Source: Gemmatimonadaceae bacterium (lineage in GTDB: Bacteria > Gemmatimonadota > Gemmatimonadetes > Gemmatimonadales > Gemmatimonadaceae). Taken from it: a stretch of 64,000 nt of DNA. A model generated the notes under the pieces. That model was not told where the DNA came from and did no database searches. It saw only the letters and a list, made by a program, of their open reading frames with translations. The stretch spans positions 62,001 through 126,000 of the forward strand of contig DASXKV010000068.1 in NCBI GenBank assembly GCA_036496605.1, given 5' to 3'. Each line of letters opens with the position of its first letter. Position 1 is the stretch's first letter. Below, one piece after another: positions 1 through 64,000 of the stretch. The position numbers were made by a program, and so were the translations under genes.

Positions 1-835
1 GCCAGCGAGGGATGTTCACGGAATGGACGGGGTGGTCGAGTCCAATGCCTGCGAGGCGATAGAACTCTCTCCAGGAGACGTTGAAGTCGTTCGCGAGATT
101 GTAGACCCGGCCGCCGGCTCTCTCCAGCGTCGCGGCGCGGACTGCGCCGTCGGCAACGTGAGACGCATGGACGATGGCCATGATCGCGCCGCCGCCGCCG
201 ATGAGGGGAGCCACATGCGTTCGCAGTAGACGCGCGACGCGCGGTACGAATTGCCGGTCACGTTCGCCGAAGATGACGTCCGGACGCACGGCCGTCGCCC
301 AGATGCGTCCTTCGGCGTGAGCCGCCATGACCAACTCCTCCGATTCACGCTTGGACCGCGCGTAATACGCATGCTCGGGAAGTGGATCGAGCGGCATTGT
401 CTCCTCGACGCCAGTTGCGTTGCTCGATGCATAACGAGCCTGCGGTCCGTAGACGGCGACGCTGCTGAGCTGCAGCAGACGGGCGCCGCTCCGGGTGGCC
501 GCGCCGATCGCGTTGCGTGTCCCGTCGACGTTAGGCACGCGATAGGCGTCGTAAGGATGGATGCGGCTCGGGGGCGGCGTGACGGCGGCGGCGGTATGAA
601 AGATCACCTCACAACCGCGGGCCGCCTCGACGAACGATCGCAGGTCGAGAATGTCGCCCGGAGCGCACTCCACGCCCTGATCCTCGAGCCATGCAACAGG
701 ATCCCAACCGTTCGCGCGCCTAAGCGCTGGCCGTTGGCGGAGGATGGTGCGGACACTCCACCCGGCCGCGCGAAGGCGCTCGACGATGTGCGATCCGACG
801 AGTCCGGTCGCCCCGGTTACGAGCGCGGTCGGCAC
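1..835 (-). CDS. NAD-dependent epimerase/dehydratase (extended SDR), 3' end outside the window
   Basis: About 278 residues are visible; the C-terminus lies beyond position 1. The protein opens with the Rossmann dinucleotide motif TGATGLVGSHIVERL and carries the SDR catalytic tyrosine/lysine pair in YYARSK, preceded by the LSSVAVYG serine strand. These mark an extended short-chain dehydrogenase acting on a nucleotide-sugar or a similar carbonyl/alcohol substrate with NAD(P). The GTG start at 835 lies 5 bases after the ygfZ stop, so the two are probably co-transcribed. No ATG-initiated frame of comparable quality exists on either strand here; the longer antisense frames are shadows. The substrate cannot be told from sequence. 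Confidence 0.85.
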   Translation of the reverse strand, partial: MPTALVTGATGLVGSHIVERLRAAGWSVRTILRQRPALRRANGWDPVAWLEDQGVECAPGDILDLRSFVEAARGCEVIFHTAAAVTPPPSRIHPYDAYRVPNVDGTRNAIGAATRSGARLLQLSSVAVYGPQARYASSNATGVEETMPLDPLPEHAYYARSKRESEELVMAAHAEGRIWATAVRPDVIFGERDRQFVPRVARLLRTHVAPLIGGGGAIMAIVHASHVADGAVRAATLERAGGRVYNLANDFNVSWREFYRLAGIGLDHPVHSVNIPRW

Positions 836-840
836 TCCCG

Positions 841-1914
841 TTAAGCAGGGAAGGGAAGATGAGCGACATCGACACGTGTCTCGGCCTCTTCCCAACGAGC
901 GATCAAAGACGATCCGAGCTCGACCTCGCGTCGCACCATACCGAGGGCGATGCCGCCAAGACGAGGCGACGCCGCCGTGCTGCGCACGTCCCCGACATCC
1001 TTTCCGGTCGCGTCAAAGAGCGTCGCTCCCGACGCCGGTGGTTCGGGACTCGCTGCGCGCAACCCGCGCAGGTTCTTGTTGACGTGACCGCGGAAATGGA
1101 CGCGCGCCACAGTCTCTTGCCCGGTGTAGCAGCCCTTGGTGTACGAAATCGCATGCAGCTCCTCGAGATTGGCCTCCTGCGGCAAGGTCGATTCATCGAT
1201 GTCTACGCCCCACTCCGGACGACCGGCCTCAACGCGCGCGATCTCCCACGTCTGCAGCCCGCCTGGCGTCGCCTTCGCCGCGAGCGCGCGCTCCCAAAGC
1301 AGCGCGTACGTCTCTGCCGGCGCAAACAACTCGAATCCTTCGATCTCGAGATCGGGAACTCGCGCGACGAGGACACGAGCGCCTTCGATGATGACTGCGG
1401 CGTGGGAATACGCCGGAAGCACGCCGAGTGCGCTGCTGCTCATACCCGTCATTTCACCGACGACGAGTCGCGCCGACGCGCCGAAGACACCGAGGTCGCG
1501 CACCGCATCACTCTCGTCCGTGTAAGGCGCGAGACGTGGATTCACGTACTTGCGCACCGTCGACATCCAACCTTCTTTCGCGCGCGGAGGCACATCGACG
1601 AGGAAAGAGCTCTCATCGCGAAAGATGCGGACGTCCGCGATGATCTTTCCTTTGGGGGTCAGCGCTGCCGCATATTGCCCCTGGCCGGGCACGATTGAGG
1701 CGACGTCGTTCGTGACGAGACCGGTGAGCATCTCGCCAGCGTTCGCGCCGGAGATGCGCATTCGGGCGCGATGCGTGCGGTCGAAGACGACTGCATAGCG
1801 TTGCAGCGCTTCGTATTCCGTCGCGACGCCGGCGTATGACAGCACCACGCTCCGACCGCTAATCTCGCCGAGCAAAGCCGTGTCAACGTGAGTCGGTATC
1901 GGATGACCGGACAT
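841..1914 (-). CDS. ygfZ: YgfZ/GcvT folate-binding protein
   Basis: 357 residues of the aminomethyltransferase (GcvT) fold. The YgfZ signature KGCYTGQE is near residue 240, with the conserved cysteine. YgfZ proteins bind tetrahydrofolate and support assembly or repair of certain Fe-S enzymes; they are not glycine-cleavage enzymes. The next gene upstream on the same strand is the Fe-S protein GlcF, a plausible client, but this link is inference. A GTGCTAG repeat hairpin lies between glcF and this gene. No good Shine-Dalgarno sequence is visible before the ATG at 1914. Confidence 0.88.
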   Translation of the reverse strand: MSGHPIPTHVDTALLGEISGRSVVLSYAGVATEYEALQRYAVVFDRTHRARMRISGANAGEMLTGLVTNDVASIVPGQGQYAAALTPKGKIIADVRIFRDESSFLVDVPPRAKEGWMSTVRKYVNPRLAPYTDESDAVRDLGVFGASARLVVGEMTGMSSSALGVLPAYSHAAVIIEGARVLVARVPDLEIEGFELFAPAETYALLWERALAAKATPGGLQTWEIARVEAGRPEWGVDIDESTLPQEANLEELHAISYTKGCYTGQETVARVHFRGHVNKNLRGLRAASPEPPASGATLFDATGKDVGDVRSTAASPRLGGIALGMVRREVELGSSLIARWEEAETRVDVAHLPFPA

Positions 1915-1929
1915 GATGGAGAGATAATG

Positions 1930-1997
1930 GGTGCTAGGTGCTAGGTGCTAGGTGCCAGGAATCAGCATTCGCTTAGCACGGAGCACCTATCACCTCT
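1930..1997. repeat. GTGCTAG tandem-word hairpin, copy 1
   Basis: Three exact GTGCTAG heptamers and one variant (GTGCCAG) run from 1931 to 1958. About 20 bases later comes an imperfect complementary arm containing AGCACC and TATCACCTC. The whole can fold into a long imperfect hairpin between glcF and ygfZ. There is no U-tract, so it is not a classical intrinsic terminator. The same words recur near 15.1, 24.5, 55.0 and 61.4 kb. Confidence 0.8.
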
Positions 1998-3318
1998 CAG
2001 CATCGTTCAGTCCCGCGTACGCTCGGTCCAGCAGATCCACCGGATGCACCACTCGTGTCGCGCTCGATGCGCGGCGCAGCCCTGCGCCAATCTGCATCAA
2101 GCAGCCGGGATTTCCGGTGGCGACGAGAGATGCGCCGGTCGCGATGATGTTACGGAGCTTGGGAGCCAGCACCATGTTCGATGTGTCCGGCTCGACGAGA
2201 TTATAGATCCCGGCGGCGCCGCAACAGTGCTCGGCGCCTTCGAGCGGGACGAGCTCCAGTTGCGGAATTGCGCGCAGGATGGCGAGCGGTGGATCGGCGA
2301 TCCGTTGCGCGTGCAGCAGGTGGCATGGGGCGTCGTAGGTGGCCTTCGCGCTGACAGGCGCGCCACGCTTCGGTCCTGCCGCGACGAGCAGCTCGCTCAC
2401 GTCGCGGACGCGCGACGACACACGCGCCGCTCGCTCCGCCCACTGCGAGTCCTCGGCAAGGAGATGAGCATACTCTTTCATCATCGCGCCGCATCCAGCA
2501 GCGTTGGCGCAGACGTAGTCCGTATTCGATCGCTCGAACGCCGCGATGTTCGCACAAGCGAGCTTGCGAGCGCCGCGCAGATCGCCCGCATGAGCATGCA
2601 AGGCTCCGCAGCACTGCTGGCCCGGCGCATCGACGATCGAATAGCCGTTGACCGTGAGCGTCCGCGCCGTCGCGCGGTTCGTCGGGGCGAGCAAGCCCTC
2701 CATGACGCAACCGAGTAAGAGCGCGACTGTGCCGCGTGAGCCATCGCCGAGCGCGACATAAGAAGTACGTGCGCCGTCGCTCCCGGTCGACGCGAGCATT
2801 GCCATCGCGAAGCCGAAGCGACCGGGCATGCGAGAGAGCAATGCGGGTATGCGCATCGCGCGCAGCACACGCGACATGAACATCGCGAACGTCAGCGCGA
2901 CTGGTCTCTCGAACACCCAGAGAATCGCGCGCGCGGCGAACGGCAACTTGCGCTTCTCGGCGATGGTCGCGCGCGTCGCCTCGAGCAGGTGGCCGTAAGG
3001 CACACCGGAGGGACACACCGTTTCACACGCCCGGCAGCCGAGGCATCGATCGATGTGCGTTTCGAGCGACGGATCCTCGATCGCGAGGGAGCCCTCGAGC
3101 GCAGAGCGCATTAGGAGAATGCGTCCGCGAGGACTGTCATTCTCGTCTTCGAGAGTCAGATACGTCGGACAGCTTTGAAGGCAAAACCCGCAGTGCACAC
3201 AGGCGTCGATGCCTGGACGCACCTTCGCGAGTGGCGTGTCAGGCAAGGCGCAGGGTGCCTTTCGAGAGGGTTGTGACGGGATCTCGCGCTCATGGGCCAA
3301 CGGGCGCGTGCTATTCAC
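1990..3318 (-). CDS. glcF: Glycolate oxidase iron-sulfur subunit GlcF
   Basis: 442 residues. Two ferredoxin-type [4Fe-4S] motifs, C40xxCxxCxxxCP and C92xxCxxCxxxCP, are followed by two CCG domains (CCGALHAH and CCGAAG). This is the layout of the electron-transfer subunit of glycolate dehydrogenase, which passes electrons from GlcD/GlcE flavins to the quinone pool at the inner membrane. Its ATG overlaps the glcE stop (ATGA, 3315-3318), so the order glcD-glcE-glcF is translationally coupled. The stop at 1990 lies inside the arm of a GTGCTAG repeat. Confidence 0.93.
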   Translation of the reverse strand: MNSTRPLAHEREIPSQPSRKAPCALPDTPLAKVRPGIDACVHCGFCLQSCPTYLTLEDENDSPRGRILLMRSALEGSLAIEDPSLETHIDRCLGCRACETVCPSGVPYGHLLEATRATIAEKRKLPFAARAILWVFERPVALTFAMFMSRVLRAMRIPALLSRMPGRFGFAMAMLASTGSDGARTSYVALGDGSRGTVALLLGCVMEGLLAPTNRATARTLTVNGYSIVDAPGQQCCGALHAHAGDLRGARKLACANIAAFERSNTDYVCANAAGCGAMMKEYAHLLAEDSQWAERAARVSSRVRDVSELLVAAGPKRGAPVSAKATYDAPCHLLHAQRIADPPLAILRAIPQLELVPLEGAEHCCGAAGIYNLVEPDTSNMVLAPKLRNIIATGASLVATGNPGCLMQIGAGLRRASSATRVVHPVDLLDRAYAGLNDAER

Positions 3319-4487
3319 GTCATTTCTCCGAGGATTCCAGGATTCAACACGTGGCGTGGATCGAACGCCGCCTTGATACCATGCTCGAGCCGATTGCGGA
3401 TTGCGGTCGGTGCGAGTGAGCGCCAGAGCGTCGTCGGGAGGCGTTCATACACGCGCCCGCCGTCGCGTTGCGCTTCGAGCATTCCTTCGAGCGACGTGTC
3501 TTTCTCGGGCTCTGCACTCGGCAGCACGATACGGACGACGCCACGTCGGGGGTCACCGTGGCAGTAACTCCCCAGCCTCTGCTCGACGAACCGTGTTGCA
3601 TCGTGCCAGGTTGCGGCGAACTCCGAAGGCCGCCGGGAGAGCCGCAATGCCGCTGCGCGTGCCGGCTCTGCGGACCGAAGATTCTGCCAAACGGTGGGAT
3701 CGACATCGTGCGCATCGCCGACGTTTCGGAGCTGCTCACATTGCGCGCCCACGGCGTCGTCGTTGCCGCCGAGCCTAACCAGCAGAACGGCGGGACCATT
3801 TCCGATTATGAGCCGGCGGGCCAGCGCGCCGTCGAGCAACTCGGCCGCGAGGGGAACAAAGGGCATGCGATGCAGACCCGAGCGGACGCGCTCGATTTCA
3901 TCGCCACCACCGCCGATGTCGATCGCGAGCGTTGCCTGCACACCAGGCAGCGCGCGGAGGCGCAGCGTCACTTCCGTTATCACCCCGATCGATCCCCATG
4001 AGCCCGTGACGAGTCTCGTGAGGTCGAAACCGGCGACGTTCTTCACCACGCGTCCGCCGCCGCGCACGATGTCACCAGCTCCGGTTACGAATTCGACACC
4101 GAGGGTCATGTCACGGGGCGTACCGAAGTGATGCGCGAGTGGGCCGTATGAGGCGGTCGCGATCGTCGCACCGATCGTCGCTTGTGAAGCGTCTCCATAT
4201 GGATCGAGTGTGAGCCACTGTCCGTGGACGGAAGTGGCACGCATGATCTCATCGAGGGTTGTACCGGCGCGGGCCGTCAATGTGAGATCGCCGGGCTCGT
4301 ATTCGACGATTCCGGCAACGCGGCGCATAACGAGCGTGTCATCGGCGCGCACAGGGCGGTTGGCATCGAGCCAACTGCCACCACCGACAATCCGCAGAGG
4401 GCGCGATTGCGCCGCGGCGTCACGCACGCACTCGCGCACTTCGGCGACTGAAGTCGGGCTCGTCGTTGCCGTCGACGGCGCGGTCAC
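3315..4487 (-). CDS. glcE: Glycolate oxidase FAD-binding subunit GlcE
   Basis: 390 residues with the FAD-binding PCMH domain at the N-terminus (LRIVGGGSW and later GGRVVKNVAGFDL). GlcE pairs with GlcD and GlcF to oxidise glycolate to glyoxylate. A longer open frame exists to 4823, but its first 110 residues are arginine-rich out-of-frame reading of glcD. The GTG at 4487 overlaps the glcD stop in a GTGA junction and gives the usual family length, so I take it as the start. The C-terminal part is less conserved, as usual for GlcE. Confidence 0.9.
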   Translation of the reverse strand: MTAPSTATTSPTSVAEVRECVRDAAAQSRPLRIVGGGSWLDANRPVRADDTLVMRRVAGIVEYEPGDLTLTARAGTTLDEIMRATSVHGQWLTLDPYGDASQATIGATIATASYGPLAHHFGTPRDMTLGVEFVTGAGDIVRGGGRVVKNVAGFDLTRLVTGSWGSIGVITEVTLRLRALPGVQATLAIDIGGGGDEIERVRSGLHRMPFVPLAAELLDGALARRLIIGNGPAVLLVRLGGNDDAVGAQCEQLRNVGDAHDVDPTVWQNLRSAEPARAAALRLSRRPSEFAATWHDATRFVEQRLGSYCHGDPRRGVVRIVLPSAEPEKDTSLEGMLEAQRDGGRVYERLPTTLWRSLAPTAIRNRLEHGIKAAFDPRHVLNPGILGEMT

Positions 4488-5959
4488 GCACGCTCCGCGG
4501 TTGCACGCGCGGCAGGCGCCATGTGCCATTCGCGGCACGAGTGAATCGGCACCACCTTGCCGGGATTGGCGCGACGCTCGGGGTCGAACACATCGCGCAG
4601 CGAGCACATGGCGCGGAGCGACTCGCTGGAGAAGATCGCATCCATGTATGGAAGCTTGTCGATGCCGATGCCGTGCTCGCCGCTGATCGTGCCGCCGGCG
4701 TCGATGCATGCACGCATGATCTCGCGCATCGCCGCGTGCACGCGAGACGCCTGGTCGGGGTCGTTCGCGTCGTAGCCGATGTTGGGATGCAAGTTGCCGT
4801 CGCCGGCGTGGAAGACATTGCACACGGTGACGCCGTACCGCTCACCGATCTCATGGACGCGCGCGAGCGTCTCGGGCAGCTTCGTGCGCGGTACGACGGC
4901 GTCCTGTACGACGAGGTGAGGAGAGATCCGGCCCATCGCGCCGAAGGCTTTCTTGCGACCCTGCCAGAGCTTTGCGCGCTCTGCCTCGTCGGCGGCAACG
5001 CGAACGGTGCGCGCGCCTGCTTCGCGCGAGAGCCTAACGACTGCCGCGAGATCGGCCTCGAGGCCGGCGACAGGACCGTCGAGCTCCACGAGTAACACGG
5101 CGGCGGCATCTGTCGGGTAACCGGCGGCGTAGATGGACGCCTCGACGGCGTGAATCGTCGCCGCATCCATCATCTCGAGTGCCGCGGGGAGAATACCACT
5201 CGCGATGATCGCCGAGACGGCGCGGGCGGCCGCATCGATCGAGTTGAAATCGGCAAGTAGCGTGCGGATCGCTTCGGGGATGCGGGCGAGTCGCACCGTG
5301 ATCTCGATCGCGACGCCGAAGCAGCCCTCGGAGCCCACGAATGCGCCGAGCAGATCGTAGCCCTCAGACTCGCCGGCGGCGTTGCCGAGCGTGACGACAT
5401 CGCCGTTAGGTAGAACGACTTTGAGTGCGACGATGTGGTTGAGGGTCACGCCATACTTGAGGCAGTGTGGACCGCCGGCGTTTTCAGCGACGTTACCGCC
5501 AATCGTACAAGCGGCCTGGCTCGACGGATCGGGCGCGTACAGCAAACCGTGTGCGCTCACTGCGCGCGAGAGCGCGACGTTCACCACGCCAGGCTCGACG
5601 ACCGCGAGCTGGTTCTCGGCGTCCACCGACAGGACGCGCGTTAGGCGGTTAAGCCCGAGGAGGACGACATTATCGGCGAGTGCGCCGCCGGAGAGACCGG
5701 TGCCCGCGCCGCGCGGCACGAACGGTACGTGGCTGCGCGCCAGTTCGCGGACGACAGCGATCACCTCGTCGCCCGTCCCCGGGAACACCGCCACCGAGGG
5801 TCGTTTGACGTATCCGGGAAGCCCGTCGGAGCTATAGGCGAGCAGTTCACCGGGACGCAACAGGACTCGACGGTGACCCACCATCTTCGCCAGACGCTCG
5901 GCGAGCGCGCCGTCGATCGCGCCCCGTTCGCTCTCAATCACACCGTCCGTGGTCGTCAT
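4484..5959 (-). CDS. glcD: Glycolate oxidase catalytic subunit GlcD
   Basis: 491 residues of the FAD-linked oxidase family. The FAD-binding half contains PRGAGTGLSGGA and GGNVAENAGGPHCLKYG. The C-terminal half has the metal/substrate motifs HAGDGNLHP and SGEHGIGIDK, typical of D-2-hydroxyacid dehydrogenases (GlcD, D-lactate dehydrogenase). Adjacent glcE and glcF make glycolate the likeliest substrate. The ATG overlaps the stop of the upstream LON-domain gene (5956-5959). A HAD phosphatase at 40.4 kb could be phosphoglycolate phosphatase, the step that makes glycolate, but that is a guess. Confidence 0.93.
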   Translation of the reverse strand: MTTTDGVIESERGAIDGALAERLAKMVGHRRVLLRPGELLAYSSDGLPGYVKRPSVAVFPGTGDEVIAVVRELARSHVPFVPRGAGTGLSGGALADNVVLLGLNRLTRVLSVDAENQLAVVEPGVVNVALSRAVSAHGLLYAPDPSSQAACTIGGNVAENAGGPHCLKYGVTLNHIVALKVVLPNGDVVTLGNAAGESEGYDLLGAFVGSEGCFGVAIEITVRLARIPEAIRTLLADFNSIDAAARAVSAIIASGILPAALEMMDAATIHAVEASIYAAGYPTDAAAVLLVELDGPVAGLEADLAAVVRLSREAGARTVRVAADEAERAKLWQGRKKAFGAMGRISPHLVVQDAVVPRTKLPETLARVHEIGERYGVTVCNVFHAGDGNLHPNIGYDANDPDQASRVHAAMREIMRACIDAGGTISGEHGIGIDKLPYMDAIFSSESLRAMCSLRDVFDPERRANPGKVVPIHSCREWHMAPAARATAERA

Positions 5960-6618
5960 TGCTCCAGGTGGGTGGCGTGGCCATTCGTTTTGGCGAGCGT
6001 GTGCACCTGTGCGCGGCTCACGAGCGTGCCTAACGCGTCGGTGAGGACGCGATCGAGATGGCCGAGGCGCTCGAGCGGCGAACGTGACGACAGAATCTCC
6101 TGCCGGGCGTCCAGGCCAATGTCGATCATTGACGCAATGGCGAACGAGAGGATTGCTGCCTCGTCAGGCAGCTCGGGAAGCGGATCGGGATCGTCCGCGA
6201 GGGTGCGCGCTGCGCGCCCGACACGCCGGAACAAGTCGCGCACGCGCTCGGCCAGCGCGTCGAGCTCCGCGCCAATCTCGAACTCATCCTCGATTGGAGC
6301 TGCGGTGCAGACGTGGTACGGATGCGACGAGATAACGAATGACACGAGCGCGAACCGATCGGTGCCCCGGACGAGAATGTTCGACCGTCCGTCAGGCAAC
6401 GTTTCCTTGTTCACGATCTCGGCGACGCAGCCGATGGTGCCCGGTGGGATCTCGGCTTCCGCAATTCCGTCGGGAAGGCGGGCGATGCCGAAACGCCCAT
6501 CACTGTCGACGCAGTCAGCCAGGAGCTGGCGATACCGCGGCTCGAAGACATGGAGCGGCAAGGCCATCCCCGGAAAAAGAACCAGAGGCAGGGGGAAAAG
6601 GGGAAGGTCGAAGTTCAC
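5956..6618 (-). CDS. LON substrate-binding (N-terminal) domain protein
   Basis: 220 residues matching only the N-terminal substrate-recognition domain of Lon protease: FPLPLVLFPGMALPLHVFEPRYRQL near the start, with later GTIGCVAEI. There is no AAA+ or protease domain. Stand-alone LON-domain proteins are common and mostly uncharacterised. The stop overlaps the glcD start by 4 bases, making this the first gene of the glycolate oxidase operon. A role in handling the oxidase subunits is possible but unproven. Confidence 0.88.
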   Translation of the reverse strand: MNFDLPLFPLPLVLFPGMALPLHVFEPRYRQLLADCVDSDGRFGIARLPDGIAEAEIPPGTIGCVAEIVNKETLPDGRSNILVRGTDRFALVSFVISSHPYHVCTAAPIEDEFEIGAELDALAERVRDLFRRVGRAARTLADDPDPLPELPDEAAILSFAIASMIDIGLDARQEILSSRSPLERLGHLDRVLTDALGTLVSRAQVHTLAKTNGHATHLEQ

Positions 6619-6667
6619 AGGATAAGGTATGTGCGCGAGTGCGTGTAAGAGAAGCAGGGCGTACGTC

Positions 6668-6709
6668 GAGGGGCGGCTCTCGAGGCGTCGGTCCCGAGGC
6701 CCGCCCCTC
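6668..6709. other. GC-rich inverted repeat between lipid kinase and LON-domain genes
   Basis: Perfect 9-base arms, GAGGGGCGG at 6668-6676 and CCGCCCCTC at 6701-6709, enclose a 24-base loop. The second arm touches the stop codon of the lipid kinase gene. No U-run follows on the minus strand, so intrinsic termination is uncertain; it may only attenuate read-through or stabilise the 3' end. Confidence 0.5.
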
Positions 6710-7602
6710 TAGGCTTCTTCAGTTGTCTTCACGACAACAGTCAAAGCTCGCCGAGCGAGTCGCAATTCGAGTGGCGGTGACACACGCACGATCTCGCCGT
6801 CGATGCCGACGTTCCATGCGAGCACGCCCTTCTTCGCTTCGATGCGAACGTGGTCGACGAGGAAGCTCTGCATTGCCGGCGTTCGTGAGGCGGACTGGAG
6901 GCCGCGAGCCGCGGCGGCAAAGGCGAGCGCGAGCATGCGTCCACCGGTGCGGGATTGCACGACCATCACGTGCAGGCCAGCGCGTCCGCCGCGTATGCGC
7001 GCGCCGAGGCTCGGGAGACGGAGCTCTCGTTCGCCGACGCCCACGAATACGAGCGGCGTGATGTACTCGCGTTGCACTCCATTCACCTCGAGCGTTACGC
7101 GAAAGGTGCGGAGGCGAAACAGTATCCGAAATGCGGCGGCGACGGAGGCGAGCCAGTAACCGAGGCGGTGCTCGAGACGCTCGCGCGTTCGCACGTACGT
7201 GACGTAGGCACCCACGGAGCTCGTGTTGAGAAAGACGCGACCATTCACCTCTCCGACGTCGATGCTGCGCGTCGTCGTTCCGACAGCGACGCGCACGGCA
7301 TCATCGAGGTCGGTTGGGAGGCCGAGGTCATGCGCGAGATGATTGAGCGTCCCACCGGGCAGGATGGCGAGCTCACATGCCCTTCCGCGTAGCGCATCGG
7401 CGGCTGTTGCGATCGAGCCGTCGCCACCGGCGACGAGCACGCGGCGCGCGCCAGTCTCGACGGCCTGTCGTACTCGCGCTCCGAGCTCGGTTGGCGCGAT
7501 ACGCTCCACCTGGAATGCGCCCGATTTGTCGAGAGCGTCGCACGCATCGTCGGCCGTACCGGCCTCGCGATTGACGAAGGCGAGTATCCGGCTCCCGCTC
7601 AC
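6709..7602 (-). CDS. Diacylglycerol/lipid kinase family protein (YegS-like)
   Basis: 297 residues. The catalytic-domain motifs are LVAGGDGSIATAA (GGDGT-type nucleotide loop) and LPGGTLNHLAHDLGLP. The family phosphorylates diacylglycerol, sphingoid or related lipids with ATP at the cytoplasmic membrane face. The start overlaps the stop of the large GH18/deacetylase/GT2 fusion by 4 bases, so the two are made together. That suggests a lipid acceptor or carrier role in polysaccharide export, which is inference. A paralogue is at 34.5 kb. Confidence 0.87.
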   Translation of the reverse strand: MSGSRILAFVNREAGTADDACDALDKSGAFQVERIAPTELGARVRQAVETGARRVLVAGGDGSIATAADALRGRACELAILPGGTLNHLAHDLGLPTDLDDAVRVAVGTTTRSIDVGEVNGRVFLNTSSVGAYVTYVRTRERLEHRLGYWLASVAAAFRILFRLRTFRVTLEVNGVQREYITPLVFVGVGERELRLPSLGARIRGGRAGLHVMVVQSRTGGRMLALAFAAAARGLQSASRTPAMQSFLVDHVRIEAKKGVLAWNVGIDGEIVRVSPPLELRLARRALTVVVKTTEEA

Positions 7603-10600
7603 GCGCTGCGACCTGCCTCCATGGCCTCCAGCTCCACGGTCGCCTTTCGCTCCAGCTTACCCCAGCCGACGACATGACCGCGAATTGCCGCCGCGAACGA
7701 TTTAACAACGACCCAATACATAATCTGTCGATAGGCGAAGCGCTGGATGAAGATCAACCAGGTGAGCTGCCGGTCTTCACGCGGCTCCATGAGAAACGCG
7801 ATCATCGCAGCGGCCCAGTCGACGAGCAGGAAGACCGCGTAGTACGTCAACACCTGCTCGAGATTCACTAGGGCATAGGTTGCGCCATGAGAGGTCCGCG
7901 TCGCCCACACCGAGAGAAGGCTGAAAACGAACATCAAATCGGCGATCGGCGAGAGCGCTGGCAGGAGCAGCTGAAAGAGCCACACGTTAGGCAGCGCGAT
8001 CCAGCCCAAGGTTCCGTACCGGCGATGGAAGAGCGTGCCGCGATGCTTCCAGGCACACTGGAGCGTGCCGAACGACCAACGGAAACGCTGGCGCGCGAGA
8101 GCGCGCAACGTATCCGGCGCTTCCGTAAGCGCGATGGCGCCGTCCGCGTAAGCGACGGAGAAACCGGCACGCCGCACAGCCAGGGTCAAATCCTGATCTT
8201 CGGCAAGTGTGTCCTCTCGAAATCCGCCCACCTGATGCACCACGGAGCGACGCCAGGCGCCGACGGCGCCCGGTACGACCGTTATGCAATCGAGCAACGA
8301 AAAGGCGCGCCGATCGAGGTTCTGGCTCGTCACGTACTCGAGCGCCTGCCATCGGGTGACAAGATTGATCCGGTTGCCAACTTTCGCATTTCCCGCCACG
8401 GCGGCGACGTGCTCGTTGGCGAGGGGTTGGACGAGCTCCGCGATCGTATCACGCATGAACAGCGTGTCTGCGTCGAGGGCAACGATGATCTCGTGCTGCG
8501 CGTGCGCGATGCCGAAGTTGAGTGCACTTGCCTTACCACCGTTGGCCTTGTCGAACACACGCACTTGCGCGTGGTGTCCATGCGTCGCCCGAGCCTGCTG
8601 ATACGTGCCGTCGCGCGAGCCATCGTCGACGACGACGATCTCGAGCGGACCGGCATACTGCTGCGCAAGCAAGCTGTCGATGGTCTGGCTGATGACCTTC
8701 TCTTCGTTGTATGCCGGAATGACGACGCTCACCGCAGGTGCGAACGTCGTCGGCAACGAGCGATCCTGGTGCCGCTTGATGCGCTGGATGAGCGCGAGCG
8801 CTCCAATCACCACCAACCGGCCAACGCCGAGCACGACGGCGATCGTGAAGATCCAGAAGAGGAGCCACTCGACGATACCCAGAAGCCCGAAGCCGCCGAT
8901 GAGGAGCACCCGCTCCATCCCACCCATCGCGCCTAACGGCGGCATCGCCTCGTCGCGCGTGAGCCCGGCGAGTTGAGAGACGAGAACGAGCGTGTCGCCC
9001 CGCGCGCGTAGCGAATCGATGAGCGGACCGAGCGCGGCAAGCGTGTTGGCGCGGTTGCCGCCGCCGTCGTGGAGGAGCACGACATTGCAAGCCGTGGTGC
9101 GCTGTCCCCGGGCGAGCGAATCGGAGCAATCGCCGCGGTCGGTTGGATCCTCCGGTCGAGTGTCGAGTACGTTCTTGATGATCGAATCCGGTGGCGGATT
9201 CTGCCAATCCTCCGAATCCACGTGTAGTCCGACCGTGATGTAGCCGCGCTCCGTTGCGAGCGCCACGGGAACGAGCTCGTTCCGCGTCGTCGGCTCAGCG
9301 TCGCCGAAGTATGGAGGCCGGAAGAGCGCGGTGCGTCGATCGAGCATGGCTTCGATGAGACGCTCGTTGGCGTCGAGCTCGATCTCGGTGCGCTTGCGGC
9401 CCGTTAGGCCGAGATTCGGATGAGAATAGGTGTGATTCCCGATCTCGTGCCCCTCGCTGTAGATCCTCCGCAGGAGCGGCAGGTGGGCGTCCGCATTCTC
9501 GCCAATCACGAAGAAGGTCGCCTTCACACCGCGTGAACGGAGCGTGTCGAGGATCGGTCCGGTCCAGGAAGGATCGGGCCCGTCGTCGAAGGTGAGCGCA
9601 ACCCAGTGGGGGTGTATCTCCTGCGCGCCGAAGCGTTGGACGATGTACGGCGTTGGATAGCTCGTGAATTCCTGCCCGACGATCAATCCGTTCGTCGAGT
9701 CGACCCTGATACGCCGAGTACCAGCCACCGGCTGGGCACGAATGCGCAGGATTTCCCCTTCGCCATCGATCTCCGGGTCGTAGCCGGGAAGGGCTGTCGT
9801 TAGGCGCTCGGGGGAGAGCAGGTGCCCGTCGTCGTCCAGTGCGCGCCAGAGCGATGGATCCTCGGAGCCCAGTCGCCAGAAAGCCACGCCCGCGACACCT
9901 AACGACTGCGCCACCTTGATCTGGTTATACGCGGTAACGCCGTCGAGATACCAGATCTCGTGGTCGGTCGAGTCGGGGCTTTCGAATGTCACGACCGGGT
10001 TCAGCGACGCGCGATCCATGCGCACGACGGCGCCGCTGTCGCGGAGCACGCGCATGACGTCCTGAAACGTGGCTTCGTCCGCGGCGATTTTCCCGTTGCG
10101 GTCGTTCCAGTCGTAGCCATAGGCGCCGACCATGAGTATCAACTTATCCCGCGGGACGATCGCAGCGATGGCGCGCGCGCGGTCCGCGTAGAATTGCTGG
10201 CTTGCCACTGGGCCCGGATCGCCACCGCTGTAGTGCTCGTCGAAGATCATCGCGAATACCTGATCGACGGATCCGGCGATCTCGCGGAGATCACGGTCAT
10301 CGATCGAGGCAGGAACCGCATAAGCGACGGACTTGCCGAGCGGTCGCAGCGAGTCACGGAGCTCGCGCGTGAACAGCATCGCGAGCTCGTGCAGATGCGG
10401 GAAATTGTCCGCCGCTTCGAAGTCGACGAGCACGCCAGCGAGTCCGTTCGCGCGCACCACCTGCGTGAGCTGCCCAATTGCCCGCGCCCGCGCCGCGGGC
10501 CGCGTCAGTAGCGCCTGCAGCTCGTGCTGCCCGAACTGCTGCGCGACCGAGTTGAAGTTGCTCACCATCAGCATCAGTCGCGGCCGCCTCTCGACCGGCT

Positions 10601-11105
10601 CCTCGAGGACGCGCGCCATCGCCCGCTTGCCGCTCAGCGTGTCGACACGTAGCGAATCGCCACCTCGTGCGACGAATGCCCACTCGAGAACGACGAGATC
10701 GAGCTGCCGGAGATTGGCATCCAGGGACGCGTACGAGTTGTCGTCCCAGTTGACGAAGAAGCCGCCGATCAGTGGGTCGCCTGCAGGCGGACGCTTCTGC
10801 CCGTTGGACGGAACCGAAGGCATCCGGGTGACGTGGCGGGCTGGCGGAACATGACGGAGGCTCGTGGCCAGAGCCTGCTGAAAGCGGCGCTTGGCGAGGA
10901 GTCGTGCCCGCTCCGTGAGCCTAACGATAGGCTTCCGCGTGAGCGACTGCGGGTGAAGCGTCGGGATGTTCGGAGCAAAGAGCAGACTCAGACCCAGAGT
11001 CAGCCCGATCGCGGTCGTGATCACGCCGAGGACGATGGCTGCGCGCCGTATGCGCTGCCATCGCCGGCCGGATCTGTCGATGAAGACGGGGGTGCGGTGC
11101 TGCAT
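7599..11105 (-). CDS. Trifunctional membrane protein: GH18-like hydrolase, polysaccharide deacetylase, GT2 glycosyltransferase
   Basis: 1168 residues. An N-terminal membrane segment (about 22-44) is followed by a GH18-like region (about 110-430) with a DxE catalytic pair in LVDFEAAD (D228, E230). A CE4 deacetylase domain (about 498-715) has TFDDGPD, the metal-binding HTYSH and LLHDGG. Membrane helices at about 733-775 lead to a family 2 glycosyltransferase (about 790-1030) with VVDDGS, DAD, EDQD and QRFRW, like hyaluronan, chitin or PNAG synthases; more helices end the protein. One chain could polymerise an amino-sugar polymer inside and deacetylate or trim it outside. The product sugar is unknown. 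GH18, CE4 and GT2 fusions are known in other phyla. Confidence 0.9.
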   Translation of the reverse strand: MQHRTPVFIDRSGRRWQRIRRAAIVLGVITTAIGLTLGLSLLFAPNIPTLHPQSLTRKPIVRLTERARLLAKRRFQQALATSLRHVPPARHVTRMPSVPSNGQKRPPAGDPLIGGFFVNWDDNSYASLDANLRQLDLVVLEWAFVARGGDSLRVDTLSGKRAMARVLEEPVERRPRLMLMVSNFNSVAQQFGQHELQALLTRPAARARAIGQLTQVVRANGLAGVLVDFEAADNFPHLHELAMLFTRELRDSLRPLGKSVAYAVPASIDDRDLREIAGSVDQVFAMIFDEHYSGGDPGPVASQQFYADRARAIAAIVPRDKLILMVGAYGYDWNDRNGKIAADEATFQDVMRVLRDSGAVVRMDRASLNPVVTFESPDSTDHEIWYLDGVTAYNQIKVAQSLGVAGVAFWRLGSEDPSLWRALDDDGHLLSPERLTTALPGYDPEIDGEGEILRIRAQPVAGTRRIRVDSTNGLIVGQEFTSYPTPYIVQRFGAQEIHPHWVALTFDDGPDPSWTGPILDTLRSRGVKATFFVIGENADAHLPLLRRIYSEGHEIGNHTYSHPNLGLTGRKRTEIELDANERLIEAMLDRRTALFRPPYFGDAEPTTRNELVPVALATERGYITVGLHVDSEDWQNPPPDSIIKNVLDTRPEDPTDRGDCSDSLARGQRTTACNVVLLHDGGGNRANTLAALGPLIDSLRARGDTLVLVSQLAGLTRDEAMPPLGAMGGMERVLLIGGFGLLGIVEWLLFWIFTIAVVLGVGRLVVIGALALIQRIKRHQDRSLPTTFAPAVSVVIPAYNEEKVISQTIDSLLAQQYAGPLEIVVVDDGSRDGTYQQARATHGHHAQVRVFDKANGGKASALNFGIAHAQHEIIVALDADTLFMRDTIAELVQPLANEHVAAVAGNAKVGNRINLVTRWQALEYVTSQNLDRRAFSLLDCITVVPGAVGAWRRSVVHQVGGFREDTLAEDQDLTLAVRRAGFSVAYADGAIALTEAPDTLRALARQRFRWSFGTLQCAWKHRGTLFHRRYGTLGWIALPNVWLFQLLLPALSPIADLMFVFSLLSVWATRTSHGATYALVNLEQVLTYYAVFLLVDWAAAMIAFLMEPREDRQLTWLIFIQRFAYRQIMYWVVVKSFAAAIRGHVVGWGKLERKATVELEAMEAGRSA

Positions 11106-11128
11106 GGAGAGAGAATCGAATGATAGCA

Positions 11129-11202
11129 GAGGGGCTAGGGCGACGCGTCAGGCGCTGGGGTCAAACCCCAGCCCTTAGCCCGAGACCAGACCCTAGCCCC
11201 TC
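11129..11202. repeat. GGGGCTAG nested palindrome
   Basis: The outer 12-base arms are perfect: GAGGGGCTAGGG (11129-11140) and its complement (11191-11202). Inside is a second perfect stem, GCTGGGGT (11154-11161) and ACCCCAGC (11165-11172), with a 3-base loop. It lies in the leader of the GH18 fusion gene, between it and the sigma-factor terminator. Related GGGGCTAG sequences occur near 12.25, 12.7, 24.46 and 58.9 kb. Confidence 0.8.
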
Positions 11203-11216
11203 GATTGGACGAACGA

Positions 11217-11244
11217 AAACCGGGGACCGATAGGTCCCCGGTTT
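11217..11244 (-). terminator. Intrinsic terminator of the sigma-factor gene
   Basis: A perfect 12-base stem (11217-11228 with 11233-11244) closes on a 4-base loop and is followed on the minus strand by TTTTCGTTCG. It sits 26 bases after the sigma-factor stop. Confidence 0.75.
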
Positions 11245-11269
11245 ACTGCCGCAGGCAACAAAGTAATTG

Positions 11270-12163
11270 TTACGCCGCCCAGAATCCGCAGAGGGCGCGG
11301 CCGTCGGGCGATTCGCGGAGCTTCTCGAACGCCCGTTCTCTGATCTGGCGAATGCGCTCACGAGTAACGCCCATGAGGGCGCCGATCTTCTCGAGCGTCA
11401 TCGCCTCGGAACCCTCCTCGAGGCCGTAGTAGAGATAGAGAATCTTGCGCTCGCGGGGCGAGAGGTATTTTCTGAACACGCGATCGATGAACTCGCGCAT
11501 GAGCTTGTAGTCGCAGCGGTCTTCGATGTCCGCGCCATCGACGCCGGCAAAACGTTCGCCGAGGGTCGAGGCTTCTCGATCAGACCTGTCGATGGGGGCG
11601 TCGAGCGAAACTTCGGTTGCCGACATCTGCTTCGCCGCGCGGACCGCCTCGGGCGTTTCTTCCAGCAGGCGGCTGGTCTCTTCTTCGGTGGGGTCGCGCT
11701 TCAGAACTTGAGCGAGGATGGTCTCGGCGCGAGCCAGACGAATGAGCTGCGAGTTTTGGTTAAGTGGGATCCGGACCGACCTGGTTTGCTCGGCGAGAGC
11801 CTTGAGAACCGCCTGTCGGACCCACCAAACCGCGTAAGAGATGAACTTCACGCCCTGGTCCGGATCGAACTTCCGCACCGCCTTGAGAAGTCCCTCATTC
11901 CCAATGGCGACGAGCTCTGAGAGATCGAGTCCGTGCCCTTGGTACTTTTTCACATAGGAGATGACAAAACGCAGGTTGGCGGTGACCAGTCGCTCTGCCG
12001 CCTTTTCGTCGCCTCGCTGGGCGCGTCGGGCTAACCGTCGCTCCTCTTCCGGGTCATCTATAAGAGGCAGCTTTTGAATATCCTGCAGGTACTGGTCGAA
12101 TGCGGTCGAGGGCGAAGAACGAAAGTAGCCTCTGGTAGACCTGGTCTCCGTCACTTGCTCCAT
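11270..12163 (-). CDS. RNA polymerase sigma-70 family factor, RpoD/RpoS-like
   Basis: 297 residues covering regions 1.2 to 4.2 but not region 1.1. Region 2 carries LVTANLRFVISYVKKY and VKFISYAVWWVRQAVLKAL; region 4.2 carries the helix-turn-helix IGALMGVTRERIRQIRERA. This compact form is the primary sigma factor in Bacteroidota and a group 2 factor elsewhere, so it could be either here. GAGGAG lies about 7 bases before the ATG. It is transcribed alone: candidate promoter at 12270-12298, terminator at 11217-11244. Confidence 0.93.
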   Translation of the reverse strand: MEQVTETRSTRGYFRSSPSTAFDQYLQDIQKLPLIDDPEEERRLARRAQRGDEKAAERLVTANLRFVISYVKKYQGHGLDLSELVAIGNEGLLKAVRKFDPDQGVKFISYAVWWVRQAVLKALAEQTRSVRIPLNQNSQLIRLARAETILAQVLKRDPTEEETSRLLEETPEAVRAAKQMSATEVSLDAPIDRSDREASTLGERFAGVDGADIEDRCDYKLMREFIDRVFRKYLSPRERKILYLYYGLEEGSEAMTLEKIGALMGVTRERIRQIRERAFEKLRESPDGRALCGFWAA

Positions 12164-12269
12164 ACACGCTCCTCACCGCGGGGGTCAGTGGAGCGAGCAC
12201 CATGGCGGGGCGGCGGCGCCCATCGCGCGATAGTCTCGCGAGAGGTAGGGCTAGGGGTCAGGGGCGGCT

Positions 12270-12298
12270 AGGGTAATGGCAGGCTTTCGAAGCGTCAA
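12270..12298 (-). promoter_or_regulatory. Candidate sigma-70 promoter of the sigma-factor gene
   Basis: Reading the minus strand, TTGACG (12298-12293) is separated by 17 bases from TACCCT (12275-12270). That leaves a leader of roughly 100 bases before the ATG at 12163. The -10 element overlaps a GGCTAGGG repeat word. Read by eye only. Confidence 0.4.
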
Positions 12299-12412
12299 TA
12301 CTGAATTGTGAGCTTCGTCTCATCAAAATGGCCGCGAATCCCAAGCGTAACGAGTTATCCGCCGGTGTGACGGCTAGTTAGAGGTTACTTCACTTTGGCC
12401 ACGAAAATTTGA
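12299..12412. other. Remainder of the 323-bp gap upstream of the sigma-factor gene
   Basis: The gap between the small membrane protein and the sigma-factor gene runs from 12164 to 12486. Apart from the candidate promoter, GGGGCTAG-type words (12248-12275) and the terminator at 12413-12441, I see no gene, tRNA or further structure. Confidence 0.5.
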
Positions 12413-12441
12413 GGGCCGCTTCGTCCCCAGCGAAGCGGCCC
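12413..12441 (-). terminator. Intrinsic terminator downstream of the small membrane protein gene
   Basis: A perfect 11-base stem, GGGCCGCTTCG (12413-12423) with its complement (12431-12441), has a 7-base loop. On the minus strand it is followed by CTCAAATTTTCG. It lies 45 bases past the stop of the gene at 12487-12693. Confidence 0.7.
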
Positions 12442-12486
12442 CCTATTTGTCGTTACAAAACGATACGGCGGCTGCCGAAGAGCGCC

Positions 12487-12693
12487 TCAGCCCGCTGGCG
12501 GCTGCGGCCCCGAACCCGGTGGTGGCGGATCTCGAGGCCTCGTCCGGCTCGTCGCCATCAAGACGCCGATGCCCAGCAAGACAATGACCCCAACGACGAT
12601 CCAAGTCTGCGGGATGTTGAGCAGATAGGCGCCAAACGCGAGCCCAACGGTCAGGATGATAAATCCGATAAGGTAGGTCGCGAAGGAAGACAT
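12487..12693 (-). CDS. Small two-helix membrane protein, function unknown
   Basis: 68 residues. Two hydrophobic helices (about 5-26 and 29-47) are joined by a short turn and followed by a basic, proline/glycine-rich tail (RPRDPPPPGSG). I do not recognise a family. The gene has its own terminator at 12413-12441 and a GGGGCTAG-rich upstream region, so it looks like a monocistronic unit. A TonB-like or scaffold role for the proline tail would be speculation. Confidence 0.6.
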   Translation of the reverse strand: MSSFATYLIGFIILTVGLAFGAYLLNIPQTWIVVGVIVLLGIGVLMATSRTRPRDPPPPGSGPQPPAG

Positions 12694-12699
12694 GTCACA

Positions 12700-12800
12700 A
12701 AGGGGCTAGGGTTTTGGGGCTAGGACTAGGGCGTCAGGCGGCGGCAATTTGCGCCGAACGCTAGCACTAGGCTCTAGGCCCTGGACCCTTCCGCACCTCG
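12700..12800. repeat. GGGGCTAG/ACTAGG repeat-rich intergenic hairpin
   Basis: GGGGCTAGGG, GGGGCTAGGA and ACTAGGG words from about 12710 are followed by the complementary-type words CTAGCACTAGG and CTCTAGGCCCTGG up to about 12785. The arms are imperfect. It fills the space between the 3D-domain gene and the small membrane protein gene. Confidence 0.6.
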
Positions 12801-12814
12801 CATACCACCAGCCT

Positions 12815-13405
12815 CTACTTCGCGGCCCCCGCCTGCACGACCTGGAGCTCCGGCCGAGGTAAGAGCATCGCCGTTCCGTGCTGGCGGCCAAAGATCGTCG
12901 CCTCTCGGCAGGTCGGCACCCAGACATCGATATGGGCGCCGCGAATCTTCGATCCGGTGTCATCGATCAGAAAGCGACCGAGATACTTCTCACCGGCGTA
13001 AAGCTCGATATATCGGGACAGCGGGAAGAGCTTTCGATCCGCAGCGACGATCCCGGGCCGAACATAACGCCCGCGCCGTGTAGTGCCGCTCAGACAATAA
13101 GCGGTCACCAGCACGGGCACCGGCTCTCCTGCTCTGAGCGGCCGATGCATCGTTTTCGTCCAACTCTTCGTTGCGGCGAGAACAAGGACTCCTTCGAGCG
13201 GAACCGGCTCCATGGGCGCGGCGCGCGGGATGGGTGTGGCAGCAACGACTTCGGCGGCGGCTCGTGCGTGGGCCGCGGCGCGTTGCTCGTCCCGAATGCC
13301 GAAGGCGATCACGATACCGAGCGCCAGCGTCGCGAGGGCGAGCCCGCTCGAGAGCGCGCCTAACGAGGCGAGCGCGCCCAAGCGATGCTGTAACCGCCGA
13401 GTCAT
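12815..13405 (-). CDS. Secreted or membrane-anchored 3D-domain protein
   Basis: 196 residues. An N-terminal hydrophobic segment (about 12-35) acts as signal or anchor. The C-terminal half is a 3D (Asp-Asp-Asp) domain: VTAYC, GIVAADRKLFPL, FLIDDTGSKIRGAHIDVWVPT, with the three conserved aspartates in the order seen in MltA and YabE/RpfB-type proteins. These act on or bind peptidoglycan in the periplasm. The start overlaps the aroB stop by 4 bases. Confidence 0.85.
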   Translation of the reverse strand: MTRRLQHRLGALASLGALSSGLALATLALGIVIAFGIRDEQRAAAHARAAAEVVAATPIPRAAPMEPVPLEGVLVLAATKSWTKTMHRPLRAGEPVPVLVTAYCLSGTTRRGRYVRPGIVAADRKLFPLSRYIELYAGEKYLGRFLIDDTGSKIRGAHIDVWVPTCREATIFGRQHGTAMLLPRPELQVVQAGAAK

Positions 13406-14487
13406 TGCAGAACCTCGAGCACGATGTCGTCGGACACCGCAGTGCCCCAGCCGCGATCGCCGCCGGCCATCGCGCCAATGCGCGCCGGCAACGCGTACTC
13501 GACGACTCCGCCCCGCACCTTCTTATCACCGCGTGTCGCCGAGAGAATCTCGTCAGGCGTTTGGTTCCTGGGACGCGCGGCAGGCAGACCCGTGCGCTCG
13601 ATTCCTTGGCGAAGTCGATCAGTGGTTCCCGGTTCGGCGATGCCTAACCGCTCCGCGACGCGACTCTCGAGCACCATTCCCACCGCGACTGCCTCACCGT
13701 GGAGCATGCGAAAATCGCTGCGGAGCTCGATGGCGTGACCGATGGTGTGGCCGAAGTTGAGCGTCTTTCGAACTCCACCTTCCCGCTCGTCACGCTTCAC
13801 GACGTCGGCCTTGATCGAGACGCTACGCACAACCACGCGCTCGAGCGCAGCCGCAGCGCTGCGACTGCCAGCGACGATGTCGGGCGCGGCGCCGACGACG
13901 TAGTCGAAGTAGCCGGCGTCGGCGATGACGCCGTGTTTGATTGCTTCCGCGAGGCCGGCGCGCAGATGCTCCTGGGGCAGCGTGCGAAGCACGTCCGGAT
14001 CGACGACGACAGCCGCTGGCTGATAAAACGCGCCGACGAGATTCTTGCCGGCAGGCGTGTCGAGGCCGGTCTTCCCACCGATCGAAGCGTCGATCATCGC
14101 AAGAAGGGTCGTCGGCACTTGGATGTACGGCACTCCGCGCATGTACGTCGACGCAACGAAACCGGCGAGATCGCCGACGACGCCACCGCCCACCGCGATG
14201 ACCGCCGCGTCACGTCCGAACCCGTCGGCGAGCATCAAATCTGTCAGAGTGCTCCACGTCGCTCGCGTCTTCTGCTCCTCGCCGGGTGGAATCGTGTAAA
14301 GTCGAGTGCGGCCTTCGCCCAGTGCGGCGCGCACCCTCCCACTGTAGAGTGGGGCGACGCTCTCGTCGGAGATCACAGCGTAGCGATGCGCCCGGGCCGT
14401 CGCGGCCGCCACGCGTCCGATTTCGGCGAGTGCGCCTCGCGCGATGAGCACGCGATATGTCGGAAGCTCAACCTCGACCGGATCCAT
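13402..14487 (-). CDS. aroB: 3-dehydroquinate synthase AroB
   Basis: 361 residues. It converts DAHP to 3-dehydroquinate, the second shikimate step, using NAD and a divalent metal. Motifs seen are PGEEQKT, GGGVVGDLAGFVAS, QVPTTLLAMIDASIGGKTG and KNLVGAFYQP, plus the zinc-binding region around FGHTIGHAIE. Length is normal. Translationally coupled to the 3D-domain gene downstream; the combination is not one I know as functional. Confidence 0.96.
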   Translation of the reverse strand: MDPVEVELPTYRVLIARGALAEIGRVAAATARAHRYAVISDESVAPLYSGRVRAALGEGRTRLYTIPPGEEQKTRATWSTLTDLMLADGFGRDAAVIAVGGGVVGDLAGFVASTYMRGVPYIQVPTTLLAMIDASIGGKTGLDTPAGKNLVGAFYQPAAVVVDPDVLRTLPQEHLRAGLAEAIKHGVIADAGYFDYVVGAAPDIVAGSRSAAAALERVVVRSVSIKADVVKRDEREGGVRKTLNFGHTIGHAIELRSDFRMLHGEAVAVGMVLESRVAERLGIAEPGTTDRLRQGIERTGLPAARPRNQTPDEILSATRGDKKVRGGVVEYALPARIGAMAGGDRGWGTAVSDDIVLEVLQ

Positions 14488-14537
14488 GATTAGCGGACGG
14501 TCTTAAGACGATTCCGGTTACGATGATGTGACGGAGA

Positions 14538-15083
14538 TCACCATGTGACTTCGCCCGTTCCTGCGCGGCGATTCGCCACCCTCGCGAGTGTGAAAAGCAG
14601 ATCAGAGAGCCTGTTGAGATAAATGACGACGACATCGGGTATTTTCTCGCTCTCTCCGAGCGCGACGACGCGTCGCTCGGCGCGCCGGCAGACCGTTCGG
14701 GCGACATGCAGGGCCGCCGCTTTTGGTGAGCCACCGGGAACGATGAAGGACTTTAGGGGTTCGAGCTCACCATCCCCCTCGTCGATCGCGTATTCCAGCT
14801 GCGTGATCCGGTCGGCGTCGACGCGTGCCTTCTCGAGGTGCTGGCGCATCTTTTCGCGGTCGGGTGTTGCTAGCAATGCGCCAATGGCGAAGAGATCGCG
14901 CTGAATTGGAACGAGCACTTCATCGATGCGCGGCAGCTGCTCGATCGATCTGGCGAATCCGATCGCTGCATTGAGCTCGTCGACGTCGCCGTAGGCTTCG
15001 ACGCGTGGGTGGCTCTTGGCGACACGTCCGCCACCAAACAAGCCGGTGTCTCCGGAATCGCCAGTACGGGTGTAGATGCGCAC
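14538..15083 (-). CDS. Cob(I)alamin adenosyltransferase, PduO type
   Basis: 181 residues. The N-terminal ATP-binding signature TRTGDSGDTGLFGG and the EAYGDVDELNAAIG segment identify the PduO family. It transfers the adenosyl group of ATP to cob(I)alamin, making coenzyme B12 for radical mutases. No other B12 gene is in the window, so the partner enzyme is unknown. The gene is followed on the same strand by aroB after 50 bases. Confidence 0.93.
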   Translation of the reverse strand: MRIYTRTGDSGDTGLFGGGRVAKSHPRVEAYGDVDELNAAIGFARSIEQLPRIDEVLVPIQRDLFAIGALLATPDREKMRQHLEKARVDADRITQLEYAIDEGDGELEPLKSFIVPGGSPKAAALHVARTVCRRAERRVVALGESEKIPDVVVIYLNRLSDLLFTLARVANRRAGTGEVTW

Positions 15084-15087
15084 GTTC

Positions 15088-15165
15088 GAGGTGCTAGGCT
15101 GCTTAGGTGTTAGGTACTCGGTGCTAGCAGTGTGAAGTCTAGCACCGAAGCACCTATCACCTCAG
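15088..15165. repeat. GTGCTAG tandem-word hairpin, copy 2
   Basis: The left arm (15088-15127) contains GAGGTGCTAGG, AGGTGTTAGG and CGGTGCTAG. The right arm (from 15139) contains CTAGCACCGAAGCACC and TATCACCTC. The arms pair imperfectly. The end of the repeat reaches the stop codon of the kinase gene at 15166-15168. Confidence 0.8.
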
Positions 15166-16200
15166 CTAGCCCCTTACCCCGAGGCTTTTCTTCCACCAAC
15201 TCCGATTCAGCGCCGACTTCAGGTTCGTGAACTCCGTGTCCTCGTCGTCGACGGTCGGTGGCTGGTAGGATCCTGGGAAGAGTTGCGCGAGATGGGTCTC
15301 GAGCTTGTCGGGGCTCGCGACCTCTTGCTGCGCCAGCACCCACTGGTCCAGAGCGTGGCCGAGCGCCGCGGCGGTGGGCCGACGCGACGGATCGCGCTCG
15401 AGGGCGGCGAGTATGATGCGCTCGAGCTCCTCGTCCAGATTGGTGACGAGATCGCGGATCGATGGCAGCGGATCGACGGCAATCTCTGCCAGCGCTTTGG
15501 CCGTGATGTCCTCGCGGAAGAGCCGCTCGAGCGCGAGGAGCTCGTACAGCACGAGACCGAGCGAGAACACGTCGCTGCGGCCGTCGACTGCGAGACCGGT
15601 GAGCTGCTCCGGACTCATGTAATGCTTCTTCCCGATGCGAATGCCATCCGATGCGGGATCGATCGAGGTGCGCGCTTTCGCGATTCCAAAATCGGCGAGC
15701 TTGATGTGGCCGTCCCAGGTGACCATCACGTTTCCAGGCGACACGTCGCGGTGGACGATGTCGAGACGATGGCCGTCGGGTCCAACGAAATTGTGCGCGA
15801 AATCGAGGGCGCGGCAGACGCGGCTGGCGATGTACGCCGCGAGGGTCTGCGGCATCGCTCGTCCGACGTCTCGATGGCGATCGATGATGCTGCGCAGCGT
15901 TGGGCCGGGAATGAACTCCATCGCGATGAAGTAGTCGCCAGCCACTTCACCGAGCTGATAGATCTGCACGATGTTACCGTGCATCAGGTTGGCGGAGAGC
16001 TTCGCTTCGTCGATGAAGAGCTGAAGGAATTCCGGCCGCTGAGCGTAATGAGGATGAATTACCTTCAGCGCGATGCGCTTGGAGAAGCCAGAGGGTCCGA
16101 GCTGCTGGGCTTCGTAGACCGTCGCCATGCCACCTTCGGCAATCTTGTTCACGAGCTTGAAAGTGCCGTGATACTCGAGGTGGCGATTCGGATCGATCAT
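15166..16200 (-). CDS. Soluble eukaryotic-type Ser/Thr protein kinase
   Basis: 344 residues, a complete Hanks-type kinase domain (about 12-280): glycine loop AEGGMATVYEA, lysine in IALKVIHP, catalytic loop HRDVSPGNVMV and DFGIAKA, then the MSPEQ segment. No transmembrane segment and no PASTA or other sensor domain is present. The acidic tail DDEDTEF is followed by a tryptophan/lysine-rich end. It is probably cytoplasmic. It is transcribed away from the FNR gene. Substrates are unknown. Confidence 0.92.
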   Translation of the reverse strand: MIDPNRHLEYHGTFKLVNKIAEGGMATVYEAQQLGPSGFSKRIALKVIHPHYAQRPEFLQLFIDEAKLSANLMHGNIVQIYQLGEVAGDYFIAMEFIPGPTLRSIIDRHRDVGRAMPQTLAAYIASRVCRALDFAHNFVGPDGHRLDIVHRDVSPGNVMVTWDGHIKLADFGIAKARTSIDPASDGIRIGKKHYMSPEQLTGLAVDGRSDVFSLGLVLYELLALERLFREDITAKALAEIAVDPLPSIRDLVTNLDEELERIILAALERDPSRRPTAAALGHALDQWVLAQQEVASPDKLETHLAQLFPGSYQPPTVDDEDTEFTNLKSALNRSWWKKSLGVRG

Positions 16201-16342
16201 TAGCGCGGAGAGTTGAGCGCGGAGCGTGGATCGTGAGACGTGAGGGATGCACGAGACCGAATGTCGAGCGACTTCAAGTAGATTTCGCCGTGAGCGAAGC
16301 GAGCGGCTTGTATCAGTCCGGGCGAGCGGCGAACGTTAGCGG
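16201..16342. promoter_or_regulatory. Divergent intergenic region, kinase and FNR genes
   Basis: 142 bases separate the two divergent starts, so promoters for both should lie here. I cannot pick convincing -35/-10 pairs. The part next to the kinase carries GCGGAG words (GCGCGGAG, GCGCGGAGCG) like those in the hairpins at 25.5 and 36.9 kb. Confidence 0.35.
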
Positions 16343-17365
16343 ATGGCTGAGGAGATCAAAGACATTACCATCATTGGCGGAGGGCCAACGGGACTCTTCG
16401 CCCTTTTTTACGCGGGCATGCGAGGTGCGTCGGCGCAAATCATTGATGCGCTTCCGGACGCAGGCGGACAGCTGACCGCTCTGTATCCCGAGAAGTACAT
16501 CTTTGACGTTGCCGGCGTTCCGCAGGTGCTCGCGAAGGATTTGGTGAAATCGCTCGTCGAACAGGCGGGACGCTTTCAACAGCCGATTCACCTGACGCAC
16601 CGCGTGACCGGCTTAGAGCAGGACGGAAATCAGTTCGTCCTCGTCACGGAAAAAGACCGATTTCCGACGCGGACGATCATCGTAGCGGCTGGCATCGGAG
16701 CTTTTTCGCCCCGCCGGTTGCCGCAGCGATGCGCGGAGCCGTGGTACGGCCGCGGGATTTACGACGTCGTGACCGATCCCGAGGCATTTCGTGATCAGCG
16801 AGTGCTGATCATCGGCGGTGGCGATTCGGCGTTCGATTGGGGGACGCAGCTCATCGGACGCGCCTCACGAGTTGCGCTGGCGCACCGCAGCGATCGATTC
16901 CGGGCGCACGACGCAACGGTCGCCGAGTTTCGAGCGGCGGTAAGTTCGGGTAGCGCGGATCTCTACGCCTTCCACGAGCTGCACGACATCCAGTGCCGGA
17001 ACGGAGGCGAGCACTTCTCGCATGTCGTGTTGCGTGACATCAAGGCGAAGTCGACGCGCGACGTCGAGATCGACGTCGTGCTGCCGATGCTCGGCTTCGT
17101 GAGCGACATGGGCGCAATCGGAGAGTGGGGCCTAACGATCGAGAAGGACGAGATCGTGGTGAACAGCCAGATGGAGACTGGCCGAGTGGGCATCTGGGCT
17201 GCGGGCGACGTCACGACGTATCCTGGAAAGCTCAAATTGATTGCGACAGGATTCGGTGAGGCAGCGACGGCGGTGAATCAGGCGGTCCACTGGATCTATC
17301 CCGAGAAGAAGGTCGCGCCTGGGCATTCATCGAACATGGCTATCTTCGGCCAGAAGGACGACTGA
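16343..17365 (+). CDS. Ferredoxin-NADP+ reductase, thioredoxin-reductase-like type
   Basis: 340 residues of the two-dinucleotide-domain flavoprotein fold. The FAD motif IIGGGPTGL is at about 10-18; the NADPH motif LIIGGGDSAFDW follows near 155, and GIWAAGDV near 290 closes the FAD site. The CxxC redox pair of thioredoxin reductase is absent, and the DAGGQLTALYPEKYI segment is typical of YumC-type ferredoxin-NADP reductases. It moves electrons between NADPH and ferredoxin or flavodoxin in the cytoplasm. It is monocistronic, convergent with thrC. Confidence 0.9.
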   Translation: MAEEIKDITIIGGGPTGLFALFYAGMRGASAQIIDALPDAGGQLTALYPEKYIFDVAGVPQVLAKDLVKSLVEQAGRFQQPIHLTHRVTGLEQDGNQFVLVTEKDRFPTRTIIVAAGIGAFSPRRLPQRCAEPWYGRGIYDVVTDPEAFRDQRVLIIGGGDSAFDWGTQLIGRASRVALAHRSDRFRAHDATVAEFRAAVSSGSADLYAFHELHDIQCRNGGEHFSHVVLRDIKAKSTRDVEIDVVLPMLGFVSDMGAIGEWGLTIEKDEIVVNSQMETGRVGIWAAGDVTTYPGKLKLIATGFGEAATAVNQAVHWIYPEKKVAPGHSSNMAIFGQKDD

Positions 17366-17406
17366 ACGGCCGGGTGCCCAGGGACCAGGTCCACCGGCGA
17401 CGACTT

Positions 17407-18735
17407 CTAGTGAGCGGATTGTAGAACGCGTTGCACTGCGCTCAACTGCGCATCGATCTCGATCGGCCGGTTTGCGTGCGTCGGCGCGGGCTCGGTTTCG
17501 CGGTGGTACTGAAGAAGGATCCCGGGGTCCTTGAGGATGTGCCCCGTCAGCACGGCGACCACCACCTCGTCGGGGCGGATCACGCCTCGCCTAACGAGCT
17601 CGCGAACTCCGGCGACACTGGCGGCGCTCGCGGGCTCGCAGCCGACGCCCGAGGCGTCGACGATGGCTTTGGCCTCGAGAATCGCGGCATCGGAAACGTC
17701 GAGGACGACGCCATTCGTCTCACGGATGACGCGCACGGCGCGGCTGTACGAGGCCGGATCGCCGATGCGAATCGCGGTCGCCACGGTCTCGGCGCGCATC
17801 GTGTGTCGCGTACGGAAATCGTCGCGATAGCTCGCGGCGAATGGCGCGGCGCCGGAGGCCTGCACCGCCGCAATGCGCGGCATCTTCTCGATCAACCCGA
17901 GATTGAAGGCGTTCTCGAGAGCAGCGCCGAAGGCTGACGTGTTTCCGAGATTGCCCGCGGGGAGCGTGATCCAGTCCGGCGCGCGCCAACTCAACTGCTG
18001 GAGCAGCTCGATCACGATCGTCTTCTGCCCAGCGATACGGTAGGGATTGATCGAGTTGGCGAGGTAGACGCCGAGATGCTCGGCGGCCTCGCGCGCGAGA
18101 CGCATACAATCGTCGAAGTCGCCGCGAACGAGAAGCGTCCGCGCGCCGTACGCAAGCGACTGGGCGAGCTTGCCTAACGACACATGACCGCTCGGCACGA
18201 GGACGAGCGCGGGGAGCCCTGCGTGCGCGGCATAAGAGGCGAGCGAGGCGGCAGTATTTCCAGTGGAGGCGCAGGCAACGGCAGAGGCCCCGACCCGACG
18301 CGCTTGCGTGACCGCCACCGTCATACCGCGATCCTTGAATGATCCAGTCGGATTTGCTCCCTCATGTTTGAGCAGCAGCGCGTTGACGCCGGTCCATTTC
18401 GAAGCGAACGCGCGCTGCAGGAGAGGCGTATTCCCCTCGGGATGCGTCACGACATCGCTCGCCTTCGCATCGGGCAGGACCAGCTCCCGGTAGCGCCAGA
18501 CTCCGGAGGCGTCGAGCGGAATCGCGTCACCCGCCACTGGGTCATACCCCAACGCCGCCGCGCGACGCCCATCGAAGCGCGCACGGAGCTTCTTTCCCCT
18601 CTCGGCTGGCGCCTTGTACTCCAGCGCCAGCAGTCCACCGCAGCGAGGGCATTGAGTGATGATCTCCAGCGCCCCAAGCTCGTTCCCGCAATCGTCGCAG
18701 CGTTGTTTCGTGTGCGACGTCTCGATCGACGTCAT
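17407..18735 (-). CDS. thrC: Threonine synthase
   Basis: 442 residues. An N-terminal zinc-ribbon-like CDDCG/CPRCG pair precedes the PLP fold, with the Schiff-base lysine in GANPTGSFKDRG and the phosphate-binding GNLGNTSAFG. It converts O-phosphohomoserine to threonine. The start overlaps the stop of the upstream aspartokinase-homoserine dehydrogenase by 4 bases, forming a two-gene threonine operon. Homoserine kinase (thrB) is not in the window. Confidence 0.95.
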   Translation of the reverse strand: MTSIETSHTKQRCDDCGNELGALEIITQCPRCGGLLALEYKAPAERGKKLRARFDGRRAAALGYDPVAGDAIPLDASGVWRYRELVLPDAKASDVVTHPEGNTPLLQRAFASKWTGVNALLLKHEGANPTGSFKDRGMTVAVTQARRVGASAVACASTGNTAASLASYAAHAGLPALVLVPSGHVSLGKLAQSLAYGARTLLVRGDFDDCMRLAREAAEHLGVYLANSINPYRIAGQKTIVIELLQQLSWRAPDWITLPAGNLGNTSAFGAALENAFNLGLIEKMPRIAAVQASGAAPFAASYRDDFRTRHTMRAETVATAIRIGDPASYSRAVRVIRETNGVVLDVSDAAILEAKAIVDASGVGCEPASAASVAGVRELVRRGVIRPDEVVVAVLTGHILKDPGILLQYHRETEPAPTHANRPIEIDAQLSAVQRVLQSAH

Positions 18736-21257
18736 CGCGACCCCGCGATCTTGAGGACGTCATTGAGGACGCCGGCAGCGGTCACCGCCACGCCAGCGCC
18801 CGGGCCGGTGATGACGATCGGGTTGGTGCGATATCGCGACGTCGTTATGGCGAACTGGTTATCCGTACCCGTGAGCGTGGCAAACGAGCTGCCCAACGAA
18901 ACACCGACGAGCCCGACGTGTACGCTGACTGGCGTTACGGTCGCGCGATAGCGCAGCACATTCTCCGCGGAGCGCGCTCGGTCTACTCGCTCGTGCCACG
19001 CGCGATCCATCTCGTCGAGTCGAGCGATGAATTGGCTCAAGGTCGCGTCGCGCAAGTGGGCCGGTACCAGTGACTCGACTTCTACGGCTTCGAGCTCGCC
19101 CTCGAAGCCGAGCAATCGGCTCAGAATCAGCGCCTTACGAGCGACGTCCATACCAGAAAGATCTTCGCGCGGATCGGGTTCGGTGTAGCCCAACTCCATT
19201 GCGGTACGGAGCGCCGCGGAGAAGGATGCACCGCGTCCGAGCTCGCCGAAGAGGTAGCCGAGCGTTCCCGAGGGGCAGCCTTCGATCCGCAGGATCTCAT
19301 CGCCCGACTCCTGCAATTTCTTGATTGTGTCGATGATTGGGAGTCCGGCGCCGACGGTTGCTTCATGGAGCAGGCGTCGGCCGCGCGCCGCGGCGGCACG
19401 CCGCAGGCCTCCCGTCGAACCGCTCGCGGAAGCGAGTGGCCGCTTGTTGGCGAGCACGATGTCCATTCCGGCGTGCAGCGCGGTCTCGAGTATGTCGGCC
19501 GTGTCTCCAGCTGTGACGTCAACGAGGATCGGTCTCGAGAGCGCGTGCTGCGCGACATCGTCGAGCGCCTGGCGCGCGTTTGCGCGAATGCCGCCACGCA
19601 TGTCGGCGAGTGCGACGCCTGACTCCTTTTCCTTGGTGAGCGCTGCAAGTTGGCGCCCGGGAATGCCGCGCGGATTGAAAACGTAGCCGCTGCTGTCGAT
19701 GACCGCGACGACGCGAGCACCGTGTGGTCCCTGCGCTTCTTTCGCGGTCGTTAATTGCGCCCCGAGCTCGCGTCCGATGCGTCCGAAGCCGAGGATCACG
19801 ACATCGGCTTTGTTCGATACGGACGCAGCGCCGCCGCCGATCTTGCTGAGACGGAACGCGTCGTGGACGGCGCGCTGAACGCGCGATGCGCTCTTCTCGT
19901 CCACGACCACGGAGATATTGAGCTCCGACGCGCCCTGTGCAATCGCGATGACACTTGTCTTGGTACTGGCGATTGCCTCGAAGAGCCGCGCTGCGACGCC
20001 GATCGTTCCGGCCATACCGAGGCCTACGATAGCGAGGATCGCCGCGCCTGGTCGCACGTCGATTCCTTCCACCTCACGTGCCTCGAGTTGCTGCGCAAAG
20101 GCGTCGCGAAGCGCCGCCTCCGCCTCGCTCGCGACGCTGCCGGGCACGGCGAGACAGATCGAGTGTTCGGAAGACGCCTGGGAAATGAGCGCTACCGAAA
20201 TTCCAACCTTCTGCAGGGCGTCGAAGGCGCGCGCGGCGATTCCGGGAACGCCGACCATTCCGTCGCCCGAGATCGTGACAAGTGCTTGATCTCCAATGGT
20301 CGTCACCGCGCGCACGGGATGACGTTTCTCCGCGCCGCGATCTCGGCGGGTACAGATCTCGGTGCCAGCAGCATCGGGGTCGGCGAGGGGGCGGATGAAA
20401 AGCCGTGTTTTCTCGGTCAGACCGAGCAGCGCTCGCGGATGCAGAACCTTCGCGCCGTAGTAGGCCAGCTCCGCCGCCTCGCGCACGTGCACCCGCGGGA
20501 TAAGCCGAGCATCCGGTACGGCTCGAGGGTCCGCGGTGAGCACGCCCGGGACGTCCTTCCAGAGCGTAACCGTCGTTGCGCCGTTGCCTAACGACCGCCC
20601 GAGCAACGTCGCGGTGAGGTCGGATCCACCGCGGCCGAGGGTCACGAGAGCGCCTTTCGGTCCACGCGCGATGAAACCGGGCACCACCGGGATTATGCCG
20701 CGCTCCATCCGTGGCGAAAGCTCGTCGCGGACGGCGCGCCCGGTACGCTCGAAATCCGGAGTGGCATTCCCGTGTCTGCCATTGGCGTGGATGACGCGTG
20801 TTGCGTCGACGTATTCGGCGGAGAAGCCGACGCTGACGAGCGCCGCGGTGAAAAGATGGGCTGCCAGTCGCTCGCCACGGGCAACTATGCGATCGGTCAT
20901 GGCGGGCGTGAGTCGCTTCGGCGAGGCAGCGACCGCCCGAGCGATACGCGCAAGGTCGTCGAACTCGCGGTCCATGTTTCTCTGAAGACTCTTCAACTCG
21001 TTCGAGTCAATCATGAGCTCGCGCGCCGTGCGAACGTGACGGTCGCGCAATACCGCGATGAGTTCCGAAGTCCGAGCACGATCGCGACGCTTCGCCGTCG
21101 AGGCGATCTCGAATAATCCGTCCGTAACGCCGCCCATCGCTGACGCGATGATCGCAACGCCGTGCTGTTGGCCACTGGCGACGATTCCAATGGCGTGACG
21201 GATCGCTTCCGCGTTAGAGAGCGCAATACCGCCGAATTTGTGAACCACTGGATTCAT
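18732..21257 (-). CDS. thrA: Bifunctional aspartokinase/homoserine dehydrogenase
   Basis: 841 residues from the ATG at 21257, where the kinase motif begins MNPVVHKFGG. The upstream in-frame extension to 21332 has no homology and is not used. Aspartokinase occupies about 1-290 (GRGGSDLTATLLG), two ACT regulatory domains about 320-460, and homoserine dehydrogenase about 470-841 (GFGRIGRELGAQL, LANKRPLA, EATVGAGLPI, GYTEPDPREDLSG). It carries out the first and third steps of the threonine/methionine branch and is probably feedback-regulated through the ACT domains. Coupled to thrC. Confidence 0.95.
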   Translation of the reverse strand: MNPVVHKFGGIALSNAEAIRHAIGIVASGQQHGVAIIASAMGGVTDGLFEIASTAKRRDRARTSELIAVLRDRHVRTARELMIDSNELKSLQRNMDREFDDLARIARAVAASPKRLTPAMTDRIVARGERLAAHLFTAALVSVGFSAEYVDATRVIHANGRHGNATPDFERTGRAVRDELSPRMERGIIPVVPGFIARGPKGALVTLGRGGSDLTATLLGRSLGNGATTVTLWKDVPGVLTADPRAVPDARLIPRVHVREAAELAYYGAKVLHPRALLGLTEKTRLFIRPLADPDAAGTEICTRRDRGAEKRHPVRAVTTIGDQALVTISGDGMVGVPGIAARAFDALQKVGISVALISQASSEHSICLAVPGSVASEAEAALRDAFAQQLEAREVEGIDVRPGAAILAIVGLGMAGTIGVAARLFEAIASTKTSVIAIAQGASELNISVVVDEKSASRVQRAVHDAFRLSKIGGGAASVSNKADVVILGFGRIGRELGAQLTTAKEAQGPHGARVVAVIDSSGYVFNPRGIPGRQLAALTKEKESGVALADMRGGIRANARQALDDVAQHALSRPILVDVTAGDTADILETALHAGMDIVLANKRPLASASGSTGGLRRAAAARGRRLLHEATVGAGLPIIDTIKKLQESGDEILRIEGCPSGTLGYLFGELGRGASFSAALRTAMELGYTEPDPREDLSGMDVARKALILSRLLGFEGELEAVEVESLVPAHLRDATLSQFIARLDEMDRAWHERVDRARSAENVLRYRATVTPVSVHVGLVGVSLGSSFATLTGTDNQFAITTSRYRTNPIVITGPGAGVAVTAAGVLNDVLKIAGSR

Positions 21258-21475
21258 GCCCCACAAAGTGCGACGGTATGGGCATCTGCTCCAGTAGGAT
21301 GCCACAGCGAGTCCAGAGCGACGAGCCGTCACATTCAGCTCGTTGTCATTTCTTGCCTGGCTGCGAGCGAAAGCAGTGCACGTCTGGCTCGAAGAGCAGA
21401 GCGGGACGCCGTTCGTCTGACCCGGACGGCCCGAAGTTCGTCAAGCGACGTTCCACGCCGAGATGGACTCTCCCC
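21258..21475. other. Non-coding stretch before the minisatellite
   Basis: Open frames exist on both strands, but none has a Shine-Dalgarno sequence, a recognisable domain or convincing composition. The region should hold the thrA promoter on the minus strand; I cannot place it. Confidence 0.4.
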
Positions 21476-21832
21476 GAATGGAAGTTCGCGCACATCAGCT
21501 CGACGTTCGCACACAACGAGGCGCTGTCTCGACTCAGCGTGATCGGCGCAGAGGTCATCGAGCGGTGGTCATCGCTCAGCGAGTCGAGGACAGTAGACAG
21601 AAAGTTGAGGATAGGACACCGCGACTCGTGGTCGGATGGCATCGACTCCAGGACAGGAGACCGCGACTCGTGGTCGGATGGCACCGACTCCAGGACAGAT
21701 GACAGGGACTCGTGGTCGGATGGCACCGACTCCAGGACAGATGACATCTAGGCGTTGGTAGATGACATCGAGTCGCGGACAGCTCACGTGAGCAAGCCGT
21801 CAGCCGAGGTGAGGCGCCGGCAAGGTCACGTG
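21476..21832. repeat. 21-bp degenerate minisatellite, about 17 units
   Basis: Successive 21-base blocks starting at 21476 align without gaps through 21832; most begin GA(G/C)TC and end with a CATC/CACC-like tetranucleotide. The centre is nearly exact as a 42-base double unit at 21623, 21665 and 21707; conservation fades in both directions. Since 21 is a multiple of three, every frame on either strand that stays open reads as heptapeptide repeats (minus: SSVLESV-PSDHESL; another minus frame: RPRVAVS-type). No ribosome site or family supports coding. Confidence 0.85.
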
Positions 21833-22127
21833 AGGCGCCCTCCCAACGTCAGTGCAGCCGAAAAAGAAACCAAAGACGGCCTAACGATATCCACGCCGCG
21901 ACGGACGCACACGGCGTAGCGGTTCTCTTGCGTCCACTACCATATATGGAGTTGCGCCATGGAAGGTCGACCGGAAGTCGTCTCGATGGCCCGACGCTTT
22001 TCCGATCGCGGCGAATGACCTCAGTGACGTGCTCAGTGACGCGTCCGCTCGCTCGCGACGCGAGACGAGCTGGGGTACGACGCTTGCCCATCCAGGAGTG
22101 GACCCAAGGCGAGGGATTGCAAGAGTC
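21833..22127. other. Non-coding upstream region of yihY
   Basis: It contains a CCTAACG copy (21880-21886) and a perfect 10-base palindrome CCATATATGG (21940-21949), one of the few AT-rich spots of the window and a possible promoter or operator. A frame open from 22029 into yihY has an arginine-rich, unconvincing start. Confidence 0.4.
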
Positions 22128-23162
22128 ATGGTCGTTCGAGGTTATGACATCGCGGCGCTCGCGAAGAAGACCTGGGGCGAGATCGGGAAGGATAAGGTTT
22201 CCGTGTATGCCGCGCAGATGTCATATAGCCTCTTCTTCGCCCTCTTTCCGTTGCTGCTCTTCTTTGCCGCACTGCTGAGCCTCGTCGCCGATAGGCAAAC
22301 CGTAATGGCCGAGTTCAACGGCCGCATTGCCGCGGCGCTTCCCGGCGATGTCGCCTCGCTGCTCGGCAAGACGATCGAAGAGGTGATCTTCGCCAAGGGC
22401 GCGCCGGGCTTGTTGTCCTTCGGCCTGTTGACGGCGGCCTGGTCCGGCTCGAGCATTTTCGGCGCGCTTCGCGCGGCGCTCAACGCGGCCTACGGCGTCG
22501 AAGAGACGCGACCCTGGTGGATGCAGTACCTGGTCCAGCTCAGCATGCTCATCGTCGCAGGCGCGGTTATAGTCGCCTCGACGATGATTCTCATCAACGG
22601 CGAGGGCATCGTTGCTTGGCTGGCCACTCATCTTGGCCTCGAGCGCATCACGACGCTCATCTGGACCGTGATTCAGTTTCCGCTGGCGTTCATCGCCCTC
22701 GTCGCCGTGCTCTGGATGATCTACTATGTTCTGCCGAACTGCCGGCACCAGGATAAGCGTATTCTCATCCTCGGCGCTCTCCTCGCGACGCTTCTCTGGA
22801 TCGCGGCGACGCTCCTATTCCGGCTATATGTGCAGAAGTTCAATCAACTGAACCCCGCGTATGGCGCGATTGGCGCCATAATGGTTTTGCTGACATGGAT
22901 GTACTACTCGTCGTACGTACTGCTTGCGATTGGCGAGCTGATGGCCGAGCTGCAAGCGGGGAGCGGCCGGGTCGACCAGCCCGTCGAGAAATCGCCCATG
23001 GCAGGTGCGTCGGTGCCACGGCGATATGCTCTGGTTCCCTCGCGCGGCGCGAGATCGGCGCGCTTCTGCGGCGCCTCGCTGAAGGCTCGGCGCTGTGCGC
23101 TATCGCTGCGACGCTCGGCTTTCTCCGTGTGCTCTCGCTCGTCGCCGGACTTGTTCTTGTGA
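22128..23162 (+). CDS. YihY/BrkB family membrane protein, C-terminus possibly frameshifted
   Basis: The 290-residue core matches the YihY/virulence factor BrkB family (formerly called RNase BN): AAQMSYSLFFALFPLLLFF, WSGSSIFGALRAALNAAYGV, YYVLPNC, LNPAYGAIGAIMVLLTWMYYSS, with six membrane segments. The ATG at 22128 begins just before the family's first conserved helix; the in-frame ATG at 22029 adds 33 non-homologous residues. After EKSPMAGASVPRR the sequence turns into a low-quality arginine/serine/cysteine tail, while another frame continues as hydrophobic helices (see 23026-23287). Family function is unsettled. Confidence 0.85.
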   Translation: MVVRGYDIAALAKKTWGEIGKDKVSVYAAQMSYSLFFALFPLLLFFAALLSLVADRQTVMAEFNGRIAAALPGDVASLLGKTIEEVIFAKGAPGLLSFGLLTAAWSGSSIFGALRAALNAAYGVEETRPWWMQYLVQLSMLIVAGAVIVASTMILINGEGIVAWLATHLGLERITTLIWTVIQFPLAFIALVAVLWMIYYVLPNCRHQDKRILILGALLATLLWIAATLLFRLYVQKFNQLNPAYGAIGAIMVLLTWMYYSSYVLLAIGELMAELQAGSGRVDQPVEKSPMAGASVPRRYALVPSRGARSARFCGASLKARRCALSLRRSAFSVCSRSSPDLFL

Positions 23163-23287
23163 TCGGGGACCAATGGCTTCCGCAAAACCGCTTTGAGCTC
23201 GGCGCGTTGATCGTCGTGATCATCGCTGGCGCCTCAGCTGGGACGTTCACTCGCCGTGGCCTAACGATCCTCACACAGTGCCGTTGA
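23026..23287 (+). other. Hydrophobic second-frame segment after YihY: frameshifted C-terminus or overlapping small membrane gene
   Basis: In the frame shifted from yihY, the segment reads as an amphipathic stretch (LARREIGALLRRLAEGS) followed by two hydrophobic helices (GFLRVLSLVAGLVLVIGDQW and GALIVVIIAGASAGTF) and stops at 23287. Codon third positions are GC-rich as in real genes. The only in-frame ATG is at 22895, deep inside yihY, with an implausible arginine-rich lead. A frameshift (natural or sequencing error) or a coupled gene with a non-standard start are the two readings. Confidence 0.45.
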
Positions 23288-23345
23288 CAGCGGATCCAAA
23301 CCGAATACTCACCGGAACGACGTCGGGCAGACGGCGTGACTCCAA

Positions 23346-24128
23346 TTATCGCTTTTGGGGCGAATTGGCGTCGGGCACTCGCGTAGGCGACCAGACGACG
23401 ACATCGAGCCGGGACGCAAAGGAGAGCCGCGGGGCAGTCGACGGAAGCTCGATACCCCCGGCGCTGGCCATCGTATTTACCGAAATATCGGCTTCGGCCG
23501 GTTGCAGCGGCCATGGATGATGATGAATTTCGGCGCAACGAATGCGTGCAGCGTGATCGATCGCGTACAGGGAATAGCGCTCAGTGAGCCAGTGATCGAG
23601 TGAGCCGGGCTTCGCGCGGCTGATCGGCCCAATCGGTCGATAGCGCGCGCTCAGCTCCGCCGGACGGCCGCGGGAGTCAATACGCCGGCTGTGATACTGG
23701 AGGGTGCCGTCAGCAGCGGCGCGGATGTTCATGCTCGCGCGAAAGTACGGAAGGAAATACGTCGCGCGGGCGGCAGCGACCGCGACGGCGCTACCAGCAT
23801 CGAGGCTGAAGAAATAGACGCCAGGCTTGCTGCCTAAGGTGACATATGTTCGTACGTTGAGCTCCGGAAACTCCGAGACGATCGGAAGCGCCGGTAACCA
23901 GCGGGCGCGCAGATGACTGAGATAGAACGCCGCGATCGAGACCCACGCGCGTCCCTCGAAGAGATCGATGGGCAGGGATGGTGGAACGATACGTCGCAGT
24001 GCTTCGGCGTCGACCGGCCAGTGAGCGAACAGCAAATCGGTCCAGCGCTGCGCCATGATCCACGGACTACTCGGGAGCGGCCATGGGCGATGGCCAATTT
24101 CGCCCGTTGGATCTTCGGTCCAGAACAT
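23346..24128 (-). CDS. DUF2071 (YqjF-like) family protein
   Basis: 260 residues. The family pattern is clear: WTDLLFAHWPVDAEALRRIVP near the N-terminus, GRAWVSIAAFYL, FPELNVRTYV and GVYFFSLDAGS. DUF2071 proteins resemble acetoacetate decarboxylase in fold; their activity is not established. Initiation could be at 24128 or at the internal ATG that begins MAQRWTDLL. It starts 5 bases after the MazG-like gene, so the two form a pair. Confidence 0.8.
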   Translation of the reverse strand: MFWTEDPTGEIGHRPWPLPSSPWIMAQRWTDLLFAHWPVDAEALRRIVPPSLPIDLFEGRAWVSIAAFYLSHLRARWLPALPIVSEFPELNVRTYVTLGSKPGVYFFSLDAGSAVAVAAARATYFLPYFRASMNIRAAADGTLQYHSRRIDSRGRPAELSARYRPIGPISRAKPGSLDHWLTERYSLYAIDHAARIRCAEIHHHPWPLQPAEADISVNTMASAGGIELPSTAPRLSFASRLDVVVWSPTRVPDANSPQKR

Positions 24129-24133
24129 GTCGC

Positions 24134-24448
24134 CTAACGCGGATCGCGCGCCTGAAATCCCTCTGGGTGCCGCTGCTCGAGCTTTCGAATGTTCGCCACG
24201 GCGACGTCACCTAACGAGATGCCGAGCGCATCGGCGGTGACGGCGACACACCAGAGGACATCGCCGAGCTCCTCGACGAAACGTTCGGTGCTCGTTTCGC
24301 GTTGCTGAAACACGCGCTTCCGCACGAGGCCCAAGACCTCGCCCGCCTCTTCGGCCAATCCCGCGGCCGCGTCGAGCAGGCGCTCATCGGCCGTGAGCAC
24401 AGGGTTGACGGTACGAAGGGCAGAGCGTTGGAAGTCGGCGAGATGCAC
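24134..24448 (-). CDS. MazG-like nucleotide pyrophosphohydrolase
   Basis: 104 residues. The EExxE...ExxD metal-binding pattern of all-alpha NTP pyrophosphohydrolases is visible in LAEEAGEVLGL and EELGDVLWCV. These enzymes split (d)NTPs to monophosphate and pyrophosphate, often for house-cleaning of abnormal nucleotides. The single-domain size fits the short MazG-like group. It is coupled to the DUF2071 gene downstream and separated by CTAG-rich repeats from the ABC permease gene upstream. Confidence 0.85.
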   Translation of the reverse strand: MHLADFQRSALRTVNPVLTADERLLDAAAGLAEEAGEVLGLVRKRVFQQRETSTERFVEELGDVLWCVAVTADALGISLGDVAVANIRKLEQRHPEGFQARDPR

Positions 24449-24580
24449 AGGGGCCAGGGCTAGGGGATTGGGTCTAGGGATCGGGGCTAGAGAGGAGCTA
24501 GCGGAGCTGCTAGGTGCTAGGTGCTAGGTGCTAGGTGCTAGGTGCTAGGTGCTAGGCGCACCAATTACCTGGCACCTCCG
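24449..24580. repeat. GGGGCTAG words followed by six exact GTGCTAG copies
   Basis: The region 24455-24500 contains GGGCTAGGGG, TCTAGGG and GGGGCTAGAG. Then six exact tandem copies of the heptamer GTGCTAG run from 24514 to 24555, with a degenerate copy before. A short complementary arm (ACCTGGCACCT) ends at about 24577, next to the permease stop. This is the longest uninterrupted heptamer array in the window, and CTAG is normally scarce in bacterial DNA. Confidence 0.85.
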
Positions 24581-24581
24581 T

Positions 24582-25499
24582 TCACCGATAGCTCACCCGC
24601 GGATCCGCCTTCGCATAGGCGAGATCCGTGATGAGATTCACCACCACGAAGACCGCGCTGAGAAATAGCACCGTTCCTTGAATGGCCGGCAGGTCGCGGC
24701 GGCCAATGGCGTTCACGACATAGCGGCCGATGCCCGGCCACGAAAACACCGTCTCGGTGAGAATGCTCCCGGTGAGATACGCGCCGAAGTCGAGGCCGAC
24801 GACGGTAATGATTGGAATGAGTGCGTTCCGCAGGGCGTGCTTGATCGTGACCGCACGCTCGGCGAGGCCCTTGGCGCGCGCCGTCCTCACATAGTCCGCG
24901 CCCAACGACTCGAGCATTGCCGAGCGAGTCATGCGCGCGAGAAAAGCGATCGAACGCATGCCGAGGGCCAGGGCCGGAAGGATCAGGAAGCGCATGCGCC
25001 CGTAGCCGGATGGCGGCAGGACGCGCAGCGTGACGGCGAAGAGAAGAATCAGCAGCAAACCGACCCAATATACGGGGAATGAAATCCCGAGATAGGCCAC
25101 GCCTAACGACAAACGATCGAACCATCCGCCCGGGGTGCGCGCACTCAAGACGCCGAGCGTGATGCCGACGACCACGGCGAGCAGCATCGCCGCGCCGGCG
25201 AGCTGGAGCGTTTTCGGAAAGCGCTCGCGAATGTCCTGCGTGATCGGCCGGTTCGTGATGTACGATCGTCCGAGATCGCCGCGGGCGACGCTCGCGACAT
25301 AGTGTCCGAATCGCTGCGGGAGAGGATCGTCGAGATGGAGCTGCGCGCGTAGCCGCGCGATCGTCTCTTCGTCGGCGTGCTCGCCGATCATCGCCTGTAC
25401 GGGATCGCCGGGCGCGATGTACAGCAGGAGAAACGCGACGAGAAGTACCCCGAAGAGCGTCGGCACCGCGAGGAGCAGGCGTCGCAGAAGAAAGGACAT
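24582..25499 (-). CDS. ABC transporter permease, DppB/OppB family
   Basis: 305 residues with six predicted membrane helices. The N-terminal FLLLYIAPGDPV segment is typical of DppB-type subunits, and the EAA loop that contacts the ATPase reads GADYVRTARAKGL. It should import oligopeptides or similar solutes with the lipoprotein encoded just upstream (adjacent stop and start at 25499/25500). No DppC permease or ATPase genes follow, which is unusual; they must be elsewhere. Confidence 0.92.
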   Translation of the reverse strand: MSFLLRRLLLAVPTLFGVLLVAFLLLYIAPGDPVQAMIGEHADEETIARLRAQLHLDDPLPQRFGHYVASVARGDLGRSYITNRPITQDIRERFPKTLQLAGAAMLLAVVVGITLGVLSARTPGGWFDRLSLGVAYLGISFPVYWVGLLLILLFAVTLRVLPPSGYGRMRFLILPALALGMRSIAFLARMTRSAMLESLGADYVRTARAKGLAERAVTIKHALRNALIPIITVVGLDFGAYLTGSILTETVFSWPGIGRYVVNAIGRRDLPAIQGTVLFLSAVFVVVNLITDLAYAKADPRVSYR

Positions 25500-27209
25500 T
25501 CAGGGCGTGGAGGGAGGAGCGTTGCGCGTGGAGCGCGGAGCGTTCGGCGCGACGTGTGGGGCACTGTCCGCAGGTGTGCTCTGCCCTCCGCGCTCCGCGC
25601 TCAGCGACACATCGAGCCAGCGCTGGCCATTGAAGATCACCGGCGGACGAAATCCCTTGACCCACGGTTGGACGGCATACAGCTCGTTATAGAAGTACAG
25701 AAACATCATCGGAGCGTCGACAAAGCCGATCGAATCGGCGCTTCGCAGGAGAGCCGCGCGTTTCGTCGCATTCAACTCTCGTCGCGCGGCCAGCACGGTG
25801 GAATCAAAGCGCGTATTGGCGTAGAACGACACGTTTCCACCCGATCCTTTGTTGCCGCTGTACAGCAATGGATAGAGAAAGTTCTCCGCGTCGGGATAAT
25901 CGGCGTACCAGTCCTTAAGAATCATATCCGTCTCGCCCTTTCGAGCAGCCGCTCGTGACGCGGCGGACTCTCGCTGCACAACCTTCGTCCGAATGCCGAC
26001 GGCGTTCAAATACGCCTGGATCGTCTCTGCGATGCGGACGTAGATCGGGGTCATGGACACCCACAGCTCGACGTCAATTCCGTTCGGATGGCCTGCGGCG
26101 GCAAGAAGCTGTTTCGCTTTGGCGGGGTTGAAAGGATAGGGACGACGAGCGCTGTCATAGCCAGCGAGTGCCGGTGGAATAACGCCAGCGGCTCGTGTGC
26201 CGCGCCCTGCGACGAGTCGCTCGATGATCGTATTGATGTCGACTGCGTAGTTGATCGCCTGACGGACGCGCGGATCGACGAGCGGGCCGCGCGTGGTATT
26301 GATTCCAACGTACACCAGCTCGAGCGCGGGGGTGGAGCTGAGCATCGGGCGACGGCTTTCGTCATCCTCCCATTCACGGATTTGGCCGGCTGGTATCTGA
26401 AGGACATCGACGTTCCCGCTCTCGAACTCCGCGACGGACGTGCTAGGCTCGGCAATGATCCGCGCCTCGAGGGACTCGGCCTTTGGTGGGCCGAGGAAGT
26501 ACTGATCGTTCCGGGCAAAGAGGAGATAGTCATCGTGGTGCCAGTCGATCAATCGCCAGGGTCCGGTACCTATCGGTCGCTCGCCAAAGTTCGGTGCGAT
26601 GCGTTGCGGAACGATGGACGCAACTGGCATCGCGAGCAGCTTGAGGAATGCGGCGAGTGGCTCCTCGAGCGTGACGACGATCGTGCTGTCGTCACGCACG
26701 GAAAGCCCGGCGACGGTCTTTGCTTTCTGCGTGTGAAAATCTCGGGCGCCCTTGATCGGATACAGAAACTCGCTTGCAGAGCTCCTGGTACTGGGCTCGA
26801 GCGCTCGCTCCCAGCTGGCGACCACGTCGCGCGCGCCGAAGGAACTGCCATCGTGGAAGTGGACGCTGCGGCGCAGGTGAAACGTGTATGTGCGGCCATC
26901 CGACGAGAGGTCCCATCGTTCGGCGAGGCCCGGCTCGACCTGCGCCGTTGGGGTAAAACGCGTCAATCCGTCGAAGATATACCCGACGGCGCGGCCCGTC
27001 GGTACATCAGTCGAGAGTGCGGGATCGAGCGAGCGTGGATCGTAGTTGTCGCGTGAATCGATGAGCGTGCGTCGATCGGGCGCTACATCGCCGCCAAAGC
27101 ACGCGACGAGCGCGGCGAGACCGACGAAGAAACCGCGGCGCACGCCGCGGTATAACGGGGAATTCTCGATGCGCGTGGGAGAAGATGGGCGCCGTTGACA
27201 CGCTAGCAT
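25500..27209 (-). CDS. Extracellular solute-binding lipoprotein, family 5
   Basis: 569 residues. A lipobox (LVAC, cysteine at about 37) suggests lipidation and anchoring. The binding domain has RSLDPALSTDVP, LAERWDLSSDGRTYTFHLR and the NPAKAKQLLAAAGH segment of the DppA/OppA family. It captures peptides or nickel-like ligands for the DppB permease. The start may be internal to the ORF, since the first 20 residues are unconserved. The last 30 residues (TPADSAPHVAPNAPRSTR and beyond) are encoded by GCGGAGCG-type repeats, not by family sequence. Confidence 0.9.
   Translation of the reverse strand: MLACQRRPSSPTRIENSPLYRGVRRGFFVGLAALVACFGGDVAPDRRTLIDSRDNYDPRSLDPALSTDVPTGRAVGYIFDGLTRFTPTAQVEPGLAERWDLSSDGRTYTFHLRRSVHFHDGSSFGARDVVASWERALEPSTRSSASEFLYPIKGARDFHTQKAKTVAGLSVRDDSTIVVTLEEPLAAFLKLLAMPVASIVPQRIAPNFGERPIGTGPWRLIDWHHDDYLLFARNDQYFLGPPKAESLEARIIAEPSTSVAEFESGNVDVLQIPAGQIREWEDDESRRPMLSSTPALELVYVGINTTRGPLVDPRVRQAINYAVDINTIIERLVAGRGTRAAGVIPPALAGYDSARRPYPFNPAKAKQLLAAAGHPNGIDVELWVSMTPIYVRIAETIQAYLNAVGIRTKVVQRESAASRAAARKGETDMILKDWYADYPDAENFLYPLLYSGNKGSGGNVSFYANTRFDSTVLAARRELNATKRAALLRSADSIGFVDAPMMFLYFYNELYAVQPWVKGFRPPVIFNGQRWLDVSLSAERGGQSTPADSAPHVAPNAPRSTRNAPPSTP
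25503..25612. repeat. GCGGAGCG-type hairpin lying inside coding sequence
   Basis: GCGTGGAGCGCGGAGCG words (25528-25544) pair imperfectly with CTCCGCGCTCCGCGCTC (25588-25604). The same words form the intergenic hairpin at 36.85-36.96 kb. Here they are translated as the proline/alanine-rich tail of the binding protein. Confidence 0.65.
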
Positions 27210-27373
27210 GCGCGCGAGAACTTACCCGGCCGCGCCGCGAAGCGTCAATCATACGTGCCCGCGCATTGACGTCGTGATGCCGGGCGCGTCCTGTATCGAC
27301 GGGCGTGTGGGCACTCCCGAACCAACGGGGCGGGTCGTGGTATGTAGGGGGAGCGCTCTCATACGAGGTTCGA
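27210..27373. promoter_or_regulatory. Divergent region between the ABC binding protein and the tamA unit
   Basis: The region up to the small ORF at 27374 must contain divergent promoters. I see no convincing boxes or structure. Confidence 0.3.
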
Positions 27374-27532
27374 ATGTCCGCACAGAGTGATCTGCTTCGT
27401 GCCGAGGAGCCAGGCGTGGACCCGAATTACAACTACCGGCCGCTTGCTGACGCTCGCCCCGACGATGCGCCGCTCGTGTTGAATCGTTCGGGAGGATCAT
27501 CACTCACCGCGCCGAATTGCCGCCGGCGGTGA
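27374..27532 (+). CDS. Possible 52-residue leader ORF coupled to tamA
   Basis: An ATG at 27374 with GAGG 5 bases upstream opens a 52-codon frame (MSAQSDLLRAEEPG...) whose TGA at 27530-27532 overlaps the tamA ATG (TGATG). The product is polar, has no signal or membrane segment, and matches no family I know. The ribosome site and overlap argue for translation; the composition is neutral. It may be a short leader peptide, or the overlap may be chance. Confidence 0.35.
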   Translation: MSAQSDLLRAEEPGVDPNYNYRPLADARPDDAPLVLNRSGGSSLTAPNCRRR

Positions 27533-29823
27533 TGCGGCGATTCTTTTTCGCGCTGCTGGCTTGGGCGGGTGTCGTCCTCGGGCTCCTGGCGGGGGCCTCG
27601 TCGGCGAGCGCGCAGGATATTGGGTGTGACCCCGGCGATCGGGAAGTGCGGAGCCTCGACTTCATCGGCAATCACGCCTTCACCGACGACGAGCTTGCGT
27701 TGCGCATCGCGACGACGCCGTCGACATGGTCGCGACGACATCTGAAAGTGTTCGGGACGCGGCGCTGCCTCGACATGGACGAGCTGGTCCGCGACAAGTA
27801 CCGCCTGCAGCTACTGTATCGACAGGCGGGCTACTACAACGCCAAGGTCGACACGCTGCTCACGCCGGCCGGGCCTGATCAGGTCAACGTCAAGTTCCTG
27901 ATCGACGAAGGGAAGCCTGTTCTCATTTCGCGCCTAACGATGGCGGGCCTCGATTCCGTCAAGAATCGTGAGCAGATCCTAAGTGGCTTGTGGGTGGCAG
28001 TCGGGAAGCCGTACGACTTCAATCGAATCCAGGCCGATGTGGCGACGGTGCTCGCGCGGCTGCGCAACGTCGGCTATCCGCAGCCGGACTTTCTGCGCAA
28101 TTATGACGTCGACAGAGACTCCCTAACGGCGCACGTCGCGATCACCTTTTTGCCCGGTCCCCTGGTGCGCATTGGCGCCGTGAACGTCTACGACACGCCT
28201 AATAAGGGGAAGAAGCAGGAGATCAGCGATCGAATCATTCGCAAGCTCGTCGGCATCGGTCCTGGCGACACGTTCAAGGAGCAGGCGCTGATCGACGCGC
28301 AGCGGAATCTGTACCAGACGAGTGCCTTCAGATATGTAGAGGTCGTGCCTGTGGTCGATACGGCGAGGCTCGTCGCCGATTCGACCATGGATCTCAAGGT
28401 TACGCTGATCGAGGGCTACATGCGCGACCTCAACACTGAGTTGGGTTGGGCGACCCTCGACTGCTTCCGCGCCCGCGCGCAGATCGTCGACAAGAATTTC
28501 CTGGGTGGCGCGCAACGACTGGAGCTAACAGGTCAGGCGTCGAAGCTTCTCTGGGGCGTGATGCAGACTGATTTCACCCGCCAGAACCTCTGTCGCTACG
28601 ACTATCTGAACGAAGACCCGTTCAGCAAATCCAACTACTCCTTGAACGCGACGCTTCGTCAACCGGCGCTCTTCGGGACGTGGGCGACCCCGTCGTTCTC
28701 ACTCTACACGGAGCGACGGAGCGAGTACAAAGCGTATTTGCGTACGACCTACATCGGTGGCGAAGCCTCCCTGCTCAGAGCGCTGTCGTCGACGGCGTCG
28801 CTCCGCGTCGGCTACAACATCGAGTATGGAAAGACGGAGGCTGACCCAACGCTCCTCTGCGCTGGCTTCAGTCGCTGCGATTCCGCTTCCATTCGTCAAA
28901 CTCTCAGCCTGCTGCCCTTGGCGGTATTCAGCGTTGCGGCAGCACGCGTGCGTACCGACAATCCCGTGAACCCGACGGACGGGTACGCAATTCGAGCGGA
29001 GTCACGTAACTCGGCGACTTTCCTCGGATCGAGCTCCCAGCTCACTTTCGTGAAGGGTGTTGGCGACGCGGCGTGGTACCATCCAGTTTCAGGCGGTGTC
29101 CTCGCACTACGCCTCCACGTTGGATCAGTCTGGGGCGGCGCCGACGTGAATGGCGTTACACAACCGCCGCAGCAGGAGCGTCTCTATGCCGGAGGCGCCG
29201 CCAGCGTTCGAGGATATCCGCAGAACGAGCTGGGATCGCTACTCTACGTTTTCGAGGACACCTCACAGAAGCAGATCCAGATCAAACACGTTACCCCGGA
29301 CACGGTCTATTTCGTCTTTAGCGACTCTGCGAAGCAGAACCGAGTTGTACCGGTGGGCGGCAACCGCCTTTTGGTTGGGAGTGTCGACTACCGAGTGCGC
29401 TCGCCGATTCTCCCGAGGCTCTTGCAGTTCACGTTTTTCACGGATGCAGGCACAGTTTGGAACTGGGATACCAGGTTTCCTCTTGGCGGATTCCACCCCA
29501 GCTACACCCCGGGAATAGGGCTCCGGGCCTTCACTCCGCTCGGGCCCATTCAGATCAATGCGGGGTACAACCCATCCGACCCGGTCTTAGGTCAGGCGCT
29601 GTTCACGCCGAACCGGGATCTCGCGCAAAAAGGCGGCTTCGTCAACGTGTATTGTGCAGTGCCGGACGGAACGTCCGCTGCAGATGCATCGAAATCATTT
29701 TTCAAGAACGGCCAGTGGCAGCAGGTTCCAAATACGGTGTGCAATCCCACTTATCGGCCGTCGCTGCCGGCACATTGGTACAACAGATTTACCATTACTT
29801 TCTCGATAGGTCCCGAGTTCTAA
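27532..29823 (+). CDS. tamA: Omp85-family outer-membrane assembly protein, TamA-like
   Basis: 763 residues. A signal peptide (MRRFFFALLAWAGV..., ending ASAQ) precedes POTRA domains (about 35-350; first one VRSLDFIGNHAFTDDEL) and a C-terminal 16-strand Omp85 barrel (about 360-763), with the YAGGAASVRGYPQNELG motif and terminal phenylalanine (FSIGPEF). It inserts or exports outer-membrane proteins or lipids together with TamB, encoded 15 bases downstream. BamA is the alternative, but direct pairing with tamB favours TamA. A TTG at 27517 is another possible start. Confidence 0.88.
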   Translation: MRRFFFALLAWAGVVLGLLAGASSASAQDIGCDPGDREVRSLDFIGNHAFTDDELALRIATTPSTWSRRHLKVFGTRRCLDMDELVRDKYRLQLLYRQAGYYNAKVDTLLTPAGPDQVNVKFLIDEGKPVLISRLTMAGLDSVKNREQILSGLWVAVGKPYDFNRIQADVATVLARLRNVGYPQPDFLRNYDVDRDSLTAHVAITFLPGPLVRIGAVNVYDTPNKGKKQEISDRIIRKLVGIGPGDTFKEQALIDAQRNLYQTSAFRYVEVVPVVDTARLVADSTMDLKVTLIEGYMRDLNTELGWATLDCFRARAQIVDKNFLGGAQRLELTGQASKLLWGVMQTDFTRQNLCRYDYLNEDPFSKSNYSLNATLRQPALFGTWATPSFSLYTERRSEYKAYLRTTYIGGEASLLRALSSTASLRVGYNIEYGKTEADPTLLCAGFSRCDSASIRQTLSLLPLAVFSVAAARVRTDNPVNPTDGYAIRAESRNSATFLGSSSQLTFVKGVGDAAWYHPVSGGVLALRLHVGSVWGGADVNGVTQPPQQERLYAGGAASVRGYPQNELGSLLYVFEDTSQKQIQIKHVTPDTVYFVFSDSAKQNRVVPVGGNRLLVGSVDYRVRSPILPRLLQFTFFTDAGTVWNWDTRFPLGGFHPSYTPGIGLRAFTPLGPIQINAGYNPSDPVLGQALFTPNRDLAQKGGFVNVYCAVPDGTSAADASKSFFKNGQWQQVPNTVCNPTYRPSLPAHWYNRFTITFSIGPEF

Positions 29824-29838
29824 TCGTCTAGTCCCTGT

Positions 29839-32800
29839 ATGATCAGGCGTCGCCGGCTCGTCGCTCTCGTCAGCGCCGTTGCGTTGCTCGTGATCGGGTT
29901 CGTGACGGTCGTCACGGGCCTGTTCGTGACGCATACGAGCTACGGGCAGGAAGAACTGCGGCGCCTTTTCCAGGGACAGTTGGCGAGCGTGATCAAAGGC
30001 AAAGTGTATCTGGGCGCGGTGAGCGGCGGCTTCCTCACCGGCATCCAGATCGATAGCCTCGCCATTCGCGATGCGGACAACGACTCGTTGCTCCTCAGCA
30101 CCGGACGCATAACGGCGAGCTATGACCCGCGCGACGTGATCGACAAGCGTCTCTTGTTACGCGATGTCGACGTCGAGCATCCGGTGATCTACATCCGGCA
30201 ACACGCGAGCGGCCGATGGAACGTGAAGGAAGTCTTCGGCGGCTACGAGAAGAAAAGCAACGGGCCGAAGACGCCCGGTCGGAATTTCGGTGACTTCTTC
30301 GTCATCGATTCGGCTCGCGTCCACGACGCGACATTCGTGCTGCAGATGCCTTGGACGCCCGATGACACGTTGCGCGGAGCGAAGCTCGACAGCGCCGTCA
30401 AGAACACGCTTTCGCGTCCGGACAAGGAGATCCGCCGAGTGATCGACGAAGGGAAACCGGGATACGCGCGGACGTGGCGGTGGACGAAGCTTTCCGCAGT
30501 CGCCTCCCACATCCGCCTCGCCGATCCGGATAGTGACAAGCTGGGCCGCCTCTTCGTATTCGATTCGGTTCAGTCGGTCGAGAGCGACCCTCCGTTCAAG
30601 TTCCGCAACATTCGAGGTTCATTGCGCAACCTCGGCGATTCGATCTGGCTCGACGTCGCGCACTTCGATCTCCCGCAGTCGACGGGCTCGGGCAAAGGAA
30701 AGATCGTTTGGGGCAGCGATCTCCCGGTCCGCTACGATCTCGCCATCACCGGTGATTCGGTCGCGCTCAACGACGTCGCGTGGGTGTACCCGACGCTGCC
30801 GACGACGGGGGGCGGCAAGACCACACTGCACATCGGCAACGAGCCGACCAACCTGCACATCATCGATTATAAGCTTACTAACATGGACGTGACGAGCACC
30901 GGCTCGCATCTGATCGGCGACATGACATTCGCCGTCGGAGGGCCAGTGCTGGCCGTGAAGGACGTGAAGATGTCGGGTGCGCCATTCGACTTCGATCTGC
31001 TGCGGGCGCTGAATGGCAAACCCTTTCCGGTCGACTGGCGCGGGCAGCTCTACGGTAGCGTGCGCGCTCGAGGCGGACCGCTCGATCGATTCTACGTCGA
31101 CGAGAGTAACGTGATCTTCCGCGACGCCCACGTGCCTGGCGCCAACTCGCGCGTCGGCGGTCATGGTGAGTTGAACATCCTGCAACCGGCGCTCACCAGC
31201 TTCCGGAGTTTCGCGGTCAACGCCACGTCGGTCGATCTGCGGTCGATCGAGTTCCTGTATCCGAACTTTCCGCGACTCGGCGGGACCATTTCCGGAACCG
31301 CGACACTGGACTCCTCGTGGCTCGACATTCGGTTCGCGAATGCGGATATCATCCATCGCGATGGTCCCGGTGAACCGTCGCACCTGACGGGAAGCGGGCG
31401 CGTGACGTGGGGACCGAAGTTCATGACGTACGACATCGACGCCCAGGCGCAGCCGATCTCGTTAGCTATGCTGGCGCGATCGTATCCCAAGCTGCCACTC
31501 ACCGGCTTGATGAGCGGGCCGGTGAAAGCGAACGGCACGATCGAAGACTTGCAGCTGACGACCAACCTGCAGGGACCGGCGGGAGCGCTGAGCTTCGACG
31601 GCCGCATCGACATCGATCCGCCAAGCTACGGCATTCACGGCACGGGCCAGGCGACCGGGCTCGCCCTTCACGAGCTGCTCGATCCGACGCGGCTCGATGG
31701 CCCCGTGAAGCCGGCGACCGTCACCGCTCGGTACGAGATCGGATTGAGCGGTGACTCTCTCCCCGATCTCGAGGGGAACGTCTCGGTCGATGTCGCGCGC
31801 GCCAACGTCGATGGATTGCGGATCTTCCCGTCCACGGGGCGGCTTCGCTTTGCGGACAGGCGAATCTTCGTCGACACGCTACGCCTCGAGACGACGGCGG
31901 CAACGGTTCTCGCTCATGGCGCCCTCGGTCTGCCGCACGGGATTTCGGACTCGCTCCGGTACCAGCTGATCGTCGATTCGTTAGGCGGCCTCCGCCGATA
32001 CCTCGTGAGTAGGACACCGGAAGACACCGCCCTCGCCGATTCACTCGGCGGGCAGGTGACGGTGAACGGTACTGCGTACGGGCGGGTCGATAGTTTGGAC
32101 GTGGCCGGCGCAGTGATCGGCAACGGCTTGCTGGTGGGCAAGAACCGCGGTCGCATCGTCGGCGGACGATTTGCGATTCGTAATATCCTCAACGATCCCG
32201 TCGGCAACGCGTCGCTGCGGTTCGATACCCTCACTATAGCCGGCGTCGTCCTCGACTCGCTCGGTGCCGATCTCCGCCTCGCGGGGCGGTCGCAGGCGAC
32301 CTTTGCCATCGGTGTTCGCAGTGACAACGGTCCGAGGGCCAACATGGTCGGCACCGCGATAGCGACCGGCGGCGCGATCGGTGGCCGTCAGGCATCGACG
32401 CGCTTCGCGATCGACTCGTTGGGCCTCACGATCGGGGACAGCAAATGGCGGCTCGCCGGCGGCTCGCATGTCACACGCGACACCCTCGGTCTCGCGATCG
32501 ATTCGCTGGTGTTGGTGAATGGCGCCGGCGGCCGGATCGCCGTGCGCGGCTCGGCACCCCAGTCGGCCCCGGTGTCGCTCGACGTCGCCGCCGACAGCGT
32601 TGGTCTCGTCGACCTGGGCGTCCTGGGACAATTGCCTGCGGCAGTGAGCGGCTTCGCCTCGGCGCACGGACGCATTACAGGGACGCGCGCACAACCAGAC
32701 ATCCGGTTCGATGCGCGCACGACTCGGTTGGCGTACGGCGGCATGCAGGTCGAGCGGGCAACCGCGAGCGGAACCTATCGAGATCGTAGCCTCGACATGT

Positions 32801-34491
32801 CGGTTGATCTCTTTCGAGACAATGTCGCGGCGCTACATGCGACGATGGGCGTTCCGGTCATTCTTACGCTCTTCGACGCGCAGCGGCTGGGCGCGCCCAT
32901 TCACGGGTCGATTCGCGCCGACAGCGCCGACTTGTCGGTGATCGAGATGCTCTCGTCGTCGTTGCAGAAGGGATCTGGACGCCTAACGGCCAACCTCGAG
33001 TATTCGCTATCGCCGACGCACAAGTCGATCAACGGACTCATCGCGGTGCGCAACGGCCAGATGACCGCACAGAACCTCGGTATTACCCTGCGAACGATCA
33101 ACGGAACGGTGCGCTTCGATGGCCGGAGTGACACTGTTCGCATCGACGTTTCCGCGGCAAGCGGGACGGCGCCTGGCGCACGGCTCGCTCTGCGCGGAAC
33201 GATCGGCTACGCCAAGTGGGACGAGCCACGGTTCAACCTCGCGCTTTATGCAAAGAACTTTCACGCGATCGAACGTCGGACGCTCGCGGCTCTGGATGTC
33301 TCGACCGCAGGCGACTCGCTCCATCTCACCGGATCGATGGACGCAGCCGCGCTTACCGGGACGATCCGCGTCGATCGCGGGGAAGTATATCTCCCGGAGC
33401 GGGATATTCTGCGCAAGCAGGTCGTCGATCTCAGCAGCGAAGGGATATTCCAGATCGTCGATACGACGGATCTTCGGGCGCGCCAGATCGTACCTAACGC
33501 GCCGTCGCGTCTCGTGGAGGGGCTGCGCCTGGACGACGTTCACATCGTACTGGGCGATGAAGTGTGGCTGCGATCGCGCGAAGCGAATATCAAGCTGGGC
33601 GGCTCACTCGACGTAAAGAGCGCGGAAAAACAGAGCGCCTTCAGCGCGAATCCGCGGAATCGATCGAAGGGCCCGGATTACGGACTTGCTCTCTCGGGAA
33701 CGCTGACCGCCGATCGGGGAACGTACACGCTGGATCTCGCTCCTGCGCCGGTGCAACGAGAGTTTAGCGTGCAGAAGGGAACGATCCAGTTCTACGGAGG
33801 ATCGGCAGACTTCAATCCATATCTCGATATTACCGCGCAGCACTCGGTGAAGCGCTCCGGTCAGCCGGATCTGAATATCGAGGTCCATCTGAGCGGATAT
33901 CTTATCCCGAATCCGTCGATCGATTTGAGAAGCACAAATGAGCCTTATCTGTCTACGTCGGATCTCGTGAGCTATCTCGTCACCGGCCAGCCGACGTACG
34001 CGTTGAGCTCGGGCGATCTCAACGTCGTGCAACAGGTGAGCAATGTCGTCGGGCCGACGCTGAGCTCCGTTGCCGAGTCGAGTCTCCGCGGCGTCGGACT
34101 CGGAAACTGGTTCGACCTGATCACGATTCAGAGCGGCGCCGCACCGACGGCGCTGCAGAACAGCTCGCAGCAGTCGACGATCAAGGACTATTTCTTTGGC
34201 GCGCGCTTGGGCGGAGAAAAGCAGCTCTCGAACAACCTGTTCTTCAACTTCAGCGCCGGGCTGTGCTCGCTGAATCGTGAGTATCTTGGCACCAACCAAT
34301 CAGCGCTCAACAACTTCGTCGACGCGTTAGGCGGGCACATCGAGTGGCGCTTCAATCCGCAGCTTTCCGTGCAAGCCGGTACGGATCCGCCGACCTCCGC
34401 GCTCTATTGCCGCAATAACTACTCTCTCGGCAGCGTCGTCGCGACGCCGCGGCAAGTGGGTCTATCCGTTCTCCGAACCTGGCACTTTTAA
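29839..34491 (+). CDS. tamB: Translocation and assembly module protein TamB
   Basis: 1550 residues. One N-terminal membrane helix (about 8-30) anchors the protein in the inner membrane. A very long beta-rich periplasmic region follows, and the C-terminal TamB/DUF490 domain has NPYLDITAQHSV, EVHLSGYL and the barrel-like end VGLSVLRTWHF. TamB proteins bridge the two membranes as AsmA-like, groove-forming conduits for phospholipids or outer-membrane proteins. It is a little longer than the E. coli protein (about 1260). It is probably co-transcribed with tamA and the lipid kinase gene 4 bases downstream, a suggestive lipid-related grouping. Confidence 0.92.
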   Translation: MIRRRRLVALVSAVALLVIGFVTVVTGLFVTHTSYGQEELRRLFQGQLASVIKGKVYLGAVSGGFLTGIQIDSLAIRDADNDSLLLSTGRITASYDPRDVIDKRLLLRDVDVEHPVIYIRQHASGRWNVKEVFGGYEKKSNGPKTPGRNFGDFFVIDSARVHDATFVLQMPWTPDDTLRGAKLDSAVKNTLSRPDKEIRRVIDEGKPGYARTWRWTKLSAVASHIRLADPDSDKLGRLFVFDSVQSVESDPPFKFRNIRGSLRNLGDSIWLDVAHFDLPQSTGSGKGKIVWGSDLPVRYDLAITGDSVALNDVAWVYPTLPTTGGGKTTLHIGNEPTNLHIIDYKLTNMDVTSTGSHLIGDMTFAVGGPVLAVKDVKMSGAPFDFDLLRALNGKPFPVDWRGQLYGSVRARGGPLDRFYVDESNVIFRDAHVPGANSRVGGHGELNILQPALTSFRSFAVNATSVDLRSIEFLYPNFPRLGGTISGTATLDSSWLDIRFANADIIHRDGPGEPSHLTGSGRVTWGPKFMTYDIDAQAQPISLAMLARSYPKLPLTGLMSGPVKANGTIEDLQLTTNLQGPAGALSFDGRIDIDPPSYGIHGTGQATGLALHELLDPTRLDGPVKPATVTARYEIGLSGDSLPDLEGNVSVDVARANVDGLRIFPSTGRLRFADRRIFVDTLRLETTAATVLAHGALGLPHGISDSLRYQLIVDSLGGLRRYLVSRTPEDTALADSLGGQVTVNGTAYGRVDSLDVAGAVIGNGLLVGKNRGRIVGGRFAIRNILNDPVGNASLRFDTLTIAGVVLDSLGADLRLAGRSQATFAIGVRSDNGPRANMVGTAIATGGAIGGRQASTRFAIDSLGLTIGDSKWRLAGGSHVTRDTLGLAIDSLVLVNGAGGRIAVRGSAPQSAPVSLDVAADSVGLVDLGVLGQLPAAVSGFASAHGRITGTRAQPDIRFDARTTRLAYGGMQVERATASGTYRDRSLDMSVDLFRDNVAALHATMGVPVILTLFDAQRLGAPIHGSIRADSADLSVIEMLSSSLQKGSGRLTANLEYSLSPTHKSINGLIAVRNGQMTAQNLGITLRTINGTVRFDGRSDTVRIDVSAASGTAPGARLALRGTIGYAKWDEPRFNLALYAKNFHAIERRTLAALDVSTAGDSLHLTGSMDAAALTGTIRVDRGEVYLPERDILRKQVVDLSSEGIFQIVDTTDLRARQIVPNAPSRLVEGLRLDDVHIVLGDEVWLRSREANIKLGGSLDVKSAEKQSAFSANPRNRSKGPDYGLALSGTLTADRGTYTLDLAPAPVQREFSVQKGTIQFYGGSADFNPYLDITAQHSVKRSGQPDLNIEVHLSGYLIPNPSIDLRSTNEPYLSTSDLVSYLVTGQPTYALSSGDLNVVQQVSNVVGPTLSSVAESSLRGVGLGNWFDLITIQSGAAPTALQNSSQQSTIKDYFFGARLGGEKQLSNNLFFNFSAGLCSLNREYLGTNQSALNNFVDALGGHIEWRFNPQLSVQAGTDPPTSALYCRNNYSLGSVVATPRQVGLSVLRTWHF

Positions 34492-34495
34492 GCCG

Positions 34496-35434
34496 GTGGA
34501 GCGCGCGCCTCGGGTAATCAAGCGCGCCCTCCTCGTCGCCAATCCGGCGTCACGTTTGGGGCGGCGGCGTCTTCCCCGAGCACGGGCGGCGCTCGAGAAG
34601 GCGGGCGTTCGCGTCGACGTGGTATTCACCGAGCGACCTGGGCATGCCACGGAGATCGTTGGCGAGCGCTCGGCGGGGTATGATGCGGTCTTCACGCTCG
34701 GCGGGGATGGCACGGCCATGGAGGCAGCGGGCGCCCTCGCTGGCACGATGCGCCCGCTCGGTGTGCTTGCCGGCGGTACCGGCAACCTGCTGGCGCGCGC
34801 TCTAGGCATCCCGCTCGACCCAAGGCGTGCCGTTCCAAGACTGCTCGACGGGGACGAGCTGTACATCGACCTTGGGCGGATCACGAGCTCCGACCCCCCC
34901 CGTTATTTCGCGGTCGCGGCCGGTGTCGGGATCGACGCGGCCATGGTCGCCGAAACGCCAACGTGGCTCAAGCGTCGTTTGGGTGTACTCGCTTACACCA
35001 TAACGGCCACGCGTGCGGCACTTCGGGCAGTTTTACGCCAGGAGTTCTTTCAGGTGCGGCTGTCCGTGGATGGCGAGGAGTTCGAATCCGCGGCGGCTGC
35101 GGTCATGATCGCGAACTTCGGGGCGGTGCTCAGCGACCGAATCACCTTCGGTCCTGGCATTCGCTTCGACGACGGAGTACTCGATGCTTGCTTCTACTCT
35201 CCGAGGAATTTGCGCGACGCCATGCGAATCATGTGGCGTCTCTTGTGGCGCAACTTCACCTCGGATGCGGCCATGCTCTATCGGAGCGGGCGGCACATTC
35301 GCATCGAGACCAAGCCGCCGCGGATGGCACAGGCAGACGGCGAGCTGCTCGGCATGACTCCCCTGGAGATCGAAGTCGAGCCGCGCGCTGCGAGGTTGCT
35401 CGTGCCGAAGCAGAAACCCCCGAAAGGCGCATGA
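34496..35434 (+). CDS. Diacylglycerol/lipid kinase family protein (second copy)
   Basis: 312 residues from a GTG start 4 bases after tamB. The catalytic motifs are VANPASRLGRRRL, TLGGDGTAMEAAGAL (canonical GGDGT) and LAGGTGNLLARALGIP. The C-terminal domain ends in DGELLGMTPLEIEVEP. The family phosphorylates membrane lipids or related alcohols. Its location behind tamAB points to membrane-lipid homeostasis. The other paralogue (6.7 kb) belongs to the exopolysaccharide unit. Confidence 0.9.
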   Translation: MERAPRVIKRALLVANPASRLGRRRLPRARAALEKAGVRVDVVFTERPGHATEIVGERSAGYDAVFTLGGDGTAMEAAGALAGTMRPLGVLAGGTGNLLARALGIPLDPRRAVPRLLDGDELYIDLGRITSSDPPRYFAVAAGVGIDAAMVAETPTWLKRRLGVLAYTITATRAALRAVLRQEFFQVRLSVDGEEFESAAAAVMIANFGAVLSDRITFGPGIRFDDGVLDACFYSPRNLRDAMRIMWRLLWRNFTSDAAMLYRSGRHIRIETKPPRMAQADGELLGMTPLEIEVEPRAARLLVPKQKPPKGA

Positions 35435-35468
35435 GACGCGACGGGCATCTGGAACACTGCATCCATAC

Positions 35469-36848
35469 ATGGCCAGCGTACTGATCATCGACGACGAGCA
35501 AGCGATTACTTCGGCCCTCGGAATGTATTTCGAGCGGTCGGGGCACGAGGTCATCCGCGCTCACACTGGCGAGGAGGGCATCGGAGCCGTCAGGCGCGCC
35601 CACCCCGATCTCGTGCTGCTCGACCTGCGCTTGCCCGACCTCAATGGGTTCGAGGTGCTCGAGCGGCTGAGAGAACACAACCCAGTGGTCATCATGATCA
35701 CGGGCCACGGCGACGTCCCTGACGCCGTGCGCGCGATGCAGGCCGGTGCTGAGAGCTTTCTCACCAAGCCGATCGAGCTCGGCCACCTTGGCGTGGTCGC
35801 AACCAGAGCACTCGAGAAGGCTCGGCTTCGCCAGATGAACCGTTATCTCGCGGATCGGCGCGGCCGTCTGCCGGCGACCGCGCTTCTGGGGACGTCGCCG
35901 CCGATGCGAGAGTTGGCGCAGCAGATCGAGCTCCTTGCGCGCAGTGATCGCACGACCGTGCTGATCACCGGTGAGAGCGGCACAGGGAAGGGCTACGTCG
36001 CCCAGTCGATCCACCGGGCGAGCGCGCGCGGTGAACGACCGCTGGTTGAGATCAATTGCGCGGCGCTCTCCGGGGCTACTCTCGACGCCGAGCTCTTTGG
36101 GCAGGAATTGACGCCGAACAATGGCTCCGACGCGTTGCGTCCGGGGCTGCTCGACATCGCCGAGGGTGGCACCCTTTTTCTCGACGAGATTGGCGATCTG
36201 GATCCGCTGCTTCAGCCAAAACTGCTACGCGTGTTGGAGGGCAAGAGCTTCCGCAGACTCGGCGGCACGCGCGAGATGACCGCGGACGTTCGGCTCATCG
36301 CGGCAACGGGGAAAGACCTGGTCAGCGCCGTGACCGACGGGGGCTTTCGCGAGGATCTCTACTACCGACTGAGCGTGATGCCGATCAATCTCCCGCCGCT
36401 CAGAGCTCGATCCAGGGAGGATTTGCTCGAGCTGATCGCCCGGCTCGTCGAAGAGTTACGTCCGAATCTCGTCGAGGCGCCGACGGAGGTCGACGACGAC
36501 GTTCTTGAGCGTTTGCTCAAGTACTCGTGGCCGGGAAATATTCGCGAGTTGCGGAACGTTCTGGAGCGCGCGATGATCATGGCGCGTGGGCTGGAGCAGG
36601 TCGGTCTCTTGCACCTGCCGATGGAGGTTCGGGATGCCTCCGGCGGTGGTGTCGACCATCACGTGCCGCGTACGCTTTCGGAGGTCGAGCGCATCCACAT
36701 CGACCGTACGCTCCGCGCGCACAACGCCAATCGAACACGCGCGGCGCGCGAGCTTGGTATTTCGCGCGCGACACTGATCAAGAAGATCAAGGAGTATGGT
36801 TTGGAGGCAAACGAACCCCGTGCTCTTCGACAGCGTGCGATTGGCTAA
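35469..36848 (+). CDS. NtrC-family response regulator lacking the GAFTGA loop
   Basis: 459 residues. A receiver domain (1-120; phosphoacceptor D52, K100) precedes an AAA+ domain (about 138-375) with Walker A GESGTGKG (168-175), Walker B LFLDEIGD (236-243) and the arginine-finger segment FREDLYYRL, then a Fis-type helix-turn-helix (about 410-445). The sigma-54 contact loop normally read as GAFTGA after ELFG is replaced at equal length (GQELTPNNGSDALRPG, 211-226). It may therefore bind DNA and ATP but regulate sigma-70 promoters, as TyrR does. No histidine kinase gene is adjacent. Confidence 0.92.
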   Translation: MASVLIIDDEQAITSALGMYFERSGHEVIRAHTGEEGIGAVRRAHPDLVLLDLRLPDLNGFEVLERLREHNPVVIMITGHGDVPDAVRAMQAGAESFLTKPIELGHLGVVATRALEKARLRQMNRYLADRRGRLPATALLGTSPPMRELAQQIELLARSDRTTVLITGESGTGKGYVAQSIHRASARGERPLVEINCAALSGATLDAELFGQELTPNNGSDALRPGLLDIAEGGTLFLDEIGDLDPLLQPKLLRVLEGKSFRRLGGTREMTADVRLIAATGKDLVSAVTDGGFREDLYYRLSVMPINLPPLRARSREDLLELIARLVEELRPNLVEAPTEVDDDVLERLLKYSWPGNIRELRNVLERAMIMARGLEQVGLLHLPMEVRDASGGGVDHHVPRTLSEVERIHIDRTLRAHNANRTRAARELGISRATLIKKIKEYGLEANEPRALRQRAIG

Positions 36849-36852
36849 GACG

Positions 36853-36957
36853 CAGAGGGTAGAGGGTAGATCGCGGTGCGGAGCGTCGGTGCGTCTTCGC
36901 TTTCTGCTCTCCGCGCTCTACGCACGACGCTCCACGCACACCGCTCCACGCATTAAA
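36853..36957. repeat. GCGGAGCG-type intergenic hairpin
   Basis: The left arm (GCGGTGCGGAGCG and following, 36872-36893) and the right arm (ACGCACGACGCTCCACGCACACCGC-type, 36920-36944) are largely complementary. The arms are built from tandem GGAGCG, GGTGCG and GGTAGA words. It fills the gap between the response regulator and the eight-cysteine gene. Confidence 0.7.
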
Positions 36958-36962
36958 CTCCA

Positions 36963-37142
36963 ATGACCAAACTCCAGGAACACGACGCGATGCAATGCCG
37001 TTCATGCGGCAACGAGGAGCGTGCGTCCGAGGGATATCCGTGCATCGATTGCGGCACTTTCATCTGCGTGATCTGCAACCTGCGTGGCGTGACGCGCTGT
37101 CGCGCCTGTCAGGCGAAACAGCCCGGAGCGAAAACCGGGTGA
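36963..37142 (+). CDS. 59-residue eight-cysteine zinc-finger-like protein
   Basis: A short gene ending 4 bases before the P1 peptidase start. Four CxxC knuckles occur at C12/C15, C27/C30, C35/C38 and C46/C49, enough for two structural zinc sites in a ribbon or cross-brace arrangement. The rest is basic and polar, with no membrane segment. The regular cysteine spacing makes chance coding unlikely. I do not recognise a named family. A second in-frame ATG at residue 10 is an alternative start; no strong ribosome site is seen before either. Confidence 0.7.
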   Translation: MTKLQEHDAMQCRSCGNEERASEGYPCIDCGTFICVICNLRGVTRCRACQAKQPGAKTG

Positions 37143-37146
37143 CGTT

Positions 37147-38136
37147 GTGACCGCGGACTTCCGCGCGCTTGGCGTCGCTGTGGGACACGCGACGAACAAC
37201 GACGGCGCGACGGGAGTCACGATCGTGCGAGGCATCGACGGGCCGTTGCGTGCCGGTGCGACTGTGTTCGGACGCGCCGCCGGCACGCGCGAGCTTCACA
37301 CTCTCGCCGTCGATCATCTGGTCGACCGTATCGACGCCGTGATGCTCACGGGCGGTTCGGCTTATGGACTGGACGCGGCAGCCGGCGTGATGCGTTGGAT
37401 GGAGGAGCGCGGCCGCGGCTTCGCTGTACCGGGCGGCATCGTGCCGATCGTACCGGCGGCGGTGATCTTCGATCTTGCACCTCTCGGCCGGTTCGACGCG
37501 CGGCCGACCGCGCAAATGGCCTACGACGCGTGCGAGACCGCATCACCTAACGACGTTGCCGAGGGCTCGGTTGGTGTTGGAACGGGTGCGACCGTTGGGA
37601 AGATCGCGGGGCCGACGCGGGCGATGAAAGGCGGCATCGGCTGCGCGGTCGAAAGCAACGGAAGCTGGCGCGTCGGCGCGCTGACGGTCGTGAACGCGCT
37701 CGGGGACGTCCGCGATGCGAGTGGCCGAATCATCGCTGGCGCGCGGGCCGACGAGAGCTCTTCCAGACCGACACGGTTTCTTGACGCGGCTCGTCAGCTT
37801 GCGACGTCGGCCGAGTCGCGGCTCGGCGGGCGCCTCGGAGCCGCGGCGACCAATACGACGCTCTCCATCGTCGCGACGGATGCGCCGTTAGGCAGGGTGG
37901 AACTCACGCAGTTGGCTCGCGCTGCCGGCGCCGCGCTCTTCCGTCGAATCACTCCGACGGGGACGACCGTCGACGGCGACGTGATCTTCGCGCTGGCCCC
38001 CCCAGTGCCGTCGGGGCCACTGGGGAACGCCACGATGTCGATCGAGGCCCTCGCCGTGGCGGCGCTCGAGGCAGCAATCGAGAGGGCCGTACGTACGGCG
38101 CGCGGCCGTGACGGAGTGCCGGGTCTCGCCGACTAG
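37147..38136 (+). CDS. P1-family peptidase (DmpA/BapA-like, S58)
   Basis: 329 residues from a GTG. Family features are VGHATNNDGATGVT, the TGGSAYGLDAAAGV strand, and the segment GAAATNTTLSIVATD, where the N-terminal nucleophile threonine is exposed by autocleavage. Relatives are aminopeptidases or esterases acting on D- or beta-amino acid peptides. No signal peptide is seen, so it is probably cytoplasmic. It could work with the following C40 peptidase on wall peptides, but this is only a context guess. Confidence 0.88.
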   Translation: MTADFRALGVAVGHATNNDGATGVTIVRGIDGPLRAGATVFGRAAGTRELHTLAVDHLVDRIDAVMLTGGSAYGLDAAAGVMRWMEERGRGFAVPGGIVPIVPAAVIFDLAPLGRFDARPTAQMAYDACETASPNDVAEGSVGVGTGATVGKIAGPTRAMKGGIGCAVESNGSWRVGALTVVNALGDVRDASGRIIAGARADESSSRPTRFLDAARQLATSAESRLGGRLGAAATNTTLSIVATDAPLGRVELTQLARAAGAALFRRITPTGTTVDGDVIFALAPPVPSGPLGNATMSIEALAVAALEAAIERAVRTARGRDGVPGLAD

Positions 38137-38155
38137 CGCAACGAGCCCCGAATTC

Positions 38156-38953
38156 ATGTCCCTCGACAAACGCGCCGACCGCGAAGCGATCGCCGTCTCG
38201 ACGGTGGACTGCGCCCTCGTCGTGGCCGCGGTCGCGCCGATGCTCGCCGAGCCCCATGTGTCGAGCGGACAGGTCTCGCAGCAGCTTGCGAGACACGCGG
38301 TGTCGATTGTCGAAGACCAAGGCGATTGGCTGCTCGTGCGCGGCCGCGACGAATACGAAGGATGGATGCATCGCGGTTATCTGTCGCGGGGAGCGGCATC
38401 CGTCGATGACCCTGCGCATCTCGTGTCGTTAGGCTGTGTGGTACGCGGTGGGGATGGCGAGCAGCGGGCGCTCCCCTTGCGCGCGATGCTCGCTTCGGAC
38501 GAAGTGATCGAATCGGGCGACGCCGTTCGCGCGACGAAGCTCGCGATGAGATTTCCAACGACAGCCGACGCGATTGGCCGCAGTGCCGTCGAGCTTTTCG
38601 TTGGGACGAGCTATCAGTGGGGCGGCGTGACTCCATGGGGCGCCGATTGTTCTGGTTTGGTGCAGAGCGTGTTTGCCCTGCACGGCATCTCCCTCCCACG
38701 TGACGCGTGGCAACAAGCGCGAATTGGCCGCGACGCGGGATGCGAGATCCTCGCAACACACTGCGGCGATCTTTTGTTCTTCTCCGATCGCCCCGATGCG
38801 CACGTCACGCACGTCGCAATCGCGCTTGGCGAGCGTCGCATCGTTCACCTGGCGCTCGGACGCGGCGGCTACGCCGTTGAGCGACTCGACGACGGTGACG
38901 ACTATGTCGCGAAGCTCAGATCGAGATTTCTCTTTGCGCGCTCGGTGCTGTGA
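38156..38953 (+). CDS. NlpC/P60 (C40) peptidase with SH3-like N-terminus
   Basis: 265 residues from the ATG at 38156; the in-frame extension upstream overlaps the P1 peptidase end and is unconserved. SH3-like repeats occupy about 15-150 (SIVEDQGDWLLVRG, EGWMHRGYL). The catalytic domain follows, with cysteine in WGADCSGLVQ and histidine in HVTHVAIAL. Such enzymes cut gamma-D-Glu-diaminopimelate bonds in peptidoglycan stem peptides. No signal peptide is evident, which suggests cytoplasmic turnover of muropeptides like YkfC. Its stop abuts the stop of the convergent gene. Confidence 0.9.
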   Translation: MSLDKRADREAIAVSTVDCALVVAAVAPMLAEPHVSSGQVSQQLARHAVSIVEDQGDWLLVRGRDEYEGWMHRGYLSRGAASVDDPAHLVSLGCVVRGGDGEQRALPLRAMLASDEVIESGDAVRATKLAMRFPTTADAIGRSAVELFVGTSYQWGGVTPWGADCSGLVQSVFALHGISLPRDAWQQARIGRDAGCEILATHCGDLLFFSDRPDAHVTHVAIALGERRIVHLALGRGGYAVERLDDGDDYVAKLRSRFLFARSVL

Positions 38954-39373
38954 TCAGCTGACCATCGTTTGTGGTGCCACCTTGAGCGGCGTCCGCACCT
39001 GCAGGGGCACGTCGGCGGTGTGCGCGGTATCGAGGCCGATCGCCATCACGTAACCACCAGCGACATCGATTGGCAGGTCGATCTGCGCGATGAGTGGCAG
39101 ATCCATCTCCGCGATCCCGGGTGGCGGAGCACCGACGTTCAGTTCGCCCGTGCTGTTCCACAGTTCGGTGCCATTGGGATTGATCCACCGCAAAGTGACG
39201 GTATGCGTGCCGACGTCGAGCTGCGTGCCCTTGAGATGCACGACGAGGTGCGCTCGCGGATGCACGGCGGGAAGCGTCGATACCTGCAGTGCGTCGAAAA
39301 CGCCGAGGATATTGAGCTTCCCCTCCTGCGAGAGGTTCGCCGCATCGGCGAAAAGCGCGAAGGATACTTGCAT
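38954..39373 (-). CDS. DUF6941-like conserved protein
   Basis: 139 residues starting MQVSFALFADAANLSQEGKLN, then ILGVFDAL. A beta-sandwich-like pattern follows (HLVVHLKGTQLDVGTHTVTLRW, GYVMAIGLD). I recognise this as the small conserved family often labelled DUF6941, with moderate certainty; its function is unknown. The frame is open much further upstream, but that part is antisense to the EamA gene. An ATG at 39394 adds seven residues. It is convergent with the C40 peptidase gene and divergent from the EamA gene. Confidence 0.7.
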   Translation of the reverse strand: MQVSFALFADAANLSQEGKLNILGVFDALQVSTLPAVHPRAHLVVHLKGTQLDVGTHTVTLRWINPNGTELWNSTGELNVGAPPPGIAEMDLPLIAQIDLPIDVAGGYVMAIGLDTAHTADVPLQVRTPLKVAPQTMVS

Positions 39374-39418
39374 CACCCCAACATAGACGGCCATCGGACG
39401 CGAGTCTACTTTTCGACC

Positions 39419-40402
39419 ATGGCTTCTCCGCTTCGCGGCACGAGAACGCAGATGCCGGCCGACGGTGCGCGCCTCACGCGGAGCGACGAGCAACAACCGC
39501 GTACGAGCACCAGGCCGACCTTCGGCGCGACCGATATTTCGCTGTTGCTCATGGCGCTCATCTGGGGCGTCAACTACACGTCCGTCAAGTTCGGCACCAG
39601 CGTCCTGGATCCGCTCGCCTTCAACGGCGTACGCGTCACGCTCGCCGCGGTCGCACTCGTTGTCGTGGCGCAGCTCGCCACGCGCGTTTTCTCGGTCGAG
39701 GCCGGGTGGCCAAGCGCGCGGGACGCGATCGTGCTCGCGCTGCTCGGAACTCTCGGGAATGGTGTTTATCAAATACTCTTCGTCGAGGGCATTGCCCACA
39801 CGCGCGCGGGCGACGCAGCCCTTCTGATTTCGGCTTCGCCCGCGTTCATCGCCCTGCTCGGCCGAATGCGCGGAAGCGAGCATGTGCCCCCGCGCTGGAT
39901 TGTCGGGATCGGCTTGTCGATTCTTGGTATGGCGTTCGTCGTCATTGGCACCGCGAATTCCAGCGGCGGTCATCGCGCGACAATGGTCGGCGATGTGTTG
40001 CTGCTCGTGAGCGCGTTATGCTGGTCGGTTTACACGGTGTATCTCCAGCCGTACACGCATCGCATCGGTGGAATCCACCTCTCGGCGCTGACGATGCTCG
40101 GCGGCGTGGTGCCGCTGCTCGTCGTCGCAGCGCCGTCGATCCTGACGACGCACTGGGCGGAGCTGCCACCGCTCGCGTGGGCGAGCATAGCGTACAGTGG
40201 GCTTTTCGCGCTGGTCATTGCGTATTTGTTCTGGTACAACGGCGTGCGCGTGCTCGGCCCGACGCGCACGGCTATGTACTCCAACCTGCAACCCGTGTTC
40301 GCGCTGCTCGTCGCGTGGCTCGTGCTCGGCGAGACGATCACCGGCTGGCAGATTGCCGGAGCCTCATCGATCGTCACGGGTCTCTTGCTCACGCGATCGT
40401 GA
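39419..40402 (+). CDS. EamA/DMT-family transporter
   Basis: 327 residues, ten hydrophobic helices in two EamA repeats (about 40-175 and 190-325). Motifs are LIWGVNYTSVKFG near the start and LQPVFALLVAWLVLGETIT near the end. Members export amino acids or metabolites from the cytoplasm; the substrate cannot be predicted. The ATG at 39419 is used because the long upstream open frame is antisense to the DUF6941-like gene. The stop overlaps the GTG of the HAD gene, beginning a chain of overlapping genes. Confidence 0.9.
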   Translation: MASPLRGTRTQMPADGARLTRSDEQQPRTSTRPTFGATDISLLLMALIWGVNYTSVKFGTSVLDPLAFNGVRVTLAAVALVVVAQLATRVFSVEAGWPSARDAIVLALLGTLGNGVYQILFVEGIAHTRAGDAALLISASPAFIALLGRMRGSEHVPPRWIVGIGLSILGMAFVVIGTANSSGGHRATMVGDVLLLVSALCWSVYTVYLQPYTHRIGGIHLSALTMLGGVVPLLVVAAPSILTTHWAELPPLAWASIAYSGLFALVIAYLFWYNGVRVLGPTRTAMYSNLQPVFALLVAWLVLGETITGWQIAGASSIVTGLLLTRS

Positions 40403-41133
40403 CCGCCTCTGTCCGCGCCGCACAGCACCGGGCACTCGCTACACGGCTCGTCTTATTCGACATCGACGGCACGCTCCTCCGGACGGACGGCGCGGGGCGC
40501 CGCGCCATTCATCGCGCGTTGATCGAGATCTTTGGCGACACGGGACCAGCCGATCATCGATTCGACGGAAAGACCGATCCGCAAATAGTCCGTGAGCTGA
40601 TGCGCGTCGTCGGGCACGAAGATGAACACATTGACGCGCGCATGCAGGAGCTGTTCGCTCGTTATGTAGTGTGCCTCCGCGAAGAGCTCCGCGATCCGGA
40701 GCATCGCGCTGTGCCGCTGCCTGGCGTCACCGAGTTGCTCGCCGCGCTCGACGCGCGCGACGACGTCACGCTTGGACTTCTCACCGGCAACCTTGTCGAA
40801 GGCGCGCGCGCGAAGCTCGAAGCGGTTGGTATCGATCCTCGCATCTTCGTCGTCGGCGCATTCGGATCCGATCACGAATTGCGCCCCGAGCTCCCGGCGA
40901 TCGCGCAGCGACGTGCTCGGGAGGTATTGGGCATCGAGGTGCAGGGCCGCGATGTCGTCGTGATAGGCGACACGCCGGCAGACGTCGAGTGCGGGCGAGA
41001 AATCGGCGCTCGCGCGATCGGCGTGGCGACGGGACGCTACTCGACGAACGAGCTCGCGGCGCACGGTGCCGCGGCGGTCTTCAGCGATCTCACGGACACC
41101 GATGCTATTGTGCGTGCGATCGTGGACGAATGA
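40399..41133 (+). CDS. HAD-superfamily hydrolase, phosphoglycolate-phosphatase-like
   Basis: 244 residues from a GTG overlapping the EamA stop (GTGA). HAD motif I is FDIDGTLLRTDGAG, motif II GLLTGN, and motif IV VVIGDTPADVECG; an alpha-helical cap (about 30-110) fits the Gph-like C1 group. The substrate may be phosphoglycolate, which would feed the glycolate oxidase at 2-6 kb, but many small phosphate esters are possible. The long upstream open frame is a shadow of the transporter gene. Confidence 0.85.
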   Translation: MTASVRAAQHRALATRLVLFDIDGTLLRTDGAGRRAIHRALIEIFGDTGPADHRFDGKTDPQIVRELMRVVGHEDEHIDARMQELFARYVVCLREELRDPEHRAVPLPGVTELLAALDARDDVTLGLLTGNLVEGARAKLEAVGIDPRIFVVGAFGSDHELRPELPAIAQRRAREVLGIEVQGRDVVVIGDTPADVECGREIGARAIGVATGRYSTNELAAHGAAAVFSDLTDTDAIVRAIVDE

Positions 41134-41735
41134 TGATCGAGCTCGAGCTCAAGGCCGTCGTTCCGGATCTCGTCGCGGCGCGCCGACGCGCGGAGCAGGC
41201 CGGTGGACGACTCTCCTACGCGGGACGGCTGGAGGATCGGCGTTATGACCGTCGCGACCAGAGTCTCGCCGAGCGCGATCACGTCCTGCGACTTCGGATC
41301 TATCGCGACGCGTCGGGCGCCGTGAGCAACTCCTCGATTGACTGGAAGGGACCGTCGTCGATCGTCGACGGCTACAAGCAGCGCGAAGAGCTCAGCGGTG
41401 AGCTCGGCGTCGGTCGCGAAAACTTCCCGCGTATCCTGGAGCAGCTCGGCTTCATCGTGACGATGCAGATCGACCGCGAGATCTGGCAATACGATCTTTC
41501 CGGCGCCGCGGTGCGGTTCGAACGCTATCCGCGCATGGATGATCTCGTGGAAGTGGAAGGCTCTCCAGCAGCGATCGAGACCGCGATCGCCGTATTGGCG
41601 CTGCCTCGTGACTCGTTCACTGGCGAACGGCTACCTGACTTCGTGCGCCGCTTCGAGGCGCGGACCGGCCGCGACGCTGCATTGAGCGACGCCGAGCTCG
41701 CGGGTACGGTCCGTTATGACGTCAACAACGCCTAA
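41130..41735 (+). CDS. CYTH-domain protein (class IV adenylate cyclase-like)
   Basis: 201 residues. The N-terminal ExExK signature reads IELELKAVV, and the tunnel-lining charged strands are seen in VLRLRIYRD, DWKGPSS, YKQREELSG and VRFERYPRMDDLVEVEG. CYTH proteins hydrolyse or cyclise phosphoryl substrates (cAMP formation, thiamine triphosphate or tripolyphosphate hydrolysis). This one resembles CyaB-type proteins. It starts at tandem ATG codons overlapping the HAD stop. Confidence 0.85.
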   Translation: MMIELELKAVVPDLVAARRRAEQAGGRLSYAGRLEDRRYDRRDQSLAERDHVLRLRIYRDASGAVSNSSIDWKGPSSIVDGYKQREELSGELGVGRENFPRILEQLGFIVTMQIDREIWQYDLSGAAVRFERYPRMDDLVEVEGSPAAIETAIAVLALPRDSFTGERLPDFVRRFEARTGRDAALSDAELAGTVRYDVNNA

Positions 41736-42291
41736 GGTCACGCGAATGCCCGACGCCACGCCGCCCTTCGACGAGCTACCCGAGCTTATGGTATCGCTGC
41801 GCCGCATCGGCTCGCGGCGGAGCCAACCTAACGAGCTCCAAGACACGGTCGAGGAACAGGAGCGTTATTTTGCACCGCTGCTCGACGCGCGTCGGACGGC
41901 GGCCAAGGCAGTGACGAGTGCCCAGGTGATGGCCGCGTTCGAGGGCCGCCGTCTCACCGCGCTCATCGACGCAGCGATTCGTGCGTTCGCCTCCGAACGC
42001 TATGCAACGAGGGCGCCGGCGCGCCGGGCATTCGAGGCGGAGCTGTTCGAGCTCATCGAACCGTTGCGTGCCGAGATCCAGTCGCTGCGTCAACTGGCGG
42101 AGAAGCCGCTGAGTGCCGATAACACGCAAGAGCAACAAGCCCAGTGGTCGCTCTGGCTGGCGCAGTTGAAGGTTGTCTTCCGCATCGCCGACAGTAGCTG
42201 GCCAAGCTTGGCTGAGGCACTCGGGTCGGCGAAACGGGCCGCGGCGTCAGCGCGCGGGCGCCGCTCCTCCGGTGGAGGTCGAAGCGAATGA
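41716..42291 (+). CDS. Unknown mostly helical protein between CYTH and acpS genes
   Basis: 191 residues with no recognised domain, signal or membrane segment. It is rich in alanine, arginine and glutamate. The central part (about 45-150) looks helical with possible coiled-coil character; the C-terminus is basic and glycine-rich. The ATG at 41716 overlaps the CYTH gene by 20 bases; an ATG at 41746 avoids this. The stop overlaps the acpS start by 4 bases, so it is very likely translated. Confidence 0.65.
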   Translation: MTSTTPKVTRMPDATPPFDELPELMVSLRRIGSRRSQPNELQDTVEEQERYFAPLLDARRTAAKAVTSAQVMAAFEGRRLTALIDAAIRAFASERYATRAPARRAFEAELFELIEPLRAEIQSLRQLAEKPLSADNTQEQQAQWSLWLAQLKVVFRIADSSWPSLAEALGSAKRAAASARGRRSSGGGRSE

Positions 42292-42674
42292 TCCTGGGCA
42301 TCGGCGTCGACATCGTTGAGATCGACCGCATGCGAGCGATGCTCGATACCAGCGGGGAGAAGTTGATCGCGCGAATCTTCACGGACGGCGAGGCCAGTTA
42401 CGCGCAAGCGCGAGCCGAGCCGGCGCTCCATTTCGCAGCCAGGGCAGCAGCCAAGGAAGCAACATACAAAGCGCTGTCGGGCAATCACCTCGCGCGGGCC
42501 GTTGGGTGGCGGGAGATCGAAGTCTGTCTGCGAGACGACGGTGCGCCCTATCTCGTGCTGCACGGCCGGGCCGAGCAACGCGCAACTGAGATGGGCGTGA
42601 CACGAGCCTTGATCTCGCTCACGCATAGCAAGAGTGCGGCAGTGGCAGTGGTCGTGCTCGAGCGAGAGGGATGA
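42288..42674 (+). CDS. acpS: Holo-[acyl-carrier-protein] synthase
   Basis: 128 residues. The magnesium/CoA motif GIGVDIVEIDRM is at the start and the second motif FAARAAAKEATYKALS in the middle; length is standard. It transfers phosphopantetheine from CoA to a serine of acyl carrier protein, activating fatty acid synthesis. The start overlaps the preceding unknown gene. No other fatty acid gene is nearby. Confidence 0.95.
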   Translation: MILGIGVDIVEIDRMRAMLDTSGEKLIARIFTDGEASYAQARAEPALHFAARAAAKEATYKALSGNHLARAVGWREIEVCLRDDGAPYLVLHGRAEQRATEMGVTRALISLTHSKSAAVAVVVLEREG

Positions 42675-42694
42675 GCCGAACTCTCACAGGCTAC

Positions 42695-42727
42695 ATAGAA
42701 TCGCGGAATCCCGATACATTCTATCGG
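42695..42727 (+). promoter_or_regulatory. Inverted repeats just upstream of the iron permease start
   Basis: CCGATA (42711-42716) and TATCGG (42722-42727) form a 6-base stem with a 5-base loop, ending 2 bases before the ATG. ATAGAAT (42695-42701) and ATTCTAT (42718-42724) form a second, overlapping inverted repeat. The two structures exclude each other, and no separate Shine-Dalgarno sequence is visible. It could be an operator or a translation-controlling hairpin. It does not match the Fur box consensus. Confidence 0.45.
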
Positions 42728-42729
42728 CA

Positions 42730-44943
42730 ATGACTCCTGCTGCCGTTCTGATCCGTCGGACTCGGCTACTCGCCGTCGTCGCGCTCCTGTGCGCCTTTTC
42801 TCCCTTACCCGGCCAGGAGCACCCCGTGCAGCGGGTCGCGAATATCGTGACCGTCGCGCTCGAGGAGTACGCCAAGGGGATCGACGAGCGAGGCCGCACG
42901 ATCTCGGCGCAGGAATATCAGGAAGCGGTCGACTTCCTCACGGACGCTCGGCGAACGGCCGACCGTCTGCCTGGCACGCGAGGGGACACGGCGCGGGTGC
43001 TGCTCGACTCGATCGTAGCAGCGGTGAGCTCCAAGCGTCCTCCGAGCGAGCTGGCCGCTTTGAATCGCCGATTCGCTTCCGCGTTAGGCAGTGAGGCAGC
43101 GCTCGACCTGCCGAATAGTCCGATCGATCTCGCGAACGGCCGCGCGATTTACGAGAATAGCTGCGCCTCGTGCCATGGCATGCGCGGCTTGGGCGATGGG
43201 CCGGCAGCAGCGGCGCTCAATCCGAAGCCACCTGCCATCGGGAGCGCCCAGGAGATGCACGACCGTAGCCCTGCGCTACTCTATCGCATCATGTCAGTCG
43301 GCGTTGCCGGCACGCCCATGGTCGGCTTCGCGGGCCAGCTGACGCCAAATCAGCGATGGAACGTCGTCTCGTATCTGATGTCGCTCCATTCGAGCAGTGC
43401 ACAGATCGCCGAGGGCGAGGGCATCTTCGCGCAGAGCTGCACCCAGTGTCATGGCGTCCTTGGAAATGGAGACGCGCCGCTGACACGTTCGTTGAGCCGC
43501 CTGCCGCCCGAGATCGGCTCCTTCGCTTGGCAAGCCGAGCGGTCGGATGCGCAGCTTGCGGCGGTCACCCGCGACGGAATGCCCGGGACACCGATGCCCC
43601 CGACCCGCGATCTGTCGCCCGCGCAAGTACAGAGCGTCGTCGCATATTTGCGGACACTGCCGATGCACGATCGCGCGCCAGTCTTCGCGTCAGCATCGGG
43701 TCGCGATACCGGCACCGACGCTGCAGCAGCCAACGCGCTCTCGTTGCTCGAGCAGTCGCTCACTGCCGTGCGAGCGGGAAGGTTGGGCGACGCTTCCGAT
43801 CGCGCCTTCGATGCGTACCTCGCCTTCGAGCCGATCGAGACACCGGCGCGCGCGCGAGATCCCGGCGTCGTGTCGTCGATGGAAAAACTCTTCGCGGACT
43901 TCAAGGGAGCGGTCCGTACGAACGACATTCACGGTGCCGAGCGCGCGCGCGACGCGATCGAAGCGACGATGCCGAAGGTCATCGACCTCACGCAGCGCAC
44001 GGGGAGCGCCTACGAGGCGTTCGTTCAGTCTTTCCTCATCATTCTCCGCGAGGGATTCGAGGCGATCCTCGTGATCGGCGCCGTCGTGGCTTTTCTGCTC
44101 AAGACGGGTCATCGAGAGCGATTGCGGGATATCTGGACCGGCGTTGTCCTCGGGCTTCTCGCGAGCGCGGTGACGGCAGTCGTGCTAAAAACACTCCTGG
44201 GCGCGATGCCGGCGAGTCGCGAGATCATCGAAGGTCTCACGTTGCTGGTCGCTGTCGCCGTGCTGTTCTCGGTGAGCTATTGGTTGATTTCACGCGTCGA
44301 AGCGGCAAAATGGCAGCAGTTCATTCGCGAGAAGGTCAACACGGCGCTCGCGCACGGCGGCGGTAAAGCGCTCGCATTCGTGGCCTTCCTCGCGGTGTAT
44401 CGCGAAGGCGCGGAGACGGCATTGTTCTATCAGGCGCTCTTCGACGAAGGGCCACGCGTCGCACTGCCGATTTCACTCGGAATCATCCTGGGCTTTGCCG
44501 CACTTGCCGTGATCTTCACGCTGTTCTATCGCTACGGCGTGCGCATTCCGCTTCGCAAGTTCTTCGGCGTCACGAGTGTTCTGCTTTATTACATGGCTTT
44601 CGTGTTCATGGGGAAGGGCGTGCGCGAACTGCAGGAAGGCAACGCGATGCCGATCACGCTCATCCCCGGCGTCCCGCACATCGAAGCGTTAGGCTTGTAT
44701 CCGACCTGGGAAACGGTGCTTGCGCAGCTGCTGCTCTTGGCTCTGTTCGTGTTCGCGCTCGCGAAGACGTTCTGGCCGAAGCGCTCGGTAGCGCTCCCGA
44801 CGGTCGTTTCGGACGCCAAGCCGACCATGGATATTGTCGCGGAGCTTGGGGCACTGCGCGAGGACAACGAGCGGTTGCGGGCGCGGCTCGCGGCGCTCGA
44901 GGACGCGGTGGCGGAGGAGACCAAAGTGCCGAATGATGAATGA
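42730..44943 (+). CDS. Cytochrome c/FTR1 iron permease fusion
   Basis: 737 residues. A signal peptide (about 1-35) is followed by a helical region, two c-type haem sites (C145ASCH and C237TQCH, each with a distal methionine region) and then a seven-helix FTR1 permease with the iron-binding REGFE (about 440) and REGAE (about 558) motifs. Haem domains in the periplasm could oxidise Fe(II) as it passes to the permease, the coupling known for oxidase-permease iron uptake. A short acidic coiled tail ends the protein. This architecture is known in other bacteria. Confidence 0.92.
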   Translation: MTPAAVLIRRTRLLAVVALLCAFSPLPGQEHPVQRVANIVTVALEEYAKGIDERGRTISAQEYQEAVDFLTDARRTADRLPGTRGDTARVLLDSIVAAVSSKRPPSELAALNRRFASALGSEAALDLPNSPIDLANGRAIYENSCASCHGMRGLGDGPAAAALNPKPPAIGSAQEMHDRSPALLYRIMSVGVAGTPMVGFAGQLTPNQRWNVVSYLMSLHSSSAQIAEGEGIFAQSCTQCHGVLGNGDAPLTRSLSRLPPEIGSFAWQAERSDAQLAAVTRDGMPGTPMPPTRDLSPAQVQSVVAYLRTLPMHDRAPVFASASGRDTGTDAAAANALSLLEQSLTAVRAGRLGDASDRAFDAYLAFEPIETPARARDPGVVSSMEKLFADFKGAVRTNDIHGAERARDAIEATMPKVIDLTQRTGSAYEAFVQSFLIILREGFEAILVIGAVVAFLLKTGHRERLRDIWTGVVLGLLASAVTAVVLKTLLGAMPASREIIEGLTLLVAVAVLFSVSYWLISRVEAAKWQQFIREKVNTALAHGGGKALAFVAFLAVYREGAETALFYQALFDEGPRVALPISLGIILGFAALAVIFTLFYRYGVRIPLRKFFGVTSVLLYYMAFVFMGKGVRELQEGNAMPITLIPGVPHIEALGLYPTWETVLAQLLLLALFVFALAKTFWPKRSVALPTVVSDAKPTMDIVAELGALREDNERLRARLAALEDAVAEETKVPNDE

Positions 44944-44988
44944 CGAGTGACGAGTGGGAATTCACTCGCCACTAATCACTCGTCACTA
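44944..44988. terminator. GACGAGTG-word hairpin between convergent genes
   Basis: Perfect arms GTGACGAGTG (44947-44956) and CACTCGTCAC (44977-44986). An inner 6-base pair (CGAGTG with CACTCG at 44963-44968) is also possible. It exactly fills the gap between the convergent iron permease and lgt genes. A bidirectional terminator is likely, though there is no U-run. Confidence 0.6.
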
Positions 44989-45849
44989 GCTGCTCGCCAC
45001 CGGCGCGGCGTAAATGCCGGACTTCTCCTGCGTGACATCGCGTCTCCACCACATCCAGGCGAAACCGGCCAGGACGAAGACGATCGCGATGAACTGCGCC
45101 ATCGTTAGGCCACCGTAGAGAGTGCGATCGTCCTTCGCCCGCAGGAACTCGACAAGGAAACGCTCGGTACCAGCCAGAACGCAGTAGACGCCGAACAGCC
45201 ATCCTTCGGCGTGCTTATGGTCGCGCAGCCGCCACAGTATGCCGAACATGATGAGACCGAGCGCGACCTCGATGAGCTGCGTCGGATAGACTGCGACGAC
45301 CGTGTTTGGATTCATTCCCGGCGGAAACCGAACCCCGAAGTCGTGGCTCATCCACCCCACCGTCGACGGCGGCGCGCCGTTCGGGAACTCGACCGAGAGG
45401 AATCCGCCACCCGTCCACGGCTTTCCATAGTCATCCCCAACCGCCCAGCAGCCAGTGCGTCCAACGGCGTACGCAGCGGCGACTGCCGGCGCACCGACGT
45501 CGAAGATTCGTAACATTGGAATCTTCTTCTTCCAAATGACGAGCATCACGGCGAGGGTGCCGCCGATCAAGCCGCCCCAGAAGACGAAACCCGAGCGCGT
45601 GAACAGCGCGTCCCAATTACCCAGCACCACGACGTAATACAGTTTTGCTCCGACCAGGCCGCCGATGACTGCGGCGAAGATCATGTCGCTCACCGGTTCG
45701 GGATCATGGCCGCGGCGCGTGAGCTCGCGCTGGCCGATGATCTGCGCGACGACGAACGCCATGAGCACGGCGACGCCGAAGCCGGTGAAATTGAGCGGCC
45801 CGACGGCGTATGAGAGCGGGTGGTGAACGATCGGATCGGAGAGCGTCAT
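44986..45849 (-). CDS. lgt: Prolipoprotein diacylglyceryl transferase
   Basis: 287 residues with about seven membrane helices. The Lgt signature region reads GRTGCWAVGDDYG, followed by the VGWMSH and YPTQLIEVALGL segments. It transfers diacylglycerol from phosphatidylglycerol to the lipobox cysteine of prelipoproteins at the inner membrane. It is the last gene of a long minus-strand housekeeping cluster. Confidence 0.93.
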   Translation of the reverse strand: MTLSDPIVHHPLSYAVGPLNFTGFGVAVLMAFVVAQIIGQRELTRRGHDPEPVSDMIFAAVIGGLVGAKLYYVVVLGNWDALFTRSGFVFWGGLIGGTLAVMLVIWKKKIPMLRIFDVGAPAVAAAYAVGRTGCWAVGDDYGKPWTGGGFLSVEFPNGAPPSTVGWMSHDFGVRFPPGMNPNTVVAVYPTQLIEVALGLIMFGILWRLRDHKHAEGWLFGVYCVLAGTERFLVEFLRAKDDRTLYGGLTMAQFIAIVFVLAGFAWMWWRRDVTQEKSGIYAAPVASS

Positions 45850-45909
45850 GTACGTGCGGTCAGTTTAATAGGCGTGAGGAGCAGGAGCGAGCGTCTTGCG
45901 CGAGTGACT

Positions 45910-46971
45910 TCAGGCGGCGACTCCCGGCAGCGGAAGCGATGCGAAAGCATTGAGGTCGAGCGACGAATGTTCACCGCGCTCGAGATGGAAAAGACCAGCA
46001 CGAGCGATCATCGCGGCGTTATCCGTGGCCAGACGCGGACTCGGGGCGAAGACGCGTGCACCCAGCTCCGCGCATCGCTCCCGCATCGCGGCGACGAGTG
46101 TCCGGTTGCCCGCTACTCCGCCCCCCAGAACGACTCGGGATCGCCTGAATTGTCGCACGGCCCGTGCTGTCTTTTCGACGAGGGTCTCGATCAGCGCGTC
46201 CTGAAAGGCTCGCGCAATGGCCGCGCGCGTGGCTGCACTGAGGGGTGACGTTGCAGTCGTCTCGCGGACCGCGTTCAGGACAGCCGTTTTCAATCCACTA
46301 AACGAGACGTCGTAATAGTCCGCATCGCCCGGCCGCTGGTCACGGCGGAGCATTGGCCGGGCAAAGCGATAGCGCCGTGCATCAACGGTGACCGCTCCAT
46401 TCGGTGCCTCACGCTCGATCGCCGGTCCGCCAGGATACGACAGCCCGAGGAGCTTCGCGACCTTGTCGTAGGCTTCGCCGGCCGCATCGTCGCGAGTGCG
46501 GCCGAGGAGTCGATACTGGCCCCAAGCCTCGACATCAAGCAATAGCGTGTGCCCTCCCGAGATGAGGAGTGCGATGAACGGCGGGACTGCTTCGGGCCGC
46601 TCCAGCGCGGTGGCGAAGAGGTGTCCCTCCATGTGGTGCACGCCGATCACGGGGACGTCGAGCGCGAATGCCAATGCTTTCGCGAAGCTCACACCAACGA
46701 GAAGTGCACCGACCAGTCCAGGCCCGTTAGTCACGGCGACCGCGTTGAGCCCGTTGCGAGCCACGCCCGCGTCAGCGAGCGCGCGCTCGACGACAGGCAC
46801 GACCGCAGTGACGTGCGCGCGCGACGCGATCTCCGGCACGACGCCGCCAAATATTCGATGCACATCCTGCGACAGAATGACGAGCGATTGCATCGACGAC
46901 TCGTCTCCCGCGCCACTCAGCACCGCCGCCGACGTCTCGTCGCACGATGTCTCGATTCCAAGGACTCGCAT
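45910..46971 (-). CDS. tsaD: tRNA threonylcarbamoyladenosine transferase TsaD
   Basis: 353 residues. The ASKHA-type ATPase motifs are VLGIETSCDETSAAV, the iron-binding HHMEGH, LLISGGHTLL and GGVAGN. It places the threonylcarbamoyl group on A37 of ANN-decoding tRNAs in complex with TsaB and TsaE, which are not in this window. It lies 6 bases after the YbbR gene. Confidence 0.96.
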   Translation of the reverse strand: MRVLGIETSCDETSAAVLSGAGDESSMQSLVILSQDVHRIFGGVVPEIASRAHVTAVVPVVERALADAGVARNGLNAVAVTNGPGLVGALLVGVSFAKALAFALDVPVIGVHHMEGHLFATALERPEAVPPFIALLISGGHTLLLDVEAWGQYRLLGRTRDDAAGEAYDKVAKLLGLSYPGGPAIEREAPNGAVTVDARRYRFARPMLRRDQRPGDADYYDVSFSGLKTAVLNAVRETTATSPLSAATRAAIARAFQDALIETLVEKTARAVRQFRRSRVVLGGGVAGNRTLVAAMRERCAELGARVFAPSPRLATDNAAMIARAGLFHLERGEHSSLDLNAFASLPLPGVAA

Positions 46972-46977
46972 CGTCGA

Positions 46978-47727
46978 TCAGTGCTTCGTGCCGGTCGTGG
47001 CGCTCGCCGTGGCCGACATCGATGGCACGAGATGCACCTTCACCTGCGACGGCCTCACGCGCAGCCCAAGACGCGTCGTGTCGATATCGACGAGATGAGG
47101 GAGTGAATCGGTCGCGGGAATTGCCACCCGTACCGTCGTCACGTACTGGAGGCTAAGGACACGTTGACGCGGTCCGCTCACCTCCACGCGCTCGGGATCT
47201 AGTCGTACCGCGACCGGCGGCGAAGGATGCAAGGTATCGCTCACAACCTGCACGCTCGAGTGCACAGGAACAACCCGCGAGCTCGTCGACTCGAATCGGA
47301 GCGTCACGCTGCGGGGCTCGACGCCGCGCACGATCGCGTCCACGCCCGGCGGAAGCTCGACATCCGACGTCGATAGATCCACAACGACGGTGTCTGGCGA
47401 ATTGGCAGCGATCTGTCGCCTGATGATCAGCGGATGCGCAAAGAGCTTCAGCAACTCCTGTGGCGTGCCGACGACGAGTGCGTGAATCGTCGGCGGCGGA
47501 TCCTTGAGCACAAGGGAGCTGTCGAGTTGCGGCGCGAACTGCACGTCCACGAGATCCTGATTCGGCTCCTTCGCCGTGACGATGAACCAGAGCACGATCG
47601 CGATGAGGAGCGCGGTGCCTTTGAGCGCGAGCCGCTGGGTGAATGCCTCGATGAGCCGCCGCCGCCAGGTTGTAATCAGTCGCTGGCTGGCACCGGTCTC
47701 CGTCTGCGAAGTCGGCGGCCCTTGCAT
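46978..47727 (-). CDS. YbbR-domain (CdaR-like) membrane-anchored protein
   Basis: 249 residues. A single helix (about 38-53, LLIAIVLWFIVTA) anchors the protein, followed by two to three YbbR repeats in the periplasm (for example QFAPQLDSSLVLKD and LPPGVDAIVRGVEPRSVTLRFE). In Gram-positive bacteria CdaR regulates the diadenylate cyclase CdaA, usually encoded next door. No CdaA gene is adjacent here. Confidence 0.8.
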   Translation of the reverse strand: MQGPPTSQTETGASQRLITTWRRRLIEAFTQRLALKGTALLIAIVLWFIVTAKEPNQDLVDVQFAPQLDSSLVLKDPPPTIHALVVGTPQELLKLFAHPLIIRRQIAANSPDTVVVDLSTSDVELPPGVDAIVRGVEPRSVTLRFESTSSRVVPVHSSVQVVSDTLHPSPPVAVRLDPERVEVSGPRQRVLSLQYVTTVRVAIPATDSLPHLVDIDTTRLGLRVRPSQVKVHLVPSMSATASATTGTKH

Positions 47728-47734
47728 ATCCGAT

Positions 47735-48286
47735 TCAGTCCGCCGCTCGCACGCCTAACAACTCGTCGAACAGCGAGCGACTCCATGGAGAGTTCCAGTC
47801 GGCCGCCGAGATCCACTTCCTGCGAATCGTGCCGCCGCGATCGATGACGAAGCTCTCGGGATATCCGGTCGTCTGATACGCGCGCTCGATCTCGTGCGTG
47901 GGATCGTGCAGAATCTCAAAGGTGAGACCAAGGTGCCTCGCGTAAGCTCGAATCGAGTCTTCGGATACCGCGTCGTCGATGCTCACGGCGACGATATGCA
48001 CTCCGCGTGGGCCGTATGCGCGATACAACTCCTCCATGCTCGGCATCTCAATCTTGCACGGCTCACACCATGTCGCCCACACGTTGAGCAAAACCACCTT
48101 CCCGCGATAGTCGGCGATCGTTCGCGTTGCACCCGACGCGAGGTCCTTCGCCTCGAATGCTGGTGCAGGTGAACCGACGGCAACGGGGAACAGATCGTCG
48201 GCAAACAACTTCACCCCGATGAACAATCCACCGGCGAGGAGCGCCACGACGACGCCGACGATCATCCATTGTTGCTTGACAGTCAT
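47735..48286 (-). CDS. TlpA/ResA-like membrane-anchored thiol-disulfide oxidoreductase
   Basis: 183 residues. An N-terminal helix (about 8-28) leads to a periplasmic thioredoxin fold with the redox pair in NVWATWCEPCKIEMP. Insertions and the VIDRGGTIRRKWISA strand fit the TlpA/ResA group, which reduces disulfides, for example in cytochrome c maturation. The two c-haem sites of the iron permease could be clients, but this is inference. Confidence 0.9.
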   Translation of the reverse strand: MTVKQQWMIVGVVVALLAGGLFIGVKLFADDLFPVAVGSPAPAFEAKDLASGATRTIADYRGKVVLLNVWATWCEPCKIEMPSMEELYRAYGPRGVHIVAVSIDDAVSEDSIRAYARHLGLTFEILHDPTHEIERAYQTTGYPESFVIDRGGTIRRKWISAADWNSPWSRSLFDELLGVRAAD

Positions 48287-48321
48287 ACTCTCTCAACGCT
48301 CCGCCGCTGGCGCACAACGCA

Positions 48322-49017
48322 TCAGACGCTCACCGCGCATTGATCTCGTAACGCTCCAATCTCCGCCTGCGGATCCCTCGCGGAGAAAATGGCATTTCCC
48401 GCGACAAAGGTGTCGGCTCCGGCCCGCCAACAAACTCCAATGGTGTCGCGGGCGATGCCGCCGTCAACCTCCAGCGTTGCTCGGCTGCTCGCTTCGGCGA
48501 GCACCTGCCGCGCACGGCGGATCTTGTCCAGTGAGTGCGGAATGAACTCCTGACCGCCGAAGCCAGGGTTAACGGTCATGATCAAAAGGAGATCCAGATC
48601 CGCCAACACCTCAACGATACCCGCTAGGGTGGTCGAAGGGTTCAGGGCAACGCCGGCGCGGCAGCCGACCTCACGAATACGGACGAGCTGGCGCTGGAGA
48701 TGAGGCGACACCTCGGCGTGTATCGTAATCGCCGTCGCGCCGGCAGATGCGAAATCGTCGAAATAACGCTCGGGCTGCACGATCATTAAATGGCAGTCGA
48801 GCGGCAGATCGGTGAGCCGGCGGACAGTCTCGATGACCTTGGCACCGAAGGTGATGTTCGGAACGAACTGGCCGTCCATGACATCGATGTGAATCAGATC
48901 CGCGCCGCCCGCTTCGCACATCGCGATTTCGTCGGCGAGACGTGCGAAGTCAGCCGAGAGAATGCTCGGTGCGATACGCGGGGAGTGCGGGTGCACCGTC
49001 GCGAAGGCCTCTCCCAT
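48322..49017 (-). CDS. rpe: Ribulose-phosphate 3-epimerase
   Basis: 231 residues, a TIM barrel with the metal-binding IHIDVMDGQFVPN, the SILSADF start, MTVNPGFGGQEFI and the VDGGI phosphate loop. It interconverts ribulose-5-phosphate and xylulose-5-phosphate. The ATG shares one base with the stop of the PASTA gene (TAATG). The rsmB-PASTA-rpe order echoes the rsmB-stp-prkC-rsgA-rpe cluster of other bacteria. Confidence 0.96.
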   Translation of the reverse strand: MGEAFATVHPHSPRIAPSILSADFARLADEIAMCEAGGADLIHIDVMDGQFVPNITFGAKVIETVRRLTDLPLDCHLMIVQPERYFDDFASAGATAITIHAEVSPHLQRQLVRIREVGCRAGVALNPSTTLAGIVEVLADLDLLLIMTVNPGFGGQEFIPHSLDKIRRARQVLAEASSRATLEVDGGIARDTIGVCWRAGADTFVAGNAIFSARDPQAEIGALRDQCAVSV

Positions 49018-49742
49018 TACAATCCGACCCGCAGCGTGATTTTAGATCCTGCCGGAACCGCAGCGCCCGCGGCCGGCGACTGCGACATCACCAACGCGCC
49101 GCCGTCCGGCTGTCCGCCGTTAGCCGTCGTGACGTCCCCCACAGCGAGGCCGAGCTGTTGGAGGAGCTGCCGTGCTTGCGCGAAGCTCCGACCGACGACG
49201 TCGGGAACCTGGATCGTCGCCGGTCCACCGCTGAGGACGAGCGCGACGGGACCAGGTATCGGCGTTTCGGTTCCGGGCCGCGGACGCGTGTCGAGGACTT
49301 CGCCGCGCGCGGTCTGGCCCGGCTGTTCCGTAACGTCTCCGACGTCGAAGCCGGCCTGATCTAGAATGCGCTCGGCGTCGGGCCGAGCCATACCGACAAC
49401 ATTTGGAACGGCTGCCATGCGCTGACCGCCGCTGATCGCGAGCGAGACCTTGGTTCCAGCCGGCTCCTTGATGTCAGCGGGAGGATTCTGATCCAGCACC
49501 GTTCCTTTTGGGGCCGCGGCGTGGAAGCGGGTCTCACCTTGCTCGGACTCGAATCCAGCTTGCGTCAGCCGCTGTTGCGCAGTTGTCAGGTCGAGCCCGA
49601 TGACGTTAGGCACCTTGAGATCCTGACTGATGACGCCGGACGGAAATAAGACGAAAGCAGCAACCAGGTAGGCGAGCAGAAAGCCGCCGACGATCGCGAT
49701 GAGATACGGAATGAGGCGGCGAATGATGCCGCGCCAATTCAC
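49017..49742 (-). CDS. PASTA-domain protein without a kinase domain
   Basis: 241 residues from a GTG overlapping the rsmB stop (GTGA). One membrane helix (about 8-32) is followed by three PASTA repeats (VPNVIGLDL, VPNVVGMAR, VPDVVGRSF). PASTA domains bind peptidoglycan fragments or beta-lactams, usually as the sensor of a transmembrane kinase. Here the cytoplasmic part is only about 7 residues. The extended open frame to 49940 is an out-of-frame reading of rsmB. Confidence 0.88.
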   Translation of the reverse strand: MNWRGIIRRLIPYLIAIVGGFLLAYLVAAFVLFPSGVISQDLKVPNVIGLDLTTAQQRLTQAGFESEQGETRFHAAAPKGTVLDQNPPADIKEPAGTKVSLAISGGQRMAAVPNVVGMARPDAERILDQAGFDVGDVTEQPGQTARGEVLDTRPRPGTETPIPGPVALVLSGGPATIQVPDVVGRSFAQARQLLQQLGLAVGDVTTANGGQPDGGALVMSQSPAAGAAVPAGSKITLRVGL

Positions 49743-51169
49743 TGCTCGCCTCCCAGCCTGCGCAGGCGAGCGGCGAACGCGCCATCGATGCCATGGCGCT
49801 GCGGGAGCACGCGCAACCGGCCGGCATCCAGTACCGTCGCCGGGACAGTACCCTCCGGCGGCGGCTCGAGCCGCCATGTCGGGTTCTCGGCGAGGAACGC
49901 TTCGAGCGGGGCGTCGTTCTCCTCCGGCTCCAATGAGCAAGTGCTATACACGAGCAATCCACCGGGCCGAACAACCTGTGCCGCGGCTCGGAAGATCGAA
50001 CGCTGAAGTGCTCCGAGAACGGCGAGGTCCGACGGCTTCAGTCTCCACCGCGCGTCTGGATGCCGGCGAAGTGTGCCCGTGCCGGTGCACGGCACGTCGA
50101 TGAGCACGAAATCGACCGGTCGCATCGCCGGCATTCGCGCGTCGGCGACATAGGGAAACACATGCGCGATCTCGAGTCTGGCGATGTTGCCGATCAGCCG
50201 CCGCAACCTGCCGAATGAGACATCGCTCGAGTAGACCCGTGATGCATTGCGCGACAGCTCGATCGACTTGCCACCGGGCGCGGCGCACAGATCGGCAACG
50301 ATGGCGCCGGTCGGCACGCACGCGTACTGCGTGACGAGCGTCGAGCCCGGATCCTGAAGATGAAAAAGTCCCTGACGAAATGCGCCGAGGTCGGTGAGCG
50401 AGGATACCTGGCTGCTCAGTACGATGCTGTCGCGAGCCAATGGCGCTTCGTCGACCCGCACGCCGGCCGCCTCGAGCATCGCCTCGAGCTGTTCACGCAC
50501 TGCATGATACGGCCTCGCGACAAGCGGCGCTTCGCCATTGTTGGCGTCGAGCAGGCGACGCGTCTCCTCCTCTCCCCAACGAGCAATCCAACGCGCGATC
50601 AACCAGCGTGGGTGGGAGTACTCGAGTGCCAGCGCATCGAGTGGATCGGAGGGCGTTGGCAGCTGAAGCGCGTCGCGTTCGCGATCGAGTCGACGCAATA
50701 CGGCGTTGGCGAGCTTACTCGCGCCCAGTCCGTGTCGTCGCTTCGCGAGCTCCACGGTCTGCGCGATCGCGGCGTACGCTGGCACGCTGCCCATATGCAA
50801 CAGCTGAAACGCGCCGAGCCGTAGCAGATCGAGCAGATCGGCATCGAGACGCGCGATACCGTTGCGCACGCGCTCGTTCAGAAAAGCGTCGAGTCGCGAC
50901 CGGCGGCGCAGCATGCTGTAAACGAGTTCACGCGTCCACCGTCTGTCACGCGCATCGAGGTGGTACTCGTCGCCAACGCGTCGATCGAATGCCGCGTCGA
51001 GCAATTCGCCCGCACGCAGATCCGCACAGATCGCCGCGGCGGCGGCGCGTGCATCGGTGACTCCGCCCGTCGTCGCGACTCTTGCCGGCGCGTCGCCTGA
51101 TGGGGCATCCGCGCCGCCGTCGTTCGATCCGCCAAGCGCCGAGCGGCTATCGTCCCACCTCCGCGTCAT
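49739..51169 (-). CDS. rsmB: 16S rRNA (cytosine-967-C5)-methyltransferase RsmB
   Basis: About 476 residues from the ATG at 51169. An N-terminal NusB-like RNA-binding domain (about 40-170) is followed by a SAM-dependent methyltransferase with CAAPGGKSIEL, DVPCTGTGTLRRHPD and the catalytic cysteine in YSTCSLEPEEND. It methylates C967 of 16S rRNA. It overlaps the upstream ThiE-like gene by about 23 bases; an ORF start at 51214 is also possible but less likely. Confidence 0.93.
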   Translation of the reverse strand: MTRRWDDSRSALGGSNDGGADAPSGDAPARVATTGGVTDARAAAAAICADLRAGELLDAAFDRRVGDEYHLDARDRRWTRELVYSMLRRRSRLDAFLNERVRNGIARLDADLLDLLRLGAFQLLHMGSVPAYAAIAQTVELAKRRHGLGASKLANAVLRRLDRERDALQLPTPSDPLDALALEYSHPRWLIARWIARWGEEETRRLLDANNGEAPLVARPYHAVREQLEAMLEAAGVRVDEAPLARDSIVLSSQVSSLTDLGAFRQGLFHLQDPGSTLVTQYACVPTGAIVADLCAAPGGKSIELSRNASRVYSSDVSFGRLRRLIGNIARLEIAHVFPYVADARMPAMRPVDFVLIDVPCTGTGTLRRHPDARWRLKPSDLAVLGALQRSIFRAAAQVVRPGGLLVYSTCSLEPEENDAPLEAFLAENPTWRLEPPPEGTVPATVLDAGRLRVLPQRHGIDGAFAARLRRLGGEQ

Positions 51170-51863
51170 AGGCGGAAAGATAGTCGATGACTGCACGCTC
51201 GGAATCATCGGCATCCCAGATTCCTCGAATCGCGGCTATGCCGCTCACACCGATGCGACGCAATAGCGCGACGTGTTGCGGGACAATGCCCCCAATAGCG
51301 ATGATCGGAATGCCCGAAAACCTGACGAGGCGTTCGAGTAGCGCGCGTCCTCCATCGTTCGTCGACGGGCGCGAGTCGAACTCGTCGGCTTTTGTTCCAT
51401 GGGGAGCCAGCACGTCGCTCACGACGCCCCATGCAGCGCCCGCAAGCCGCGCCGCGATTCCCTCCTCGAGGGAGTGCAGGCTTGCTCCGATGGCTATCTG
51501 CAGGTTCGCGCCGCACTGGGCACCCCTCTCGAGCATCACCTTCACTGCGTCAGCGACGTCGAGCGACCGCGCGGTCAGCTGCAGACCGCGCGCGCAGGCG
51601 ATGAGAGCGACATCGGCACGATCGTTCACGACGAGCCATGCGCCGGTTCGCGCCTGCTCCTCCGCGAGTGTGAGTGCGAGCTCGGCAAAGCGACTCGAGT
51701 CATCCAGCGCCATGCGCGAGGCGCGCAGCTGTAATGCACCGCGTGGACCCATCGCGCGCATCACGGTGCGAGCGCGATCGAGGAAATTCGCGCGGCCCAC
51801 GATCTCGTCATTCGAGACGGCGTGAAGGATCGGAACGACGACCGCCGGCGCTTCGCTTTCCAC
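51147..51863 (-). CDS. ThiE/TenI-family protein, divergent
   Basis: 238 residues from a GTG 8 bases after the fmt stop; the ORF extension to 51938 overlaps fmt and is arginine-rich. A TIM barrel of the thiamine phosphate synthase family is suggested by WLVVNDRADVALIA, GASLHSLEEG and IAIGGIVPQHV. The usual HLGQ motif of ThiE is replaced (QLTA), and the GPVFxTxTK loop is altered, so the activity may be TenI-like or unrelated. No thiamine gene is near. Confidence 0.7.
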   Translation of the reverse strand: MESEAPAVVVPILHAVSNDEIVGRANFLDRARTVMRAMGPRGALQLRASRMALDDSSRFAELALTLAEEQARTGAWLVVNDRADVALIACARGLQLTARSLDVADAVKVMLERGAQCGANLQIAIGASLHSLEEGIAARLAGAAWGVVSDVLAPHGTKADEFDSRPSTNDGGRALLERLVRFSGIPIIAIGGIVPQHVALLRRIGVSGIAAIRGIWDADDSERAVIDYLSAYDAEVGR

Positions 51864-51871
51864 GCCAGTGG

Positions 51872-52825
51872 CTACGAGACGGCTGCCGGCGAGGTTTCGA
51901 ACCGGTCGCCGGCCGCAGCGCCCCGTCCGCGCGCCCATTCGTTAGGCGAAAGCCGGCGCTTTCCCGATGGCTGCACAACCGTGATTCTGGCCGCCCCTTC
52001 GCCGCAGGCAACGATCAGTCCATCGTCATCGATCGATTGGATCTGACCGGCAGCCATCGAGGCGCCGTGCGGCGCAAGTTTAGCTCCGAAGAATTTCACC
52101 TCGGATCCGCGGAGCATTGTGACCGCGCCAGGTTTTGGATCGAGCGAGCGAATCAGGCGGCACACGCTCGGTGCACTCGCGTTCCAGTCGATCCAGGTTG
52201 CCGAGCGCTCGATCTTGTGCGCGTAGCTCGCGAGCGAATCGTCTTGCGGCTGCTCGTGGGCGTCACCTAGCTCCATCAGCGAGAGTGCTTCGACGAGGGT
52301 GAGTGCTCCGAGCTCCGAGAGACGGAGAGAGAGCTCGCCATACGTCTCGTCCTCGAGCACGTCCGCGCGTGCCTGGAGGATGATCGGACCCGCGTCGAGG
52401 GCAGGCACCATGCGCATGATCGTTACGCCCGTTTCGACGAGTCCCTCGCGAATCGCGGCCTGGATCGGCCCGGCGCCGCGAAGGGCAGGGAGCAGCGAGC
52501 CGTGAATATTCACGGTACCGCGCTGCGGTAAATCGATCACTGTCTCGGGCAAGATGTGCCCGTACGCGACGACCACCGAGAGATCGGGCCGCAGGCGGGA
52601 GAGCTCGGCCACAAAATCGTCGCCGCGCGGCCGCTCCGGCTGAAGGACGGGGATTCCTTCATCGAGCGCGATTTGTTTCACGGGCGAGGACTGCACCGTC
52701 GATCGCGATCGACCCACGGATCGATCGGGTTGCGTGACCACGCCGACGACGTCGAAACCTTCGCCGATGAGCGCGCGCAGCGCCGGCGTCGCGAACTCCG
52801 GCGTGCCCCAGAAGAGCGCGCGCAT
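51872..52825 (-). CDS. fmt: Methionyl-tRNA formyltransferase
   Basis: 317 residues. Motifs are FWGTPEFA, the catalytic asparagine/histidine in VNIHGSLLPALRGAGPIQ, and ETGVTIMRMVPALDAG with the catalytic aspartate; an OB-fold C-terminal domain follows. It formylates initiator Met-tRNA. It lies 3 bases after def, the usual partner that removes the formyl group. Confidence 0.96.
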   Translation of the reverse strand: MRALFWGTPEFATPALRALIGEGFDVVGVVTQPDRSVGRSRSTVQSSPVKQIALDEGIPVLQPERPRGDDFVAELSRLRPDLSVVVAYGHILPETVIDLPQRGTVNIHGSLLPALRGAGPIQAAIREGLVETGVTIMRMVPALDAGPIILQARADVLEDETYGELSLRLSELGALTLVEALSLMELGDAHEQPQDDSLASYAHKIERSATWIDWNASAPSVCRLIRSLDPKPGAVTMLRGSEVKFFGAKLAPHGASMAAGQIQSIDDDGLIVACGEGAARITVVQPSGKRRLSPNEWARGRGAAAGDRFETSPAAVS

Positions 52826-52828
52826 CGC

Positions 52829-53389
52829 TCAGAGCTCCTCGTCGCGATGGTGGTGCTCGGCGATCTCACCCGGCGTTAGGCGACGAATGTTGCCAGGATA
52901 CTTCTCCTTTTCCTTCGCCCACTTGCTCGTGGCGGCGCGGCGCTTTAATGCGCTCAGGTAATCGAGGAAGAGCCGGCCGTGCAGGTGGTCGATCTCGTGC
53001 TGCAGGCAACGCGAGAGAAGCTCCGTCCCCTCGACCTCGTAGGTCTTCCCATCGAGATCCATCGCTCGAACCACAACGCGCGCCGATCGCTCGACGTCGC
53101 CGTAGATCTCGGGAATCGAGAGGCACCCTTCTTCGCCTTTTATTCTCTTCGGATCGCTCTCGACGATTTCCGGGTTGAATAGCACCAGTCGCCGACCATC
53201 GACGTCGATTACGGACAGCCGCTCGACCCGTCCAACCTGCGGCGCCGCGAGACCGATACCTTTCGCCGCGTACATCGTTTCGAACATGTCGGCCACCAGC
53301 CGGCGGAGCTCCGGCGTGACGTCGCTCACGATCTCGGTTGGTGTACGGAGAACGGGATCGCCGTAGACGCGAATATCCAACAAACTCAC
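52829..53389 (-). CDS. def: Peptide deformylase
   Basis: 186 residues. The three metal-site motifs are present: GIGLAAPQVG, EEGCLSIP and QHEIDHLHG. It removes the N-formyl group from nascent proteins. A charged tail (SKWAKEKEKYPGNIRR) follows. It lies directly upstream of fmt on the same strand. Confidence 0.97.
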   Translation of the reverse strand: MSLLDIRVYGDPVLRTPTEIVSDVTPELRRLVADMFETMYAAKGIGLAAPQVGRVERLSVIDVDGRRLVLFNPEIVESDPKRIKGEEGCLSIPEIYGDVERSARVVVRAMDLDGKTYEVEGTELLSRCLQHEIDHLHGRLFLDYLSALKRRAATSKWAKEKEKYPGNIRRLTPGEIAEHHHRDEEL

Positions 53390-53420
53390 GAGCTTTTTCT
53401 CTATCGCTGTACGTGTTGCC

Positions 53421-56043
<2,623 letters not shown>

Positions 56044-56110
56044 GTGTGCGATTGGTGGCTGGCTGTTGGTGGATGGCAGTGATGTTCACCAACCACCAAT
56101 CACCAACCCC
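56044..56110. repeat. GGTTGGTGG-word hairpin between ruvB and queA
   Basis: GATTGGTGG (56050-56058) pairs perfectly with CCACCAATC (56093-56101); flanking TTGGTGG and CCAACCACC words allow further pairing. There is no U-run. It touches the ruvB stop at 56110. Confidence 0.65.
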
Positions 56111-57135
56111 TAAAACAAACTCGGCTGCCCGCTCGGACTTGGCGGGGTGTATCCGAAATGCCGGTACGCGAGCGGTGTCGCGACGCGGCCGCGCGGTGTA
56201 CGCTGGAGGAATCCGTGCTGGACGAGGAACGGCTCGTACACCTCCTCGATGGTTGTCGAATCCTCACCGATGGCGGCGCCGATGTTGTTCAGCCCAACCG
56301 GACCGCCCTCAAATTTCTCGATGATCGTCTTGAGAATTCGCGCATCCATGTCGTCGAGCCCAAACTCGTCGACGTCGATCATCCGCAGGAGCTGGGAAGC
56401 GACCTCCGTCGTGATGACTCCGTCGGCCTTCACCTGGGCGTAGTCGCGCACGCGCCGGAGGAGACGGTTTGCAACACGTGGCGTGCCGCGGGACCGGCGC
56501 GCGATCTCGTGCGCCCCGCCTTCGGCGATCTCGACATTCAGCACCATCGCTGACCTCGCCACGATCTGCTCGAGGTCTTCCACCGGGTAGTAGTTGAGAC
56601 GCTCGACAATGCCGAAGCGCGCGCGCATTGGCGGCGTGAGCATCCCAAAGCGGGTCGTCGCGCCGATGAGCGTGAAGCGCTCGATAGGCATCGTTATTGT
56701 CTGCGCCTTTGGCCCTTCGGACAGTCGAATGTCGATCTTGTAGTCCTCCATCGCCGGATAGAGGAACTCCTCGATGATCGGCCGCAGGCGGTGAATCTCG
56801 TCGATGAAGAGGATGTCTCCCTCACGCAGGTTGGTGAGAGTTCCGACGAGATCACCCGGTTTTTCGAGGGCCGGACCCGAGGTGGTGCGAATGTTGACTC
56901 CAAGCTCGCGAGCAATGAGCTCGGCCAGCGTGGTCTTGCCAAGTCCAGGAGGACCGTAGAACACCGCGTGATCGAGCGGCTCGCGACGTGCGAGAGCGGC
57001 ATCGATCCAGATGCGGAGGCTTTGCTTCACCTTCTCCTGACCGATGAATTCGGCCAGGCGCTGAGGGCGAAGAGAAAGCTCGACGACCGATTCGTCGGCG
57101 AGCGCCTCCGGCGTTGTGATCTCGGCGCGTGACAT
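56110..57135 (-). CDS. ruvB: Holliday junction branch migration ATPase RuvB
   Basis: 341 residues from the ATG at 57135; the extension to 57342 lies in the intergenic region and is unconserved. Walker A is [13 protein letters not shown], Walker [12 protein letters not shown], and sensor 1 [10 protein letters not shown]; a winged-helix DNA-binding domain ends the protein. It drives branch migration with RuvA. ruvC-ruvA lie separately at 60-61 kb. Confidence 0.97.
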
Positions 57136-57449
57136 CAGGATTATTGGGCAAAATTGAACGATAAAGATACTCCGAAGAAAGTCCGAACTATACGGGTAGC
57201 TGCCTGCTGATTTCAGCGAGAGGAGGTGGAGTGCGTGCGGAGCGCGCACGACTCCAAATAGGCGTGGTGCGAGCGCAAATGAGCGGCTCGACAACCGTCC
57301 GCTCGCCGAGCCAGCGGCGCAATTCTCGCTGTTTGCGGGCAAGCTTGTCTTAACAACTCAGTGTTCGCGTAACGCACTGCAACGTGCTACCAGCAGCAGC
57401 GCGTCTGCGCCGGCGAGTAGGGCTGACTCTTTTTTCGAGGAGATTGTTC
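57136..57449. promoter_or_regulatory. Divergent 314-bp region between ruvB and a secreted-protein gene
   Basis: It must carry divergent promoters. A GC-rich imperfect inverted repeat (about 57228-57255) and the octamer palindrome CAAGCTTG are visible. CGAGGAG at 57436-57442 is the ribosome site of the downstream gene. I find no small gene or RNA. Confidence 0.4.
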
Positions 57450-58334
57450 ATGGGACGCGATCGGCTTCTGCGCGTGGGCGTGGCGAGCCTGGGGATGCTG
57501 GCGCTGAGCGCAATGGTTCACCCAGTCTGGGCACAAAACCCGGGGCAGATCCTCGACAGCCTGAGGCGACGCTTTGTCGTGCCGCTGGTGCCCTCGCTCG
57601 AAGTGGCAGCGACGGCGTCGCGCTTTGCACCGGCGCAAAACACCTCGTCGCAGTCGGCCTACGGAGCGAACTTCGGGGACGGCTTTGTCGGCGCCGGCTT
57701 CGCCAGCCGAACACGTAGCGGCGAGCATGCGGACGGATCTGCGGTTGCCGGCTTTGGCCTGTGGAACGCACGTGATTACATAGGCGTCGAGGTCAGCGTC
57801 TTCTCGTTCTCGACCGTCGACGAGGGTTTTGGCCAGAACGGCGCGTTCGGAATCAAGATCCACCGTGCATTCCCGGGCAACTGGGCGGCGGCCCTCGGCG
57901 GCGAGAACCTCGCGGGCTGGGGCTCCCTGGACGCGCCGAGAACGTACTACGGAGTGGTCTCCAAGGTCTGGCGTCTGCGGCAGCGCGAGGGCGATCCCTT
58001 CGGCAGCCTCACGACGAACCTGGGCGCCGGTGACGGTCGCTTCAGCCCCCAGTTCGACAGCCTAACGAGCACATCGCAGCTCGGGAGCGTCGGCGTGTTC
58101 GGGAGCGTCGGTCTCCGCGTCCACGAAAAGGTGACCGCGATCGCCGATTGGGGCGGCCAGGATCTGGCGCTCGGCGTCTCCATTCTTCCGCTGCGCTGGG
58201 TACCGCTCGTGATTACGCCCGCGTATGCGGATGTGCTCCACCGCGACAACCACCACGGCGCCTTCGTCCTCGGTGTGGCGCTTGGCTTCAAGTTCTGGCA
58301 GGTTCGAAACATCTTCTTGCCGCCACAGAGGTAG
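57450..58334 (+). CDS. Secreted protein, probable outer-membrane or periplasmic, unknown function
   Basis: 294 residues. CGAGGAG lies 7 bases before the ATG at 57450. A signal peptide (MGRDRLLRVGVASLGMLAL, cleaved after VWAQ) is followed by a glycine/aromatic-rich, beta-strand-like sequence (GLWNARDYIGVEVSVFSF, WAAALGGENLAGWG, HHGAFVLGVALGFKFWQ) suggesting a barrel. No family is recognised. The ATG at 57384 in the same frame adds an arginine-rich lead and is rejected. It is coupled to the next gene (3-base gap). Confidence 0.75.
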   Translation: MGRDRLLRVGVASLGMLALSAMVHPVWAQNPGQILDSLRRRFVVPLVPSLEVAATASRFAPAQNTSSQSAYGANFGDGFVGAGFASRTRSGEHADGSAVAGFGLWNARDYIGVEVSVFSFSTVDEGFGQNGAFGIKIHRAFPGNWAAALGGENLAGWGSLDAPRTYYGVVSKVWRLRQREGDPFGSLTTNLGAGDGRFSPQFDSLTSTSQLGSVGVFGSVGLRVHEKVTAIADWGGQDLALGVSILPLRWVPLVITPAYADVLHRDNHHGAFVLGVALGFKFWQVRNIFLPPQR

Positions 58335-58337
58335 CCC

Positions 58338-58886
58338 ATGAAAAAGTTGATGATACTCGGGCTGGGCGTGGCGACGTTAGGCGTCGCCGTCTCTTCCCGC
58401 GCGAGCGCGCAAGCAGCCAACAACAACACAACGATCCCCTTCGTCGTAGTGACGCTGTTCACGCCGGGAACGGTCGGCGTGCCAATGGATCTCGCCGTCG
58501 CGAACGCGGTCCAGAACGAGATGGACCAGTTGCTGCGCAACAAGAACGTCGTGTCACCGATCACGGGCGTCGCGATTCCGCCGGAGATCACGACAGCCGC
58601 GATCGACATGATGACCACGGCGACGCCAACCGTGCGAAGTCAAATGGAGAAGGCGCTGTCTGGCGCTGGCGTGAGCAACGGTGTGCAGGAGCAGCTTCTC
58701 TCCAATCTTCCGAGCTTGCTGTCACGTCCGACGGCGGGTCAGCTCCAGACGGTGCTCAGCGCCTTCGATGGCTTCGTCAATAACGCGAACGCGGCATTCC
58801 TCGTGAATCCACCGGCAGAATTCCTCGCGTTACACGCGATTTTACTCCAGGTGAGTACGTCGGCGAATCGAGTGCCGCATCCGTAG
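58338..58886 (+). CDS. Secreted protein of unknown function
   Basis: 182 residues. A clear signal peptide (MKKLMILGLGVATLGVAV, ending ASAQ) precedes a small mature protein that is rich in alanine, asparagine and threonine, with helical segments (AVANAVQNEMDQLLRNK, GVQEQLLSNLPSLLSR). No cysteines or known motifs. GAGG lies 8 bases before the ATG. It is surely co-transcribed with the putative barrel gene before it, so the two may work together at the cell surface. Confidence 0.7.
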   Translation: MKKLMILGLGVATLGVAVSSRASAQAANNNTTIPFVVVTLFTPGTVGVPMDLAVANAVQNEMDQLLRNKNVVSPITGVAIPPEITTAAIDMMTTATPTVRSQMEKALSGAGVSNGVQEQLLSNLPSLLSRPTAGQLQTVLSAFDGFVNNANAAFLVNPPAEFLALHAILLQVSTSANRVPHP

Positions 58887-58964
58887 AGGGGCTAGGGGCT
58901 GGGGCTAGCGCATAAGGAAGGGGCTAGGGTCAGCTGACTCTAGCCTCTCTTGCGCTAGCCCCTC
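58886..58964. terminator. GGGGCTAG palindrome between convergent genes
   Basis: GAGGGGCTAG (58886-58895) pairs perfectly with CTAGCCCCTC (58955-58964). Between them are further GGGGCTAG words and a central palindrome GTCAGCTGAC (58930-58939). A bidirectional terminator role fits the location. Confidence 0.65.
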
Positions 58965-58975
58965 GTCGCTCCCAA

Positions 58976-60133
58976 TCACACCTTCTCTCTCACCTCGACC
59001 AACCGATCCGCCGCTCGGCGAAGCGTATCGAACTTCTTGCAGAACGCGAAGCGCACCAGCGTTCGCCCGAGCTCACGCTCGTGGTAGAAGCTCGAGCCGG
59101 GCACCGTTGCGACGCCGATCTCTTGCGTCATCCACTTCGCGAAGGTCACGTCATCCAGATCGCTCAGTGCGGAGAAATCAGCGAGTATGTAATAGGCGCC
59201 CTCGGGAACGGCGAAAGAAAAGCCCGCTTCATTGAGTGCTTCGACGAGCACGTGCCGGCGCGCCCGATAGTCGAGCGCGAGGTGATTGAAGTAGTCGGGA
59301 TCGAATGCGAGGCCGACTGCACCAGCGGCCTGCAATGGTGCCGGCGCTCCGACTGTTAGGAAATCGTGAACTTTTCTAATCGGCCCCGTCTGAGCCGGCG
59401 GTGCGACTGCATAACCGAGGCGCCAACCCGTGCAGCTGAAGGTCTTCGATAGGCCCGAGATCGTGATCGTCCGCTCGCGCATCTCGGGCCACGTCGCCAT
59501 CACGTGATGGTCGCCCGCATAACGAATGTGCTCGTAAATTTCGTCGGTAATCGCCCAGACGTCGTACTTCAAGCATAGTTCCGAGATCAGTGTCATCTCG
59601 GCGCGCGTGAGAACGCGACCCGTTGGATTGTGCGGCGTGTTGATGATGATCGCCTTCGTCCGTTTGTTGAACGCTTTCCGAAGGCGATCACCGTCGAGCG
59701 TCCAATGGGGTCGCTCGAATGGGACGAAGACTGGCGTGGCACCCGCGAGAATGGCATCCGGTCCGTAATTCTCGTAGAACGGCTCGAGCACGATCACTTC
59801 GTCGCCCGGATCCATGAGCGCCATGAAGACCGACGCCATGGCCTCCGTTGCGCCGCAGGTGACCGTGACTTCGCGGTCGGGATCGACCTCCATCCCGTAC
59901 CATCGACGATACTTCTCTGCGATCGCGATGCGGAGATTCGCCGAACCCCAGGTCACGGCATATTGATTGATATTGCCTTGAATCGCCGCACATGCCGCGT
60001 CCTTCATCGGCTCGGGCATCGGAAAGTCTGGGAATCCTTGCGCGAGATTCACCGCCTCGTGCATTTGCGCGATGCGAGTCATCTCGCGGATCACCGACTC
60101 CGTGAACGTCGACGTTCGTCTCGCTGCGAGCAT
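58976..60133 (-). CDS. PLP-dependent class I aminotransferase
   Basis: 385 residues from the ATG at 60133, which shares one base with the ruvA stop (TAATG). Motifs are LAQGFPDFP, NTPHNPTGRVL, ITDEIYEHIRY and the PLP lysine in SGLSKTFSCTGWRLGY. The overall pattern fits the aspartate/kynurenine/methionine aminotransferase group (YbdL or KAT-like). The amino donor cannot be fixed. The long N-terminal frame extension to 60832 is out-of-frame ruvA. Confidence 0.92.
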   Translation of the reverse strand: MLAARRTSTFTESVIREMTRIAQMHEAVNLAQGFPDFPMPEPMKDAACAAIQGNINQYAVTWGSANLRIAIAEKYRRWYGMEVDPDREVTVTCGATEAMASVFMALMDPGDEVIVLEPFYENYGPDAILAGATPVFVPFERPHWTLDGDRLRKAFNKRTKAIIINTPHNPTGRVLTRAEMTLISELCLKYDVWAITDEIYEHIRYAGDHHVMATWPEMRERTITISGLSKTFSCTGWRLGYAVAPPAQTGPIRKVHDFLTVGAPAPLQAAGAVGLAFDPDYFNHLALDYRARRHVLVEALNEAGFSFAVPEGAYYILADFSALSDLDDVTFAKWMTQEIGVATVPGSSFYHERELGRTLVRFAFCKKFDTLRRAADRLVEVREKV

Positions 60134-60747
60134 TACCGTCCACCTCCGCCGCCGACCTTGGTGAGTGCACGACGAATCAGCTCCGGCGCGTTCATTCCCT
60201 TGCCGCCGTCGTCGAGCGCGGCACGGACGGCCCGCTCGGCATCGCCTGTAGAATAGCCCAGCGAAACAAGAGCGCGAGCCGCATCTTCGGCAGTCGCGCC
60301 CCCTTCGCCGCGCCCGACGCCACTCGGCGCGGCCGCACGAACCTCGTCCAGCTTGTCCGCGAGATCGAGCACGAGCTGCTCCGCCTTCTTTCGGCCAACC
60401 CGCGGGACGCTCTGAAGGGTGACAATATCCTTTTCCCGAATCGCCCGTACCAGTCGCTCGGCCGAGAGCGTCGACAACAGCCCGAGCGCCAGCGCCGGAC
60501 CCACACCCTTTGCGCCCAGCACGCGCTGGAACACCTGCCGCTCGAACGCACTCGTGAAGCCGAACAGTTGCCAGCCGTCCTCCTTCACGACAAGGTAGGT
60601 GTGCAGCCGAACCGCTTCGCCGATCTTGGGCAGCGTTTCGTAAACGCTCAATGGCACGAGCAGCTCGTACCCCACGCCGCCCGCGGTCATGATCTCGACG
60701 CGGTCCAACGCCTTGGCCAGCAGCGTCCCGGCGACGTGAGCGATCAC
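60133..60747 (-). CDS. ruvA: Holliday junction DNA-binding protein RuvA
   Basis: 204 residues. The OB-fold domain starts MIAHVAGTL; helix-hairpin-helix motifs include GAKGVGPALALGLLS and VPRVGRKKAEQLVLDLADKL; the C-terminal RuvB-binding domain has ALVSLGYSTGDAERAV. It binds four-way junctions and loads RuvB. It overlaps ruvC by 4 bases. Confidence 0.96.
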   Translation of the reverse strand: MIAHVAGTLLAKALDRVEIMTAGGVGYELLVPLSVYETLPKIGEAVRLHTYLVVKEDGWQLFGFTSAFERQVFQRVLGAKGVGPALALGLLSTLSAERLVRAIREKDIVTLQSVPRVGRKKAEQLVLDLADKLDEVRAAAPSGVGRGEGGATAEDAARALVSLGYSTGDAERAVRAALDDGGKGMNAPELIRRALTKVGGGGGR

Positions 60748-61343
60748 GTCTTCCTCTCGTCGCCCGAGCGCCGTGCCGCGAGTCTCGCCATCGCGCGTTC
60801 AACCGCCGCGTCGCGCCGTCCACGTTGCGCACGCTCGGTCGTCTCGCGAGTCGCGGACGAGATCGTCGGAAGCCGCGAGCTCATGAGGTACGCTAGCGCC
60901 GCCGCGACACCGTCCGCGGCGTCGGAAGGTTGCGGGACGGCCTTCAGGCGCAGGAGTCGTGTGAGCATAAATTGAACTTGCTCTTTCGTCGCTCCACCAG
61001 CGCCGACCACTGCCTTCTTTATCTCAGCAGGCGGGAATTCGTGAATGTCCAGATGCGCCTGATGTCCGGCGAGAAGAATCACGCCCCGAGCGTGGCCGAG
61101 AACGACCGTTGTCCGCACGTTGCGCGCATAAAACACGTCCTCGACCGAAAGCGCATCTGGTCGATGCCGAGCGATGAGCTGTGTGACGCCGTCGTAGATC
61201 TCGGCGAGACGAGACGGTAGTGGATCGCGCGGGCGCGTCCGTATCACTCCGCACTCGACGAGGGTCGCGAGCCCGGGCCGGTCACTGCGAACGACGCCAT
61301 ATCCCGTGTTGGCAGTGCCGGGATCGATGCCGAGTGCGAGCAT
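60744..61343 (-). CDS. ruvC: Crossover junction endodeoxyribonuclease RuvC
   Basis: 199 residues from the ATG at 61343, giving MLALGIDPGTANTGYG. The catalytic acids are D7, the glutamate of LSVEDVFYA, and the aspartates of SDAADGVAAA. It resolves Holliday junctions. The longer frame to 61397 translates the adjacent GTGCTAG repeat (MLDFAPLAPSTKH) and is rejected. Confidence 0.95.
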   Translation of the reverse strand: MLALGIDPGTANTGYGVVRSDRPGLATLVECGVIRTRPRDPLPSRLAEIYDGVTQLIARHRPDALSVEDVFYARNVRTTVVLGHARGVILLAGHQAHLDIHEFPPAEIKKAVVGAGGATKEQVQFMLTRLLRLKAVPQPSDAADGVAAALAYLMSSRLPTISSATRETTERAQRGRRDAAVERAMARLAARRSGDERKT

Positions 61344-61350
61344 GACAGAA

Positions 61351-61413
61351 GGTGCTAGGTGTTTGGTGCTGGGTGCCAGGGGTGCGAAGTCTAGCACCTA
61401 GCGCCTAGTGCCC
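61351..61413. repeat. GTGCTAG-type hairpin between yebC and ruvC, copy 5
   Basis: The left arm (61351-61385) contains GGTGCTAGG, GGTGCTGGG and GTGCCAGGGG. The right arm (61390-61413) contains CTAGCACCTAGCGCC and TAGTGCCCC. The arms pair imperfectly. Confidence 0.75.
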
Positions 61414-61414
61414 C

Positions 61415-61429
61415 GCGCTTACTAAGCGC
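61415..61429 (-). other. Short perfect hairpin at the yebC stop
   Basis: GCGCTT (61415-61420) and AAGCGC (61424-61429) close on a 3-base loop that carries the yebC stop codon. It may help termination together with the adjoining repeat. Confidence 0.4.
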
Positions 61430-62165
61430 GCACCATCTGTTCGACGTCGATATCGAAGTTCGCCCACACCTTCTGCACGTCATCGAGCTCTTCGAGCGAC
61501 TCGATGAGCTTGAGCAATGTTTCGGCTTCCCGCCCCTCGACTTTCACCGTCGACTTGGGGACCATCGCGAGCTCGGCTTCAACAATCGGCAGGCCCTTGC
61601 TCTGCAAAGCGGCGCGCACGGAATGAAAGTCACCGGGTGCAGTCGTTATGACGTATTGGTCCTCTTCGCGACGAAGATCTTCCCCGCCTGCGTCGAGGAC
61701 CGCTTCCATGAGCGCATCCTCGTCCCGGCCCGCGCCATCGATGAGGATCTGGCCCTTCTTCTCGAACATCCAGGCGACGGAGTTCGGGGTACCAATATTC
61801 CCGCCGCCGCGCGACATCCGATACCTCACATCAGCCACCGTGCGGGTCGCGTTGTCGGTCACGGCCTCGATCATCATCGCGACGCCGCCCGGGCCATAGC
61901 CTTCGTACGTCACTTCCTGGTAGTCCACGCCCTCGAGCTCTCCCGTCCCCTTCTTGATTGCGCGCTCGATGTTCTCCTTCGGCATCGAGCTCGCGCGTGC
62001 ATTATCGACGGCCGTTCGGAGACGAGCATTGCCGTCAGGGTCGCCGCCGCCTTGCTTGGCGGCAAGCGTGATCTCGCGAATCAGCTTCGTGAACAGGGCC
62101 CCCCGCTTTGCGTCGGCCGCCGCTTTGTAATGCTTGATCTGCTTCCATTTACTATGACCAGCCAT
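61422..62165 (-). CDS. yebC: YebC/PmpR family protein (translation/transcription regulator)
   Basis: 247 residues from the ATG at 62165, the conserved start MAGHSKWKQIKHYKAAADAKR. RGGGNIGTPNSVAWMFEKKG is the family core. YebC proteins have been described as DNA-binding regulators and more recently as helpers of ribosomes stalled at proline-rich stretches. It commonly precedes ruvC, as here. The ORF extension to 62234 is unconserved. Confidence 0.95.
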   Translation of the reverse strand: MAGHSKWKQIKHYKAAADAKRGALFTKLIREITLAAKQGGGDPDGNARLRTAVDNARASSMPKENIERAIKKGTGELEGVDYQEVTYEGYGPGGVAMMIEAVTDNATRTVADVRYRMSRGGGNIGTPNSVAWMFEKKGQILIDGAGRDEDALMEAVLDAGGEDLRREEDQYVITTAPGDFHSVRAALQSKGLPIVEAELAMVPKSTVKVEGREAETLLKLIESLEELDDVQKVWANFDIDVEQMVRA

Positions 62166-62249
62166 AGCCAGCTCGGTTCGGGGACGAGTCGAGGACCTCG
62201 TGACCAATATAGCGTTAGCCCGCTCGCACCCCACCGTCGAAGCGATGAG

Positions 62250-63341
62250 TTACTGCCCGACGCGAATAGCGACTGCCGCCCGGAATCCGCCGAGATCCGC
62301 CGTCCCATCGAGCGCCGCAAAGCGGCCGAACGAGTAGCCAGCGCTCGGCGTAATCGCGAACCCGCCCGCGTCGACGCTATATCGCAGACCAAGCGTGCCG
62401 AGCATGCTCGTGCTCAGATTCTCCTGCGTCCAGTTCCGCAATTCGACAGAGGGCTCGAGCACGCCACTCATCGCGCGAAACCCGAGACCCACCAGGACAT
62501 TCACGATGTTCTCTCGCCCGGTGCGCTCGCCAGTGAAAATGGTCCCCGATCGCCGATAGAGATCCCACGCATTCACGAGGAGATTGGCCGGGCCGAATGA
62601 GTCGTTGAAGCCGGCCTGCGTGATGTAGCGATCGCCGGTGTTGTAGATCGATTCGTCAATGTTGTCGTTCCCGAATTTCGAGTATGTGAAACCGAACGCG
62701 ACGCGTCCTGTGCCCAACGGGTGATCCAAGCCGATGCGTCCGCGATACTCGTTCCCCGGTTGAAAGCGCGGCTGCGCGCCCGTGTTATCGACGAATGGCT
62801 CGTACGCCGCGCTCTTTCGCAAGCTGCCGCCGAAGCCGAGGTTCCACGAACCAAGCGGTCGTGCGACCGCGATTCCGGCCGTCGCGCCAAAACCTGTCCC
62901 CATATTCGATATGGGAAATGCGAGAAAATCGTTTCCGATCCGAAACGCAGCCAGCTCCTCCGCCTGCGTCGCCGTCTCTTTGCCTGTTGGGAGGTTCAGG
63001 CCGGCCGTGAGGACGACAAAGTCTGTTCCGAGGCTGAGATTCGCGCGCACTTGCGTGTCCGTCAGCCCGCTCACGTCGCTCGCCGCCTCGGTGCCAGTGC
63101 CGTTAGGCCGGACGCGTGCCGAAACGAACGAGGTGCCAACGTCGAAGTTCAACATCGACGAGACCGGAACAACGACATAGATGGGGAGCGTGAATTCCGA
63201 GATCGTCTCGTTTATCGGCGACCTGACCTGATATTGAACGAACTGCGGAGCGCCACGAAGGTTCGCGTCATACACTGATTGGGCGGCGAGCGGCGCGGCG
63301 AACGACGTGAAGAGCGCCGCCGTGGCGATGAAATAGCGCAT
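62250..63341 (-). CDS. Porin-like outer-membrane beta-barrel protein, unknown function
   Basis: 363 residues from the ATG at 63341, which has GAGGAG 6 bases upstream; the ATG at 63347 has no spacing and is less likely. A signal peptide (MRYFIATAALFTSFAAPLAAQ) is followed by alternating beta-strand-like sequence with aromatic girdles (GNEYRGRIGLDHPLG, RVAFGFTYSKFGND, LGTLGLRYSVDAGGFAITPSAGYSFG). It resembles transporter- or MetA-pathway-type barrels but no named family is recognised. It lies 10 bases after the partial gene upstream. Confidence 0.75.
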   Translation of the reverse strand: MRYFIATAALFTSFAAPLAAQSVYDANLRGAPQFVQYQVRSPINETISEFTLPIYVVVPVSSMLNFDVGTSFVSARVRPNGTGTEAASDVSGLTDTQVRANLSLGTDFVVLTAGLNLPTGKETATQAEELAAFRIGNDFLAFPISNMGTGFGATAGIAVARPLGSWNLGFGGSLRKSAAYEPFVDNTGAQPRFQPGNEYRGRIGLDHPLGTGRVAFGFTYSKFGNDNIDESIYNTGDRYITQAGFNDSFGPANLLVNAWDLYRRSGTIFTGERTGRENIVNVLVGLGFRAMSGVLEPSVELRNWTQENLSTSMLGTLGLRYSVDAGGFAITPSAGYSFGRFAALDGTADLGGFRAAVAIRVGQ

Positions 63342-63351
63342 GGTCATCTCC

Positions 63352-64000
63352 TCACGGCCGCTTGACGACGATTTCGACCCGCGCCGTCTTCTGGCCTGGA
63401 TTGTCGATTCCCGTGCCCTCGCCAACTGGATCGCGCAGCGGCGGTCCGGTCAGCGCGCCCGCGGCATTCGATGCTGCCGCGCCGGACGCGGATGGATTGA
63501 GGTCGCCCGCTACGCCGAGGGCGGTGCCGCCCTCGCTGCTCGTGGCAACGGTGCCTAACGCCGCTTGATCGGCGATTCGGCCTTCGGCGCTCCCGGCGAG
63601 ATTGCTCTCGATCGACCGCGAGTTGAGTTGGTTGCCCGCGATGAGGAGACGAGTCTGCTGGCTCTTGGCCGCCGCGGCGGCAAAGCCTGGGTCGAGCTGG
63701 GCCGCGTTCTGATAGAACGTCTCCGCGGCTTCGAACTGCCCCTCGTCCTCGAGCAAGAGGCCGCGACTATAAGCGACGAAAGCCGCCAGCGATCGGGTCG
63801 GTCGCTGTTCGATTTCGTTCCGCTCCGCCGTCGTCAGCGTCACACCGAGCTGCTGAAAGAGTCCGAGCGCGATGTTCTTCTCGAGCGTCAACAGCTGGTC
63901 GAGCGCGCGATTGTCGTTCGTCGCTCCGGCAACGCGCGTCGTCGGTACATCGATCACCGCTGCGTCCACACGAAGGTCTTGCCCCCGCTGTAGAATCGAG
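63352..64000 (-). CDS. CsgG-like/TPR protein, 5' end outside the window
   Basis: The last 215 residues are visible. The segment LQRGQDLRVDAAVIDV, followed by LDQLLTLEKNIALGLFQQLG, resembles CsgG/FlgO-type proteins of the outer membrane. A TPR-like pair (AAFVAYSRGLLLEDEGQFEAAETFYQNAAQLDPGF) comes next, then a low-complexity alanine/serine/glycine tail. It probably acts in the periplasm or outer membrane with the porin-like protein encoded 10 bases downstream. The N-terminus must be read outside the window. Confidence 0.7.
   Translation of the reverse strand, partial: SILQRGQDLRVDAAVIDVPTTRVAGATNDNRALDQLLTLEKNIALGLFQQLGVTLTTAERNEIEQRPTRSLAAFVAYSRGLLLEDEGQFEAAETFYQNAAQLDPGFAAAAAKSQQTRLLIAGNQLNSRSIESNLAGSAEGRIADQAALGTVATSSEGGTALGVAGDLNPSASGAAASNAAGALTGPPLRDPVGEGTGIDNPGQKTARVEIVVKRP

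Follow-up and report, generated by a model that had tools for sequence, protein, structure and literature searches.

The 21-bp tandem repeat between thrA and yihY in a Gemmatimonadaceae bacterium is best explained as the 5' portion of a relic cassette, one copy of a dispersed family, a reading to which we assign a probability of about 0.78. The cassette would consist, in order, of a noncoding 21-bp array, a hairpin/pseudoknot leader RNA, a ribosome-binding site, and gene X, which encodes a protein of ~240 residues. Our computations establish the period, the noncoding behavior of the relics, and a link between arrays and X genes that holds across genera; they also show that the leader helices covary and that X is missing from the window, by which we mean the whole 64,000-nucleotide stretch analyzed (GenBank assembly GCA_036496605.1, contig DASXKV010000068.1, positions 62,001 to 126,000). 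The array occupies the following positions:

21476 to 21832, plus strand: 21-bp tandem array, the noncoding array part of the cassette, with homologous arrays elsewhere in the genome
21621 to 21746, within the array: 42-bp double units

Across 21476-21832, lags 21 and 42 gave self-match values of 0.55 and 0.62, respectively, and the highest value among 500 dinucleotide shuffles was 0.33 to 0.35; TRF reported a 42-bp unit at 21621-21746 (3.0 copies, 94%) together with 21- and 84-bp rows. The original prediction of a 21-bp minisatellite with decaying units is thus borne out, including its three near-identical central double units and the outward decay of copies; only its count of about 17 units was slightly generous, the clean register running from ~21518 to 21832 (~15 units) and being weak before ~21518. 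All six matches to the unit pattern in the window fell inside the array (chance expectation, 0.5). The flanking genes were confirmed with Pfam as thrA (minus strand, start at ~21257) and yihY/BrkB (22128, plus strand), which places the array upstream of yihY, as proposed.

Downstream of the array, the remaining parts of the putative cassette were mapped as follows:

21873 to 21951, plus strand: conserved leader module (hairpin and pseudoknot), matched by covariance model R1 with an E value of 1.2e-18, the window copy being one of the five training sequences
21893 to 21917, plus strand: leader hairpin with arms ACGCCGCG (21893-21900) and CACGGCGT (21910-21917), five of eight pairs changed on both sides
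21903 to 21909, plus strand: hairpin-loop strand of the pseudoknot, GGACGCA (helix 2 of the covariation analysis)
21929 to 21935, plus strand: downstream strand of the pseudoknot, TGCGTCC (helix 2 of the covariation analysis)
21948 to 21951, plus strand: GGAG, resembling a ribosome-binding site and aligned with GGAG/AGAG of other copies
21959 to 22018, plus strand: possible decayed start of gene X, 19 codons (MEGRPEVVSMARRFSDRGE*), aligning without gaps with MKNREEAVLETLRGADRG of the C25 copy

The hairpin and its loop-to-downstream pseudoknot (21893-21935) follow the array at a distance of ~60 bp, and a short post-array element is common to the window, C3, and C25 arrays. A mismatch-tolerant pattern search found two more leader copies, both with the stem changed on both sides and both beside 21-bp arrays, and a scan of the examined loci ranked exactly four array-linked copies at the top. 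Model R1, built from five copies chosen partly for having arrays, matched three sites of the same genome outside its training set (C4:2639, E value of 1.6e-10; C36:145, 1.2e-7; C32:101530, 1.2e-4) and, weakly, a fourth (C12:6489). Each of the three stronger matches lies close to a 21-bp array, and directly 3' of each leader come a ribosome-binding site and a conserved open reading frame that belongs to a single family, X (in C36, up to the contig end). Both helices covaried across 12 copies, two other genomes (G007 and G078) included, with 89% of cells paired and 15 double changes, in an alignment fitted to the hairpin and not to the pseudoknot; none of 500 shuffles did as well, and sliding the pairs destroyed the signal. 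Among the leaders of 19 relatives, 9 scored at least 12 for hairpin plus loop/downstream pairing (0 to 2 per shuffle set); in roughly half of the distant leaders, no clear pseudoknot is present. The arms in these relatives are unrelated in sequence, for example, CCGGGG/CCCCGG with GGGTGCC/GGCACCC in one and CCCGTTG/CAACGGG with GGGACGC/GCGTCCC in another. Scans of the region for Rfam families (window 20-24 kb, gathering score), tRNAs, promoters, and terminators returned nothing, the leader search yielding subthreshold chance matches only.

In intact copies, the leader module sits just 5' of the ribosome-binding site of X, whose product has 248 residues in C4 and 246 in C32. Searches of X against Pfam, NCBIfam, PADLOC, and PDB sequences gave no convincing match; no transposase or nuclease family scored above cutoff, none of the RuvC/HNH type matched, and one member matched an unnamed PHROG (E value of 3e-4). 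X was found in 17 of 99 genomes and was absent from the same-genus genomes G001 and G002. Seven of the 11 matches in its own genome lie at contig ends, a position that assembly breaks at near-identical repeats would lead one to expect. Cassette copies range from intact (C4 and C32) through frameshifted (C12) to 15 to 26 codons (C33 and C25) and the 19 decayed codons of the window. No X protein match was found within the window, and the 19 codons at the expected place are a possible remnant of the gene, with ~54% DNA identity to C25 as counted by eye over a short stretch of 54 bases. Since X is gone and at most this decayed start is left, the window copy counts as a relic, no longer an intact cassette.

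The association of arrays with X was evaluated at loci chosen by X protein similarity alone (22 genes from 11 genera). Arrays with a 21-bp period lay upstream of 18 of the 22 genes and downstream of 1 (Fisher, 2.3e-7); periods of 19, 20, 22, and 23 occurred 0 to 2 times each, and four genes had no clear array. Unit sequence differs from locus to locus at a constant period of 21 bp. The copies measured have arrays of 345 to 1,210 bp, most of which end ~40 to 480 bp 5' of the X start codon and extend to about -1300. Almost none of the genes around X are conserved, a sigma-like gene standing beside one own-genome copy only; because neighboring genes are mostly unshared, the unit is a cassette and not a conserved locus.

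Within the 6.0-Mb genome, the search for the unit elsewhere, suggested with the original prediction, recovered the window units at further intergenic loci (C54, C22, C4, C51, and C3), where the arrays start just 3' of a stop codon (read by eye), and more diverged relatives at C25, C6, C61, and C15. The C25 and C61 arrays share 92% identity in unrelated gene contexts; besides other changes, a single whole 21-bp unit separates the C4 array from that of C6, and some arrays carry one-base indels. BLAST of 40 to 60 relatives with the family-A array found none, a soft negative with few candidates scored per genome. A 15-base pattern scan of genome contigs and viral contigs gave chance matches only (mainly the coding motif WSDGT), and searches of plasmids, phages, and viruses with the array or X returned no match.

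Comparison with a same-genus genome delimited one further segment:

17368 to 22062: lineage-specific segment of 4.7 kb (thrC, thrA, and array relic), missing from the corresponding site of G002

In G002, yihY comes almost immediately after the gene that corresponds to window 16343-17365; thrC, thrA, and the array are missing, and 44 bp lie at the junction that corresponds to window 17366 and 22063; G001 has other genes at the corresponding place. The spacers of G001 and G002 that are syntenic with four other array sites showed no comparable 21-bp period (for C4, a lag-21 self-match of only 0.32 to 0.34, about the shuffle maximum). Both thrC and thrA (17407-21257) are lineage specific; the window ThrA is a second copy with its best relatives outside the genus (57% in G005), and the genus-shared copy is 37% identical to it. 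Upstream of yihY, 22062-22092 (GGGGTACGACGCTTGCCCAT) is conserved in both same-genus genomes, with different sequence further upstream, and is possibly the promoter region of yihY.

The empty site in G002 would also fit a nonautonomous mobile element (MITE or REP-like) with the array and hairpin as its chance ends, as would dispersal in many copies, some decayed and some near identical and recent, among neighbors that are mostly unrelated from copy to copy. Neither defined matching ends nor target duplications were seen, however, and the cassette has no transposase, while X matches no transposase or nuclease family; we consider this origin unlikely.

A neutral intergenic minisatellite, arisen by slippage and carried to other spacers by recombination, with its proximity to the leader and X incidental, would account for an array that has no coding or folding signal, for same-genus syntenic spacers without arrays, and for the abundance of period-7n repeats in this genome. 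As a full account, it is largely refuted by the linkage test (arrays before 18 and after 1 of the 22 X genes, in 11 genera, at period 21 only), and the covarying leader module accompanies the arrays, leaving it improbable. For the window copy today, a neutral state is possible, and the relic may do nothing.

That the array itself is a decayed repeat-protein gene, one of the earlier suggestions, was not supported by comparison of homologous copies. Differences were even over the three codon positions (19, 16, and 17 for C4/C6; 7, 7, and 11 for C25/C61; 10, 10, and 11 for C25/C15), and no frame was consistently open; the array behaves as noncoding. Stop-codon counts singled out no convincing frame. 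The putative decayed gene lies downstream of the array and not in it. An ancestral coiled-coil heptapeptide protein on one strand, decayed in the relics, is very improbable: 21 bases do equal seven codons, heptads can be read in some frames, a genuine heptad gene exists in the same genome, and one minus-strand frame has slightly few stops in three arrays (P of 0.01 to 0.02 among 42 tests), but the copies show no codon-position bias, window open reading frames in the array have no Pfam match, arrays 5' of intact X genes share no open frame, and some arrays carry the one-base indels noted above. The alternative suggestion of an RNA with repeated stems failed for the array, which folds no better than shuffled sequence (z scores of -1.4 and -0.7); a covarying structured RNA does lie just outside the interval originally described.

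Other repeats were met during the analysis. Intergenic 7- and 14-bp tandem arrays occur in the window (1930-1959 and 24508-24556), elsewhere in the data set (L183, 4427-4541; L187, 2050-2227), and in G001 (L285, 10807-10935; L287, 8700-8815); several are long inverted repeats (e.g., TAGAGGG...CCCTCTA). In an unselected 200-kb stretch, 29 of 41 TRF arrays had a period divisible by 7. An origin of the 21-bp arrays from 7-bp repeats was considered and rejected, there being no consistent signal at lag 7 or lag 14. A second array family lies 3' of a multicopy sigma-70-like gene with a repetitive KKGKRS tail (Pfam Sigma70_r4_2) at L184 (16390-16954), L192 (14882-15670), and ~16 other places in the own genome, its 21-bp repeats running from the 3' end of the gene to beyond the stop codon; at one copy, C38 (L246), protein X comes next. 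A small coiled-coil heptad gene with ANQKKLD repeats and its own ribosome-binding site (L191, 8763-8948, minus strand) shows that the genome of the window array also has a 21-bp repeat that really is coding.

Several known systems resemble parts of the cassette. Like bacterial VNTRs and minisatellites, the arrays are intergenic, with head-to-tail units above chance and whole-copy changes; unlike them, they hold a period of 21 bp across genera and stand before a single gene family that has a structured leader. Iteron and partition-site arrays (plasmid origins and parS-like sites) also set even 20- to 22-bp repeats beside a gene, and by analogy, protein binding on one face of the DNA would be the natural reading here; however, X has no detectable relation to known families, there is no replication gene and no plasmid match, and no Rep or Par gene is linked, X belonging to no such family and the window neighbors being thrA and yihY. 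Intergenic heptamer repeats with a suggested regulatory role have been described for TAACTGA in Beggiatoaceae (PMC4679880) and for GGGNATC in Xanthomonas and Nostoc (PMC4692102). They likewise form many intergenic tandem arrays in one genome, but with 7-bp units of fixed sequence, whereas the present units are 21 bp long, variable in sequence, and tied to one gene family. The omega RNA (HEARO) of IscB/TnpB is similarly a pseudoknotted structured RNA beside a multicopy gene, but X has no RuvC/HNH-type match and is not recognizable as an RNA-guided nuclease gene, the leader has no Rfam match, and a 21-bp array is foreign to those elements. Autoregulatory 5' leaders, such as those of ribosomal-protein operons, share a pseudoknot just 5' of the ribosome-binding site; in contrast to these, the cassette has the array as an extra part and a protein family without known relatives, and its regulation is putative. 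We found no description of such a cassette in the open-access literature searched and could not place the combination of a fixed 21-bp period, free unit sequence, X, and a covarying pseudoknot in any known system.

Because the pseudoknot ends ~15 to 30 nt before the start codon, it is reasonable to suppose, at about even odds, that the leader is made as RNA and governs how X is translated. For the array itself, our guess, offered with some doubt, takes up the earlier suggestion of a protein-binding array: its sites, one every two turns of the helix, would be occupied again and again on a single face of the DNA by a protein, perhaps X. Such a row of binding sites would explain a constant period with variable unit sequence. 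Over time, a copy would gain or lose whole units, reach other spacers between genes, and finally degenerate. We tentatively propose that X, its pseudoknot leader, and the array may form a new kind of multicopy system in which each copy recognizes its own array.

If true, such a private system of phased sites could be selfish, chromosome organizing, or a self-controlled regulatory unit, and old copies, the window array among them, would persist as orphans. With X gone there, the window copy today may be inert or affect only its neighbor yihY. An intergenic repeat of no apparent meaning thereby becomes a testable question, namely, what binds sites exactly two DNA turns apart, and a further one is why such an array needs a folded leader. 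For annotation, heptapeptide open reading frames inside such arrays should not be called as genes, and orphan arrays in these genomes become readable as relics of lost X genes.
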